Shown here in pieces: positions 1 through 64,000 of a stretch of 64,000 bases of DNA. Origin of the DNA: Actinokineospora bangkokensis (GTDB lineage Bacteria; Actinomycetota; Actinomycetes; Mycobacteriales; Pseudonocardiaceae); the NCBI RefSeq assembly GCF_001940455.1, contig NZ_MKQR01000009.1, positions 657,074-721,073 of the forward strand. Reading direction: 5' to 3'. Made by a program: the position numbers and the translations under genes. Below the pieces are notes generated by a model. The model saw only the letters and a program-made list of their open reading frames with translations. It searched no databases and was not told the origin of the DNA. Each line of letters starts with the position of its first letter. Within the stretch, counting starts at the first letter, position 1.

Positions 1-3000
1 TCGACCCGACCGCGTTCGCCGCCACCACCGCCGCCGAGCCGCTGCTGGAGCTGCGGTGGACCCCGGTGGACCTGCCCGCCGCCGAGCCGGGCCCGGACAC
101 GTGGCAGGTCGTGGGCGAGGACGTCTTCGGCGTCGTCGGGCTGCCCGGTGCCGCGCGGGCGTTGTGCGTGGCAGGGGGTGAGCCGCGCGAGCAGACCCAC
201 CGGGTGCTCGCTGCGTTGCAGGACGCCTTGGCGGGCGAGGACCGGTTGGTGGTCCTCACCCGGGGTGCCATGGGCGAGGACGACGACGCGGTGGACTTGG
301 CGGGGGCGGCGGTGTGGGGCCTGGTGCGCTCGGCCACCACCGAGCACCCGGACCGGTTCGCCGTGGTGGACACCGACGAGGCGTCCGTGCCGCTGCTGCC
401 CGCCGTCCTCGCGGCCGGGCTGGGCGAGGCCGTGCTGCGCGGCGGGGAGTGCCGGGTGCTGGGCCTGGCCAAGCCACGCGGACCGCGGGGGCCGGCGCGG
501 CCGGTGGCCGAGGGCACGGCGGTGATCACCGGCGGCACCGGCGACATCGGCGCCGAGGTCGCCCGGCACCTGGCGACCCACCACGGGGTGCGCGACCTGC
601 TGCTGCTCAGCCGCACGGGCTCGGCCCCGGAGCTGGCGGCGGAGCTGACGGCCCTGGGCGCGACGGCCCGCGTCCGCGCCTGCGACGTGGCCGACCGCGC
701 CGCGCTGGCCGCCGCCCTCGACGAGGTCGAGCGGGTGGGGTCGGTGTTCCACGCCGCCGGGGTCGTCGACGACGCCGTGCTGACCGGCCTGACCCCCGGT
801 CACCTCGACCGCACGCTCGCGGCCAAGCTGGACGGCGCGCGGTGGCTGCACGAGCTGACCGAGGACCACCAGCTCAGCCACTTCGTGCTGTTCTCCTCGA
901 TCGCGGGCCTGCTCGGCAGCGCGGGGCAGGGCAACCACGCCGCCGCCAACGCTGCCCTCGACGCCTTCGCCCGCCACCGCCACACCCTCGGCCTGCCCGC
1001 CACGTCGCTGGCGTGGGGGCCGTGGGAGGGCGGCACGGTGGGCAGGCTGTCGGCCGCCGACACCGCCCGCATGGCCCGCGGCGGGCTGCGGATGCTCGAC
1101 GCCGCCAGCGGGATGGCCCTGCTGGACGCGGCCCTGGACTCGCCGGAGGCGGTGCTCGCGCCCGTCCTCGTCGGCGGACCGGCGACCGTGGCCGACCAGG
1201 TGCCGCCGCTGCTGCGCGGGGTCGTCGGCCCCGCCCGCCGCCGCACCGCCCGCACCGGCGCGGCCACGGGTGGGCTGGCCGCCGCCCTGGCCGGGGTCGC
1301 GGCCGGGCAGCGGCACGAGCTTGTGGTGGACGTGGTGCGCCGGGAGGTCGCCGGGGTGCTGGGCCACGCCAGCGCGCGCGACGTCGACCCGCACCGCACG
1401 TTCAAGGACCTCGGGTTCGACTCGCTGACCGCGGTCGACCTGCGCAACCGGCTCTCGGCCGCGACCGGGCTGCGGTTGCAGGCCTCGCTGGTCTTCGACT
1501 ACCCGGACGCCACCGCGCTGGCCGGGTTCCTGCTCGACTCGCTGGCGGGCACCACCCCGGCACCGGCCACGACCGCGCCACGCGCCTCGGCGGACGAGCC
1601 GATCGCGATCGTCGGCATGGCCTGCCGGTTCCCCGGCGGCGCGGACTCGCCCGCCGCGCTGTGGGAGCTGGTGGCCGCGGGCACCGACGCCATCGGCCCG
1701 TTCCCGGTCGACCGCGGCTGGACGGCCACCGGCGGGGTCGGCGGGTTCGTGCACACCGCCACCGAGTTCGACGCGGAGTTCTTCGGCATCTCCCCGCGCG
1801 AGGCGCTGGGCATGGACCCGCAGCAGCGGTTGACCCTGGAGTGCGCCTGGGAGGCGCTGGAGCGCGCCGGGATCGACCCGCACGGCCTGCGCCGCAGCGA
1901 CACCGGGGTGTTCATCGGCCTGTCGCACTCGGTGTACCAGGACGCGGGGGGCGGGCTGGACGAGGCGAAGGGCTTCGCCGTCACCGGTACCTCCCCGAGC
2001 GTGGCGTCCGGGCGCATCGCCTACGTGCTGGGCCTGGAGGGGCCGACGCTGTCGGTGGACACGGCGTGCTCGTCGTCGCTGGTCGCGGTGCACCTGGCGG
2101 TGCAGGCGCTGCGCCGCGGCGAGTGCGGGCTGGCGCTGGTCGGCGGGGTCAGCGTGATGGCCACCGAGGGCCTGTTCGCGGAGTTCGAGCTGCAGGGCGG
2201 GTTGGCCGCCGACGGCCGGTGCAAGGCCTTCGCCGACGCCGCCGACGGCACCAGTTGGGGCGAGGGCGCCGGGGTCGTGGTGGTGGAGCGGCTGTCGGAC
2301 GCCCGCCGGGCCGGGCACCACGTGCTCGCGGTCGTGCGCGGCAGCGCGGTGAACTCCGACGGCGCCTCCAACGGGCTGACCGCCCCCAACGGGCCCTCCC
2401 AGCAGCGGGTGATCACCCGGGCGCTGGCCGACGCCGGGCTGGCGCCGTCCGAGGTGGACGTGGTGGAGGCGCACGGCACCGGCACCACGCTGGGCGACCC
2501 GATCGAGGCGCAAGCCCTGCTGGCCACTTACGGGCAGGACCGCGCTGAGCCGCTGTGGTTGGGGTCGGTGAAGTCCAACCTCGGCCACACCCAGGCCGCG
2601 GCGGGCATGGCCGGGCTGATCAAGCTGGTGGAGTCGATGCGGCACGGCACGCTGCCGCGCACCCTGCACGTCGACGCCCCGTCCACCCACGTCGACTGGA
2701 CCGCGGGCGCGGTGGAGCTGATCACCGAGAACCGGCCGTGGCCCCAGGTGGACCGCCCCCGCCGGGGCGCGGTGTCGGCGTTCGGGATCGGGGGCACCAA
2801 CGCCCACGTCGTCCTGGAGCACGACCCCGCCCCGGACCCGGTGCCCGCCGCCGAGGACGGCCCCCGGGTGCCGCTGGTGCTCTCGGCCCGCACGACGACC
2901 TCCCTGGCCGACCAGGCCGCGGCGCTGCGGGCGACCCTGGCGGCCGACGCCGACTGGCACCCCGCCGCCGTGGCCCACCGGCTGACCACCACCCGCGGCC

Positions 3001-6000
3001 GGTTCGACCACCGCGCCGCCGTCCTGGCCGAAGACCGCGCCGGGCTGCTGGCCGGGCTCGACGCCGTGGCCACCGGCGCCGAGGACGAGCGCGTGGTGCG
3101 CGGCAGCGCGGCGGTCGCCGGCAAGCCGGTGTTCGTCTTCCCCGGCCAGGGCGCGCAGTGGGCGGGCATGGGCGCGGAGCTGTTCGAGTCGGCGCCGGTG
3201 TTCCGCGCCGCGGTGCTGGACTGCGAGCGCGCCTTCGCCGAGCACGTCGACTGGTCGCTGGTCGAGGTGCTGACCGGCGCCGCGGGGGCGCCCGGCCTGG
3301 ACCGGATCGACGTGGTGCAACCGGCGCTGTTCGCGGTGATGGTCGCGTTGTCACGGCTGTGGCGCGCGCACGGGGTGGAGCCCGCGGCCGTGCTGGGCCA
3401 CTCCCAGGGCGAGATCGCCGCCGCGCACATCGCCGGTGGGCTGTCGCTCGCCGACGCCGCGCGGGTGGTGACCCTGCGCAGCAAGGCGCTGCGCGCGCTG
3501 AGCGGGTTGGGCGGCATGGTGTCGGTGGGGTTGCCCGCCGAGCAGGCGTCCGTGCTGGCCCACGCGAACGGGCTCGCCGTGGCCGCGCGCAACGGGTCGC
3601 GCTCGACCACCGTCTCCGGTGACGCTGGCGCCATCCCCGCGTTCCTGGCCGACTGCGAGGCCCGGGGCGTGCGCGCCAAGCAGGTGCCGGTGGACTACGC
3701 CTCGCACTCCGAGCACGTCGAGCGCATCCGCGACGACCTGCTCACCGCCCTGGCGGGCATCGCCCCCGTCAGCGGGGACGTGGCGTTCCACTCGACCGTG
3801 CGCGGGCGCGTGGTCGACACCGCCGAGCTGACCGCCGAGTACTGGTACGACAACCTGCGCGAGCAGGTGCGCTTCGACGACGGGGTGCGCGCCCTGCTCG
3901 ACCGCGAGCACGGGGTGTTCCTGGAGATGAGCCCGCACCCGGTGCTGGTGCTGGGCATCGAGGGCACCATCGATGAACTGGCCGCCCCCGCGGTCGCCCT
4001 CGGGTCGCTGCGCCGCGGCCACGGTGGTCCGGGGGAGTTCCTGACCGCGTTGGCCCGCGCCCACGCCCACGGCGTCGACCCAGACTGGGACGCGGTGTTC
4101 GCCGAGGTCCCCGAGCCGCTGCGGCGCGTCCCCACCGAGCTGGCCACGCGCCTGCCCACCTACCGGTTCCAGCGCCGCCACCACTGGCCGCGCGGGTCGG
4201 CCGCCGACACCGCCGGGGCGCTGGCGGCGGGGCTGGGTGCCACCGGGCACCCGTTCCTGGGCGCGGTGGTGGACCTGCCCGGCACCGGCGGGTTCGCGAT
4301 GCTCGGCCGGGTCTCCACCACCACCCACCCCTGGCTGGCAGACCACGCCGTCGCGGGCACCGTCCTGCTGCCGGGCACGGCGTTCGTGGAGTTGGCCCTG
4401 ACCGCGGCCACCCGGGCGGGGTGCGCGCACCTGGACGAGCTGACCCTGGCCACGCCGCTGGTGCTGCCGCCGGGGGCGGCGCTGCGGCTCCAGGTCGCGG
4501 TGGGCGCCGCGCAGGACGGCCGCCGCCCGGTCGAGGTGTTCTCGCTGCGCGAAGACGCCACCGAGGGCGAACCGTGGACCAAGCACGCCACCGGCTTCGC
4601 CTCCGACACCCCCGCCGCCACGCCCGCCGGGTCCGCCCAGTGGCCGCCCGCGGGGGCCACCGAGATCGACGTGACCGCCCTCTACGCCTCCGCCGAGGCG
4701 GCCGGGTTGCACTACGGGCCCACCTTCGCGGGGCTGCGGCGGGCGTGGCGCCACGGCGACGAGCTGTTCGCCGAGATCGCCCTGGCGCCCGAGGACGAGC
4801 AGGCCGCGGACAGGTTCCGCCTGCACCCCGCGCTGTTCGACGCCGGTCTGCACGTGCTCAACGCCCCCGCCGACGGTCCGAGCACCGGCGAGGCCCGGGT
4901 GGAGCTGCCGTTCTCCTGGACGGGGGTGCGGCTGGCCGACAGCGGTAGCACTGCGGCCCGTGTGCGGATCACCCCGGGTGCGGACGGGGTCGCGATGACC
5001 CTGTCCGACGAGCACGGCGCTGTTCTCGGCTCGGTCGGTGGGCTGCTGCTGCGCCCGTTCACCCCCGAGCAGTTGGCGGCGGGCAAGCGGGCCGCGGGCG
5101 GCGGAGTGCTGGGCGTGGACTGGGTGCCGGTGGACCTGCCGCCCGCGGGCGCCCCGGTGGCGGCGGTGTTCGCGGACATCACCGGCGAGTCGCCGCTCGA
5201 CGCCGCCGCGCACGCCTTGGAGCTGGTGCAGTCGGCGGGTCCAGACCACCTGGTGCTGGTGACCCGGGGTGCGGTGGCGGTGGACGGCACCGAGCGCCCC
5301 GACCCGGCCCTGGCGGCCGCGTGGGGGCTGGTGCGCTCGGCGCAGACCGAGGCGCCGGGCCGGTTCCTGCTCGTCGACACCGACAGCGCCGCCGAGGTCC
5401 CCGCCGACCTCGTGGCTCGGGCCGTGCGGGCGGGGGAGACCCAGGTGGCCCTGCGCGGCGGCAAGCCCCGCGTGCCGAGGCTGGCCCCCGCCCCCGCCGG
5501 GGACGCCACCGGGCTGGACCCGGCGCGCGCGGTGCTGATCACCGGTGGCACCGGTGGTCTGGGCGCGCTGCTGGCCCGCCACCTCGTCGCGGCGCACGGC
5601 GTCCGCTCGCTGGTGCTGCTGAGCAGGCAGGGCCCCGACGCCCCGGGCGCCGCCGCGCTGCGCGAGGAGCTGGCGGCGGCGGGCGCCGAGGTCACCATCA
5701 CCGCCTGCGACGTCGCCGACCGCGACCAGCTCGCCCGCGCGCTGCGGGGGCACGAGCTGGGGGCGGTCGTGCACACCGCGGGTGTGCTCGACGACGGTGT
5801 GGTGGCCTCGCTCGACCGCGACCGGCTCGCGGCGGTGTTCGGCGCCAAGGTCGACGGCGCCCGGCACCTGCACGAGCTGACCGCGGGGATGGACCTGGAC
5901 GCGTTCGTGCTGTTCTCCTCCGCCGCCGGTGTGCTCGGTGGGGCGGGGCAGGCCAACTACGCCGCCGCGAACGCCGCGGTGGACGCGCTGGCCGAGCGCA

Positions 6001-6798
6001 GGCGCGCCGAGGGGCTGCCCGGGGTGTCGCTGGCGTGGGGCCCGTGGGCGACGGCGACCGGGCTCACCGGCGACCTGGGCGAGGCGGGGCGGGCCCGGTT
6101 GGCCAGGGCGGGCACCGTCGCGCTGCGCGACGACGAGGGCCTGGAGCTGTTCGACCGGGCGCTGGGCGGGTCGCGGGCGCTGGTGTTCGCCGCCCGCCTG
6201 GACCTGGCCGCGCTGCGGGCCAGGGGCAGCGCGCTGCCCGCGGTGCTGCGCGGACTGGTGCCCGCTGCCGCCGCCACCGCCGCCCCGGAGGCGCCGGTGG
6301 CCGACCAGCTGCGCGGGCTCGGGCCCGAGGAGCGCGCCGAGGCGCTGGGGGCGCAGCTGCGCCGCCAGGTCGCGGGCGTGCTGGGGTTCGCCTCAGCGGA
6401 CGACATCGAGGAGCTGCGCCCGTTCAAGGAGCTGGGCTTCGACTCGCTGACCGCGGTGGAGCTGCGCAACCGGCTCAGCGCGGCCACCGGGCTGCGGCTG
6501 CCCCCGACCCTGGTGTTCGACCACCCGACGCCGCGGGCGCTGGCCGCGCACCTGCTGGCGGAGCTGGCCCCGGACGGCGACACCCCGTCGGTGCTCGACG
6601 AGCTGGAGCGGGTGGAGGCCGCACTGGCCGGGTTGGGCGCCGACGACCTGCTGCGCACCACCGCGATGGCGCGGATGGCCGAGCTGGTGCGCCGCTGGGG
6701 GCCGGGCGCCCCCGAGCCGGTGGGCACCGGGGACGAGCCGTCGCCCGCGGCCGACGACGACCTGTTCGAGATGCTGGGACAGCGCTACGGAGGCGTCA

Positions 6799-6809
<11 letters not shown>
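1..6809 (+). CDS. Modular type I polyketide synthase, 5' end outside window (KR-ACP | KS-AT-DH-KR-ACP)
   Basis: The reading frame is open from base 3, so the gene starts upstream. Domain order: KR (Rossmann motif near 520-545), ACP (DSL serine codon 1422-1424), KS (from about 1590, active Cys codon 2067-2069, EAHGTGT and KSNLGH histidines present), AT (from about 3130; GHSQG serine; YASH motif, which in this family indicates methylmalonyl-CoA), DH (from about 4245; HAVAG-x-x-LLPG histidine motif and a later FDAGLH aspartate motif), KR (from about 5525; LDD motif, B-type, catalytic Tyr codon 5958-5960), ACP (Ser codon 6444-6446) and a C-terminal docking tail. There is no ER, so the complete module should leave an alpha,beta-double bond. 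In the first KR the catalytic Tyr is His (codon 936-938). The KS loop after DRGW is about 14 residues shorter than in the next PKS. The gene overlaps the next PKS by 11 bases, so this is the penultimate protein of the assembly line. Confidence 0.96.
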
Positions 6810-12024
<5,215 letters not shown>

Positions 12025-12031
12025 ACGCGCT

Positions 12032-12075
12032 GAACGCCCCGCCTCCCCGGACACACCGGGGGAGGCGGGGCGTTC
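12032..12075. terminator. Bidirectional terminator between convergent PKS and aldo/keto reductase genes
   Basis: A perfect 17-bp inverted repeat (arms 12032-12048 and 12059-12075, 10-nt loop) sits 8 bases after the PKS stop and 22 bases before the end of the convergent gene. There is no T-run, as is common in actinomycetes. Confidence 0.85.
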
Positions 12076-12096
12076 GGCGTCACCGGGTCCGATGGG

Positions 12097-12948
12097 TCAG
12101 ACGGGGGTGATGGCGTCGAGCCGCTTGTACTGCTCGTCGGACAGCTCCAGCTCGGCCGCGGCGTGGTTCTCCTCCAGGTGGGCCACCGAGGAGGTGCCGG
12201 GGATGAGCAGGATCGCGGGGGAGCGGTGCAGCAGCCACGCCAGGGCCACCTGGGAGGCGGTGGCGCCCAGCTCGGCGGCGATCTCCGGGATCACCCCGGC
12301 CTCGCGCGCCAGCGACCCCTTGCCCACCGGGTGCCAGGGGATGAACGCGATGCCCTCCCGCTCGCACAGCTCCAGCACGGCCTCGTGCTTGCGGTCGGTG
12401 AGGTTGTACCGGTTCTGCACGCTGGCGACGGGCACGTGCTCGCGGGCCAGCTCCAGCTCCTCGACGGTGACCTCGGAGAGCCCGACGTGGCGGACCCGGC
12501 CGTCGGCGCGCAGCCCGGCCAGGGCGCGGAACTGCTCGACCGCGGGGACGGTCGGGTCGAGGCGGTGCAGCTGGTAGAGGTCGATGCGGTCGACCCCGAG
12601 GCGGCGCAGGCTCAGCTCGGCCTGCTGGCGCAGGTACTCCGGGCGCCCGAGGGGCACGTAGGAGAACGGCCCGGGGCGGCACTGCCCGCCCTTGGTGGCG
12701 ATGACCAGGTCCTCGGGGTAGGGGTGCAGGGTCTCGCGGATCAGCTCCTCGTTGGTGCCGGGCCCGTAGGCGTCGGCGGTGTCGATGAGCCGCACGCCCA
12801 GCTCCACCGCCCGGCGCAGCACCGCCCGCGCGCCGTCGGGGTCGGCCGGTGGTCCCCACCCGCCGTCGCCGGTCAGCCGCAGCGCGCCGAACCCGCTGCG
12901 GCCGACGACGAGGTCCCCACCGAGGGCGAAGGTCCCCGGCACTGCCAT
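12097..12948 (-). CDS. Aldo/keto reductase
   Basis: 283 residues, an NADPH-dependent (beta/alpha)8 reductase. The AKR tetrad is visible: Asp and Tyr in DTADAYG, Lys in IATKGG, His in YQLHRLD. The C-terminal LIPGTSS segment is the NADPH phosphate-binding motif. The start is ATG with AGGGAG five bases upstream. It lies 43 bases after the FkbM methyltransferase gene on the same strand and could be its last cotranscribed partner. AKRs in macrolide clusters (EryBII/TylCII type) reduce deoxysugar intermediates. That role fits the context but cannot be read from the sequence, and a general detoxifying reductase remains possible. Confidence 0.88.
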
Positions 12949-12991
12949 GTGCGCTCCCTGCTGGTGCTCGGGTCCGAGGACAGGCCCTAGG

Positions 12992-13744
12992 TCAGTTGCC
13001 GCCGGAGACGGGGCGGCGGGCGTGCACGAGGAACATGTCCTGGTCCTCGGGGATCAGCGGCGCCCGGTCGGGGGAGACGGCGTAGCCGTGCTCGGTCAGC
13101 AGCGAGCACACGTCGTCGAGCAGGCCGTTGACGTCGTGCACCTCGATGACGAACGCCTCGATCCGCGCCCAGTCCTGTTCGGACAGCCCGCGCAGCACCT
13201 CCAGCTCGGCGCCCTCGACGTCGATCTTGACCAGGTCGATGGTGCCGCGCTCGGGCCGCCGCGCCAGCACCGACGACAGCGTCGTCACCGGCACCTCCAG
13301 CCGCATGGCGGTCTCCAGCAGCGGGATGAGCAGGGTCTTCTGCTCGGGGTAGCGGGTGGAGTTGGCCGGGGCCTGCGGGTAGAAGGTGAAGGTGGCCGAG
13401 GAGTCCTCCTCGGTGCCCAGCGCCGTCGGGTACACCGTGACGTCCTCGGCGCCGTGCAGCTCCAGGTTCTTCTCCAGCGCCAGCAGGGTGCGCGGCATGG
13501 GCTCGAAGGCCAGCACCGTCGCGCCGGGGCGGGCGGCCTTGACCCCCAGGGAGAACATGCCGACGTTGGCGCCGATGTCGAGCACCAGCGCGTCCTCGGG
13601 CAGCCGGTCGATCTCCTGGGCGTAGGTGTCGCCGTCGAGGATCTCCGAGTACACGAAGCGCAGTTCGATGTAGTAGCCGTCCGGGTCGGTCGGGGCGTAG
13701 CACTTGAACTCGCGGGACAGCTCTACCAGGCTGATGTCGCTCAC
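12992..13744 (-). CDS. FkbM-family SAM-dependent methyltransferase
   Basis: 250 residues. The SAM-binding motif [12 protein letters not shown] is followed by FEPMP and by the [19 protein letters not shown] signature of the FkbM family, whose members O-methylate sugar or polyketide hydroxyls. The GTG start overlaps the stop of the upstream glycosyltransferase by four bases (GTGA), with GGAGG five bases upstream, so the two are translationally coupled. Likely role: O-methylation of the sugar transferred by its partner, or of the aglycone. The target is inferred only from position. Confidence 0.9.
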
Positions 13745-14973
13745 CGGTCCTCCAGGACTCGTTCGTTGGCCACTCGTTCGATGACGTCCGCCGCGGCCGG
13801 TGCCCCGCCGGATCTGTGGATGTGCTCGCGCATCGCGCCCAGCCGCCGCGCCGCGGCCGGGTCGTCGGCCACCGCCTCCACCGCGCGGCGCACGGCCGCC
13901 CCGGTGACCTCGGCGGCCGGGAGGGTGGTGCCCAGGCCCAGCTCGGCCAGGCGCGCGCCGTTGGCGATGGCCTCGGGGTGGCTGGGCACGGCCACGACCG
14001 GGACGGCGTGCGCCAGCGCCTCCATGACGCTGCCCATGCCCGCCTGGCAGACGAACGCCGCGGCGTGCGCGAGGACCTGCGGGTGCCGCACCCAGCTGTG
14101 CGCCTCGACGTTGGGCGGCAGCGGGCCCAGGTCGTCGGGGGTGAACCGGCCGCCGAGGGTGATCACCACGTGCCAGTCGGAGTCGGTGAAGGCGCGCACG
14201 CAGTCGGTGAACAGCCCGAGCCGGTCGTTGGAGGTGGTGCCCAGCGACAGCAGCAGGACGCGGCCCGCGCCCGCGGGGGGCTGCCAGGCGCCGTCGCCGG
14301 GCTGGGCGGGCAGGCACGGGCCCGCGAAGGTGTAGCGGTCGTCGAAGCGGTCGGCGTCGGGCTGGAACCCGCGCGGCACGTAGGCCACGACCCGCTCGTC
14401 GGGGTGGGCGGCGAAGGCGTCGGTGGTCGCCCCGGGCAGCCCGTGCGCGGCGAACAGCGACACCAGCGCGGCGCCGAAGGAGGCCAGCCGCTGGGCCTCG
14501 GCGGCGTCGTCGCGCTCGCCGATGCGGACGCTGCCGGGGGTGAACGGCTCGCGGTCGATGGTGGTGGGCACCAGCTGCACGGCGGGGATGCCCGCCCGCG
14601 CGGTGACCAGCCGGGCCGGGGCCCACAGGGCGGAGTCGAAGGCGAGCAGGTCCGGCCGGTCGGCGGCGACGAGGTCGGCGATGGCGCGCGAGGCCTTGAT
14701 CACGTCGAGGAAGACGTCCTTGCTCGCCTCGGCCCAGTCGTCCTCGGTGAGCCCGGCCAGCGACGGCAGCTCCGCCAGCGGCGGGTCGAACGGCAGCGGG
14801 TCGCCGCCCGCGGCGACCACGGCGGGGGCGAAGCGCTCGGCGACGACCACGCGCACCCGGTGCCCGCGCCCGGCCAGCTCGGCCACGACCGCCAGGTTCG
14901 GGGTGACGTGGCCGGGGGTCGGGTACAGCAGGAAGAGGACGTCGCGGCCGGCCTGCTCGGTGTCCCGGGGCAT
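13741..14973 (-). CDS. Macrolide-type glycosyltransferase GT1 (GT-B fold)
   Basis: 410 residues of the MGT branch of family GT1. The N-terminal acceptor half has PTPGHVTP, whose His is the catalytic base. The C-terminal donor half has LLSLGTTSND and HSWVRHPQVL. The usual donor-phosphate HAGMGS motif reads CQAGMGS, so that His is replaced. The start at 14973 has no Shine-Dalgarno sequence but lies 7 nt after a TACGGT -10 element, so the mRNA is probably leaderless. It heads a coupled group with the FkbM methyltransferase and perhaps the aldo/keto reductase. Likely job: attaching a deoxysugar to the macrolide. Confidence 0.92.
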   Translation of the reverse strand: MPRDTEQAGRDVLFLLYPTPGHVTPNLAVVAELAGRGHRVRVVVAERFAPAVVAAGGDPLPFDPPLAELPSLAGLTEDDWAEASKDVFLDVIKASRAIADLVAADRPDLLAFDSALWAPARLVTARAGIPAVQLVPTTIDREPFTPGSVRIGERDDAAEAQRLASFGAALVSLFAAHGLPGATTDAFAAHPDERVVAYVPRGFQPDADRFDDRYTFAGPCLPAQPGDGAWQPPAGAGRVLLLSLGTTSNDRLGLFTDCVRAFTDSDWHVVITLGGRFTPDDLGPLPPNVEAHSWVRHPQVLAHAAAFVCQAGMGSVMEALAHAVPVVAVPSHPEAIANGARLAELGLGTTLPAAEVTGAAVRRAVEAVADDPAAARRLGAMREHIHRSGGAPAAADVIERVANERVLEDR

Positions 14974-14980
14974 AGCACGG

Positions 14981-14986
14981 ACCGTA
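14981..14986 (-). promoter_or_regulatory. Probable -10 element of GT1 promoter (TACGGT)
   Basis: TACGGT on the minus strand ends 7 nt before the ATG, which puts transcription start at the start codon. It lies 41 nt downstream of the PAS-LuxR-like operator at 15028-15043, the same geometry as at three other promoters in the window. Confidence 0.6.
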
Positions 14987-15027
14987 GCGGCGACCGCCGG
15001 GCCCGCGGCGCTACCGGGGAGAAGACT

Positions 15028-15043
15028 AGTGGGACTTCCACAG
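15028..15043 (-). promoter_or_regulatory. PAS-LuxR (PimM-type) operator candidate, GT1 promoter
   Basis: The minus strand reads CTGTGGAAGTCCCACT, 11 of 16 matches to the PimM consensus CTVGGGAWWTCCCBAG. The sequence match is the weakest of four, but its distance to the -10 element (41 nt) equals the others. Confidence 0.5.
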
Positions 15044-15148
15044 TGTTCCCGCCGCGCGCCCCCGGACCGCCGCGCGCCCGCTGTGATGGGGGACCGCAGG
15101 CGCGCGGGGGACGACCCGGGCGCGGTGTCGACGGCCTTGGAGGTGCCG

Positions 15149-16372
15149 GTGCACGCGGTGTTCTTCACCTTCCCCCTGCACGGCCACGTGAACCCGACGC
15201 TGGGGCTGGTGGCGGAGCTGGTCCGCCGCGGCCACCGCGTCACCTACGCCACCACCCCGGAGTTCGCGGGCGCGGTGGCCGGGGCGGGGGCGCGGCCGCT
15301 GATCTACGACAACGTCATGCCCCGCTCGCTGGACCTTGTGATCAAGCCGCCGGGGGAGGTCTCGCACGAGGAGTTCCACGCCTCGATCCTGACCATCACC
15401 GACGAGGGCTTCGCCCCGCTGGACCAAGCCCACGACGCACTCGACGGCGACCGCCCGGACGTGGTGCTGCACGACCTGACCGCCTTCCACACCGGACGGG
15501 CGCTGGCGCTGCGCTGGGGCGTGCCCGCGGTGCAGCTGTGCACGACGATCGTGTTCAACGAGGCGTTCAACCCGTACCTGCGCTTCACCGGGCTGCACCC
15601 GGAGATCGATCCGGCGCACCCGGCGATCACCGGTGAGCGGGAGGTGGTGGTGAAGGCGTTGGCGGGGCAGGGGTTGGACATGACCCCCGAGCAGTTCCGC
15701 GCCGACCAGTCCGCGGTGCGCGCGAGCCTGGTGTTCCTGCCGCGCGAGCTCCAGGTGGGGCAGGAGCACTTCGGGCCGGAGTACGCGTTCGTGGGTCCGT
15801 GCCTGTCCGAGCGGGCGTTCCAGGGCGAGTGGGTGCCCACCACCCCGCGGGACCCGCAGCGGCCGCTGGTGGTCGTCGCGTTCGGCACCTTCGGCTACAC
15901 CAGCCAGGGGCGGCTGTTCGCCGAGTGCGTGCGCGAGTTCGCCGACAAGCCGTGGCAGGTGGTGCTGGTGGTGGGCAACCGGGTGGACCCCGCGGAGCTG
16001 GAACCGCTGCCGGACAACGTCGAGGTGCACCGGTGGGTGCCGCAGCTGGCGCTGCTGGCCGAGACCGACGTGTTCGTCTCGCACGCGGGGATGGGCAGCG
16101 TGGTCGAGGCGCTGTGGACGCGCACGCCGGTGGTGCTGCTGCCGCAGCTGACCGAGCAGGACCTGGTGGCCGAGCAGGTGGCGGAGCTGGGGGTGGGCCG
16201 GGTGGTGCCGCGCGAGGAATTGGGTGGCGCGGCGGTGGCGGCGGCGGTGGAGTCGCTGCTGGCCGACGACGGGATCGGTGAGCGCCTGGACCGCCTGCGC
16301 GCGGCCATGGTCGACGCCGGTGGCGCCGTGGCGGCGGCCGACGTGGTGGAGGGCGTCGCCCAAGCCGGGTGA
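15149..16372 (+). CDS. Macrolide-type glycosyltransferase GT2 (GT-B fold)
   Basis: 407 residues if GTG 15149 is used, which has GGAGG five bases upstream. An in-frame ATG at 15086 and GTG at 15125 would add 21 or 8 residues. The acceptor half shows FPLHGHVNPTL with the catalytic His. The donor half shows VVAFGTFGY, VHRWVPQL and an intact SHAGMGSVVEAL motif with the phosphate-contacting His. It is transcribed divergently from GT1 across about 0.1 kb and ends at a strong hairpin. Likely a deoxysugar transferase for the macrolide; donor and acceptor are unknown. Confidence 0.92.
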   Translation: MHAVFFTFPLHGHVNPTLGLVAELVRRGHRVTYATTPEFAGAVAGAGARPLIYDNVMPRSLDLVIKPPGEVSHEEFHASILTITDEGFAPLDQAHDALDGDRPDVVLHDLTAFHTGRALALRWGVPAVQLCTTIVFNEAFNPYLRFTGLHPEIDPAHPAITGEREVVVKALAGQGLDMTPEQFRADQSAVRASLVFLPRELQVGQEHFGPEYAFVGPCLSERAFQGEWVPTTPRDPQRPLVVVAFGTFGYTSQGRLFAECVREFADKPWQVVLVVGNRVDPAELEPLPDNVEVHRWVPQLALLAETDVFVSHAGMGSVVEALWTRTPVVLLPQLTEQDLVAEQVAELGVGRVVPREELGGAAVAAAVESLLADDGIGERLDRLRAAMVDAGGAVAAADVVEGVAQAG

Positions 16373-16414
16373 GCGAGAGGGGGAGGCCGCCGGGTGGTGG
16401 CCTCCCCCTCTCGC
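16373..16414. terminator. Bidirectional terminator between GT2 and the GH20 gene
   Basis: A perfect 16-bp inverted repeat (16373-16388 with 16399-16414, 10-nt loop) exactly fills the gap between two convergent stop codons. Confidence 0.85.
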
Positions 16415-16415
16415 G

Positions 16416-18059
16416 TCAGCCGACCCAGGGGATCTGCGGTGACCGGTAGTAGTTCACCCCCCAGGCGTCCCAGCGCTGCGCCTGGGCGGGCAGCCGCGTG
16501 CGGAGCCGGTCCCAGCTCTGCCCGGACAGCGGCGTCCACGCGACCTCGGCCAGCTCGGGCAGCCGCGGGTAGAGCATGAACTGCACCGACTTCTCGTCCG
16601 GGGTGATCTGGGTGAACAGGGTCGCCTCGACCCCGAGCACCGCGGACGCGGGCACGCCGTTGACCGTGGTGTCGGGGTTCCACTCGTAGGCGTTGCGCGC
16701 CTCGACGTACCCGGCCCACGCCTGCCCGTAGAGCGGCTCGGTCGCGGTGTACTTCATGTCCAGGTAGGCCCGGTGCGCGGGCGACATGATCAACTTCGCG
16801 CCGCGCGCGGTGGCGTCGCGGGCGGTGGCGTCGTCGGGCCAGGGGTACCAGTACTGTGCCACGGCACCGGCGCCAAAGGGCGACCCGCTCGCCAGCGCGC
16901 TGTTCCAGCCGATGACCTTCTTGCCGTACTTGGCCGCGGTGGCCGTCGCCATCGCCATGAACGCGGTGTAGTCGGCCTCCGGGGTGGTCGCGGCGGCCTC
17001 GTCCCCGCCGATGTGGATGTACTCGCCGGGGGTCAGCGCGGCGACCTCGCGCAGCACGTCGTCGACGAAGCGGGCGGTGGTGGGGGTGCCCAGGCACAGC
17101 GAGCTGAAGCCGACGTCGTAGCCGGTGTAGAGCGGGGGCGCGACACCGTCGCAGGTCAGCTCGCCGTAGGAGGACAGGGCCGCGGTGGTGTGCCCGGGCA
17201 TGTCCACCTCGGGGACGACGGTGATGCCGCGCTCGCGGGCGTGCTCGACGATGGCCGCGTACTCGGCCTTGGTGTAGTAGCCGCCGGGGCCGCCGCCGGT
17301 CTGGGTGCTGCCGCCGTGGGTGGCCAACCGGGGCCAGCTGTCGACCTGCAACCGCCAGCCCTGGTCGTCGGTCAGGTGCAGGTGCAGGCGGTTGACCTTG
17401 TAGGAGCCGAGCTGGTCGATGAACCGGTGCACCACGTCGGGCGGGAAGTAGTAGCGGGCCACGTCGAGCATCGCGCCGCGGTAGGCGTAGCGGGGCTGGT
17501 CGACGATGTGCGCGCCGGGCACCGTCCACGCCACGTCCTGCCTGCTCTCGGCCTCGATGGCGGGCGGGAGCAGCTGGCGCAGGGTCTGGGTGGCGTTGCG
17601 CAGCCCGGCCGCGCCGGTGGCCTCCAGGGTGACCCCGGAGCGCGCCACGTCGAGCCGGTAGCCCTCGGCGCCGATGCCGCGGGCGTCGCGGGTCAGGCGC
17701 AGGGTGATGGTGTTGCCGCGGCGGCCGCTGTCGGTGGCCACCGACAGCGGGAACCCGGTGGCGGGCCGCAGGTCCGCGGCGAGCAGGTCGGCCACCTCGC
17801 GCACTTCGTGCACTTCGCCCGCCCCGCCCGCCCCGCGGGGGACGACGATGGCGGTGCCGGGGGTGAGCCGGAAGTCCTGGCCCGGCTCGGCCCGCGCGCT
17901 CACCGGGGCGGGCACCAGGGTGTCGAGTGTGGACACCGCGGCGAGCGCGGTGGGGGTGGGGGTGGCGGCGCCCGCCGCGGCGGGGGCGGACACGACCAGC
18001 AGGCAGGACGCGACCACCGCCGCCAGCCGCCGCCCGCCCCGCCTGGATAAGTTGCCCAT
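16416..18059 (-). CDS. Secreted beta-N-acetylhexosaminidase, glycoside hydrolase family 20
   Basis: 547 residues. A Sec signal peptide covers about residues 1-32 (basic start, hydrophobic core, AGAA region). The GH20b domain precedes the catalytic barrel, which has HLHLTDDQGWRL and the Asp-Glu pair in HIGGDEAA. The Glu is the acid/base and the Asp assists the substrate N-acetyl group. ATG with GGAGG eight bases upstream. It removes terminal beta-linked GlcNAc or GalNAc outside the cell. It is divergent from GT3 over a shared 162-bp promoter region inside the macrolide cluster. That suggests either chitin-type nutrition or removal of a protective sugar from exported product; the second is inference. 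Confidence 0.93.
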   Translation of the reverse strand: MGNLSRRGGRRLAAVVASCLLVVSAPAAAGAATPTPTALAAVSTLDTLVPAPVSARAEPGQDFRLTPGTAIVVPRGAGGAGEVHEVREVADLLAADLRPATGFPLSVATDSGRRGNTITLRLTRDARGIGAEGYRLDVARSGVTLEATGAAGLRNATQTLRQLLPPAIEAESRQDVAWTVPGAHIVDQPRYAYRGAMLDVARYYFPPDVVHRFIDQLGSYKVNRLHLHLTDDQGWRLQVDSWPRLATHGGSTQTGGGPGGYYTKAEYAAIVEHARERGITVVPEVDMPGHTTAALSSYGELTCDGVAPPLYTGYDVGFSSLCLGTPTTARFVDDVLREVAALTPGEYIHIGGDEAAATTPEADYTAFMAMATATAAKYGKKVIGWNSALASGSPFGAGAVAQYWYPWPDDATARDATARGAKLIMSPAHRAYLDMKYTATEPLYGQAWAGYVEARNAYEWNPDTTVNGVPASAVLGVEATLFTQITPDEKSVQFMLYPRLPELAEVAWTPLSGQSWDRLRTRLPAQAQRWDAWGVNYYRSPQIPWVG

Positions 18060-18152
18060 CGGTCGTCCTCCGGTGTCGGTGATCGGCTGCTCCGATCGGG
18101 TCGTGCGCAGTGAAACCGATCTCCCCCGCCCGGTGCGCCACCCCGGGGATGT

Positions 18153-18168
18153 CTGGGGAAAGTGCTAG
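18153..18168 (+). promoter_or_regulatory. PAS-LuxR (PimM-type) operator candidate, GT3 promoter
   Basis: CTGGGGAAAGTGCTAG matches the PimM consensus at 13 of 16 positions. It lies 40 nt upstream of TAGCGT (18209-18214). The preceding GGGGATGT is also found in front of the 30595 site. Confidence 0.7.
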
Positions 18169-18208
18169 CGCCGCCGCCCGCCCACCGGGGTGCCCGCGCG
18201 GGCGCCGG

Positions 18209-18214
18209 TAGCGT
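18209..18214 (+). promoter_or_regulatory. Probable -10 element of GT3 promoter (TAGCGT)
   Basis: TAGCGT lies 7 nt before the ATG of GT3, which has no Shine-Dalgarno sequence, so a leaderless transcript is expected. Confidence 0.55.
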
Positions 18215-18221
18215 GCCCGCC

Positions 18222-22917
<4,696 letters not shown>

Positions 22918-23034
22918 CACCGGCGAATGCGCGTGATTTCATGGTGACCCGACCTCATCGTCGGTTCTGCCGGTGCCACGCGAATTGCGCGGTCCCGTCG
23001 CTTGCGTCGAGTTCCCGAGCCCGAGGAGATCCCC

Positions 23035-23214
23035 ATGGCATCGAAGTCCAAGAGCACCCGGATCATCGCGCTGGTCGTGGGCGTGTTCCTGCTGATCGGC
23101 GGCATCGCGGGCCTGGTGGCCCAGGACGCGCTGGCGGCGAGCAAGGTCGGCGCCGCCATCGCGGTCCTGGCCGGGCTGGTCTTCCTGCGCATCAGCGCGA
23201 AGGCCAACGCCTGA
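23035..23214 (+). CDS. Small two-helix membrane protein
   Basis: 59 residues. A basic head (MASKSKSTR) is followed by two hydrophobic segments at about 10-27 and 36-50, so it probably forms a membrane hairpin. ATG with GAGGAG seven bases upstream. It follows the GH172 gene by 117 bases and ends at a hairpin. No family recognised and no function assigned. Confidence 0.7.
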   Translation: MASKSKSTRIIALVVGVFLLIGGIAGLVAQDALAASKVGAAIAVLAGLVFLRISAKANA

Positions 23215-23221
23215 GCGCGGC

Positions 23222-23241
23222 GCCGCCCCGCCGCGGGCGGC
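23222..23241. terminator. Hairpin between convergent small genes
   Basis: A 7-bp GC stem (23222-23228 with 23235-23241, 6-nt loop) lies directly between the stop codons of the two convergent small genes. Confidence 0.6.
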
Positions 23242-23583
23242 TCAGGCGAGCCCGGCGCTCTTGAGCGCGTCCTCCACGGAGCGCCGGGCCTTCCTGAACT
23301 CGCCGCTGACCTGCATGGCCGTCAGCGGGCCCAGGCCCGCGGCGAAGCCGCCGCCACCGTGGCTGCCCTGGCCGAGGACCAGGTCGTCACCGTCGACGCG
23401 CAGGTCAAGCAGCAGCTTGTTCTGGTGCTTCTTGGTGATCTCCTTGCCGCCCTCGTGCGCCTGGGCGCTGGCGGCACCGGTGGACACCCACAGGTAGCCC
23501 TTGCCCTCCAGGGCCGAGCGCGCGGTGTCGAGGACCGCGGCCGGGGTCGCGCCGCTGTTCAGGGAAATCTTCTTGGAACCCAC
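23242..23583 (-). CDS. Conserved hypothetical protein
   Basis: 113 residues from GTG 23583, which has GAGGAG eight bases upstream. A second GTG at 23622 with GAGGAA would add 13 residues encoded over the ribosome site, and is less likely. The protein is soluble and mixed alpha/beta: a short beta strand (KKISL), a helix (AAVLDTARSALEGKG), central strands and a basic C-terminal helix. A glycine-rich loop (SHGGGGFAAGLG) is notable. I do not recognise a family. Confidence 0.6.
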   Translation of the reverse strand: MGSKKISLNSGATPAAVLDTARSALEGKGYLWVSTGAASAQAHEGGKEITKKHQNKLLLDLRVDGDDLVLGQGSHGGGGFAAGLGPLTAMQVSGEFRKARRSVEDALKSAGLA

Positions 23584-23863
23584 GATTTCTTCTCCTCTTT
23601 CGATGCGCCCGAGTTCGGGCACACTATTCCTCGTTGATCATAAGGGCACCGGGGTGGGTCCGCAGCGGCAGAAAGTTGTCACCGGTTGGCCGATGGTTGT
23701 CCCCGGGGCGTCGACCTGCGTTGACGTGCGGCAATGCGCCGAGGTCGAACCGGTGGGGTGAATACGAATGTTGTCCGCGCTCGACCGGGGGTCGACCGAG
23801 GTTGAGCGCGGTGGCGACCGGCGGGCGTTTCGGGCCACCCCCGGCGCCCGCTGTACTGGGTCC

Positions 23864-25357
23864 ATGGCAACCGCGCGCGTCCACGAGAGCCCCCCGACCG
23901 CACCCCCGAGCACCCCGGCGGTGGCCCGCCTGCCGCTGGCGGTGGTGGCGGCGGTGACCGCGGCGCTGATGCTGGTGGCCAGCGCCAACTACGGCTACTT
24001 CTTCGACGAGGCCTACTTCGTGGTGGCGGGCGCGGACCACCTGTCCTGGGGGTACTTCGACCAGCCCGCGCTGGTGCCCGCGCTGGCCGGGCTGGCCCAC
24101 CACCTCGCCCCCGGGTCGCTGGTGGTGCTGCGGTTGCCCGCGACGCTGGCCGCGGTGGGCGGGGTGGTGCTCACCGGGCTGATCGCCAGGGAGCTGGGCG
24201 GGGGTCGCCTCGCCCAGACCACGGCGGCGGCGGTGTTCGCCCTGTCCGGGTCGGTGCGGGTGGCGCACTGGCTGGCCACCTACTCCATCGACCCGTTCTT
24301 CTGGACGCTGATCGCGTGGTTGCTGGTGCGCTGGACCCGCCTGCACCAGCAGGGCCGCGCCGCCGACGGGCTGCTGTTCTGGGCCGGGGTCGCCACCGCG
24401 CTGTCGTTGCAGACGAAGTTCCTGGTGCCCGCCCTGTGGGCCGCGGTGCTGCTGGGCGCGCTGGTGTTCGGCCCCCGCGCGCTGCCGACCCGGCCCGCGC
24501 TGTGGTGGGGGGCGCTGGTGGCCGTGGCGGCCACGGTGCCCAACCTGGTGTGGCAGGTGCGCCATGACTGGCCCTACACCCGCATGTCGGAGGTGGTGGC
24601 CCTGGAGTACCCGGGCACCGGGTCGTTCCTGTGGCAGGGCCTGGCGGGCGCCGGGCTGCTGGCGGGGGCGCTGCTGCTGCTGGTGGGCCTGGCCCGGCTG
24701 GTGGTGGCCCGCGAGCTGGCGCCGTGGCGCTACCTGGGCGTGGCGACGATCGCGCTGGTGGTGGCGTTCATCGTGCTGCAGGGCCGCCCCTACTACCTGT
24801 TCAGCCTCTACGCGGTGCCGTTCGCGGCCGGGGCGGTGGCCCTGGAGCGGGTGCGCTGGCCCGCGGCGGCGCGGTGGGCGGGCGCGGCGGTGGCGCTGGT
24901 GTCGGTGGCGGTGTCGCTGGTGAGCCTGCCCGTCTACCCCAAGCGGGTCGCCGAGGCGCTGCCCGACATCCCGCTGGTGGCCACCGCCAAGCAGTACGCC
25001 GAGACCGAGGACCAGCTCAAGCCGCTGGTGCAGACGGTGGCGTCGGTGTACCTGGCGCTGCCGCCCGAGCAGCGCGGGCACACCGCGATCATGACCGACA
25101 GCTACGTGTTCGCCTCGGCGGTCGACCTCTACGGCCCGGCCCAGGGGTTGCCGCGCGCCTACAGCGGCCACCGCGGGTACTTCTACTTCGGGCACCCGCC
25201 GGAGGTCTTCGACAGCGTGCTGTTCATCGGCACCCCGTCCCCGGCGGTGGGCGCGGCGTTCGCGGCGACGACCCCGGTGGCCGAGGGGTTCGCGACCCTC
25301 TACTCCGGCCGCAAGGGCCCGTGGGAGCGGTTGTGGCCGGGGTTGCGGAGCCAGTGA
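23864..25357 (+). CDS. GT39/ArnT-like polyprenyl-phosphate-sugar glycosyltransferase, integral membrane
   Basis: 497 residues with about ten hydrophobic segments. The first extracytoplasmic loop after TM1 carries YFFDEAYFVVAGADHLSWGYFDQP, the DE and YFD signature of PMT_2/ArnT-type enzymes that take sugar from polyprenyl phosphate at the outer face of the membrane. The C-terminal third is an extracytoplasmic domain. TGTACT/TACTGG lies 4-6 nt before the ATG and no ribosome site is visible, so it may be leaderless. It converges on the deoxysugar operon. A cell-envelope role is the default; a role in the macrolide pathway is not indicated by the sequence. Confidence 0.85.
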   Translation: MATARVHESPPTAPPSTPAVARLPLAVVAAVTAALMLVASANYGYFFDEAYFVVAGADHLSWGYFDQPALVPALAGLAHHLAPGSLVVLRLPATLAAVGGVVLTGLIARELGGGRLAQTTAAAVFALSGSVRVAHWLATYSIDPFFWTLIAWLLVRWTRLHQQGRAADGLLFWAGVATALSLQTKFLVPALWAAVLLGALVFGPRALPTRPALWWGALVAVAATVPNLVWQVRHDWPYTRMSEVVALEYPGTGSFLWQGLAGAGLLAGALLLLVGLARLVVARELAPWRYLGVATIALVVAFIVLQGRPYYLFSLYAVPFAAGAVALERVRWPAAARWAGAAVALVSVAVSLVSLPVYPKRVAEALPDIPLVATAKQYAETEDQLKPLVQTVASVYLALPPEQRGHTAIMTDSYVFASAVDLYGPAQGLPRAYSGHRGYFYFGHPPEVFDSVLFIGTPSPAVGAAFAATTPVAEGFATLYSGRKGPWERLWPGLRSQ

Positions 25358-25379
25358 CCGGCCCCGCGACCCCGGTCGG

Positions 25380-26354
25380 TCAGCCGCGCTTGAGCGGTTC
25401 CCACCACGCCCGGTTGTCCAGGTACCACCGCACCGTGTCGCGCAGGCCCTCCTCGATGCCCACCCGCGGCGCGTACCCGAGCTCGGTGGAGATCTTGGTG
25501 ATGTCGACGGAGTAGCGGCGGTCGTGGGCCAACCGGTCGGCGACCGGGCGCACCGCCGACCAGTCGCGGCCGGTGATCCCCAGCAGCCGGGTGGTCAGCT
25601 CCCGGTTGGTCAGCTCGGTGCCGCCGCCGATGTTGTAGACCTCCCCGGCGCGGCCGCGGGTGGCGACCAGGGCGATCCCGGCGCAGTGGTCGTCGACGTG
25701 CAGCCAGTCGCGCACGTTGAGCCCGTCGCCGTAGAGGGGCACCTGCTCGCCGTCGACGAGGTTGGTCACGAACAGCGGGATGACCTTCTCCGGGAACTGG
25801 TGCGGCCCGTAGTTGTTGGAGCAGCGGGTGATCCGCACGTCGAGCCCGTGGGTGGTGTGGAACGCCCTGGCGATCAGGTCCGAGGACGCCTTGGACGCCG
25901 CGTAGGGGGAGTTCGGGGCGAGCGGGTGCTCCTCGGGCCAGGAGCCCTCGTCGATGGAGCCGTAGACCTCGTCGGTGGACACGTGCACGAACCGGTCCAC
26001 CCCGGCCTCCAGCGCCCCCTGCAGCAGGGTCTGGGTGCCCACGACGTTGGTCATGACGAACTCGGCCGCCCCGGCGATGGAGCGGTCCACGTGCGACTCC
26101 GCGGCGAAGTGCACCACCAGGTCGGTGCCCGCCATCTCCTGCTTGACCACGGCGGGGTCGCAGATGTCGCCGCGCACCACCCGCAGCCGCGGGTCGGCGG
26201 CGACGGGGTCGAGGTTGGCGGGGTTGCCCGCGTAGGTGAACTTGTCCAGCACGACCAGCTCGTCGGGGTCGAGCCCGGGCAGCCACCCGGTGAGGGCGCG
26301 GCGGACGAAGTTGGACCCGATGAACCCGGCGCCGCCGGTGACCAGCACGCGCAT
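25380..26354 (-). CDS. rmlB: dTDP-glucose 4,6-dehydratase
   Basis: 324 residues, an extended SDR enzyme. The N-terminal GGAGFIGSNF binds NAD+. The active site has STDEVYGS (Thr, Asp, Glu) and YAASKAS (Tyr, Lys). HFAAESHVDRS and the substrate-binding NNYGPHQFPEK are intact. It converts dTDP-glucose to dTDP-4-keto-6-deoxyglucose, the branch point for all deoxysugars here. Its ATG overlaps the rmlA stop by one base (TGATG). It is the last gene of the minus-strand sugar operon. Confidence 0.96.
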   Translation of the reverse strand: MRVLVTGGAGFIGSNFVRRALTGWLPGLDPDELVVLDKFTYAGNPANLDPVAADPRLRVVRGDICDPAVVKQEMAGTDLVVHFAAESHVDRSIAGAAEFVMTNVVGTQTLLQGALEAGVDRFVHVSTDEVYGSIDEGSWPEEHPLAPNSPYAASKASSDLIARAFHTTHGLDVRITRCSNNYGPHQFPEKVIPLFVTNLVDGEQVPLYGDGLNVRDWLHVDDHCAGIALVATRGRAGEVYNIGGGTELTNRELTTRLLGITGRDWSAVRPVADRLAHDRRYSVDITKISTELGYAPRVGIEEGLRDTVRWYLDNRAWWEPLKRG

Positions 26355-27235
26355 CAGGCACCGCCCCCGGCGGCGCGGGCGATCTCCATGACGTACTGGC
26401 CGTAGCCGGACTTGGCGATGCGCTCGCCCAGGGCGAAGCACTGCTCGGCGGTGATGAAGCCCATCCGCAGCGCGATCTCCTCCAGGCACGCGATGCGGGT
26501 GCCCTGCCGCTTCTCCAGGGTCTGCACGTACTGCCCGGCCTCCAGCAGCGAGTCGTGGGTGCCGGTGTCGAGCCAGGCGAACCCGCGGCCGAGGTTGACC
26601 ATCCTGGCCCGCCCCCGTTCGAGGTAGGCGTTGTTGACGTCGGTGATCTCCAGCTCCCCGCGCGCGGAGGGGGTCAGGCCGCGGGCGATCTCGACGACGT
26701 CGTTGTCGTAGAAGTACAGCCCGGTCACGGCCTGGTTCGAGCGCGGGTGGGCGGGCTTCTCCTCGATGGAGACCAGCCTGCCCTCGGCGTCGACCTCGCC
26801 GATGCCGTGCCGGTGCGGGTCGGAGACGGTGTAGCCGAAGAGCACCGCGCCCTTGAGGTCGGCGGTCTCGGCGCGCAGCAGCTGGGAGAACCCGGGGCCG
26901 TGGAAGATGTTGTCGCCCAGGATCAGCGAGCAGCAGTCGTCCCCGACGTGGTCGGCGCCGATGAGGAACGCCTCGGCCAGGCCGTTGGGCTCGGGCTGCT
27001 CGGCGTAGCTCAGCCTCAGCCCGAGGTCGCCGCCGTCGCCGAGCAGGCGCTGGAAGGCGGGCAGGTCCACCGGGGTGCTGATGATGAGGATGTCGCGGAT
27101 GTCGGCGAGCATCAGCACCGACAGCGGGTAGTAGACCATCGGCTTGTTGTAGACGGGCACGAGCTGCTTGGAGACCCCGAGGGTGGCCGGGTGCAGGCGG
27201 GTGCCGCTGCCCCCGGCGAGGATGATGCCCTTCAC
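26354..27235 (-). CDS. rmlA: Glucose-1-phosphate thymidylyltransferase
   Basis: 293 residues. The nucleotide-binding [11 protein letters not shown], the [16 protein letters not shown] segment, ILGDN with the metal-binding Asp and the EEKP motif are all present. It makes dTDP-glucose from glucose-1-phosphate and dTTP, the first committed step. The GTG start overlaps the upstream ketoreductase stop by four bases (GTGA). Full length for the family. A pathway-dedicated copy beside rmlB is typical of macrolide clusters. Confidence 0.96.
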
Positions 27236-28044
27236 CGCGCTCCCTCCTGGTCGGTGCCCGCGGCGGCGGGGACGAGCCCCAGTTGGGCGCGGGCGTCGTC
27301 GGCCAGCTCGTCGAAGTGGCGGTCGAGCAGGGTGTCGAGGTAGCCGGGGCCGAAGCCGAGGTCGTCGTACTCGGGCACCAGCCAGCGCAGCTTGGACACG
27401 TCGACGGTGGTGCGCTTGGTGGGCATGTCGACGAGCTTGCGCTCGGCGCGGGTGCCCAGCCGCTGTTCGAGCCGGTCGACGACGGTCTCGATGGTGTCCG
27501 GGCGCCCGGAGGCGAGGTTGACGACCTCGCCGTGGACGTCGCGGGCGCGCAGGGTGTCGAGCATGCGCATCATGTCGTGCACGCCGAGCAGGTCGCGGGT
27601 GACCCCGGCGTGCACGGTGATCGACCCGGTGAGCAGCTGGCGGATCAGCGAGGGCAGCAGCTGGTGCTGCTGCTGGCCGCCGCCGACGATGTGGGCCAGG
27701 CGCAGCACCAGGAACCGGGCGCCGGAGGTGGCGCAGACGTTCTCCAGGCACAGCTTGTGCCTGCCGTAGGGGGTCAGCGGGAACACCGGCCCGGTCTCGG
27801 TGCCCGGGGAGTCGGGCGCGCCGTACATGCCCGAGCTGGCCGTGGACAGGAAGATGACGGTGCGGCCCTCGGCCCGGCAGCGGCGCAGGGTGTCGTAGAC
27901 GAGGGTGGCCTCGCGCTCGAAGGCGGAGACGTCGGTGATCAGGACGCTGGACACCCCGGCGGCGATGAGGGTGGTGTCGGGGTAGCGGTCGCCGAAGTGG
28001 CGCCGGGAGTGCCCCGCGATGAAGCCCTTTCCGATGATCTCCAT
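27232..28044 (-). CDS. NDP-hexose 4-ketoreductase-like SDR protein
   Basis: 270 residues. The N-terminal dinucleotide fold starts GKGFIAGH rather than a classical GxxGxx[13 protein letters not shown] gives the catalytic Ser/Thr region, and PLTPYGRHK holds the Tyr-x-x-x-Lys pair. This short NAD-epimerase-like group acts as 4-ketoreductase in deoxysugar pathways. It would reduce the C-4 keto group of the dideoxysugar and set its stereochemistry. One base separates it from the upstream 3-ketoreductase gene. The assignment to C-4 is by elimination, since the other reductase in the operon is of the 3-ketoreductase type. Confidence 0.82.
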
Positions 28045-28045
28045 G

Positions 28046-29053
28046 TCAGCGTCGCAGCTCCTCGTGGTCGGGGACGCGGACCGCGGTCGCCAGCACCTCG
28101 TCGACCAGCCGCGCGGTGTCGGTGCACGGGGCCGCGGTCGCGGCCCCCGTGGGGTCGGGGCCCGCCAGCGCCGCGGTGGTGAACGCGGCGACGGCCAGCG
28201 CGAACTGGTCGGCGGCGGGCAGGGTGTGCTCCTCGGTGTGGTCCTGCTCCTCGACCCGCAGCACCGGCTGCCAGGTCGCGGGCGGGGTGAAGGCCTTGTC
28301 GGCGGTGAGGGTCCCGGTGGCGCCGTGCACCGCGTAGCGGGAGCGGTAGCCGTGCTGGAAGCCGAACCCGAGGGAGGCGAAGACCCCGTCGGGGGAGACC
28401 AGCAGGACAAGGCCCGCGACGTCGACGTCGCGGGCCTTGTCCACGCGCAGGGTGGCCCCGGCCACGGCCAGGCCGGGGCCCAGCAGCAGCCGGGCCAGCC
28501 GCAGCGGGTACACCCCGGCGTCGAGCAGCGCCCCGCCGCCGAGGTCGGCCCGGTAGCGGATGTCGGTGCCCGGCAGCGGGGGGATGCAGAACTCGGCGGT
28601 GAGGGTGCGCGGGGCCCCGATGCGCCCGTCGGCCAGCAGCCGCTGGACGCGGGCGTGCTGGGGGTGGTGCAGGAAGGTGAAGTTCTCCCGCAGCACCAGC
28701 CCGCGCTCGGCGGCGAGCCGGGTGAGGGCGGTGGTGGCCGCGGCGGTGGTGGTCATCGGCTTCTCGCACAGCACGTGCTTGCCCGCCAGCAGCGCGGCCT
28801 CGGCCCACCGGTGGTGCTCGGAGTTGGGCAGGGACACGTAGACGGCGTCGACGTCGTCGGCGGCGAGCAGCTGCTCGTAGGTCAGCGCGGCGGCCCCGGT
28901 GCCGGACTCGGCGGCGAACGCCTCGGCGCGGCGGGGGTCGCGGGCGGCGACGGCGGTGACCGCCGCGGCGGGGGTGGCGCGCAGGGCGGGCAGGGTGCGG
29001 CGGCGGGCGATCGAGGAGCACCCGAGCAGCCCCACCCGCAGCACCGGGGTCAC
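28046..29053 (-). CDS. NDP-hexose 3-ketoreductase, Gfo/Idh/MocA family
   Basis: 335 residues. The N-terminal GLLGCSSIARR Rossmann motif and CEKPM, with the catalytic Lys of this family, are clear. The family includes SpnN and KijD10, which reduce the 3-keto product of the 2,3-dehydratase to give 4-keto-2,6-dideoxyglucose. It directly follows that dehydratase gene with a GTGA overlap, which fits the two-enzyme 2-deoxygenation. Confidence 0.9.
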   Translation of the reverse strand: MTPVLRVGLLGCSSIARRRTLPALRATPAAAVTAVAARDPRRAEAFAAESGTGAAALTYEQLLAADDVDAVYVSLPNSEHHRWAEAALLAGKHVLCEKPMTTTAAATTALTRLAAERGLVLRENFTFLHHPQHARVQRLLADGRIGAPRTLTAEFCIPPLPGTDIRYRADLGGGALLDAGVYPLRLARLLLGPGLAVAGATLRVDKARDVDVAGLVLLVSPDGVFASLGFGFQHGYRSRYAVHGATGTLTADKAFTPPATWQPVLRVEEQDHTEEHTLPAADQFALAVAAFTTAALAGPDPTGAATAAPCTDTARLVDEVLATAVRVPDHEELRR

Positions 29054-30501
29054 CGCAGGCCCCGCAGGCAGGCGAGCAGGCTGCGGGCCTGGACGTTGAC
29101 GTAGTGGCTGTGGCGCAGCAGCTCGTTGAGCTGGTGCACGGTCAGCCACCGGAAGTCGGCCAGGCCCGCGTCGGGGAAGTCGGGGGCGACCTCGATGATC
29201 TGGTATTCGCTGTGGGCGTGGTAGAACCGGCCGCCCTCCTCGGACAGCTGGGTGGAGAACAGCACCTGCTCGGGGGTGCTGGCGCGGACCACGTCGAGGA
29301 ACGGCGGGTGGTCGCCCGGGGGCAGGTGGTCGTAGTTCTCCGGGGTGCACTGCACGGTGGGGGCCAGTTCCACCACGTCGAGGTAGCCGGGTTCGACGCG
29401 GGCGTTGACCAGGGCGTGCAGCACCCCCTCGACGCGCTTGACCAGCAGGGCGACCACCCCGGTGCCGAAGGGCCGCACGAGCGGCTGGCTCCAGGAGGCG
29501 ACCTCGCGGCCGTTGGTGGTGATGTCGACGGCGACGATGCTGAAGTACAGGCCGAGCTCGTGGCTGATCTCGGCGTCGGTGCGCCGCCAGCCCCGCACCT
29601 CGTGCAGCGGCACCGCGGTGGTGTCGACGTAGTGGGCGGCCTGGCGGGAGGTGATCCAGCTCATCACCTCGGTGGTGGTGTGCAGCCCGCCCGCGGTCGG
29701 CTGGGCGGAGCGGGCGACCGCGTCGGCGAGGTCGGTGCTCGGCTCGCCGAAGGGCGCGGGCGCCGGGGCGGGCATGCACGACAGGACGGTGCGCGCGTCC
29801 ATGTTGACCAGGTTGTCCACCCGCAGCAGCGCGTGCAGCTGGCCCAGGGTCAGCCACCGGAAGTCCTCGGGCAGCTCGGCGCCGTCGTCGAAGCGGGGGT
29901 CGTCGGTGACCTCCACGACCATGTTGCGGTTGCGCTTGCGGTAGAACCACGACCCCTGCTCGGACTGGAGCACGTCGGCGAGCACCTGCTCGGGCGGCGG
30001 GTCGCGGAAGAAGTCCAGGTACGGCACGGGTTTGCCGCCGTGCACCCGGGTGTAGTTGCTCTTGGTGGCCTGCACGGTGGGCGAGAGCTGGACGCCGTTG
30101 ACGTTGCCGGGCTCGGACTTGGCCTGCATCAGGCAGTGCAGGACCCCGTCGACCTCGCGCACGAGGATGCCGAGGATGCCGATCTCGGGCTGGTTGATGA
30201 TGGGCTGGGTCCAGTGCCGGACGTGGCCGTAGTCGGTGCGCACCGACAGGCCCTGCACGCGGAAGAACCGGCCGCTGTCGTGGCGCAGGTCCCCGCCCGC
30301 GGGGTCGAAGTGCCACTGGCGCAGCTGGTCGAAGCGGATGCGGGTGACCTCGTGGCGGTGCGCGGCGTTGCGCTCGGCGATCCAGTCGGCCAGCTCGGAG
30401 TTGGGGGTGGCGCCGTCGAGGGTCGCCGCGGATCGTGCGAGCCGGTGCGGCAGGGTCCCGTCCGGCTTGCGGAGCAGGCCTGTCGCGGCGTGGCGCTCCA
30501 T
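29050..30501 (-). CDS. NDP-hexose 2,3-dehydratase
   Basis: 483 residues made of two homologous halves of about 220, each with a W-x-QP(I/L) segment (HWTQPIINQPEIG; SWSQPLVRPFGTG), a G(V)LH core and a FRWLT end. This tandem fold is specific to the TylX3/SpnO/EvaA family. It removes the C-2 hydroxyl of dTDP-4-keto-6-deoxyglucose, giving the 2-deoxysugar branch. First gene of the five-gene minus-strand operon; ATG with GGAGG six bases upstream. Confidence 0.93.
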   Translation of the reverse strand: MERHAATGLLRKPDGTLPHRLARSAATLDGATPNSELADWIAERNAAHRHEVTRIRFDQLRQWHFDPAGGDLRHDSGRFFRVQGLSVRTDYGHVRHWTQPIINQPEIGILGILVREVDGVLHCLMQAKSEPGNVNGVQLSPTVQATKSNYTRVHGGKPVPYLDFFRDPPPEQVLADVLQSEQGSWFYRKRNRNMVVEVTDDPRFDDGAELPEDFRWLTLGQLHALLRVDNLVNMDARTVLSCMPAPAPAPFGEPSTDLADAVARSAQPTAGGLHTTTEVMSWITSRQAAHYVDTTAVPLHEVRGWRRTDAEISHELGLYFSIVAVDITTNGREVASWSQPLVRPFGTGVVALLVKRVEGVLHALVNARVEPGYLDVVELAPTVQCTPENYDHLPPGDHPPFLDVVRASTPEQVLFSTQLSEEGGRFYHAHSEYQIIEVAPDFPDAGLADFRWLTVHQLNELLRHSHYVNVQARSLLACLRGLR

Positions 30502-30594
30502 GTCGTCCTCCAGGGACAGGGGGGTGTGTTCCCCATTGGTAGCAAGGCGGAACTAGGCAGAACCCTCGTCTGCGGGCGGGGTGGGCGGGGATGT

Positions 30595-30610
30595 CTAGGG
30601 AATGCCCCGG
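30595..30610 (+). promoter_or_regulatory. PAS-LuxR (PimM-type) operator candidate, fused-GT promoter
   Basis: CTAGGGAATGCCCCGG is the best match in the window, 14 of 16 to the PimM consensus. It lies 41 nt upstream of CAGGGT (30652-30657), in the divergent region between the 2,3-dehydratase and the fused glycosyltransferase, so it could serve both. Confidence 0.75.
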
Positions 30611-30651
30611 ATCCCGGGCGCTAGCGGCGGTGGCCCGCGGGCGGCGGCGGG

Positions 30652-30657
30652 CAGGGT
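30652..30657 (+). promoter_or_regulatory. Probable -10 element of fused-GT gene (CAGGGT)
   Basis: A near-TAnnnT hexamer 7 nt before the GTG start, with the same operator-to--10 and -10-to-start distances as GT1 and GT3. Confidence 0.45.
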
Positions 30658-30664
30658 CGGTGGC

Positions 30665-33148
30665 GTGACCTGGTCGGCAGAGCGTCAGCGGCACTACGCG
30701 TTCCTCAGCTTCCCCGGGCACGGCCACGTGCGCCCGGTGCTGCCGGTGACCGCGGAGCTCGTGCGCCGGGGCCACCGGGTGACCCACCTGGTCGCCGAGC
30801 GGCTGGCCGCGTCCGCGGCGGTGCCGGGGGTGCGGGTGGTGGCCTACCGGTCGAGCTTCCCGGAGCCGTTCGGGCGGGCGGCGACCGCGGGGGAGGCCGC
30901 GGGGATGCTCGCGGAGCTGGTGCGCGAGGGGTTCGCCCCGCTGGCCGAGGCGGTGCGCGTGCTCGACGGCGACCGCCCGGACCTGCTGCTGCACGACGAC
31001 ATCGGCGCGCACACCGCGCGGCTGCTGTCGCGGGTGTGGGGTGTGCCGCTGATCCGCCTCTACGCCCACTTCGCCGACCACGTCCACACCGGACGGACCG
31101 ACCAGCCCGGGACCGGTGGCGGGGAGGCGATCTCCCCGGCGGAGGTGATGGCCCACCCCGTGCTGGCCGCGGCATGGCAGGAGGCGATGGACCTGGTGGC
31201 CGGGTACGGCCACGAGCCCGACGCGGTGATCGAGGCGCTGCGGTGCGAGGACGCTGTGGGGGAGTTGGTGTTCGTCCCCCGCGAGTTCCACCCGGACAGT
31301 CCCCCCGACCCCGTGGTCGCGGGCAGGCGGGTGTTCGTCGGCTCCACCGCCGACCTCGACGCCGCCGCGGGCGGGTGGTCACCGCCGGGGACCGGCCCGG
31401 TGGCGCTGGTGTCGCTGGGCACCGCGCAGGCCGGGGACCCCGCGTTCTTCTCCCGGTGCGCGGCGGCGTTCGCGGGCACCGGCTGGCACGTGGTGATGAC
31501 CCTGGGGTCACGGGTCACCCCGGACATGGTGGGCCCGGTGCCGCCGAACGTGGAGCTGCACCAGTGGTTGCCGCACCTGGCCGTGCTGCCGCACGCGTCG
31601 GTGTACGTGGGCGCGGCGGGCATGGGCAGCGTGCTGGAGGCGCTGGCGTGCGCCACCCCGGTGCTGGCGCTGCCGCACACCGACGAGCAGCGCGCCAACG
31701 CCGACCGGCTGGCCGAGCTGGGCCTGGGCGCGGCGCTGACCCCGGACGACCTGACCCCCGCCGCGCTGCGGGAGCTGGTGCTGGCCACCGCCGCCGACGA
31801 GGCCACCGGCCGCCGGGTGCGGGAGATGGCCGCGCACCTGGCCCGCGCCGGTGGTGCCCGCCGCGCCGCCGACGAGGTCGAGGCCCGCACCCCGCCCCGG
31901 CGCGCCGCCGGTGGCGGTCGGGCGCTGCGCGTGGCGGTGTTCAGCTTCCCCGGGTGGGGCCACCTGCGCCCGCTGCTGCCGCTGGTGCGCGAGCTGCTCG
32001 ACCGCGGCCACGAGGTGTCGGTGGTGGTCGCTGAGCGCTTCGCGGCCGCCGCTGCGGACACCGGCGCCCGGGTGCTCACCTACCCCTCGCGGTTCCCCGC
32101 CCCGGTGCCCGAGGTGCGCACCGCCGAGGACCTGGCGCAGGTGGTGGTGGCCTACTACGAGGAGGCCTTCGCCGCGCTGCCCGCGGCGTGGGCCGCCTTC
32201 GCCGACGACCCACCGGACCTGGTGGTGGAGGACGCTTTGAGCACGGCGGCCAGCGGGTTGGTCGCTGACCGGGCCGGGTGCCCGGTGGTGCGCGCCTTCC
32301 CCGGGTTCGCGGGCAACGACGAGGTGCCGCTCAACGGGTCGGAGCCGGAGCCGGGCAGCCCGGACCTCGACGCCGAGCACCCGGCGATCGCGGCGTTCGT
32401 GCGCGGCCTGCCCGACCGGCTGGCCCGGCTCGGGGTGGGCGAGGACGCCGTGGCGCGGGTGCGCGCCCGCCCGCCGCGGGCGAACCTGGTGTTCGTGCCC
32501 GCGGCGTTCCAGCCGCGGGTGGAGTGCTTCGACGGCTCGTTCGCCTTCGTCGGCCCGCAACCCCCCGCCGACCCGCCGCCCACCGGGTGGTCCCCGCCCG
32601 CCGACGGGTCGCCGGTGGTGCTGGTGTCGCTGGGCACCTCCTCCAACGACAACCCCGGGTTCTTCCTGGCGTGCGGGGAGGCGTTCGCGGGCACCGGGTG
32701 GCGGGTGGTGATGACCACCGCCGGTCACCTCGACGGTGCCACCGCCGCGGCGATGCCGCCGGAGGTGGAGCTGCACGCCTGGTTGGACCACCACGCGGTG
32801 CTGCCGCACGCGGCGGTGGTGGTGTGCCAGGCGGGGGCGGGGTCGTTGATGGACGCCTTCGGGCACGGGGTGCCGGTGGTGGTCGTGCCGCAGCAGCCCG
32901 ACGCCCGGGTGATGGCGCGGCACGTGGCCGCGCTGGGCCTGGGCCGGTGCCTGGAGGGGCCGGTGTCGGGCGCGGACGTGCGGGACGCGGTGCTGGCCGT
33001 GGCGGCCGACGCCGGGGTGGCCGCGGCGGTGGCGGCGCTGCGCTCGGCCATCGGGTCGGCGGGCGGGGCCGCGCGCGCGGCGGACGTGGTCGAGCGGGTC
33101 GCCGCGGCGACACCGACGGACGGAGGGAGCCAGTCAGCATGGAGATAG
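30665..33148 (+). CDS. Fused double macrolide glycosyltransferase (two GT-B enzymes in one chain)
   Basis: 827 residues in one uninterrupted frame. Copy A (about 8-400) has SFPGHGHVRPVLPV, LVSLGTAQAG and GAAGMGSVLEAL. Copy B (about 418-815) has SFPGWGHLRPLLPL, LVSLGTSSND and CQAGAGSLMDAF. Each copy is a complete enzyme-sized unit with its acceptor-base His. In both, the donor-phosphate His of the HAG motif is lost (Ala in A, Gln in B). A proline/arginine/glycine-rich linker of about 15 residues joins them. GTG 30665 is preferred to ATG 30602, which lies inside the predicted operator. The last bases overlap the epimerase gene. It probably adds two sugars in succession, or one copy supports the other. 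Confidence 0.9.
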   Translation: MTWSAERQRHYAFLSFPGHGHVRPVLPVTAELVRRGHRVTHLVAERLAASAAVPGVRVVAYRSSFPEPFGRAATAGEAAGMLAELVREGFAPLAEAVRVLDGDRPDLLLHDDIGAHTARLLSRVWGVPLIRLYAHFADHVHTGRTDQPGTGGGEAISPAEVMAHPVLAAAWQEAMDLVAGYGHEPDAVIEALRCEDAVGELVFVPREFHPDSPPDPVVAGRRVFVGSTADLDAAAGGWSPPGTGPVALVSLGTAQAGDPAFFSRCAAAFAGTGWHVVMTLGSRVTPDMVGPVPPNVELHQWLPHLAVLPHASVYVGAAGMGSVLEALACATPVLALPHTDEQRANADRLAELGLGAALTPDDLTPAALRELVLATAADEATGRRVREMAAHLARAGGARRAADEVEARTPPRRAAGGGRALRVAVFSFPGWGHLRPLLPLVRELLDRGHEVSVVVAERFAAAAADTGARVLTYPSRFPAPVPEVRTAEDLAQVVVAYYEEAFAALPAAWAAFADDPPDLVVEDALSTAASGLVADRAGCPVVRAFPGFAGNDEVPLNGSEPEPGSPDLDAEHPAIAAFVRGLPDRLARLGVGEDAVARVRARPPRANLVFVPAAFQPRVECFDGSFAFVGPQPPADPPPTGWSPPADGSPVVLVSLGTSSNDNPGFFLACGEAFAGTGWRVVMTTAGHLDGATAAAMPPEVELHAWLDHHAVLPHAAVVVCQAGAGSLMDAFGHGVPVVVVPQQPDARVMARHVAALGLGRCLEGPVSGADVRDAVLAVAADAGVAAAVAALRSAIGSAGGAARAADVVERVAAATPTDGGSQSAWR

Positions 33149-33732
33149 TCGAGATGGCGGTGAAGGACGCGTTCCGGATCACCCCTCGGCACCTGCCGGA
33201 CCGCAGGGGCAGCTTCTTCGAGGCGTGGCGGCACAGCGCGCTGTCGGAGGCCATGGGCAGGCCGTTCCGGGTCGAGCAGGTGAACTACTCGATCTCGGCG
33301 AAGAACACCCTGCGCGGCATCCACGGCACGAAGATCCCCCCGGGGCAGACCAAGCTGGTGACCTGCGTGCAGGGCGCGGCGCTGGACGTGGTGGTCGACC
33401 TGCGGGTGGGGTCGCCCACGTTCGGCGCGTTCGACACCACGCTGCAGGTGGCGGGCTCGGGCATCGGGGTGTGCATCGCCGAGGGGCTGGGGCACGCGTT
33501 CCTGGCCCTGGAGCCCGACACGGTGATGAACTACCTGTGCGGTGCGGAGTACGTGCCCGGCACGATGATCGACATCCAGGCGCTGGACCCGGCGCTGGGC
33601 ATCCCGTGGGACCTCTCGGCGCCGCCGATCATGTCCGACAAGGACGCGGTGGCCCCGACGCTGGCCGAGGCCGCCGCCCGGGGGCTGCTGCCCAGCTACG
33701 AGCACGCGCTGACCGCGCCCGCGGTCGGCTAG
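33139..33732 (+). CDS. dTDP-4-keto-6-deoxyhexose 3,5- (or 3- or 5-) epimerase, RmlC family
   Basis: 197 residues, a cupin-fold enzyme. DRRGSFFEAW, LRGIHGT with the catalytic His, and QTKLVTCVQGAALDVVVDLR match RmlC. GLGHAFLALE and the aromatic YLCGAEYVPG region follow. Single-epimerising relatives (EvaD, ChmJ/TylJ) share these motifs, so the exact carbon cannot be decided. C-5 inversion would give an L-sugar. ATG with GGAGGGAG about eight bases upstream; it overlaps the fused-GT stop by 10 bases. Confidence 0.92.
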   Translation: MEIVEMAVKDAFRITPRHLPDRRGSFFEAWRHSALSEAMGRPFRVEQVNYSISAKNTLRGIHGTKIPPGQTKLVTCVQGAALDVVVDLRVGSPTFGAFDTTLQVAGSGIGVCIAEGLGHAFLALEPDTVMNYLCGAEYVPGTMIDIQALDPALGIPWDLSAPPIMSDKDAVAPTLAEAAARGLLPSYEHALTAPAVG

Positions 33733-33848
33733 TCGGTGGTCGGCCGGTCAGTGGTCCCCGCATCCGCCGCCCACCCCGACGTCCCCACCCGGCACGACGA
33801 CGGGTGAGCCGACGCCGCCCCGCCGGGGGAGCGTGCCCGGGCCCGGGC

Positions 33849-34496
33849 TCAGCCGACCAGGCCCGCCTCGTGGGCGAGCAGCCCGGCCTGGGTGCGGTTG
33901 GCGCAGCCGAGCTTGCTGAGCATGCGCGAGACGTAGCTCTTCACGGTGGCCTCGGACAGGTGCAGCTTCGCGGCGATGGCGGCGTTGGACATGCCCTCGC
34001 CGAGGCAGCGGAGCATGTCGGCCTCGCGGTCGGTGAGCCCGGCGATGCGCGCGCGGGCGCGGTCGGCGCGCTGCTGCTCGCCGGTGGAGGCGGCGACGAG
34101 CCTGCGCATCGCCTCGGGGGAGAGCACGGTGTGCCCGCCCGCGGCGGCGCGCACCAGGCTGATGAGGTCCTCGGCGGGGGTGGCCTTGAGCAGGAACCCC
34201 GACGCCCCGGCCTGCAGGGCGCGCAGGACGTAGGTGTCGGCGTCGAAGGTGGTGAGCGCGACCATCGACGGCGGGCTGGGCAGCCGGGCGATCCTGGCGA
34301 TGGCGGTGAGCCCGTCGACCCCGGGCATCCGCAGGTCCATGAGCATGACGTCCGGGGTGTGCAGGGTGGCGGCCTCGACGGCCTCCGCGCCGTCCTGGGC
34401 CTGGCCGACGACGGTGATGTCGCCCGCGGACTCCAGGACGGTGCGCAGGTGGGTGAGCACCATCGGCTCGTCATCGACGAGGACCAGGCGGATCAT
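33849..34496 (-). CDS. NarL/LuxR-type response regulator
   Basis: 215 residues. The receiver domain (about 1-120) has the acidic DDE, the phospho-acceptor Asp in VMLMDLRMPG, the TTFD switch threonine and the Lys of LLKA. A LuxR-type helix-turn-helix fills the C-terminus (LTDREADMLRCLGEGMSNAAIA). It is the partner of the overlapping sensor kinase gene; the two share 26 bases. Its place between the sugar genes and the LAL regulators suggests, but does not show, control of the cluster. Confidence 0.93.
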   Translation of the reverse strand: MIRLVLVDDEPMVLTHLRTVLESAGDITVVGQAQDGAEAVEAATLHTPDVMLMDLRMPGVDGLTAIARIARLPSPPSMVALTTFDADTYVLRALQAGASGFLLKATPAEDLISLVRAAAGGHTVLSPEAMRRLVAASTGEQQRADRARARIAGLTDREADMLRCLGEGMSNAAIAAKLHLSEATVKSYVSRMLSKLGCANRTQAGLLAHEAGLVG

Positions 34497-35733
34497 GGGG
34501 CCGACTTTCCGGTGTTGGGACGTATGCGGGGAGTATCGCATCGAGGCGGAACCCGCCGGAGTCGGTGGGGCCCGCCTCCAGCTTGCCGCCGATGACCTCG
34601 ATGCGGTGGCGCAGCCCGGTGAGCCCGGCGCCGGACCCGCTGCCGGAGAGCACCGGGTCGGGCTCGGCGGTGGGCGCGGTGTTGGTCACCCGCACCCGCA
34701 CGTCCTGGTTCTGGTAGCGCAGGGTGATCTTCACCCGGGAGCCGGGGGAGTGCTTGCGGGCGTTGGTCAGCGCCTCCTGCACGACCCGGTGGGCGGTGCG
34801 CGCCACGGCCGGGGTGAGCGCGGTGACCGCGCCGATGACCTCGACCTCGGTGGGCATGCCCACGGCGTTGGACTCCGCGACGAGGGTGTCGAGGTCGGCG
34901 GCGATCGGGCCCGCGGTGGCCGGTTCGGCGGCCCCGGCGACGAGGGGTTCGTCGGCGTTGGGGCTGCGCAGCACGCCGATGAGGTCGTGCAGCTCCTTCA
35001 TGGCCTGGCTGCCGGAGGCGCGGATGTCGTCGGCGGCGGCGCGCACGGCCTCGTCGGTGGAGCTGACCCGCAGCGCCCCGGCGTGCAGGACGATGAGGCT
35101 GAGCCGGTGGGTGACCACGTCGTGCATCTCCGAGGCCAGCCGCCGCCGCTCCTCGAAGCGGGCCCGCTCGGCCAGCAGCAGCTGCTCGCGCTCGGCGCGC
35201 TCGGCCCGGTCGCGCAGCGACCGCACCAGCTGCCTGCGGGCGTCGAAGTACAGCGCGCCGAGGGCGGGGCCCAGGGTGCTGAGCAACCCGAACGGGGTGA
35301 TCGACCAGTCCGGCGCCCACAACCTGCCCGCGAACACCGCGAACAGCGCGGTCAGGGCCAGGGCGTAGCGGCGGTCCTGGTGCAGCGCGACGAGGATGAC
35401 CACCACCGGGGTCGCCCGCGGCACGGTGACGGGGCTGAGCTGGTGCGGGGGCAGCAGCAGCCCGGGGGCCAGCTGGCTGGAGATGGCCATCGCCGCGCCG
35501 ACGAGCAGCACGAACGCGCCCACCGCGCGGGGGAAGCGGGCGGCCAGCAGCAGGGAGGCGTCGGCGAGCAGCTGGGCGGTGAGCCCGGCGTGCGGGCCGA
35601 GGAACCCGGTGGTGGGGGCGTCACCGAGGCCCAGCGACAGGTCGAGGGCGGCCAGCAGCGCGGCGACGACCGCGATCCGGGCGGCCTCGCGCCGGTGCGC
35701 CTCGGGGGCCTGGTCGCGGGGCGGGCTGAGCAT
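34471..35733 (-). CDS. Sensor histidine kinase, HisKA_3 (NarX/DesK) family
   Basis: 420 residues from ATG 35733 (GTG 35745 is possible). Five or six N-terminal hydrophobic segments (about 20-150) form a membrane sensor without a large outer domain. The DHp helix carries EMHDVVTHRLS with the phosphorylated His. The ATPase end has EALTNARKHS (N-box) and SGSGAGLTGLRHR (G-box). It overlaps and is coupled to the downstream response regulator. The signal is unknown. Confidence 0.92.
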   Translation of the reverse strand: MLSPPRDQAPEAHRREAARIAVVAALLAALDLSLGLGDAPTTGFLGPHAGLTAQLLADASLLLAARFPRAVGAFVLLVGAAMAISSQLAPGLLLPPHQLSPVTVPRATPVVVILVALHQDRRYALALTALFAVFAGRLWAPDWSITPFGLLSTLGPALGALYFDARRQLVRSLRDRAERAEREQLLLAERARFEERRRLASEMHDVVTHRLSLIVLHAGALRVSSTDEAVRAAADDIRASGSQAMKELHDLIGVLRSPNADEPLVAGAAEPATAGPIAADLDTLVAESNAVGMPTEVEVIGAVTALTPAVARTAHRVVQEALTNARKHSPGSRVKITLRYQNQDVRVRVTNTAPTAEPDPVLSGSGSGAGLTGLRHRIEVIGGKLEAGPTDSGGFRLDAILPAYVPTPESRPHDPPGPRR

Positions 35734-36081
35734 GGCTTGCCACACACGGGCACCGTAGCGACCCGGGGGCCGGTCGGGGGAGTGCGGGGCGGCATTCGCG
35801 GGGGACACCCACCCCGGCGGGGTGGGCGATTCCCGAAACCATCAACTTTCGTTGTTCCCAGTTCATTCTTTCGTTGTGATCGCGGTTTCCGGCGGTGCCA
35901 CTCGCGAACCGCTCGCGGTTGCGGACAGATTCCCGCGAACCCCCCGTGAGCTGTCTCACGAGGCGAATCCCGAGGTCGTGAGGACTCGGTAGCGTCACCC
36001 GGGGGCGACCGCGGGGGTTGCGGTCGATCGCTACGATGCCCACGGGAAGCCCAGCACAAGCGCACTGTCGACGCGACGGGG
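35734..36081. promoter_or_regulatory. Divergent regulatory region between sensor kinase and LAL operon
   Basis: 348 bases without a gene, containing the most AT-rich stretch of the cluster. CTTTCGTTGT occurs twice as a direct repeat (35846-35855 and 35868-35877, 22 bp apart). Two short inverted repeats lie at 35907-35920 (AACCGC/GCGGTT) and 35945-35960 (CGTGAG/CTCACG). TAGCGT at 35990-35995 is a reasonable -10 for the LAL operon. Confidence 0.6.
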
Positions 36082-38586
36082 GTGGCGATGGCAATGGGGG
36101 GCCGCGACGCGCGAACAGCTTTACCGGGGGCGCAATTCCACACCGCAGACGACCACGTCGCCGAAATGGTCGACCTGGTGACCCGGATGGCGCACCCGGT
36201 GTTCTCCGGCGCCTCGCGGGCGGCCATTGTCGAGGGCCCCACCCGGTCGGGCAAGAGCGCGTTGATCGCCGCGGCGCACAACGCGCTGGTGGCCGAAAAG
36301 GGCACTTCCGCTTCCCGTTCCACCCGCCTGCCCCGCCCCACCCCCGGCCACCACCGCCCCGCCGGGGCCTCCCCGGTCGAACGCGGCCTGTTCGGCCCCG
36401 CGGGCGCCACCGCCCACCGCGGCCCGCTCGCCCTGCTGGTCGACGACGCCCACTGGGCCGACACCGCGGGCCTGGCCCTGCTCAGCGCCCTGCTGCGCGG
36501 CCCCCACCCGGTGCTGCTCGTGCTCACCCGCGACAGCACCCGCACCTGGCCCGCCGACGCAGGCCTGGCCGCCATCGCCGCCGACCCCCGCACCCGCCTG
36601 CTCGCCCTGCCCCACGGCCACCACACCCCCCGCCGCGACCCGGTCACCACCGCCGTGCGCACCGCCGCGGCCGTGCTCGGCTCCGCCGACCCGCTGCTGC
36701 TGGCCGCCCTGACCGGCCTCGCGCTGCCCACCGTGCGCTCCGCGGTGCGCGCGGGCGCCGCCGCCCACGCCACCGCGCCCGCCGCCGAACGCGCGGCCCT
36801 GCTCGCCACCATCCCCCGCCCCCGCCTGGACCACCTGCGCGCGGGCGCCGCCCGGGTCCTCAACGACACCGGCCGCCCCGCCCGCCAGGTCGCCGACCAA
36901 CTCCTCGCCCTGCCCGACGCCCGCGAACCGTGGATGGCCCCGGTGCTGGCCGAGGCCGCCGCCGACGCCACCGCGGCCGGGGACACCGGCACCGCCGCGG
37001 CCTACCTGCGCCGCGCCCGCACCGCCGACCCCACCGACCCCGCACCCCGCCTGGCCCTGGCCAGGGTGCTGCTGCCCACCGACCCCGACGCCGCCCGCGC
37101 CGAACTCGACGCACCGGCCCTCGACACCCACCCCGCCGCCGCGGTGCTGCGCGCGGCCGCCACCGGCCTGGGCACCCCACCGCGGCAGGTGGCCGACGCC
37201 ATCCGGCGCCACCACGCCGACCCCACCACACCTCTGCCCCCCGGCACCCTGGCCGCCCTCTGCGGCAACCGCCCCGACGCCCGCGCCGCCCTGGCCGCCG
37301 ACCTCGGCCGCACCACCACCGCCCCGGACACCGCCGCCGCGGCCGTGCACCGGCTCGCCACCCTCGCCCTCGCCGGACGCGCCCCCGCCGCCGTCGCCGC
37401 CAGCGCCCGCGGCCTGCTCGCCGCCACCGGACCCACCGCCACCGGACCCACCGCCACGACCGCCGCCGCACCCGCCACCGCGACGACCCTGCTGCGCCTG
37501 GGCGGGGTGCTGTGCCTGGCCGAGGAACCCCAGCACGGCCTGCGCGCGCTCGACCTCGCCGCCGCCCGCGCCGCCACCGCCGACGACCCCACCCTGACCG
37601 GCCGGGTGCTGGCCGCCCGCTCCCTGGCCCTGCGCGACTCCGGCGACCACGACACCGCCGTCGCCGACGCCGAGGCCGCCACCCTGGCCCACGCCGCCCA
37701 CCGCGGCGCCCCCAGCACCCTCGCCGCCGTCGCCGACGCCGTCGGCCTGTTCCACACCGGCGACCACCCCGCCGCCGCCCGCGCCCTCGCCGCCGCCGCG
37801 CACGTCCCCGGCGCCCGACCCAGCGAACAGCACCTGCACCTGTTCTGGACCGCCCGCACCGCCGCGGCCACCGGGGACACCACCACCGCCCTGCGCCTGC
37901 TCCACCGCTGCGCGCACGCCCAAGCCGACGACGGCATCGCCCACCCCGCCTTCGCCCCCTGGTGGTGCGAGGCCGCGCTGCTCACCGCCGCCCTCGGCCG
38001 CCCCGCCGAGGCCGCCGCCCACGCCGAGCGCGGCGCCGACCTCACCCGCACCTGGCCCACCGCCAAGGCCACCGGCCTGGTCCTGCTCGCCCGCGGGGTG
38101 TCCACACCCGACACCACCGGGGTGGACCTGCTCACCGAGGCCGCCCGCGTGCTGGCCACCACCCACGCCCGCCCCGAGCACGCCCGCGCCGAACACCTGC
38201 TCGGCCGCGCCCTGCTCCGCCGCGACGACCGCACCACCGCCCGCGCCCACCTGCGCCGCGCCGCACTGCTCGCCGAAGCCTGCGGCTGGCGGGACCTGGC
38301 CACCGCCGCCCGCCGCGAACTCGCCGTCGCAGGCGGGCGGATGCGCTCCGGACCCCGCCGCACCGGGCTGCTGACCACCCGCGAACGCGAGGTCGCCGAC
38401 CTCGTCGCCCGCGGCGCCAGCAACCGCGAGGCCGCCGCGGCCCTGTTCGTCTCCGCCAGCACCGTCGAACTGCACCTGACCAAGGTCTACCGCAAGCTCG
38501 CCGTGAGCAGCCGCGCCGACCTGGCCGCCGCCCTGCGCGACGACCCCACCCCACCCCCGGGCACCCGCGCGCGGGAGGCGTCCTGA
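36082..38586 (+). CDS. LAL-family (large ATP-binding LuxR) regulator 1
   Basis: 834 residues. The N-terminal AAA-type ATPase has Walker A GPTRSGKSAL and Walker B LLVDDAHWAD. A long helical middle resembles TPR/MalT-type repeats. The C-terminal LuxR helix-turn-helix is LLTTREREVADLVARGASNREAAAALFVS. The nucleotide-binding motifs look competent. GTG 36082 is used; ATGs lie two and four codons on. First of three overlapping LAL genes at the edge of the macrolide cluster, where such proteins usually activate the PKS genes. Confidence 0.93.
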   Translation: MAMAMGGRDARTALPGAQFHTADDHVAEMVDLVTRMAHPVFSGASRAAIVEGPTRSGKSALIAAAHNALVAEKGTSASRSTRLPRPTPGHHRPAGASPVERGLFGPAGATAHRGPLALLVDDAHWADTAGLALLSALLRGPHPVLLVLTRDSTRTWPADAGLAAIAADPRTRLLALPHGHHTPRRDPVTTAVRTAAAVLGSADPLLLAALTGLALPTVRSAVRAGAAAHATAPAAERAALLATIPRPRLDHLRAGAARVLNDTGRPARQVADQLLALPDAREPWMAPVLAEAAADATAAGDTGTAAAYLRRARTADPTDPAPRLALARVLLPTDPDAARAELDAPALDTHPAAAVLRAAATGLGTPPRQVADAIRRHHADPTTPLPPGTLAALCGNRPDARAALAADLGRTTTAPDTAAAAVHRLATLALAGRAPAAVAASARGLLAATGPTATGPTATTAAAPATATTLLRLGGVLCLAEEPQHGLRALDLAAARAATADDPTLTGRVLAARSLALRDSGDHDTAVADAEAATLAHAAHRGAPSTLAAVADAVGLFHTGDHPAAARALAAAAHVPGARPSEQHLHLFWTARTAAATGDTTTALRLLHRCAHAQADDGIAHPAFAPWWCEAALLTAALGRPAEAAAHAERGADLTRTWPTAKATGLVLLARGVSTPDTTGVDLLTEAARVLATTHARPEHARAEHLLGRALLRRDDRTTARAHLRRAALLAEACGWRDLATAARRELAVAGGRMRSGPRRTGLLTTREREVADLVARGASNREAAAALFVSASTVELHLTKVYRKLAVSSRADLAAALRDDPTPPPGTRAREAS

Positions 38587-41096
38587 ACACCCCACCCGCG
38601 GCCACCGTCCTGCTCGAACGCGACGACACCCTCGCCGCCTTGGCCCACCACGTCCACCGGCTCACCCTCGGCACCGGCGGCCACGTCCGCATCACCGGCG
38701 CCCCAGGCTCCGGGCGCACCGCCGTGCTCACCGCCGCCGCCGACCTGGCCGCCGCCGCGGGCCTGCCCGTCGCCTGGACCCGCTGCTACCCGACCGGCCC
38801 CCCGGACACCACCCACCCCACCACCGCAGGCCCGCACGTGCACCTGGTCGACGACGCCCACTGGGCACCCCCCACCACCGACCGCACCGCCGCAGGCCCG
38901 GTGCTGCTCATCACCGCCGAGACCCCCGAACTGCGCCACACCCCTCCGTCCACACCGGACACCGAACTGCACCTGCCACCCCTGACCCCCGGTGCCGCCG
39001 CCGAACTGCTGCGCCGCCACGGCCACCACCACCCCGGCACCGCCCACGCCGCCGCGGGCAACCCCGGCCTGCTCACCACCACCGCCACCCGCCACCACCC
39101 CGACGACCCCACACCTGACCAGCGCCCCACCCCGGAACAGCTCTGCGCCACCGCCCGCACCGAACGCGCCGAACGCCTCCTGCCCGGACTACCCCCACAC
39201 CTGCGCGCGGCACTCCAAGCCATCGCCGTCGGCGCGGGCCACTTCGACACCCCCGCACTCGCCACCCTCTGCGACACCACACCCCAGGCCACCACCCGAG
39301 CCGTGCACCACCTGCGCGCACTCGACCTGCTCCACCCCACCGACACCCGCACACCCCTGGCCCACCAGGTCCTCGCCCACATGGACCCCACCGACCGCGC
39401 CACCCTGCTCCACCGCGCCGCCACCCACTGCCACCACACCGGCGCACCCGCGGCCACCACCGCCGACCTCCTGCTCGGCGCACCCCCCACCGGCACCCCC
39501 TGGGCCGCGGCCACCCTCACCACCGCCGCCACCCACGCCCGCGCCGCCGGCGACCACCACCGCGCCACCACCCTGCTCACCCGCGCCCTGCGCGAACCCC
39601 TCGACCCCGACGCCCGCGCCCGCCTCCTGCTCGACCTCGCCGCCACCGAACTCGCCGCCCACCACCACGCAGGCCACCGGCACCTCACCCAAGTCCTGCG
39701 CGGCACCCCCGGCGAGCACACCGGCACCCACCGCGCCCACGCCGCCGACCTGCTCCTGGCCACCGGCGCCACCAGGACCGTGCGCCGCGAGGTCCCCACC
39801 GCCTTCGCCGCCCCCACCCTGTCCCTGGTCGACCGCAACCGCCTCCTCGCCACCTACTGGCTGGCCGACACCCTCGACCACGACCACCTCGGCTACCGCG
39901 CCACCACCACCCCACCCCTGCCCGAACGCCCCGCCGACCCCGACCTCGCCGCCACCGCCGCCCTGCGCCTGGCCCTGCGCGGCACCCGCCCCTCCCGCGT
40001 GCGCGGCCTCGCCCGCGCCGCCCTCGCCCACCCCGTCACCGACACCCTCATCAGCACCCAACTCGCCGCCGTCACCGCCCTGCACCTGACCGACGACCTC
40101 ACCGACGCCGCCCGCCGCGCCGACCAGCTCATCACCGAAGCCCACCGCCGCGGCACCCCCGCCCTGCTGCCCCGCGCCCTGCTCACCCGCGCCCGCACCG
40201 CCCTGGCCACCGGCGACCTGCGCACCGCCGAAGACCACCTCACCCACCTCGACACCCTCCTGCCACCCGGCACCGCCCACCCCGACCTGCACGCCGCCAC
40301 CGCCACCACCCGCGCCGAACTGCACCTGCTGCGCGGCCACACCGACCCCGCCCACACCGCACTGGCCACCGCCACCCCCACCGGCGGCACCCTCGCCGCC
40401 GCCGAACTCACCCACACCCGCGGCCTGCTCGCCGCCGCCCTCGGCCACCACCACGACGCCGTGGCCCACTTCCGCGAAGCGGGCAGGCACCTGGCCGCCG
40501 CGGGCTGGCACAACCCCCAGGTCCTCGCCTGGCGCGGCCACGCCGCCGCCAGCCTCACCGCACTCGGCCACCACGACGACGCCGCCGCCCTCACCGCCGA
40601 CGAACTCGCCGCCGCCGCCCACTGGGGCACCCCCACCGCCATCGGCACCGCCCACCTGCGCGCCGCCACCGCCCACCCCGACCCCGACACCGCCCGCGCC
40701 CACCTGCGCCACGCGGTCACCCTGCTCTCCCGCGGCGGCGCCCACCCCCCGCTGGCCACCGCCCTGCTCACCCTCGCCGAACTCGACCCCGACCCCCACC
40801 TCATCGACCGCGCCGCCACCCTCCTGCACCACCACAACCTCACCCACCTGACCCCCCGCCTGCACGCCCTCACCCAGCGCACCGGCCACACCCCCGCCCC
40901 CGACCGCCTCTCCCGCTCCCAGCGCACCGTCGCCGAACTCGCCGCCACCGGCGCCTCCAACGCCACCATCGCCGACCGGCTCGCCGTCACCAAGCGCACC
41001 GTCGAACTGCACCTCACCCAGGTCTACCGCAAGCTCGACATCCGGGGCAGGCACCAACTCCCCGGCGCCCTCGACGCCCACGGGGCCCGCGGATGA
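38583..41096 (+). CDS. LAL-family regulator 2, degenerate Walker A, probable CTG start
   Basis: 837 residues if translation begins at CTG 38583. No ATG or GTG lies in frame between the previous coding region and the conserved LLERDDTLAAL start of the ATPase domain. A strong GGAGG lies four bases upstream of the CTG, and the CTG overlaps the stop of regulator 1 (CTGA) as ATGA/GTGA overlaps do. Walker A reads GAPGSGRTAV, with Arg for the ATP-binding Lys. Walker B (HLVDDAHWAP) is retained. The C-terminal HTH (LSRSQRTVAELAATGASNATIADRLAV) is intact. ATP control is therefore probably altered. It overlaps regulator 3 by ATGA. Confidence 0.88.
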   Translation: MNTPPAATVLLERDDTLAALAHHVHRLTLGTGGHVRITGAPGSGRTAVLTAAADLAAAAGLPVAWTRCYPTGPPDTTHPTTAGPHVHLVDDAHWAPPTTDRTAAGPVLLITAETPELRHTPPSTPDTELHLPPLTPGAAAELLRRHGHHHPGTAHAAAGNPGLLTTTATRHHPDDPTPDQRPTPEQLCATARTERAERLLPGLPPHLRAALQAIAVGAGHFDTPALATLCDTTPQATTRAVHHLRALDLLHPTDTRTPLAHQVLAHMDPTDRATLLHRAATHCHHTGAPAATTADLLLGAPPTGTPWAAATLTTAATHARAAGDHHRATTLLTRALREPLDPDARARLLLDLAATELAAHHHAGHRHLTQVLRGTPGEHTGTHRAHAADLLLATGATRTVRREVPTAFAAPTLSLVDRNRLLATYWLADTLDHDHLGYRATTTPPLPERPADPDLAATAALRLALRGTRPSRVRGLARAALAHPVTDTLISTQLAAVTALHLTDDLTDAARRADQLITEAHRRGTPALLPRALLTRARTALATGDLRTAEDHLTHLDTLLPPGTAHPDLHAATATTRAELHLLRGHTDPAHTALATATPTGGTLAAAELTHTRGLLAAALGHHHDAVAHFREAGRHLAAAGWHNPQVLAWRGHAAASLTALGHHDDAAALTADELAAAAHWGTPTAIGTAHLRAATAHPDPDTARAHLRHAVTLLSRGGAHPPLATALLTLAELDPDPHLIDRAATLLHHHNLTHLTPRLHALTQRTGHTPAPDRLSRSQRTVAELAATGASNATIADRLAVTKRTVELHLTQVYRKLDIRGRHQLPGALDAHGARG

Positions 41097-43810
41097 CCAC
41101 CGTGCCCGCCGAACGCGACGCCGAAGCGGCCGCCCTGCGCGCCGCGCTGCGCGCCGCCCACGCGGGCACCGGCTCCCTCACCCTGGTCACCGGCCCCCTC
41201 GGCGCGGGCAAGTCCGCCCTGCTCGACCTCGCCGCCGACCTCGCCGACCACGACGGCGCCGACCTGCTCACCACCGCCGCCACCCCCACTGACCGCACCA
41301 CCGCGCTCACCACCGCCCGCCGCCTCCTCGGCCACCCCCACCACCCGGACCACCGGCCGACCGGCCACACCCCCGACCTCGCCGACCGCGCCACCGGCGA
41401 CCGCCCCGTCGTCGTCCTCGTCGACGACCTGCAATGGGCCGACCGCCCCTCCCTCGGCTGGCTGCGCCGCAGCACCGGCCACCGCCTCACCACCCTCCCC
41501 CTGGCCCTGGTCTGCGCCATCCGCGACGGCGACCCCGGCACCACCGACCCCGCCCTGCGCGACCTCACCGCCACCGCCACCACCCGACTGCGCCCCGCCC
41601 CCCTCAGCGAACCCGCCGTCGCCCGCCTCCTCGGCGTCCACGGCGACCTCGCCACCGCCTGCCACCACGCCACCGCGGGCAACCCCCTGCTCGTGCGCGC
41701 CCTCGCCCACGACCTCGCCCTGCACGGCACCCCCACCGACCCCCACCACCTCACCCACGGCCTCGCGGGCCGCAGCTGGTGGCTGCGCGAACGCGTCGCG
41801 GGCGCCCTGGCCACCCTCCCCGAGCACATGACCGCCTGCGTCCGCGCCCTCGCCGCCCTCGGCGACGACGCCACCACCGACCTGCTCGGCGAACTCACCA
41901 CCACCGACCCCGTCGCCACCACCGACACCCTCCACCAGCTCACCCGCCTCGGCCTGCTCGCCCCCGGCGACCCACCCCGCTTCACCGCCCCCCTCCTGCG
42001 CGCCGTCGTCGACGAACTCATGAGCGCCGACGACCACACCCGCTACCGCCTGCGCGCCGCCCACGCCCTGCACGACGCGGGCAGCCCACCCACCACCGTC
42101 GCCGAACACCTGCTCGCCACCACCCCCGACACCGACCCACCGTGGACAGCGGGGGAGCTGCGCGCCGCCGCCGACACCGCCCTGCACCACGGCCACCCCC
42201 ACCACGCCACCCGCTACCTGCGCCGCGCCCTGCACGCCGCCACCACCCCCACCGACCGCGCCCGCGCCCTGGTCGACCTCGCCGCCGCCGAAACCCGCCA
42301 CGACACCACCGCCGCCCACCGCCACCTCGCCCAAGCCCTCCCCGGCCTGCGCACCTGGCGCGACCGCGCCGAAGCACTCGCCCTGCTCCCGCTCACCGGC
42401 CTGCCCACCACCCCCGGCTCCCGCGCCGCCACCACCCTCACCGCCACCCACACCACCGCGACCACCACCGGCACCACCCGCACCGACCCCGCCCGCCGCG
42501 TCGAGGCCCGCCACTGGATCACCACCTCCGAGGACCCGACCACCACCACCGCCGCCCGCACCCGCCTCGACACCCTCGGCCCCGAACCCCCCGCCACCAC
42601 CACCGCCGACCGCGAACTGCTCACCGCCCTGCTCCACCGCTCCACCCTCGCCGCCCTGCACCCCGCCCCCACCCTCGCCACCCACGCCGAACGCGTCCTG
42701 CACCACGAACCCACCCAACGCCGCGACCCCACCGGCACCACCACCCTCGCCCTCACCACCCTGCTCGCCGCAGGGGCCCCCACCCCCGCGACCACCTGGC
42801 TCGACAGCGCCCTGCGCACCACCGACCACGATCACACCACCCCCACCGACCGCGCCGCCCTGCTCTGCCACCACGCCGCCGCCCTCGCCCAAGCAGGCAT
42901 GCACACCCCCGCCCGCGCCGCCGCCTGGCACGCCCTCGACCTCGCCCCCGACGGCCTGCGCACCCTCTCCGCGTTCCCCCTCGCCGCACTCGCCCCGGTC
43001 GCCATCACCACCCACGACCACCGCCTCGCCACCCACGTCCTCACCCTCTGCACCCACCACACCGACCACACCGCGGGCCTGCACCTGCGCGCCACCACCC
43101 TCATGCTGCGCGCCACCACCGCCGCCCGCACCGACCCCCGCACCGCCCTGGAACACCTCACCACCTGCGGCGCCCTGCTCACCGCCGCGGGCTGGGACAA
43201 CCCCGTCCTGTTCCCCTGGCGCCCCTGGGCCGCCCGCCAGCACCACGCCCTCGGCGACCCCGGCTCCGCCCGCGCCCTCGCCGACGACGACCTCGACCGC
43301 GCCCGCCACTGGGCCGCCCCCACCGCCCTCGGCCGCGCCCTGCGCGTCCGCGCCGCCCTCGCACCCCCCACCGAGGCCACCGACCTGCTCGACGAGGCCA
43401 TCACCACCCTGCGCCCCGCCCACGACCCCCTCGGCCTGGCCCTCGCCCTGCTCGACCGCGCCAGGGCAGCGGGGGAGGGGCCCACCACCGGCGACCACAC
43501 CCGCGAAGCCCTCACCCTCGCCCAGGCCTGCGGCGCCGACTGGCTCGCCGCCCGCGCCCGCCGCCTCGGCGCCCCCGCCGACCACCCCCCACCCCGCCCC
43601 GCCACCGCGCTCAGCGACACCGAGCGACGAGTGGCCGAATTCGCCGTGAACGGCCTGTCCAACGAACGCATCGCCGCAGAACTAGGTGTTTCCCGGAGAA
43701 CGGTGGAAAAGCACTTGACCAGCTGTTACCGCAAACTCGGCGTATCCCGGCGCACGGAACTGGTTTCAGCACCGGGGCTGGGTGAGCCAGGACACCCCGA
43801 CGGTCGGTGA
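41093..43810 (+). CDS. LAL-family regulator 3
   Basis: 905 residues. Walker A GPLGAGKSAL and Walker B VLVDDLQWAD are intact. An unusually His/Thr/Ala-rich helical middle section is followed by a LuxR HTH (LSDTERRVAEFAVNGLSNERIAAELGV). The ATG overlaps the previous stop (ATGA), so all three LAL genes form one translationally coupled unit. Codons in this stretch end almost always in C. A proline-rich linker precedes the HTH. Confidence 0.93.
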   Translation: MTTVPAERDAEAAALRAALRAAHAGTGSLTLVTGPLGAGKSALLDLAADLADHDGADLLTTAATPTDRTTALTTARRLLGHPHHPDHRPTGHTPDLADRATGDRPVVVLVDDLQWADRPSLGWLRRSTGHRLTTLPLALVCAIRDGDPGTTDPALRDLTATATTRLRPAPLSEPAVARLLGVHGDLATACHHATAGNPLLVRALAHDLALHGTPTDPHHLTHGLAGRSWWLRERVAGALATLPEHMTACVRALAALGDDATTDLLGELTTTDPVATTDTLHQLTRLGLLAPGDPPRFTAPLLRAVVDELMSADDHTRYRLRAAHALHDAGSPPTTVAEHLLATTPDTDPPWTAGELRAAADTALHHGHPHHATRYLRRALHAATTPTDRARALVDLAAAETRHDTTAAHRHLAQALPGLRTWRDRAEALALLPLTGLPTTPGSRAATTLTATHTTATTTGTTRTDPARRVEARHWITTSEDPTTTTAARTRLDTLGPEPPATTTADRELLTALLHRSTLAALHPAPTLATHAERVLHHEPTQRRDPTGTTTLALTTLLAAGAPTPATTWLDSALRTTDHDHTTPTDRAALLCHHAAALAQAGMHTPARAAAWHALDLAPDGLRTLSAFPLAALAPVAITTHDHRLATHVLTLCTHHTDHTAGLHLRATTLMLRATTAARTDPRTALEHLTTCGALLTAAGWDNPVLFPWRPWAARQHHALGDPGSARALADDDLDRARHWAAPTALGRALRVRAALAPPTEATDLLDEAITTLRPAHDPLGLALALLDRARAAGEGPTTGDHTREALTLAQACGADWLAARARRLGAPADHPPPRPATALSDTERRVAEFAVNGLSNERIAAELGVSRRTVEKHLTSCYRKLGVSRRTELVSAPGLGEPGHPDGR

Positions 43811-44202
43811 CCACCGATGTCCACACCAGACACCCGAGTTCCCGCGAACGGACCCCCGCCCGTCGCAGCCCGTGACCACCCCGCCCCCAACCCTGCGGCC
43901 ACACCGCCCCCGCACCACCGATCCACCGGCATCACCGCAGGCAAACCCCCCTTTCCGCCGCCCACCGGTACGGGTACCGAAGCCCGCCCCACCGCACTCC
44001 GCACCTCGACCGCACCTACCCCAGTGTTAGGCACCGCCCCCCGGAATTCGTTGACCACAAAAAGGCAAATGACTACGTTCAGTTCAGTTGGTTCGTTATT
44101 GACCCACCTTCCCGGGCCGGCGAAGTCCCCAGGGAGGACCAGTCCACGCCTGGTGCGGACACCACGCGGCCACAAGCGAAGCGAGTGGGGGAGGCATTCT
44201 TC
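43811..44202. promoter_or_regulatory. Promoter region of the PAS-LuxR gene
   Basis: 392 bases without a convincing gene. TTGACC (44051-44056), a 17-nt spacer and TACGTT (44074-44079) make an almost ideal vegetative-sigma promoter. It gives a leader of about 115-120 nt before ATG 44203. TTCAG repeats (44079-44088) follow the -10. GGGGGAGG before the start is the ribosome site. Confidence 0.75.
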
Positions 44203-44928
44203 ATGAGTGCGGTCATGGACACGACTTCCGCGCAGATCGAACGCCACAACGTCGAACGCCACAGCACCGAACGCCACACACCGGACCGGCCCGGCACCGA
44301 GCGCAAACCCGGCCACGAACGCAGGCCCACCGCCGACATGGCCGACGTCTGCATCGCCAACCTCGACCGCGACCTGCGCGTCATCGAGGCCAACGGCGGC
44401 TTCCTCTACCAGTTCGGCCGCAGCGCCGCCGAGGTCTGCGGCCGCGACTTCCGCGACCTGGTCCACCCCAGCGTCGAACAGGTCGTCGTCCAGCAGCTCA
44501 CCCGGCTCGGCGAGAACCGCCACGACCGCTTCTCCGCCCGCCTGGTCGGCCTGCGCCCCGACGACGGCGTCTTCTTCGGCGACCTCACCGGCATGGCCGT
44601 GCGCGCCGACAACGGCCAGGTCAGCAAGATCGTCCTGCTCATGCGCCCCGACCGCGGCGGCGAACCCCAACGCCAGAGCACCACCCGCAGGCGCCCCCTC
44701 AGCGAGATCGACGCCCGCGTCCTCGAAGGCATCGCCGCGGGCAACACCACCGTCCAACTCGCCGCCAAGCTCTTCCTCAGCCGCCAGGGCATCGAGTACC
44801 ACGTCGCCGCGATGCTCCGCACCTTCAAGTCCCCCAACCGCTCCGCACTGGTCGCCAAGGCCTACTCCGAAGGCATCCTGCGCATCGGCCACTGGCCCCC
44901 GCAGGTCACCACCGACCACGTCGCCTGA
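44203..44928 (+). CDS. PAS-LuxR transcriptional activator, PimM type
   Basis: 241 residues. ATG 44203 has GGGGGAGG nine bases upstream. An N-terminal arginine/histidine-rich tail repeats ERH (about 12-45) and is absent from short family members. A PAS domain (about 50-155; NLDRDLRVIEANGGFLYQFG) precedes a LuxR HTH. The C-terminal GIEYHVAAMLR, PNRSALVAKAYSEGIL and WPPQV are hallmarks of the PimM/AmphRIV group. Members bind CTVGGGAWWTCCCBAG and activate macrolide genes. Matching sites lie upstream of GT1, GT3, the GH172 gene and the fused GT, so this is the likely direct activator of product glycosylation. A terminator follows. Confidence 0.94.
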   Translation: MSAVMDTTSAQIERHNVERHSTERHTPDRPGTERKPGHERRPTADMADVCIANLDRDLRVIEANGGFLYQFGRSAAEVCGRDFRDLVHPSVEQVVVQQLTRLGENRHDRFSARLVGLRPDDGVFFGDLTGMAVRADNGQVSKIVLLMRPDRGGEPQRQSTTRRRPLSEIDARVLEGIAAGNTTVQLAAKLFLSRQGIEYHVAAMLRTFKSPNRSALVAKAYSEGILRIGHWPPQVTTDHVA

Positions 44929-44949
44929 CACCCACAACCCCACACACCA

Positions 44950-44980
44950 CACCCCCGGGCCCCACGCGGACCCGGGGGTG
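44950..44980 (+). terminator. Terminator after the PAS-LuxR gene
   Basis: A perfect 10-bp stem (44950-44959 with 44971-44980, 11-nt loop), all GC except the outer A-T pair, 21 bases after the stop. It marks the edge of the macrolide cluster. Confidence 0.75.
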
Positions 44981-45045
44981 CCCGTGCGCCCGGAAACCGC
45001 CTACCGTGACCACACCACACCCAGCGCACCCCCAGGACGGACACC

Positions 45046-45447
45046 ATGCCCACCGGGCTCACCAAGGACGCCGGCTGGCAGATCGGCGTCTCCCGCACCC
45101 TGCCCCACCCCCTCCCCGCCGTCTGGGACCTGCTCACCAGCCCCCACGGCCTCGCCACCTGGGTCGGCCCCGGCACCACCCTGCCCCCCAACCCCACCCG
45201 CACCACCCGGTACACCACCGACGGCGACACCGGGGGAGAGGTCCGCGGCTACCGCCACCACGACCGCATCCGCCTCACCCACGGCACCACCACCATCCAG
45301 ACCACCGTCCGCGCCACCCCCACCGGCACCACCCTGCGCTTCCACCAGGAACACCTCACCGACGCCGACCACCGCGAACGCCAACGCACCCACTGGCAGC
45401 ACGTCATCGACCGCCTCGCCACCGCCCTGGACAACCCCCCGACCTGA
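45046..45447 (+). CDS. SRPBCC (START/AHSA1-like) domain protein
   Basis: 133 residues covering one SRPBCC domain. SRTLPHPLPAVWDLLTSPHGLATWVG starts the fold, a central beta sheet follows, and the long C-terminal helix is HWQHVIDRLATAL. TACCGT at 45002-45007 may be its -10. Such proteins bind hydrophobic ligands or act as stress-related AHSA1-like factors; the ligand is unknown. Confidence 0.85.
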   Translation: MPTGLTKDAGWQIGVSRTLPHPLPAVWDLLTSPHGLATWVGPGTTLPPNPTRTTRYTTDGDTGGEVRGYRHHDRIRLTHGTTTIQTTVRATPTGTTLRFHQEHLTDADHRERQRTHWQHVIDRLATALDNPPT

Positions 45448-45506
45448 CCCGCCCACACCAACCCCGCAGAACACCCCACCCTGAACACAGCCGCGCCAGC
45501 CGCCAC

Positions 45507-45998
45507 CTACCCCCGCCGGAACCACCGACGCCGCCGCGCCCCAAACCCCACAGACTCAGCCCCCACCACCCGAGACCGCTCCCGAGCCGCCTCCTCCTCA
45601 GCCCGCACCCGTTCCCGCGCCACCACCCACCCCGCCAACGCCTCCTCCTCATCCACGAACCGCACCACCACCGGACCCGTCCCCGTCCGCATCCACTGGT
45701 CGATGCGCTCGTTCAACTCCCGCACCACCGCCCGCGCCTCCGACTCCACCCGCACCCCCGCCAACCGCTCGGGCAACAACTCCACCTCCCGCCGCAACCG
45801 CAACTGCGGCGGCAACATCTCCCGCCGCGCCTCACCACCCTCCCGCCGCACCAGGTTCGCCAACCAATCCCCGGAATCCCGCGGCAACGGCTTGCCCGAA
45901 CCAGCCAACCCGTCGAACTCCCCGCGCTCGCGCGCCTCCCGGATCTGGCTGTCCACCCACGTCTCGAAATCCATGTGCCCCGGCTTGCGCCGCACCAC
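45507..45998 (-). CDS. DUF1992 (DnaJ-C28-like) domain protein
   Basis: 163 residues from GTG 45998, which has GGAGG eight bases upstream; ATG 45974 would be shorter. The motif WVDSQIREARERGEFDGLAGSGKPL is diagnostic of DUF1992, found in bacterial proteins and in human DNAJC28. The rest is charged and helical. Molecular role unknown. The neighbourhood is ordinary chromosomal DNA. Confidence 0.87.
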   Translation of the reverse strand: MVRRKPGHMDFETWVDSQIREARERGEFDGLAGSGKPLPRDSGDWLANLVRREGGEARREMLPPQLRLRREVELLPERLAGVRVESEARAVVRELNERIDQWMRTGTGPVVVRFVDEEEALAGWVVARERVRAEEEAARERSRVVGAESVGFGARRRRWFRRG

Positions 45999-46050
45999 AC
46001 CAACCACCTCCCACCACCGATGCTACCCACCCACCACCCCCCGAACCCGC

Positions 46051-46986
46051 CTAGCGCAACGCACCCAGCGGACCCCACTCCGCCAACCCCAACCCCGACT
46101 CGAACCGCCGCTCCACACCCGACACCGGGTCCCGGAACTCCAACACCCGCGCCAACAACTGCAACGGCCGCGAGAAGTCGTCCAACGCCTGCTCCCGCAA
46201 CACCGGGTAGAAGTCGTCGTTCACGATCGGCACCCCCAACGACGCCATGTGCAACCTCAACTGGTGCGTCCGCCCCGTCGCAGGCGTCAACCGGTACAAC
46301 CCCCGACCACCCCGCACACCCACCAACTCCACCCGCGACTCCGCGTTCGGCTCACCCGCCACCTCCGCCGCCTGGATCACCCCCCGCTCCTTCTCGATCC
46401 GCGACCGCACCACCCGCGGCAGCACCAACCCACCGTCCACCGGCGCCACCGCCGCGTACTCCTTGAACACCCGCCGATCCCGGAACAACGTCTGGTACCT
46501 GCCCCGCAGCTCCCGCCGCACCACGAACAGCAACAACCCCGCCGTCACCCGGTCCAACCGGTGCGCAGGCGACAACTCCGGGATCCCCAACTGCCGCCGC
46601 ACCCGCACCAATGCCGTCTCCACCACGTGCCTGCCCCGCGGGATCGACGCCAGGAAGTGCGGCTTGTCCACCACCACGACCTCGTCGTCCTGGTGCACCA
46701 CCGACACCTCGAACGGCACCGGCACCTCCACCGGCAGGTCCCGGTGGAACCACACGAACAACCCCGGCACGAACGGGTCAGCGGGGGAGACCGGCCCCTC
46801 CTGCGTCACCACCCGCCCCTCCACCAGCATCTGATCGATCCGCCCCGGGTCCACCCGCGGCAACCGCTCCACCAGGTGGTCCCGCACCGTCGCCCACGAC
46901 CCCTCATCGGGCAACCGCAACCGCGCAGCGTCCAACCCGTGCCGCTGGGGGAGAGGTGACCTGAGCTTGCGACGACCCACCCCCAC
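46051..46986 (-). CDS. RluA-family RNA pseudouridine synthase
   Basis: 311 residues. The catalytic HRLDRVTAGLLLF with its Asp, the upstream VVVDKPHFLASIP and the C-terminal TGRTHQLRLHMASLGVPIVND are the three RluA motifs. An N-terminal region includes an S4-like segment (IDQMLVEGRVV). It isomerises uridines in rRNA or tRNA; the target base cannot be named. GTG start. Confidence 0.93.
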   Translation of the reverse strand: MGVGRRKLRSPLPQRHGLDAARLRLPDEGSWATVRDHLVERLPRVDPGRIDQMLVEGRVVTQEGPVSPADPFVPGLFVWFHRDLPVEVPVPFEVSVVHQDDEVVVVDKPHFLASIPRGRHVVETALVRVRRQLGIPELSPAHRLDRVTAGLLLFVVRRELRGRYQTLFRDRRVFKEYAAVAPVDGGLVLPRVVRSRIEKERGVIQAAEVAGEPNAESRVELVGVRGGRGLYRLTPATGRTHQLRLHMASLGVPIVNDDFYPVLREQALDDFSRPLQLLARVLEFRDPVSGVERRFESGLGLAEWGPLGALR

Positions 46987-47016
46987 GAGGCTAGTGGCCC
47001 GCCCACCACCCGCCCC

Positions 47017-48009
47017 CTAGCCCCCGTCCTCTCCCTCGCCGTCCTCCTGGCCGCCCGCCAACCCCTCCAACACCCGGTAAGTCCGGTTCGACGCCGCCGC
47101 CGCCCGCCGCTCCCGCCCTGTCGCATCGATGTAGCCCTGCGAGGTGTTCAGGCTCGCGTGCCCCAGCAGCACCATGATCTCCACCGCGTTCGCCCCGTCC
47201 TCGGCCAACCGCGTCGCGAACGTGTGCCGCAACGCGTGCAGGTTCGCCCCCGCGGGCACCCGGTCGTGCAACCCCGCCTGCCGGAAGCACTGCTTCACCA
47301 GGTAGTCCAACGCACCCCGCCCGATCCCCGCCCCGTCCGACCCCAGCACCAGCGGGTCCTCCGCCGACCACCGCGACGCCGGGAACCGCCGCTCGCACGA
47401 GGACAGGTACGCCGCGATCACCCGCTCCAGCGGCGGCTCGATCGGGATCGACCGCTCCCGGTTCGCCTTGCCGTGCACGTACACCCGCCGCTCACCCGGG
47501 CGCCCCACCACCGACGACCGCCTCAGCGCCCGGATCTCCGAGGCCCGCAACCCCGCCACCAACCCCAGCGCCAGCACCAGCAGGTCCCGCTCCGGCCACG
47601 GCACCCGCGCCCGCCGCGCCCCACCCGCGATCGCCGACAGCAGCTGCTCCGGCGTCGACTCGCCGCGCAGCGGCTTGGGGGAGAGGGGCCCCGGCCGCGG
47701 CCGCCCGATCGCGCCCATCGGGTTCCCACCAGCCAACCCGTCGGCCACGCAGAACTGGAAGAACTGGTTCCACGTCGACCACGCCCGCGCCACCGAGCTC
47801 TTCGCGTGCGTGTCCGCGAACGCCCCGAACGCCTCGCGCAGCACCTGGGCGCTGACCTGCTCCAGCTCGACGTCCTCGGTGCCCAGCGCGGCGACCAGGT
47901 GGGCGGTGACCCCGGCCAGGTCCCGGCGGTAGGCGGCGGTGGTGTGCGGGGAGTCCTTGCGCGGCCGCCGGGCCACGAAGAACGCGTCCTGCGCGTCGAT
48001 CAACCTCAC
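47017..48009 (-). CDS. Tyrosine site-specific recombinase, Xer-like
   Basis: 330 residues, slightly longer than XerC/XerD (about 300). An N-terminal SAM-like core-binding domain (1-105) precedes the catalytic domain. All catalytic residues are visible: Arg in ASEIRALR, Lys in HGKANRERSIPI, His and Arg in HALRHTFAT, His in LLGHASL, and the Tyr in SQGYID. GTG start. It lies beside two dif-like sites: a perfectly symmetric one 76 bases upstream of its start and the canonical dif 0.35 kb upstream. No excisionase, phage or transposon genes accompany it. I read it as a chromosomal Xer-type enzyme acting at one or both sites; an orphan integrase is the alternative. Confidence 0.92.
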   Translation of the reverse strand: MRLIDAQDAFFVARRPRKDSPHTTAAYRRDLAGVTAHLVAALGTEDVELEQVSAQVLREAFGAFADTHAKSSVARAWSTWNQFFQFCVADGLAGGNPMGAIGRPRPGPLSPKPLRGESTPEQLLSAIAGGARRARVPWPERDLLVLALGLVAGLRASEIRALRRSSVVGRPGERRVYVHGKANRERSIPIEPPLERVIAAYLSSCERRFPASRWSAEDPLVLGSDGAGIGRGALDYLVKQCFRQAGLHDRVPAGANLHALRHTFATRLAEDGANAVEIMVLLGHASLNTSQGYIDATGRERRAAAASNRTYRVLEGLAGGQEDGEGEDGG

Positions 48010-48373
48010 CGCACCTGCATACCCGGGCCCACCGACAAGTTGATCACCGACCCGCCGCCCGGCCGGGTGGTTCTCGCACTGGCGTTCGATGCATAACCGC
48101 GATTATGCATCGAACACGTGTTCGCCTGGATGGGGTCCGGTGGGCGAGTGTCGGGCTGTTCGGTCGACGTTCTGCCCGTCTCGCACACCCCGTGCCCGGC
48201 TCTCGCCGCCTCGGCGGGCGGCCGGTGTCCGATGCGCTCGAACGCTCGACGCGGACGACTCAAGGCTCCGGACGGCGCCGCGACGCGGCACCAGCGTCAA
48301 ATCGTCACCGTGACGTTTGTCGGCGGCTCATCAGGTCGACGACCCCAGGTTGGCCGATGTTCGATAATCGACA
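48010..48373. promoter_or_regulatory. Non-coding terminus interval between recombinase and aminotransferase genes
   Basis: 364 bases with no convincing gene. It holds the symmetric dif-like site, the overlapping palindrome at 48111-48124, a further palindrome CGTCAC-C-GTGACG at 48303-48315, and the left part of dif. Several short frames overlap one another and lack ribosome sites. Confidence 0.7.
48084..48115. repeat. Symmetric dif-like recombination site (13-bp arms, 6-bp spacer)
   Basis: The left arm GTTCGATGCATAA (48084-48096) and right arm TTATGCATCGAAC (48103-48115) are exact reverse complements around CCGCGA. The TAA-N6-TTATG core has the layout of dif, and the symmetry suits a single recombinase. 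It lies 74 bases upstream of the recombinase start, so an autoregulatory operator is the alternative reading. CGAACACGTGTTCG (48111-48124), a perfect palindrome, overlaps its right end. Confidence 0.65.
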
Positions 48374-48384
48374 TTATGTCAAGT
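48357..48384. other. Chromosome dimer resolution site dif
   Basis: 28 bp: XerC-side arm ATGTTCGATAA (48357-48367), central TCGACA (48368-48373), XerD-side arm TTATGTCAAGT (48374-48384). The CGATAAT and ACATTATGTCAAGT parts match what is known of actinobacterial dif sites. The XerD arm matches E. coli dif at 9 of 11 positions. Base composition and the CGGGGGAG octamer both switch strand here. The right arm doubles as the last codons and stop of the aminotransferase gene. Confidence 0.88.
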
Positions 48385-49159
48385 AAGCGGTGAGGGGTGC
48401 CCAGGAGACCCTTCCCCACGCCCGCTCGAACGCCGCCACAGCGTCCGGCGGCACCGCGTACTCCACCGCGTCGATGGCGCCGATCGGCTGGCACGCGCAC
48501 TGGGAGTTGAGGAAGAACGCCCCGCGGAACCCGTCCAGCTCGTCGACCCGCACGGCTCGGTGTCGCTGCGGCACGTCCAGGTTGTCGCGCACGAGCTGCT
48601 GGGTGACGCCGTCGAGCACCGGCCCCGCGGGCCAGGTGACCCCGTCGCCGTCCCAGAGCGCCAGGTTCCAGATCGACCCCTCCAGCACCACTCCCCCGTG
48701 GTCGACGAAGATCAAGTCATCCACCCCGGCCGCGTGGGCCTGGTGGTGCGCCCGGAGCAACCCCATGGTGGCCAGGTGCTTCACCCACGGCAGTTCCCGC
48801 TCGTACCGCGCGGTCCGGGTCCGCAGCGGCGGTGCGGGGGTCATGTCCACGGGGTCGTCGACGACCACGAGCACGTCCGGTTCGTCCCGCTTGGGTGTGG
48901 CCATGATGACCCGCAGCGACGCGTCGCCCCGGCCGTCGGCCGCCAGGGCCGCTTGCACCAGCCGGGTCACGTGCTCGTCCTCGTGGGCCCACCCGAACAT
49001 CTCCCGCGACGCTTCGCGGAGCCGCCTCAGGTGGTGCTGCCAGCCGGCGATCCTGTTCCCCCGGACCTGCGCGGCCGTGAAGTGCCCGTGTGGCAGCGGG
49101 ATGAGGCGCGTGGCCGTCTCGACGTCGAGCGGCTGTCCGTTGACCTCGATGTGCCGCAT
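48374..49159 (-). CDS. Class IV aminotransferase / aminodeoxychorismate lyase-like protein
   Basis: 261 residues, a fold-type IV PLP enzyme. The PLP Lys lies in RELPWVKHLATM, and the VVLEGSIWN glutamate region and phosphate-binding loop follow. Relatives include PabC and branched-chain or D-amino acid aminotransferases; the substrate is not evident. ATG 49159 has GGGGGAG five bases upstream. The stop codon falls in the XerD arm of dif. A perfect inverted repeat precedes the start. Confidence 0.85.
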   Translation of the reverse strand: MRHIEVNGQPLDVETATRLIPLPHGHFTAAQVRGNRIAGWQHHLRRLREASREMFGWAHEDEHVTRLVQAALAADGRGDASLRVIMATPKRDEPDVLVVVDDPVDMTPAPPLRTRTARYERELPWVKHLATMGLLRAHHQAHAAGVDDLIFVDHGGVVLEGSIWNLALWDGDGVTWPAGPVLDGVTQQLVRDNLDVPQRHRAVRVDELDGFRGAFFLNSQCACQPIGAIDAVEYAVPPDAVAAFERAWGRVSWAPLTAYLT

Positions 49160-49170
49160 CCCGCTCCCCC

Positions 49171-49198
49171 GCATGATTCGCTGTTCACCGAATCATGC
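49171..49198. promoter_or_regulatory. Inverted repeat upstream of the aminotransferase gene
   Basis: Perfect 10-bp arms GCATGATTCG (49171-49180) and CGAATCATGC (49189-49198) with an 8-nt spacer, just upstream of the start at 49159 and after the STAS gene end. Its low GC content for this genome suggests an operator more than a terminator. Confidence 0.55.
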
Positions 49199-49222
49199 CC
49201 GCTGCTCCCCCGCGGCGTCGCC

Positions 49223-49639
49223 TCAGGCGATGAGCCAGGCGTTGGTGGAGTGGGTGTGGGGGGTGGGTGCGGTGGTGGTGGAGGGGGCGATGCGGAGTTC
49301 CTGGGCGAGGGGGGTGAGGTGGAGGCTGCTGAGGATGGGGCCGCGGGCGAGGGTGGTGAGGGTGCGGCCGCGGCGGGTGCAGGCGCGGTGGGCGCGCAGG
49401 AGGACGGCGGTGCTGGCCCAGCTGAGGTGGGTGACGGCGGTGAGGTCGACGACGAGGTGGTGGGTGGTGGGGTCGGGGGTGGTGGCGGTGGTGATGAGGG
49501 CTTCTCGCCAGGGGGCTTCGGTGGCGAGGTCGATGCGCCCGTGGGCGGTGATGGTGGTGGTGCCCGCGGTGTGGGTGGTGGTGACGGTGAGGCTGCGTTC
49601 GGCGCGTTCTCGGGGGGTGCGGGCGAACTTGAGGGTCAT
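49223..49639 (-). CDS. STAS domain protein (anti-sigma factor antagonist-like)
   Basis: 138 residues from ATG 49639, which has GGAGG seven bases upstream. A single STAS domain: beta strand TTITAHGRIDL, then HHLVVDLTAVTHL and a helix. The usual DSSG phosphorylation motif of SpoIIAA/RsbV is replaced by HLSWAS, so the classical Ser switch may be absent or shifted. No kinase or sigma factor gene adjoins. Confidence 0.85.
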   Translation of the reverse strand: MTLKFARTPRERAERSLTVTTTHTAGTTTITAHGRIDLATEAPWREALITTATTPDPTTHHLVVDLTAVTHLSWASTAVLLRAHRACTRRGRTLTTLARGPILSSLHLTPLAQELRIAPSTTTAPTPHTHSTNAWLIA

Positions 49640-49783
49640 GCGGGGGCCTCCAGGTGGGGGTTCTGCTGCCTGGAGCGCGTGGGGGTGGGAAAGGTTGCCG
49701 TGGTGGTGGGACGTTTTCCGGGCTGTCACGTCGGGGGTTGTCCGGTGCGTCCGGGTGGAGCAGCCCCTCCCCCGTCCTCGGGG

Positions 49784-50287
49784 CTACTCCCCCGTGGTGC
49801 CGTCGGCGAGTTCGCGGAGGATGTCGAGGTGGCCGACGTGGCGGGCGGTTTCCTGGATGACGTGGGTGAGGCACCAGCGGACGGTGCGGGTGGGGTCGCC
49901 GAGGGCCTGGTCGTCGGCGGTGAGGGGGGCCATGGCGGTCTCCGCGAGGGCCCATTCGGCCTGGTAGGCGGTGAGGACGGTGGTGGGGGTGTCGCCGGGG
50001 CGCAGGCGCCAGTCGTGGACGTCGTCGTCGGGGGGCCAGAGGGTCGGCAGGTCGGCGCCGCCCGCGGTGCGGGTGAGCCAGTGGCGTTCGACGGCGGTGA
50101 GGTGCTTGATGACGCCGAGGAGGGTCATCAGGGGTGAGGTGGTGAGGGGGGCGTCGGTGGCTTGGGCGGGGGTGGTGCCGGTGGCCTTGGTGACGGCGGT
50201 GGTGCGCAGGAAGCGGAGGAACTGCCACTGGAGGGCGAGTTCGTCGTGGGCGTCCGTGGTGGGCCAGGCGCGGTCCGGGGTCGGCAT
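49784..50287 (-). CDS. DinB/DUF664 family protein
   Basis: 167 residues, a four-helix bundle. HLTAVERHWL and TRTVRWCLTHVIQETARHVGHLDILRE carry the three metal-binding histidines of the DinB/mycothiol-dependent superfamily. Members act as thiol S-transferases or detoxifying enzymes. ATG 50287 has no clear ribosome site. Transcribed divergently from the methyltransferase gene. Confidence 0.87.
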   Translation of the reverse strand: MPTPDRAWPTTDAHDELALQWQFLRFLRTTAVTKATGTTPAQATDAPLTTSPLMTLLGVIKHLTAVERHWLTRTAGGADLPTLWPPDDDVHDWRLRPGDTPTTVLTAYQAEWALAETAMAPLTADDQALGDPTRTVRWCLTHVIQETARHVGHLDILRELADGTTGE

Positions 50288-50428
50288 GATCACGATGGTA
50301 GGTGGGGGCGGGTGGTCCGGCTCGGGGTGCGGTGGGTCGGGTCGGTGGGGTGGGTGGTGGGTGGTGGTGGGAGTGCCCTTAGCGTGGGGTGTGCCGGGTC
50401 CTGTCCGGGGCCTGGGTGGTGGCGAGGG

Positions 50429-51100
50429 ATGGGGTGGGTCGTGCAGCAGGAGTGGTCGCGGGTCGACGAGTACCTGGTGTCGGCGTTGGTGGAGCAGGAC
50501 GAGGTGTTGACGGGGGCGTTGGAGCGGGCGCGGGCGGCGGGGTTGCCGCCGATCGATGTGGCGCCGAACCAGGGGGCGTTGTTGCACCTGTGGGTGCGGG
50601 CGTTGGGGGCGCGGCGGGTGTTGGAGTTGGGGACGTTGGGCGGGTATTCGACGATCTGGATGGGGCGGGCGTTGCCCGCGGGTGGGTCGTTGGTGACGTG
50701 CGAGGTGTCGGCGGAGCACGCGGCGGTGGCGCGGGAGAACTTGGCGGTGGCGGGGTTGTCGGAGGTGGTGGACGTGCGGGTGGGGCCTGCGGTGGAGACG
50801 TTGGAGGGGTTGGTGGGGGGTGAGCCGTTTGACTTCGTGTTCATCGATGCGGACAAGGAGAACAACCCGTCGTACTTCCGGTTGGCGGTGGGGTTGACGC
50901 GGCCGGGTGGGGTGATCGTGGTGGACAACGTGGTGCGGGGTGGGGCGATCGCGGACGAGGGGTCGGTGAACCCGCAGGTGGTGGCGACGCGGGAGATGAA
51001 CCGGTTGATCGCGGCGGAGCCCCGGGTGGTGGCGACGGCGGTGCAGACGGTGGGGTCGAAGGGGTATGACGGGTTCGCGTTCTTGCTCGTGACGGGGTGA
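50429..51100 (+). CDS. SAM-dependent O-methyltransferase, family 3 (CCoAMT-like)
   Basis: 223 residues from ATG 50429 (GTG 50441 is an alternative). The SAM motif VLELGTLGGYSTIWMGRAL, CEVSAEHAAVARENL and the metal-binding FVFIDADKENN are all present. It methylates catechol-like or related hydroxyls with Mg2+. The substrate is unknown and the context is not biosynthetic. Leucine is mostly TTG and glycine mostly GGG, part of the local strand bias. Confidence 0.9.
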   Translation: MGWVVQQEWSRVDEYLVSALVEQDEVLTGALERARAAGLPPIDVAPNQGALLHLWVRALGARRVLELGTLGGYSTIWMGRALPAGGSLVTCEVSAEHAAVARENLAVAGLSEVVDVRVGPAVETLEGLVGGEPFDFVFIDADKENNPSYFRLAVGLTRPGGVIVVDNVVRGGAIADEGSVNPQVVATREMNRLIAAEPRVVATAVQTVGSKGYDGFAFLLVTG

Positions 51101-51129
51101 GGGTCCGCAGATGGGGTCGGGGGTGGTCG

Positions 51130-52239
51130 TCAGGGGGTGTGGAGGGTGACCTCGTGGGTGAGGTCGGGGTCGGTGGTGGTGAGCAGGTGGTGGGCTTCGG
51201 CGGTGAGGTCGTGGCGGGCCTCGGTGGTGGTGCGGGTGTGCTGGGTGATCTCGATGGTGGCGGTGCGGCGGGTGCGGCGCAGGCGCCAGGTGCCGGCGAT
51301 GTGGCCGTCGACGAGGGTGGTGGCGGGGATGACGCCGTTGGGGCCGCCGAGGACGTGGGGGCGGACGGTGTCGGGTAGGACGCGGGTGCGGTCGGCGTGG
51401 GAGAGGATGAGGTTGTCGTAGTCGGCGATGAGGCGGGCGGGTGCGGGGGTGTCGGGGTCGGGGCGGGGTGCGTCGGGCAGGTCGTGCAGGACGGTGCCGG
51501 TGTCGGTGGTGTAGGTGCGCAGGTGGGGGGTGAGGCGGTCGAAGACCTCGGTGAGACCGGTGAGGCCTGACCAGGTGCGGGCGTCGGCGGGGGTGGCGGG
51601 GCCGTAGGCGGCGAGGTAGCGCAGGACGAGGTCGTCGATGGTGGTGGGGGGTCGGGTGGTCGGGGGGAGCCAGGTGTCGGTGGGTGCGTGGGCGGCGGGG
51701 CCGGGGGTGCGCCAGAGGCCGCGTGGGGGGATCTGGGTGAGGGAGGTGGTGTTGCGGACGATCATGGCGAGGCGGTCGGCGGGGTGGCCGGGGAACTCGG
51801 TGGCCAGTGCGGTGCCGAGTTCGGCGGCGGTCATGGGGCGTTGGGTGAGCAGGGTGCGGCCGCGGGTGGTGATGGCGGTGATCTGCTCGGGGGTGAGGGT
51901 GCGGACGGTGGGGCCGCCGTTGGTGCGGGTGGCCTTGTCGTGGAGGGGTTGCAGGAGGGGGCGCAGGGTGTGGGCGTCGTCGGTGGTGACGAGGTGGAGG
52001 GTGCCGCGCATGAGGGAGAGGCGGGCGGCGGCGCGGGTGCGCAGGAGGTCGGCGAGGTGGTCGGGGTGGAAGTCGGTGAGGCGGGCGTGGAGGCCGAGGT
52101 AGGGCGGGTCGGGGGCTTGGGCTTGCAGGCCGATGAGGTGGTGGAGGGCTTGGGCGGGGGTGAGGGGGTGGCGGTGGAGGAGGAGTTGGCGGGCGAGGTA
52201 GGCGCGGTTGAGGGCGCGGGGGGTGAGGCGGTCGGGCAC
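51130..52239 (-). CDS. Winged-helix DNA-binding protein, AlkZ-like (HTH_42)
   Basis: 369 residues from GTG 52239. Tandem winged-helix domains and a C-terminal beta barrel (RLIADYDNLILSHADR) match the HTH_42/AlkZ superfamily. Q39 and Q41 (GLQAQAP) form the Gln-x-Gln motif that AlkZ-type glycosylases use to excise alkylated or cross-linked bases. That supports a DNA-repair role. It overlaps nothing but is divergent from the WYL regulator by only about 65 bases. Confidence 0.85.
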   Translation of the reverse strand: MPDRLTPRALNRAYLARQLLLHRHPLTPAQALHHLIGLQAQAPDPPYLGLHARLTDFHPDHLADLLRTRAAARLSLMRGTLHLVTTDDAHTLRPLLQPLHDKATRTNGGPTVRTLTPEQITAITTRGRTLLTQRPMTAAELGTALATEFPGHPADRLAMIVRNTTSLTQIPPRGLWRTPGPAAHAPTDTWLPPTTRPPTTIDDLVLRYLAAYGPATPADARTWSGLTGLTEVFDRLTPHLRTYTTDTGTVLHDLPDAPRPDPDTPAPARLIADYDNLILSHADRTRVLPDTVRPHVLGGPNGVIPATTLVDGHIAGTWRLRRTRRTATIEITQHTRTTTEARHDLTAEAHHLLTTTDPDLTHEVTLHTP

Positions 52240-52303
52240 GGGTGCAGTGTGGCGGGTCTTGCGGACAGGTGTTGTCCGGGTGGGGTGGGATGCTGGGGTG
52301 GTG

Positions 52304-53272
52304 ATGGAGACGTCGGCGCGGTTGTTGCGGTTGTTGTCGTTGTTGCAGACCCGGCGGGATTGGTCGGGGGCGGAGTTGGCGGTGCGGTTGGGGGTGACGG
52401 ACCGGACGGTGCGGCGGGACGTGGACAAGCTGCGGTCGTTGGGGTACCCGGTGAACGCGGTGGCGGGGACGGCGGGTGGGTACCGGTTGGGGGCGGGTGC
52501 GGCGTTGCCGCCGTTGCTGCTCGACGACGAGGAGGCGGTGGCGGTGGCGATCGGGTTGCGGACGGCGTCGACGGGGGCGGTGGCGGGGATCGAGGAGACG
52601 TGCGTGCGGGCGTTGGCGAAGTTGGAGCAGGTGTTGCCGTCGCGGTTGCGGGAGCGGGTGCGGGCGTTGGGGGCCTCGACGGTGCCGTTGGTGGCGGTGG
52701 GGCCGGTGGTGGACCCGGGGGTGTTGACGGTGTTGGCGGCGGCGGTGCGGGATCGGGAGCGGGTGCGGTTCGACTACCGGTCGCACGGTGGGGAGTCGTC
52801 GCGGCGGGATGTGGAGCCGTTGCGGTTGGTGCACACGGGTCGGCGGTGGTACTTGATCGGGTTCGACGTGGACCGGGGTGATTGGCGGACGTTCCGGGTG
52901 GACCGGTTGGAGCCGAGGGTGCCGACGGGGCCGCGGTTCGCGCCGCGGGAGCCGCCTGCGGAGGATCTGGCGGAGTACGCGCAGCGGGGGTTGACGGTGC
53001 GGGCGTACCCGGTGCAGGCGACGGTGTTGTTGCGGTGGTCGGTGGAGCGGGCGCGGGAGGTGATCTCGGTGACGTCGGGGCAGTTGGTGGCGGTGGATGA
53101 GGGGTCGTGCCTGTTGACGGCGGGGGCGCCGTCGTGGGAGGGGATGGCGTCGTGGTTGGGGATGTTGGGGTGTGAGTTCGAGGTGGTGGGGTCGCCGGAG
53201 TTGGCGGAGGCGTTGGTGCGGGTGTCGCAGCGGTTGGGGCGGGCGTCGGGGCGGGGTGCCGGGTCCGGGTGA
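52304..53272 (+). CDS. WYL-domain transcriptional regulator
   Basis: 322 residues from ATG 52304 (GTG 52298 and 52301 precede it). The N-terminal DeoR-like HTH (SGAELAVRLGVTDRTVRRDVDKLRSLG) is followed by the WYL sensor domain, here RWYLIGFD, and a C-terminal WCX extension. This family responds to nucleic-acid ligands and often controls DNA-damage genes. Divergent position suggests it regulates the AlkZ-like gene. Confidence 0.9.
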   Translation: METSARLLRLLSLLQTRRDWSGAELAVRLGVTDRTVRRDVDKLRSLGYPVNAVAGTAGGYRLGAGAALPPLLLDDEEAVAVAIGLRTASTGAVAGIEETCVRALAKLEQVLPSRLRERVRALGASTVPLVAVGPVVDPGVLTVLAAAVRDRERVRFDYRSHGGESSRRDVEPLRLVHTGRRWYLIGFDVDRGDWRTFRVDRLEPRVPTGPRFAPREPPAEDLAEYAQRGLTVRAYPVQATVLLRWSVERAREVISVTSGQLVAVDEGSCLLTAGAPSWEGMASWLGMLGCEFEVVGSPELAEALVRVSQRLGRASGRGAGSG

Positions 53273-53338
53273 GCGGGTGGGGGTTGTGGTGGGTGGTGGG
53301 ATGGGGGTGTCAGTGGGTGGTGTCGTGGGGAGGGGGTC

Positions 53339-54172
53339 GTGGTGTCGGGTGCGGTGTGCCGGGTGGTGTCGCGGGTGGTGGGTGAGCCGTTGGCGGGAAC
53401 GGCGGCGGTGGCGTCGGGGTGGGTGTGCGTGGAGCAGCCGGGGCCGTGGGGGCGTGAGGTGGTGGTGCCGGGGGTGGGTGCGCCGGGGGTTCGGGTGGTG
53501 TTGATCCGTCGTCCGGGTCGGGCGGTGGTGGCGGGGTCTCGGCGGGTGTTGGTGGCGTCGACGGTGCCGGGGTCGGAGTGGGTGCGGGCGGGTGTGGTGG
53601 AGGAGTTGGCGGGGTTGGACGTGGCGGGTGTGGGGGTGGGTGAGCACGGTGGGTGGGGTGTGCCGGTGTCGGGGCCGGTGTTGTTGGTGTGCACGAACGG
53701 TCGGCGGGATGTGTGTTGTGCGGTGGTGGGGCGGCCGGTGGCGGCGGGGTTGGCGGAGGAGTTCGGGGAGGCGGTGTGGGAGTCGACGCACTTGGGTGGG
53801 CACCGGTTCGCGCCGACGGGGTTGTTGTTGCCGTCGGGGTATGCCTACGGGGGGTTGGACGTGGAGCGGGGGCGGGTGTTGTTGGGTTCGGAGGGGGTGG
53901 TGGTGCAGGGGTGTCGGGGGCGGTCGACGTGGTCGGCGCCGGGGCAGGTGGCGGAGTTGGCGGTGCGGGAGTCGGTGGGTGTGGTGGGGTCCGGGGAGTT
54001 GGTGGTGCGGTCGGTGGTGGCCGGGGGCGGTGGGTGGTCGGTGGAGGTGGGGCACGTGGACGGGCGGGTGTGGCGGGTGGCGGTGGCGGAGCGGGAGTTG
54101 GGGGTGCGCCCGGCCAGTTGCGGGGCGGCGCCGACGCCGGTGGTGGCGCACGTGGTGACCGGGATCAGGTGA
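53339..54172 (+). CDS. Sucrase/ferredoxin-like (Suc-Fer) family protein
   Basis: 277 residues. The thioredoxin-like [2Fe-2S] domain has LVCTNGRRDVCCAVVGRPVA, with the cysteine ligands, and ESTHLGGHRFAPTGLLLPSG, with conserved histidines. This is the signature of the Suc-Fer-like family (yeast Apd1 relatives), implicated in electron transfer. GTG start with GGGGAGG upstream. Physiological partner unknown. Confidence 0.88.
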   Translation: MVSGAVCRVVSRVVGEPLAGTAAVASGWVCVEQPGPWGREVVVPGVGAPGVRVVLIRRPGRAVVAGSRRVLVASTVPGSEWVRAGVVEELAGLDVAGVGVGEHGGWGVPVSGPVLLVCTNGRRDVCCAVVGRPVAAGLAEEFGEAVWESTHLGGHRFAPTGLLLPSGYAYGGLDVERGRVLLGSEGVVVQGCRGRSTWSAPGQVAELAVRESVGVVGSGELVVRSVVAGGGGWSVEVGHVDGRVWRVAVAERELGVRPASCGAAPTPVVAHVVTGIR

Positions 54173-54313
54173 CCTGGGCCGGGTGATCGGGGTCGGGTGA
54201 TCGGGCAGGGTTGCCGCCCGGGTGGGCGGTGCTGGTTGGCGGACTGTTGTGGTGTCCGGTTGGTGGCCGACATGATGCGGTGATCGGACACCGGGCGAGG
54301 CGAGGAGTCGGGC

Positions 54314-55195
54314 ATGGGTGCGCTGCTGTCGCGGCGGGGGTTGCTGGTCGGTGCTGCCGCGGGTGCGGTGGGGGTGGCGCTCGGTGGCCGGGTGGCCTCG
54401 GCGGCGGTGGTGCCGGGGGCGGCGGACTGGATGGGGGCGCTGGGGTCGTCGACGCCGTTGACGCGGGTGTCGATCCCAGGCACGCACGGGTCGGGGACGC
54501 GGGTGGGTGGGGCGGCGGTGGCCAACCAGGACCTGTCGATCGGTGAGCAGCTGGCGGCGGGGGTGCGGTTCCTCGACATCCGGTGCCGGTTGTTCGAGGG
54601 GTCGTTCTCGTTGCACCACTCGTCGTTCTACCAGCGCCTGAACTTCGACGACGTGCTGGTGGCGTGCCGGGACTTCCTGGCCGCGCACCCGGGTGAGGTG
54701 GTGCTGATGCGGGTGAAGCAGGAGTACTCGACGGAGTCGGACGCCGCGTTCGGGGCGGTGTTCGCCGGCTACGCCCAGCGGTACCCGGGGCTGTTGCGGA
54801 CGGGGTCGGCGGTGCCGTCGGTGGGTGAGGCGCGCGGGCAGGTGGTGGTCGTGTCGGACAACGGCGGGGTGCCCGGGATCGGGTGGAACTCCCCCGCCGT
54901 GGACCTGTCCGACGACTACGACATCGCGACGCTGGCGGACCTGGAGAACCGCAAGTGGCCGGGGGTGGCGGCGCACTTCGACGCGGCGCGGGCGGCGGGC
55001 GCGGAGAAGCTGTTCATCACGTTCACCTCGTCCTGGGGGTGGGCGTTGTGGCCGCGGGACGCCGACAGGGCGATCTGGCCGAAGGTGTCGGGGTACCTGG
55101 ACGCGCTGGAGACGGCGGTGGTGGGAGTGGTGCCGGTGGACTTCACCACGGCGGCGAAGGCGCGGCAGGTCTACCGGTTGAACTTCGGTCGCTGA
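54314..55195 (+). CDS. Secreted phosphatidylinositol-specific phospholipase C-like protein
   Basis: 293 residues. A twin-arginine-style leader (LLSRRGLLVGAAAGAVGVALGG) ends near residue 30 (VASAA). The PLC-X barrel has both catalytic histidines, in SIPGTHGSG and SLHHSSFY, and EVVLMRVKQE. It cleaves phosphatidylinositol or a related lipid outside the cell. Length is that of bacterial PI-PLCs. Confidence 0.9.
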   Translation: MGALLSRRGLLVGAAAGAVGVALGGRVASAAVVPGAADWMGALGSSTPLTRVSIPGTHGSGTRVGGAAVANQDLSIGEQLAAGVRFLDIRCRLFEGSFSLHHSSFYQRLNFDDVLVACRDFLAAHPGEVVLMRVKQEYSTESDAAFGAVFAGYAQRYPGLLRTGSAVPSVGEARGQVVVVSDNGGVPGIGWNSPAVDLSDDYDIATLADLENRKWPGVAAHFDAARAAGAEKLFITFTSSWGWALWPRDADRAIWPKVSGYLDALETAVVGVVPVDFTTAAKARQVYRLNFGR

Positions 55196-55338
55196 GGCGG
55201 CACGGGCCCACGCGGGTCAGCGCCACCCGGTCCTCCCCCACCGCGTCGCCCGCCACGGCCTGACCGGCGGCGGTGGGCACGTCCTGGGTCTGGTGCCCGC
55301 CCCGGGCCGGGGGTGGCTGGGGTGGGCACCAGGCTGGG

Positions 55339-56616
55339 TCAGGGCTGCTGGGGCGGTGCCAGGGGGTTGCGGACCGGGCGGGTGATGTCCGGGTCGGCCA
55401 GTGGGGTCGGGGTGGGTCCGGAGGTGACCTGGCGGGGTTCCTCGGCGCCGCGGGTGACCGCCGGGGCGGCCGGGTTCGGGGCAGCGGTGGCCGGGGTGGC
55501 GGGGGTGGCCAGGGGTGATTCGACCTCCTTGCGGGCGACCTCCTCGGCGGCGCGCACGGCCTCGGCGACGCGGGGGTCGGTGGAGGTGTCGAACCAGGAG
55601 GCGACCTCCTCCTCGTCGGCCGCGGGGTCGGCGGCGGGGGCGGTGTCGGTGGGGGGCTCGTAGCGGAACACCCCGTCGTCGCCGCGGGCGCCGAGTTGGC
55701 GGGCGAAGCCCTCCAGGGCCTTGGAGAAGTCGGTGGGGATCATCCACACCTTGTTGGCGTCGCCCTGGGCCATGGTGGGCAGGGTCTGGAGGTACTGGTA
55801 GGCCAGCACCTCCGGGGTGGGCTTGGACGCCTTGACCGCGGCGACGACCTTCTCGATGGCCTTGGCCTGGCCCTGGGCCTGCAGGTAGCGGGCGGCGCGC
55901 TCGCCCTGGGCCTTGAGGATGCGGGACTGGCGGTCGGCCTCGGCGGCCATGATGGTGGCCTGCTTCTGGCCCTCCGCGGCGAGGATCTGCGCCTGCTTCT
56001 GGCCTTCCGCGGTCTTGATGGCCGCTTCGCGCTGGCCCTCGGCGTTGAGGATGATGGCGCGCTTCTCCCGGTCGGCGCGCATCTGCTTCTCCATGGAGTC
56101 CTGGATCGACGGCGGCGGGTCGATGGCCTTGAGCTCGACGCGGGCCACCCGGATGCCCCACCGGCCGGTCTCGGCGTCGAGCACCCCGCGCAGCTGGGAG
56201 TTGATGGAGTCGCGGGAGGTCAGGGTCTCCTCCAGGGACATGCCGCCGACGACGTTGCGCAGCGTGGTGGTGGTCAGCTGCTCGACGGCGACGATGTAGT
56301 TGGAGATCTCGTAGACCGCGGCCCGGGAGTCGGTGACCTGGAAGTAGACGACGGTGTCGATGGAGACGGTGAGGTTGTCCTGGGTGATGACCGGTTGCGG
56401 CGGGAAGGACACGACCTGCTCGCGCAGGTCGATGCGGGCGCGCACCCGGTCGAAGAAGGGCACCAGGAAGTTCAGCCCGGGTTCGGCCACGGTGCGGAAC
56501 CGGCCCAGGCGCTCGATCACCGCCGATTGCGCCTGCGGGATCACCAGCACCGACTTGACCAGCACGATCAACACGAACACGACCACGATGATGGCGACGA
56601 TGACTGTCGGCTCCAC
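55339..56616 (-). CDS. SPFH/band 7 membrane protein
   Basis: 425 residues. A single N-terminal transmembrane helix (about 4-24) is followed by the SPFH domain (QSAVIERLGRFRTVAEPGLNFLVPFFDRV), a coiled-coil with repeated AEGQ units (about 190-255), and a disordered Pro/Ala/Thr tail. Such proteins assemble rings in membrane microdomains and are usually paired with NfeD, here encoded just upstream on the same strand. GTG with GGGAGG eight bases upstream. Confidence 0.93.
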   Translation of the reverse strand: MEPTVIVAIIVVVFVLIVLVKSVLVIPQAQSAVIERLGRFRTVAEPGLNFLVPFFDRVRARIDLREQVVSFPPQPVITQDNLTVSIDTVVYFQVTDSRAAVYEISNYIVAVEQLTTTTLRNVVGGMSLEETLTSRDSINSQLRGVLDAETGRWGIRVARVELKAIDPPPSIQDSMEKQMRADREKRAIILNAEGQREAAIKTAEGQKQAQILAAEGQKQATIMAAEADRQSRILKAQGERAARYLQAQGQAKAIEKVVAAVKASKPTPEVLAYQYLQTLPTMAQGDANKVWMIPTDFSKALEGFARQLGARGDDGVFRYEPPTDTAPAADPAADEEEVASWFDTSTDPRVAEAVRAAEEVARKEVESPLATPATPATAAPNPAAPAVTRGAEEPRQVTSGPTPTPLADPDITRPVRNPLAPPQQP

Positions 56617-56744
56617 TCGCGGACCTCCCTACCCTGCGTCGTCAAACCCTGCGTCGACAGTCTCGCGTCGACAGTCCTTGCCTCGTCGAACCTTGCGCTT
56701 GTCCTGCTGTCCTCGCCCGCGCCTGCCCCCGGGGCGCGGTCGCC

Positions 56745-57203
56745 TCAGTCGCCGTCCGGCCCCGGCGGCAGGCCCGGTGGGTGGTCGGCCCACACCACCG
56801 CGGTCGCCCCGGCGATCTGGACGACGGTGACCGCGGTGCCGGGGGTGAGGACCTGCTCGGGGTCCATCGACCGCGCGGTCCACTCCTGCCCGTTGAGCCG
56901 CACCAGGCCGCCGTGGGCGTCCACGGTGGACAGCACGGTGGCCGGGGCGCCGAGCAGAGCGGCGGCGTTGTCGGTGACGTGGCGGGTGGTGAGCCGGTGG
57001 CGCAGCGCGGGCCGCGCGGCGGCCAGCAGGCCCAGCGCCGAGGCGGCGAAGACCGCCGCCGAGACCAGGGTCGAGCCGAACAGCGCCTCCGCGCCGCCGC
57101 CGAGCAGCGCGGCGACGCCGAGCATGAGCAGGACCAGGTCGCCGGAGAGCGCCTCTGCCACCACGAGCGCGATCCCCGCGATGACCCACACCAGCGCCGC
57201 CAT
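56745..57203 (-). CDS. NfeD family membrane protein
   Basis: 152 residues from ATG 57203 with GGAGG eight bases upstream. Two or three N-terminal hydrophobic helices (about 3-62) precede a C-terminal OB-fold domain (GAPATVLSTVDAHGGLVRLNGQEWTAR). It partners the SPFH protein encoded next on the same strand. Confidence 0.9.
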   Translation of the reverse strand: MAALVWVIAGIALVVAEALSGDLVLLMLGVAALLGGGAEALFGSTLVSAAVFAASALGLLAAARPALRHRLTTRHVTDNAAALLGAPATVLSTVDAHGGLVRLNGQEWTARSMDPEQVLTPGTAVTVVQIAGATAVVWADHPPGLPPGPDGD

Positions 57204-57337
57204 GCCCCCATCCTCCCCCACCGGCGGCCCGGCGGGGGGCGCGGCGGTGACTTGTGGCCCTACCGCGACCCGGCGGGGTCGCGTGGTGCCATCCTCGCAC
57301 CGCGGGCCGACGCCCGGGGCCGGTTGTCCACAGGGGG

Positions 57338-58150
57338 TCAGCCCGCGGGTTCGGTGACGAAGTCGATCAGCCGTTCCACGGCGCCGATCAGCGGGGGCTG
57401 CACGTCGCGGAAGGTGGTCACCGCGGCGCGGACCCGCCGCCAGCCCTCGGCCGGGTCGCCCCAGCCCAGCGCGTCGCAGACCCCCTGCTTCCAGTCGAGC
57501 CCGCGGGGCACGCGGGGCCAGGCGTCGATCCCGAGGGCGGCGGGGGTGACCGCTTCCCAGATGTCGACGTAGGGGTGGCCGGTGACCAGGACGTTCGGGT
57601 CGTCGAGGGTGTCGACGAGGCGGGTTTCCTTGCTGCCCGCGACCAGGTGGTCGACCAGGACGCCGACGCGGCGCAGCGGTGAGGTGCCGAAGGCGGCGAG
57701 CGCGGCGGGCAGGTGGTCGACGCCGTCGAGGGGTTCGACGACGATGCCCTCCACCCGCAGGTCGTGGCCCCAGACCCGTTCGACCAGCTCGGCGTCGTGC
57801 ACGCCCTCGACCCAGATGCGGGAGGCGCGGGCGGTGCGGGCACGCAGGCCCTCCACGCGCACCGACCCCGACGCCGAGACCCGGCGGGCGGGGGTGGTGG
57901 GGGCGGGTGCGGGGCGGACGAGGGTGACGGGGCGCCCGTCGAGGAGGAACCCGGCGGGGGTCAGCGGGAACACCCGGTGGCGGCCGTGGCGGTCCTCCAG
58001 CACGACGGTGTCGCGTTCCAGGCGCACGACCGCGCCGCAGAACCCGGTGGCCGGATCCTCGACCACGGTGCCGGGGGTGGCGGGCACCTGCGGGATCGCG
58101 CGGGCGGGGGCGGGCTTGAGGATGTCGCGGCGGTAGTCGTGGGGGCGCAC
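57338..58150 (-). CDS. DUF3097 family protein
   Basis: 270 residues. MRPHDYRRDIL, a beta-rich first third and GHPYVDIWEAVTPAALGIDAWPRVPRG match DUF3097, a conserved single-copy actinobacterial protein of unknown function. No transmembrane segment or signal. Confidence 0.88.
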   Translation of the reverse strand: MRPHDYRRDILKPAPARAIPQVPATPGTVVEDPATGFCGAVVRLERDTVVLEDRHGRHRVFPLTPAGFLLDGRPVTLVRPAPAPTTPARRVSASGSVRVEGLRARTARASRIWVEGVHDAELVERVWGHDLRVEGIVVEPLDGVDHLPAALAAFGTSPLRRVGVLVDHLVAGSKETRLVDTLDDPNVLVTGHPYVDIWEAVTPAALGIDAWPRVPRGLDWKQGVCDALGWGDPAEGWRRVRAAVTTFRDVQPPLIGAVERLIDFVTEPAG

Positions 58151-58273
58151 GCGGTCACGCTAGGCCGTGCTCCACAGGCCCGCCACCCGCCCCCGCGTCC
58201 CCCGCCCGGCATTCACCCACCTGACACCGCGGCCGCCTGACATCACGGCCGCCTGTACCGCCCGACGCGGCTC

Positions 58274-59449
58274 CTAGCCGGCGAGTGGGCGTGGGCGCAG
58301 GACCGACGCGCCCAGGGCGCCGACCGCGCACAGCAGCACGGGCAGGGCGAACGCGGCGTTGAGCGGGACGAGCCCGGTCAGGGCGCCGATGGAGGCGGGT
58401 CCGGCGAGCAGGCCGAGGTAGCCCATGCCGACCACGCGGGCGACCAGGACCGCCGAGGAGCGGGACCCGAGGTTGCCCGCGGCGGTGAACAGCTGCGGGA
58501 CGCACCCGGACAGGCCGATGCCGAACACCGCCCACCCGGTGATGGCGAGCGCGGGCCAGGGTGCGGCGGCGGCGGTGGCGAGGCCGACCGCGGCCAGGGC
58601 GGCGCCCCAGCGCACCACCCACACCGCGCCGAAGCGGCCCGCGACGGGGTCGGCGGTGAAGCGGCCGATGGTCATGGCCACCGAGAACGCCCCGTAGGCC
58701 AGGGCGGCGGTGCCCGGGGGTGTGCCCAGGACGTCGCGCAGGTGCACCGAGGCCCAGTCGTAGGCCACGCCCTCGGAGAGCATGAGGGCGAAGGCGAGCC
58801 CGCCGAGCAGCCACACCAGCCGGGTCGGGGGGCGTTCGGCGGGGGTGGTGTCGTCGGGGTCGCCGCGGCGGGGGTCGCCGGGCAGCAGCGCGCGGGCGAA
58901 GGCGACGACGGCGACCAGGCAGACCGCGGCGACGGCGAGGAGGGTGGGCAGCACCGGGACCCGGCCCAGGACCAGGGCGCCGACCGCGGCGGCGAGGGCG
59001 CCGCCGACGGAGAACACGGCGTGGAAGGCGGACATGACCGGGCGGCCGTAGGCGCGTTCGACGTCGACGGCGTGGGCGTTCATGGCCACGTCGAGGGCGC
59101 CGTTGCCCAGGCCGAGCACGACCAGGGCGGCGGCGAGGGTCCAGGGGCCCCTGGCCAGGCCGGGGCCGATGATGGCCAGGGAGATCAGGGTGGCGGCGGC
59201 GGGGACGACGACGCGGTGGCCGAAGCGGTCGGTGAGGGCGCCGGTGGCCTGCATGCCCACGAACGCCGAGCCGCCGAGGACCAGCAGCAGCGCGCCGAGG
59301 GTGGCGTGGCTGATGCCGGTGTCGTGCTCGATGACGGGGATGTGGACCACCCACATGCCCAGGACGAACCCGTTGAGGCCGAAGTAGCCCCAGGTGGCCA
59401 CCCGCGCCGCGCGCGGGGGCGCGGTCGGGGCGGACTGCTCAGCAGACAC
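58274..59449 (-). CDS. MFS transporter
   Basis: 391 residues with about twelve hydrophobic helices. The loop after helix 2 (GALTDRFGHRVVV) carries the MFS signature. The GTG start overlaps the stop region of the DeoR-type regulator by 11 bases, so the two are cotranscribed. Coupling to a DeoR regulator suggests a sugar or related small-molecule substrate, but an export role is also possible. Confidence 0.9.
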   Translation of the reverse strand: MSAEQSAPTAPPRAARVATWGYFGLNGFVLGMWVVHIPVIEHDTGISHATLGALLLVLGGSAFVGMQATGALTDRFGHRVVVPAAATLISLAIIGPGLARGPWTLAAALVVLGLGNGALDVAMNAHAVDVERAYGRPVMSAFHAVFSVGGALAAAVGALVLGRVPVLPTLLAVAAVCLVAVVAFARALLPGDPRRGDPDDTTPAERPPTRLVWLLGGLAFALMLSEGVAYDWASVHLRDVLGTPPGTAALAYGAFSVAMTIGRFTADPVAGRFGAVWVVRWGAALAAVGLATAAAAPWPALAITGWAVFGIGLSGCVPQLFTAAGNLGSRSSAVLVARVVGMGYLGLLAGPASIGALTGLVPLNAAFALPVLLCAVGALGASVLRPRPLAG

Positions 59450-60203
59450 GCACCGTCACCCCTCTCTCCTGCAGTTCTGCCCGGTCGGGTGCCGGGGCGG
59501 TGGCGTCGGTGAGCACCGCGTGGGCGGTGTCGGCGGGGAAGACGCGGGCGAGGGCGACCTGCCCCCACTTGCCGCCGTCGGCGGCGACGAGGACGCGGCG
59601 GGCCGCGGCGGCGGCCTCCTGCTTGACCTGGGCGTCGGCCAGGTCGACGGCGGTGAGCCCGGCGGTGGTGTCGAACCCGCAGGGGCTGAGCAGGGCGACG
59701 TCGAAGCGCAGGGCGCGCAGGGAGGCCAGGGTGAGCGGGCCGACCAGGGCCAGTTCGCCGGGGCGGGGTTCGCCGCCGGGCAGCAGGACGCGGGTGACGG
59801 GGTCGTCGAGCAGGACGCGGGCGGCGTGCACCGACAGGGGCATGACGGTGACCGGTCGCCCGCGCAGGGCGCGGGCGACCTCGACGGCGGTGGTGCCGGA
59901 GTCGAGGACGACAGCCTCGCCGTCGTCGACCATGGCCGCCGCGGCGGCGGCGATGCGGCGCTTGGCGCCGGTGGCGTCGCGGGCGCGTTCGGCGAAGGGG
60001 ACCTCGACGGCGCCGGGCAGGGCGGCGACGGCGCCGCCGTGCACGCGGCGGACGAGGCCGGTGGCGGCGAGGGCGTCGAGGTCGCGGCGCACGGTCATCT
60101 CGGAGGCGCCGGTGCGCGCGGCCAGGGCGGAGACCTCCACGACCTCCACCGTGCCCGCGCGCAGCGCGGCGAGGATCACCTGCCTGCGTTCGTCGGCTCG
60201 CAC
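59439..60203 (-). CDS. DeoR-family transcriptional repressor
   Basis: 254 residues from GTG 60203, with GAGG about eight bases upstream. An N-terminal HTH (VSALAARTGASEMTVRRDLDALAATG) is followed by the DeoRC sensor domain with DSGTTAVEVARAL, related to sugar-phosphate isomerases. It should respond to a phosphorylated sugar and control itself and the downstream MFS gene. Two 20-bp direct repeats lie 10-50 bases upstream of the start. Confidence 0.93.
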   Translation of the reverse strand: MRADERRQVILAALRAGTVEVVEVSALAARTGASEMTVRRDLDALAATGLVRRVHGGAVAALPGAVEVPFAERARDATGAKRRIAAAAAAMVDDGEAVVLDSGTTAVEVARALRGRPVTVMPLSVHAARVLLDDPVTRVLLPGGEPRPGELALVGPLTLASLRALRFDVALLSPCGFDTTAGLTAVDLADAQVKQEAAAAARRVLVAADGGKWGQVALARVFPADTAHAVLTDATAPAPDRAELQERGVTVRVC

Positions 60204-60213
60204 CCCACCATCC

Positions 60214-60254
60214 TCGCACACATGGGATGTTCGTTCGCACACCTGGGGTGTTCG
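60214..60254. promoter_or_regulatory. Tandem direct-repeat operator of the DeoR-type regulator
   Basis: TCGCACACATGGGATGTTCG (60214-60233) recurs at 60235-60254 with only two changes. The 21-bp period is two helical turns, so both copies face the same side of the DNA. Position over the regulator's promoter implies autorepression. Confidence 0.75.
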
Positions 60255-60569
60255 GGATGGGGGTGCGGTGGTCCGGCCGGACAAGGCGGCGGCCATTGTC
60301 GGGGCGATCTTGGGCAAGCGCGCACGAATGCGCCCGCGCCGGTGGCCAACCGGGTGCCAAAAACGCGGCGATAGGCACCGTTCGGCGGTACAAAACCGGT
60401 CGTGAGCAGGAAGGATGCGAGCGACCACCGGGGTGGGTCGCCCGTGTGTCAGACCGGTCACAATCGTGATCACCCCAATGGAAACACTGTGCTAGACCCT
60501 TTCGGAAGCCGCGTCGGACAAAGGGGCGGACGAGGCGTTCACCCGCGCGCGGGGGAAGGACGGGCACGA
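60255..60569. promoter_or_regulatory. Intergenic region upstream of the oxygenase gene
   Basis: 315 bases with no convincing gene. The part nearest the gene (60450-60500) is AT-richer and probably holds its promoter. I could not assign -35/-10 boxes with confidence. Confidence 0.4.
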
Positions 60570-61442
60570 ATGGCGCAGTCGCTCGGACAGCAGCGAGCCC
60601 TCCAGGAGGTCGTCGACACCGACCGGTACCCGCTGCACGACCCGGGCGGCGCCGTGCTCGCCGCGGTCGTCGAGCGCGCCAGGGCCGAGCTGCGCGAGCG
60701 CGGGTGCACCGTGCTGCCCGACTTCATCCGCCCCGAGCAGCGGGCCACCCTGCGCGCCGAGGGCGAGGCGGTCGCCCCGCACGCCCACTACGAGCCCGAG
60801 ACGGTCAACGCCTACAACATCGCCGTCGACGACACCCTGCCCGCCGACCACCCCGCCCGGCGGGCCATGGTCCGCGGCAACGCCTTCGTCGCCCGCGACC
60901 TGCTCCCCCGCGACTGCCTCATCGAGCGGCTCTACACCGACCCCGGCTTCGGCCGGTTCGTCGCCGACTGCTTCGAGCTGCCCGCCCTGCACCCGCTGGC
61001 CGACCCGCTCTCGGCGCTGTGCCTCAACGTCATCCCCCCGGGCATGGCCCACCCCTGGCACTTCGACACCAACGAGTACACCGTCTCCATGCTCACCCGG
61101 GAGTCGGAGTCCGGCGGTCAGTTCCACTACTGCCCGGGGATCCGCTCTGCGGAGGCGGAGAACCTCGACGACGTGCGCGCGGTGCTCGACGGCGACACCA
61201 CCGCGGTGCGGGAGCTGACCCTGCGCCCCGGGGACCTGCAGCTGTTCAAGGGCCGGTTCTCCCTGCACCGGGTGGATACCGTCACCGGCGCCACCGCCCG
61301 GCACTCGGCGATCTTCGCCTACAGCGAGCGCCCCGGGGTCATCGGCAGCGTCGAGCGCACCCGCCAGCTCTTCGGCCGGGTGCTGCCCGCCCACCACGCC
61401 GCCGCCGCGGCCCGCGTGCGCGGCGACGCCCTCCTCGACTGA
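60570..61442 (+). CDS. Phytanoyl-CoA dioxygenase-like Fe(II)/2-oxoglutarate oxygenase
   Basis: 290 residues from ATG 60570 with GAAGGA about ten bases upstream. The cupin core has the iron-binding His-x-Asp in HPWHFDTNEYT, a distal His in FSLHRVDT and an Arg for 2-oxoglutarate in TARHSAIFAYS. The Asp makes it a hydroxylase or desaturase type and not a halogenase. First gene of a probable three-gene pathway with the methyltransferase-like and carnitine-acyltransferase-like genes. Substrate unknown. Confidence 0.88.
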   Translation: MAQSLGQQRALQEVVDTDRYPLHDPGGAVLAAVVERARAELRERGCTVLPDFIRPEQRATLRAEGEAVAPHAHYEPETVNAYNIAVDDTLPADHPARRAMVRGNAFVARDLLPRDCLIERLYTDPGFGRFVADCFELPALHPLADPLSALCLNVIPPGMAHPWHFDTNEYTVSMLTRESESGGQFHYCPGIRSAEAENLDDVRAVLDGDTTAVRELTLRPGDLQLFKGRFSLHRVDTVTGATARHSAIFAYSERPGVIGSVERTRQLFGRVLPAHHAAAAARVRGDALLD

Positions 61443-61541
61443 CCCCCGGCGCGACCGCCACCCCCGGCGCGACCGGCACCCCGGCCCGCGCCGCCCCCGC
61501 GCGCCCCACCCCACCGGAACCACCAGCGAGGAGCACGCCCC

Positions 61542-62372
61542 GTGGAGTACGACGACACCGGCAAGACCTCCTTCGACCACATCTACACCCAGCCCGACCC
61601 GCGGTCCTACTTCGCCGCCCTGCGCGAGGTCGACTACCGCATCCCCGACCTGGCCAAGCCCTACTTCGCCAAGCTCGTCGCCGAGTACCGCCAGACCCAG
61701 GACACCCCCACCCCGCAGGTGCTCGACATCGGCTGCTCCTACGGCATCAACGCCGCCCTGCTGCGCGCCGACACCACCATGGACACCCTCTACGACCACT
61801 ACACCGACCCCGCCCGCGCCGGGCTCGACCGCGCGGGGCTGCTGGCCCAGGACCGGGCCCTGCTGCACCCGGGCGAGGGGGGCGAGGACATCCGGGTGGT
61901 CGGGTTCGACGCCTCCGCCCCCGCCCTGGCCTACGCCAGGGAGGCCGGGTTCCTCGACGACACCGTGCACGCCGACCTGGAGACCGCCGAGCCCACCGAG
62001 GCGCAGGCCGCGGCGCTGGCGGGCACCGACCTGGTCATCTCCACCGGGTGCGTCGGCTACGTCACCGAGGCCACCCTGGTGCGCGTCGCCCGCGCCCAGG
62101 GCGGGCGGCTGCCGTGGATGGCGCACTTCGTGCTGCGCATGTTCCCCTACGACCCGATCGCCGAGGCGCTGGCGGAGCTGGGCTACGAGACCACCGCGGT
62201 GCCCGGGGCGTTCAAGCAGCGCCGCTTCGCCTCCGCCGACGAGCAGACCCAGGTGCTCGACACCATCGCCGCCGCCGGGGTCGACCCCACCGGCCTGGAG
62301 ACCGAGGGCTGGCTCTACGCCGAGCTGCACCTGTCGCACCCGCGCGGCACCACCCCCACGGCGCTGGCATGA
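61542..62372 (+). CDS. Class I SAM methyltransferase-like protein
   Basis: 276 residues. VLDIGCSYGINAALLRA is motif I of the Rossmann methyltransferase fold. VVGFDASAPALAYAREAGFLD and TDLVISTGCVGYVT follow in the expected order. GTG 61542 is the start, with GGAG upstream (GAGGAGC). Its acceptor is unknown. It lies 99 bases after the oxygenase gene and upstream of the acyltransferase, suggesting one pathway. Confidence 0.8.
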   Translation: MEYDDTGKTSFDHIYTQPDPRSYFAALREVDYRIPDLAKPYFAKLVAEYRQTQDTPTPQVLDIGCSYGINAALLRADTTMDTLYDHYTDPARAGLDRAGLLAQDRALLHPGEGGEDIRVVGFDASAPALAYAREAGFLDDTVHADLETAEPTEAQAAALAGTDLVISTGCVGYVTEATLVRVARAQGGRLPWMAHFVLRMFPYDPIAEALAELGYETTAVPGAFKQRRFASADEQTQVLDTIAAAGVDPTGLETEGWLYAELHLSHPRGTTPTALA

Positions 62373-62586
62373 TCCACCGACCATGATCGACACCCCGGGG
62401 CCCCCGCCCGCGGCCGCGGCGCCACCGGGTGGGCACCCGGGGTGATCACGGCGTTATTGCGCACCGACGACCGCACCCCAGATGATGACCCCCGCGTCCC
62501 ACCGGGACCGCACCGCACCAGCACCACCACAACACCACCACCACGGACAGCAGCACAACCGGACAGCACCACCGGCGCGAAGAAGG

Positions 62587-64000
62587 ATGACAGTGACCAG
62601 CACCCAGGCCTCGACGGGCACCGCGGCGACCACCGAGTGGTCCACCAGCACCTTCGGCAACGAGGAGCGGCTGCCCCGGGTGCCGCTGCCCACCCTGGAC
62701 GACACCTGCGCCCGGTTCCTGGACTGGTGCGCCCCGCTGCTGACCCCCGAGCAGCTGGCCGCCACCGAGGCCGCCGTCGCCGAGTACCTGGCCGAGGGCT
62801 CCCCCGCCCGCGCCCTGCACGCCGACCTGGAGCGCTTCGACGCCGAACCGGGCACCCGCAGCTGGCTCGACGTGTTCTGGCCCGCCCGCTACCTGGGCCG
62901 CCGCGACCGCATCGCGCTCAACGCCAACTTCTTCTTCCTGTTCCAGGACACCGACGCCGACCAGTTCACCCGCGCCGCCGAGCTGATCACCGGCGCCGTG
63001 GCGTTCAAGCTGGCCCTCGACGCCGAGGCCGTGCCCCCGGTGCTCCAGCGCGGGCAGGCGCTGTCGATGGAGCAGAACAAGTTCCTGTTCTCCGAGACCC
63101 GCATCCCCGGCGCCGAGCAGGACACCGTCCGCGTCCCCTACACCGACCAGTGGCCCGGGCCCTCCACCGCCCGCCACGTCGTCGTGTTCAACCGCGGCAA
63201 CGCCTTCGCCCTCGACGTCATCGGCCCCGACGGCGCCCCGTACTCCCCCGAGGACCTCAAGGCCGGGCTCGCCGAGGTCGTCAAGGCGGGCGGCAACTCC
63301 CCCGCCGCCCCCGACACCACCGTCGGGTCGCTGACCACCAAGGCCCGCGCCGAGTGGGCCGCCACCCGCGCCCGGCTGCTCGCCGACCCGGGCAACGCCG
63401 CCTCGATCGACACCATCGAGACCGCGCTGTTCGTCGTCAACCTCGAGTCCTTCGCCCCCAAGGACGTCCAGGCCGCCTGCGACCACCTGCTGCACGGCGA
63501 CTCCGGCAACCGCTACTTCGACAAGTCGGTGTCGTTCATCGTCTTCGCCGACGGCCGCGCCGGGATCAACGTCGAGCACTGCGGCCTCGACGGCACCACC
63601 ATCCTCAGCTTCGTCGACGCCGTCCTCGGCCGCGGCGCCGAGGAGCACGCCGCCGCCTCCGGCGCCCGCACCCAGGGCACCCCGCCGGTGCGGCTGCTGG
63701 AGTTCACCCTCGACGACGAGCTGCGCGCCGACATCGCCGCCGCCCGCCGCGCCTTCGCCGAGTACGGCGCCGCCACCGCCACCCGCACCGTGTCCTTCCC
63801 GGACTTCGGCACCAAGGTCGCCAAGAGCCTGAAGATGTCGCCCGACGCGTTCGCGCAGCTGGCCTACCAGCTCGCCCACAAGCGCGCCAAGGGCATCACC
63901 GGCGCCACCTACGAGTCCATCGCCACCCGCCAGTACCAGAACGGGCGCACCGAGGCGATGCGCGTGGTCACCCCCGAGGTGCTGGCCTTCGTCGCCGCCA
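62587..64000 (+). CDS. Choline/carnitine O-acyltransferase family protein, 3' end outside window
   Basis: At least 471 residues; no stop before the window ends. ATG 62587 abuts the GAAGGA ribosome site, so GTG 62593, five bases after it, may be the true start. The N-terminal LPRVPLPTLDDTCARFLDWCAPLL is typical of carnitine acyltransferases, and the catalytic His with its Asp-Gly follows in INVEHCGLDGTT. Members move acyl groups between CoA and carnitine or a similar hydroxylated amine. These enzymes are uncommon in bacteria, and its pairing with an oxygenase and a methyltransferase suggests a dedicated small-molecule pathway. Confidence 0.87.
   Translation, partial: MTVTSTQASTGTAATTEWSTSTFGNEERLPRVPLPTLDDTCARFLDWCAPLLTPEQLAATEAAVAEYLAEGSPARALHADLERFDAEPGTRSWLDVFWPARYLGRRDRIALNANFFFLFQDTDADQFTRAAELITGAVAFKLALDAEAVPPVLQRGQALSMEQNKFLFSETRIPGAEQDTVRVPYTDQWPGPSTARHVVVFNRGNAFALDVIGPDGAPYSPEDLKAGLAEVVKAGGNSPAAPDTTVGSLTTKARAEWAATRARLLADPGNAASIDTIETALFVVNLESFAPKDVQAACDHLLHGDSGNRYFDKSVSFIVFADGRAGINVEHCGLDGTTILSFVDAVLGRGAEEHAAASGARTQGTPPVRLLEFTLDDELRADIAAARRAFAEYGAATATRTVSFPDFGTKVAKSLKMSPDAFAQLAYQLAHKRAKGITGATYESIATRQYQNGRTEAMRVVTPEVLAFVAA

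Follow-up and report, generated by a model that had tools for sequence, protein, structure and literature searches.

A genome is usually credited with XerCD/dif as its sole means of resolving chromosome dimers, and single-recombinase systems are seen as replacements for it. On plasmids, multimer resolution of the Cre/loxP type relies on a recombinase and a symmetric site with 13-bp arms, as does the module described here, although the spacer of loxP is 8 bp long rather than 6 bp; we know of no counterpart of this type of resolution at a chromosome terminus.

Two single-recombinase systems, XerH/difH of Helicobacter and Campylobacter and XerS/difSL of streptococci and lactococci, share with our locus the use of one Xer recombinase, a dyad site, and linkage between gene and site. 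The central region of difH measures 6 bp, as does the spacer here, in contrast to the 11-bp center of difSL (PMC5357621, PMC5241119), and XerH reads the inner bases of the arms specifically and the outer ones through the backbone (PMC5241119). In the Legionellales, the XerL/dif system consists of a single recombinase and a site with long uninterrupted inverted-repeat arms, from which the gene may be far; XerL was described where XerCD had not been found, and a plasmid-borne XerL with an adjoining site is present in Coxiella (PMC9765430). Among the open-access matches listed on Xer, dif, and related terms, we found no description of an extra Xer system beside dif. Here, we describe a module that looks like such an overlooked second system of sister-chromosome separation in many actinomycete chromosomes.

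Symmetric site, recombinase gene, and dif

The window, i.e., the whole 64-kb stretch of Actinokineospora bangkokensis DNA that was analyzed, spans 657074-721073 of contig C9 of genome G000 and contains a symmetric site (48084-48115, unstranded) that reads as an arm GTTCGATGCATAA (48084-48096), a spacer CCGCGA (48097-48102), and a second arm TTATGCATCGAAC (48103-48115), the two 13-bp arms being exact complements. We propose it as the recombination site of the adjoining gene, a 330-aa ORF for a Xer-like tyrosine recombinase on the minus strand (47017-48009), whose start is 74 bp from the palindrome, so that the latter lies upstream of the gene. A gap of 241 bp separates the palindrome from a canonical dif, the XerCD site (48357-48384, plus strand), which agrees with the Frankia dif CACGCCGATAATGCACATTATGTCAAGT (PMC3025954). 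The exact palindrome, its position upstream of an intact recombinase gene, and its proximity to dif, all noticed in the first-pass annotation, were confirmed. Two further elements are a LexA/SOS-box-like sequence TCGAAC-ACGT-GTTCGC (48110-48125, unstranded), which overlaps the dif-proximal arm, and a short dyad CGTCAC-C-GTGACG (48303-48315, unstranded) between the site and dif, partly kept in Actinokineospora.

Exact 13-6-13 dyads number two in the window, compared with none in 60 simulated windows; the other one (28408-28439) is GC-rich and probably unrelated. When spacers of 3-10 bp are allowed, the window contains eight exact dyads, several of them overlapping, against a simulated mean of 0.12. 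Since exact dyads, also with other spacers, are frequent in the window as a whole, the dyad count alone is weak evidence, and chance is better judged by conservation, which is the stronger test.

The recombinase

The encoded protein contains the catalytic and core-binding domains of tyrosine recombinases (PF00589 and PF02899). Its catalytic set, R155, K181, H258, R261, H284, and Y293, is invariant in 24 aligned orthologs, and the same six residues are kept in 34/34 chromosomal and 15/15 plasmid recombinase rows. The best NCBIfam family is XerC, at 144 bits and thus below the equivalog cut-off of 335, followed by XerD at 125 bits (cut-off 330); the XerS equivalog (PRK05084) scores 46 bits against a cut-off of 267, so that by model score the protein is no XerS ortholog. 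The separate XerC and XerD proteins, whose presence elsewhere the first-pass annotation had left to be checked, are both encoded on other contigs of the same genome: XerD scores 340 bits, above its cut-off, and XerC 288 bits with XerC as the best family, yet below the cut-off. Identity to the recombinase is 80-87% in 12 of 13 named loci, all from Actinokineospora, and 57% in the thirteenth, from Allonocardiopsis (loci L038-L048 and L050 are the same contigs as G-numbered loci and were counted once).

In a tree of 81 rows, which includes 34 of the chromosomal recombinases rather than every one found, the terminus recombinases and their plasmid relatives are placed apart from the XerD (96/97) and XerC (94/85) groups; by this placement and the sub-threshold scores, the enzyme is not an ortholog of XerC or XerD. 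The deepest joins are unsure because of four long-branched integrases. Sixteen rows of the window's own family group at 100/99, 13 rows of family f31 at 100/98, and the Actinokineospora rows, which represent six of the 16 genomes of the genus, at 100/100. Two further members of the window's family (G020 and G027) branch apart from these 16 rows, and hence the tree does not show a single vertical line. The predicted structure is a moderate model (mean pLDDT 79, pTM 0.57, below 50 in the tyrosine region); its first fold match in the PDB is XerH on difH, at a TM-score of 0.38, which would weakly favor the reading as a Xer single-recombinase system.

Co-occurrence of the site and the recombinase

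The recombinase was found in 31 of 61 genomes, namely the source genome and 60 relatives; 30 of the hits score at least 305 bits, and the one in G043 scores 191 bits. Carriers include all 16 Actinokineospora genomes, 28 of the 37 genomes of the family, and some members of other families. The pattern ATGCATAA-N6-TTATGCAT, with at most two mismatches allowed, occurs in 29 of the 31 carriers and in none of the 30 non-carriers, and the two carriers missed by it (G020 and G032) have the site on a looser reading. The arms are therefore conserved in relatives together with the recombinase, the first of the checks that the first-pass annotation had suggested; the lack of conservation that it had named as refuting did not occur.

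A similar picture was obtained for a class-wide draw of 345 genomes, with a recombinase threshold of E<=1e-50 and the stricter pattern TGSATAA-N6-TTATSCA. Twenty-seven genomes have the recombinase, 30 have the strict site, and 26 have both; in other words, the site is seen in 26/27 recombinase genomes vs. 4/318 others, although these genome counts are not independent of one another, since the genomes are related. The one recombinase genome missed by the pattern (G272) has a site that is one base off. The four genomes with a strict site and no recombinase at this threshold are G095, in which a short contig carries the site and, at a distance of 0.49 kb, dif, G387, where it is a lone site, G330, and G354. 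As most sampled actinomycetes lack the module, it is dispensable.

The pattern occurs exactly once per genome in all 16 Actinokineospora genomes, and 28 of the 29 positive relatives have a single match, the exception being G027 with a second, loose one. The first-pass annotation had suggested a resolution or inversion module. Resolution has comparative support, whereas an inversion switch is disfavored by these single matches. Exceptions to one site per chromosome are G043, G271, and G330, with two to four copies each. In two mycobacterium-like genomes, the chromosome of G271 and G354, a site is located 0.8-0.9 kb from dif with no recombinase nearby (L179:6183 and 12429; L181:9703; L180:8753). 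In G271, a contig of 191 kb carries the recombinase gene along with a site of its own, and a dif-like site lies 1.8 kb away.

Anatomy of the site

Thirty sites, 29 of them distinct, were aligned, the two G043 plasmid sites being left out. Positions T7, G8, A10-A13, T20-T23, and C25 are invariant, so that the inner TG-ATAA is kept and the conserved inner arms read TGSATAA-N6-TTATSCA. The spacer is 6 bp in every aligned site, and its sequence is free. At positions 9/24, C-G and G-C replace each other in step in many sites. Pairing is seen in 79.8% of dyad cells vs. at most 36% when the arms are slid by 1-3 columns, and 23 dyad cells are changed on both sides. In a shuffle control with five measures, three stand out (reached in 2, 4, and 2 of 500 shuffles) and two do not, namely pairs changed on both sides (108/500) and further pair types (148/500).

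Exact 13/13 symmetry, which the first-pass annotation had taken as a sign of a single recombinase, is an exception among species. It was observed in 4 of the 32 sites compared (G000, G016, G030, and G036), and also in G237 and G208; the other 15 Actinokineospora sites are symmetric at 7-12 of 13 positions, with the degeneracy often in the outer portion of the dif-distal arm. As most orthologous sites are imperfect, we dropped exact symmetry as a defining feature.

Position beside dif and possible regulatory role

Both the site and dif were located in 46 carriers (28 genomes of the family, including G020, G025, and G032, as well as G050, G253, 15 genomes of family f31, and Allonocardiopsis). 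The distance between the two is 0.26-1.29 kb in 45 of these and 3.3 kb in G032; G044, in which the contig ends and no dif matches, is outside this count. In ten genomes (G005, G006, G014, G031, G036, G027, G050, G228, G289, and G323), the site is located at 0.455-0.496 of the circle from dnaA along the shorter arc; an eleventh, G253, was left out, its contig being a part of the chromosome. The terminus position proposed for the module is thus borne out: the site is close to dif in the carriers and, in these ten genomes, lies across the circle from dnaA. In 25 genomes of the family it keeps to one side of dif, and the side differs in G050, Allonocardiopsis, and a part of f31.

The gene is less constrained. 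In 13 of the 16 Actinokineospora genomes it starts within about 0.1 kb of the site, which is upstream of it. Elsewhere the gene is adjacent to the site or up to 8 kb off on either side (e.g., 5 kb in G006, 4.6 kb in G034, 3.7 kb in G021, and 6.3 kb in G016), with the exceptions of G027, where it is 1.5 Mb away, and G020, where it is on another contig. More than 1 kb separates the gene from the site in no fewer than 20 carriers, and in G237 and G228 the site is beyond the 3' end of the gene.

These observations bear on the possibility that the palindrome is nothing but an operator, through which the recombinase or another regulator controls the recombinase promoter. Dyads are typical of operators, the short upstream distance in most Actinokineospora fits, and in 12 of the 16 genomes of this genus the LexA-box-like sequence runs into one arm. 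Nevertheless, the position next to dif is retained even where the gene lies kilobases or 1.5 Mb from the site, has the site beyond its 3' end, or is on another contig; the site is tied to dif and not to the gene, and hence is not simply an operator. As a general account we reject this explanation and hold it to be improbable, even if the site could be bound without being cleaved.

Control of the recombinase promoter by the LexA-like box is a separate matter. The box was read against the Streptomyces LexA consensus tCGAAC-N4-GNNCGa (PMC9380542). With at most two mismatches, it was found in the 12 Actinokineospora genomes mentioned above and in 2 of 50 other rows; 52 of 1320 windows taken from these loci as background also matched to this degree. 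Because the box and the arm share a GTTTGA half, the arm may account for some of its conservation. The box is a possible control element, and given its rarity outside Actinokineospora we keep SOS control as a genus-level possibility and not as a shared mechanism.

Coexistence with XerCD and decay of XerCD in one clade

All 16 dif-bearing carriers that were checked have two XerC/XerD matches at E<=1e-50; as both proteins are present in each, no replacement of XerCD was seen in this set. A different situation is observed in six f31 genomes (G113, G208, G272, G315, G363, and G379), which keep the recombinase and the site. No dif was found in them at up to one mismatch, and there is one XerC/D match instead of two, XerC not being found. 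XerD is without its catalytic tyrosine in five of the six (the substituted copies are at L150, L153, L154, L155, and L156) and retains it in G379. The catalytic residues of the terminus recombinase are intact in five of the six, namely the five included in the tree. The dif pattern matches 221 of the 345 genomes of the class draw, and so the lack of a canonical dif may mean a diverged one. Two other f31 genomes (G298 and G306) have neither a dif match nor the recombinase. Absence of dif is expected of linear chromosomes; the chromosomes of the dif-less clade might be linear, in which case the decay of XerCD would be uninformative. In genus g64 of family f33, whose genomes measure 6-11 Mb, no genome except G325 has a dif match, in line with this expectation for linear chromosomes.

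The palindrome might alternatively serve as a second dif used by XerC/XerD, or as an accessory site that helps them at dif. Its ATAA-N6-TTAT core indeed resembles dif, the distance to dif is short, and the side is the same throughout the 25 family genomes. However, the site is missing from the 30 relatives without the recombinase, though most of these have dif, and it survives in genomes with no XerC found and a XerD devoid of its tyrosine; in addition, related plasmid enzymes have comparable sites. Co-occurrence and the clade with decayed XerCD therefore disfavor this explanation, to which we give little credence.

Plasmid relatives

The recombinase matches 59 plasmid records at E<=1e-25, from Mycobacterium (32), Rhodococcus (18), Mycolicibacterium (7), Prescottella (1), and Dietzia (1). 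At the 13 plasmid loci that were read, the enzymes are 34-40% identical to the terminus recombinase. At eight of these loci, a symmetric ATAA-N6-TTAT dyad precedes the gene by no more than about 1.1 kb, e.g., AACTGATGGATAA-CATTCG-TTATCCATCAAAT in pJCM6399; L071 has a weak upstream dyad, and none was seen upstream of the gene at L073, L076, L078, and L079. In contig C2 of G043, the gene is placed as in a Mycolicibacterium crocinum plasmid. That the plasmid relatives often have such sites fits a probable derivation of the chromosomal module from plasmid multimer-resolution modules, or an ancestor shared with them. Among the open-access papers searched, none on Rhodococcus plasmid resolution was listed.

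The plasmid relatives, the patchy distribution outside the family, and the several site copies in G043, G271, and G330 would also suit a mobile element that integrates beside dif, with the palindrome as its attachment site and the recombinase as its integrase. No pair of att copies enclosing an element was observed: with one match in 28 of the 29 positive relatives there is no attL/attR pair. Furthermore, the module is present in 16/16 genomes of the genus, whose six rows in the tree group together, and the gene has moved away from a site that keeps its place. Occurrence in single copies and throughout the genus thus disfavors a mobile element, which we consider quite unlikely. A mere terminus landmark, i.e., a fork trap or MatP-like site bound by the protein and not recombined, would agree with a single copy at the terminus and with conserved arms around a free spacer, which also fit a bound dimer, but it is very improbable given the invariance of all six catalytic residues and the plasmid counterparts, which resolution suits better.

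Proposed mechanism

We assign a probability of roughly 0.7 to the reading that the module is a single-recombinase Xer resolution system, similar to XerS, XerH, or XerL, acting beside XerCD/dif. The first-pass suggestion of a further terminus module, in which one recombinase acts on a dif-like site of its own, is supported by the co-occurrence, the place near dif and opposite dnaA, the separate XerC and XerD, the constant 6-bp spacer of variable sequence, and the invariant catalytic residues. Judging from these features, each arm of the 32-bp site would be occupied by one recombinase monomer. Two copies of the site, carried by the two halves of a chromosome dimer or by linked sister termini, would then synapse, and strand exchange across the 6-bp spacer would yield two monomeric chromosomes. 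The site is in most cases 0.3-1 kb from dif and opposite the origin, in the region where sister termini come together at cell division, and hence it may act as a second terminus resolution site alongside XerCD/dif; FtsK could have a role in this. In most carriers the module would work in parallel to XerCD, and it persists in the one clade where XerCD/dif has decayed.

A second candidate companion of dif

A second, different 13-6-13 site, ATACCRGACAGAA-N6-TTCTGTCYGGTAT, was noticed 0.4-0.8 kb from dif in four genomes (G145, G355, G075, and G371). The six dif-less genomes have it as well, at 0.4-0.7 kb from the first site, and so does G298 (L191), with no dif found nearby. The loci are L188:7272, L131:11216, L133:11052, L134:7911, L108:3001, L187:1436, L189:8238, L190:7874, L192:8248, L193:7835, and L191:8138. 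A tyrosine recombinase of about 370 aa is encoded in 15 of 37 genomes tested (e.g., G315:C37:74818-75927), among them the six without dif and all four in which the second palindrome is close to dif. This enzyme may be the partner of the second palindrome, which possibly represents another dif-companion system.

On a wider and more tentative view, which we regard as somewhat less probable than its negation, actinomycetes would have a class of companion systems beside dif, each consisting of an extra Xer-type recombinase and a 13-6-13 site; in one clade, XerCD/dif would have decayed and the cell would live on the companions, and the second companion would belong to the same group. If so, chromosome dimer resolution is a stackable and replaceable function and not a fixed XerCD/dif pair.

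Comparison with known systems

A single-recombinase module that coexists with XerCD/dif, has kept its site close to dif across several families, and has outlasted XerCD in one clade raises the questions of why resolution sites cluster at one point, whether the two systems share FtsK, and how a takeover happens. Its recombinase family also comes with many natural variants of the site, and it connects multimer resolution on plasmids with the maintenance of chromosomes.

The module resembles XerCD/dif in the 6-bp spacer, the ATAA/TTAT core, and the terminus position, and differs from it in the near-equal arms and in having a single dedicated recombinase that falls in neither the XerC nor the XerD group. 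The XerH and XerS systems stand in for XerCD, whereas the module described here coexists with XerC, XerD, and dif. Finally, with XerL/dif, beside which we set it by description, it contrasts in that its site is about 1 kb or less from dif.
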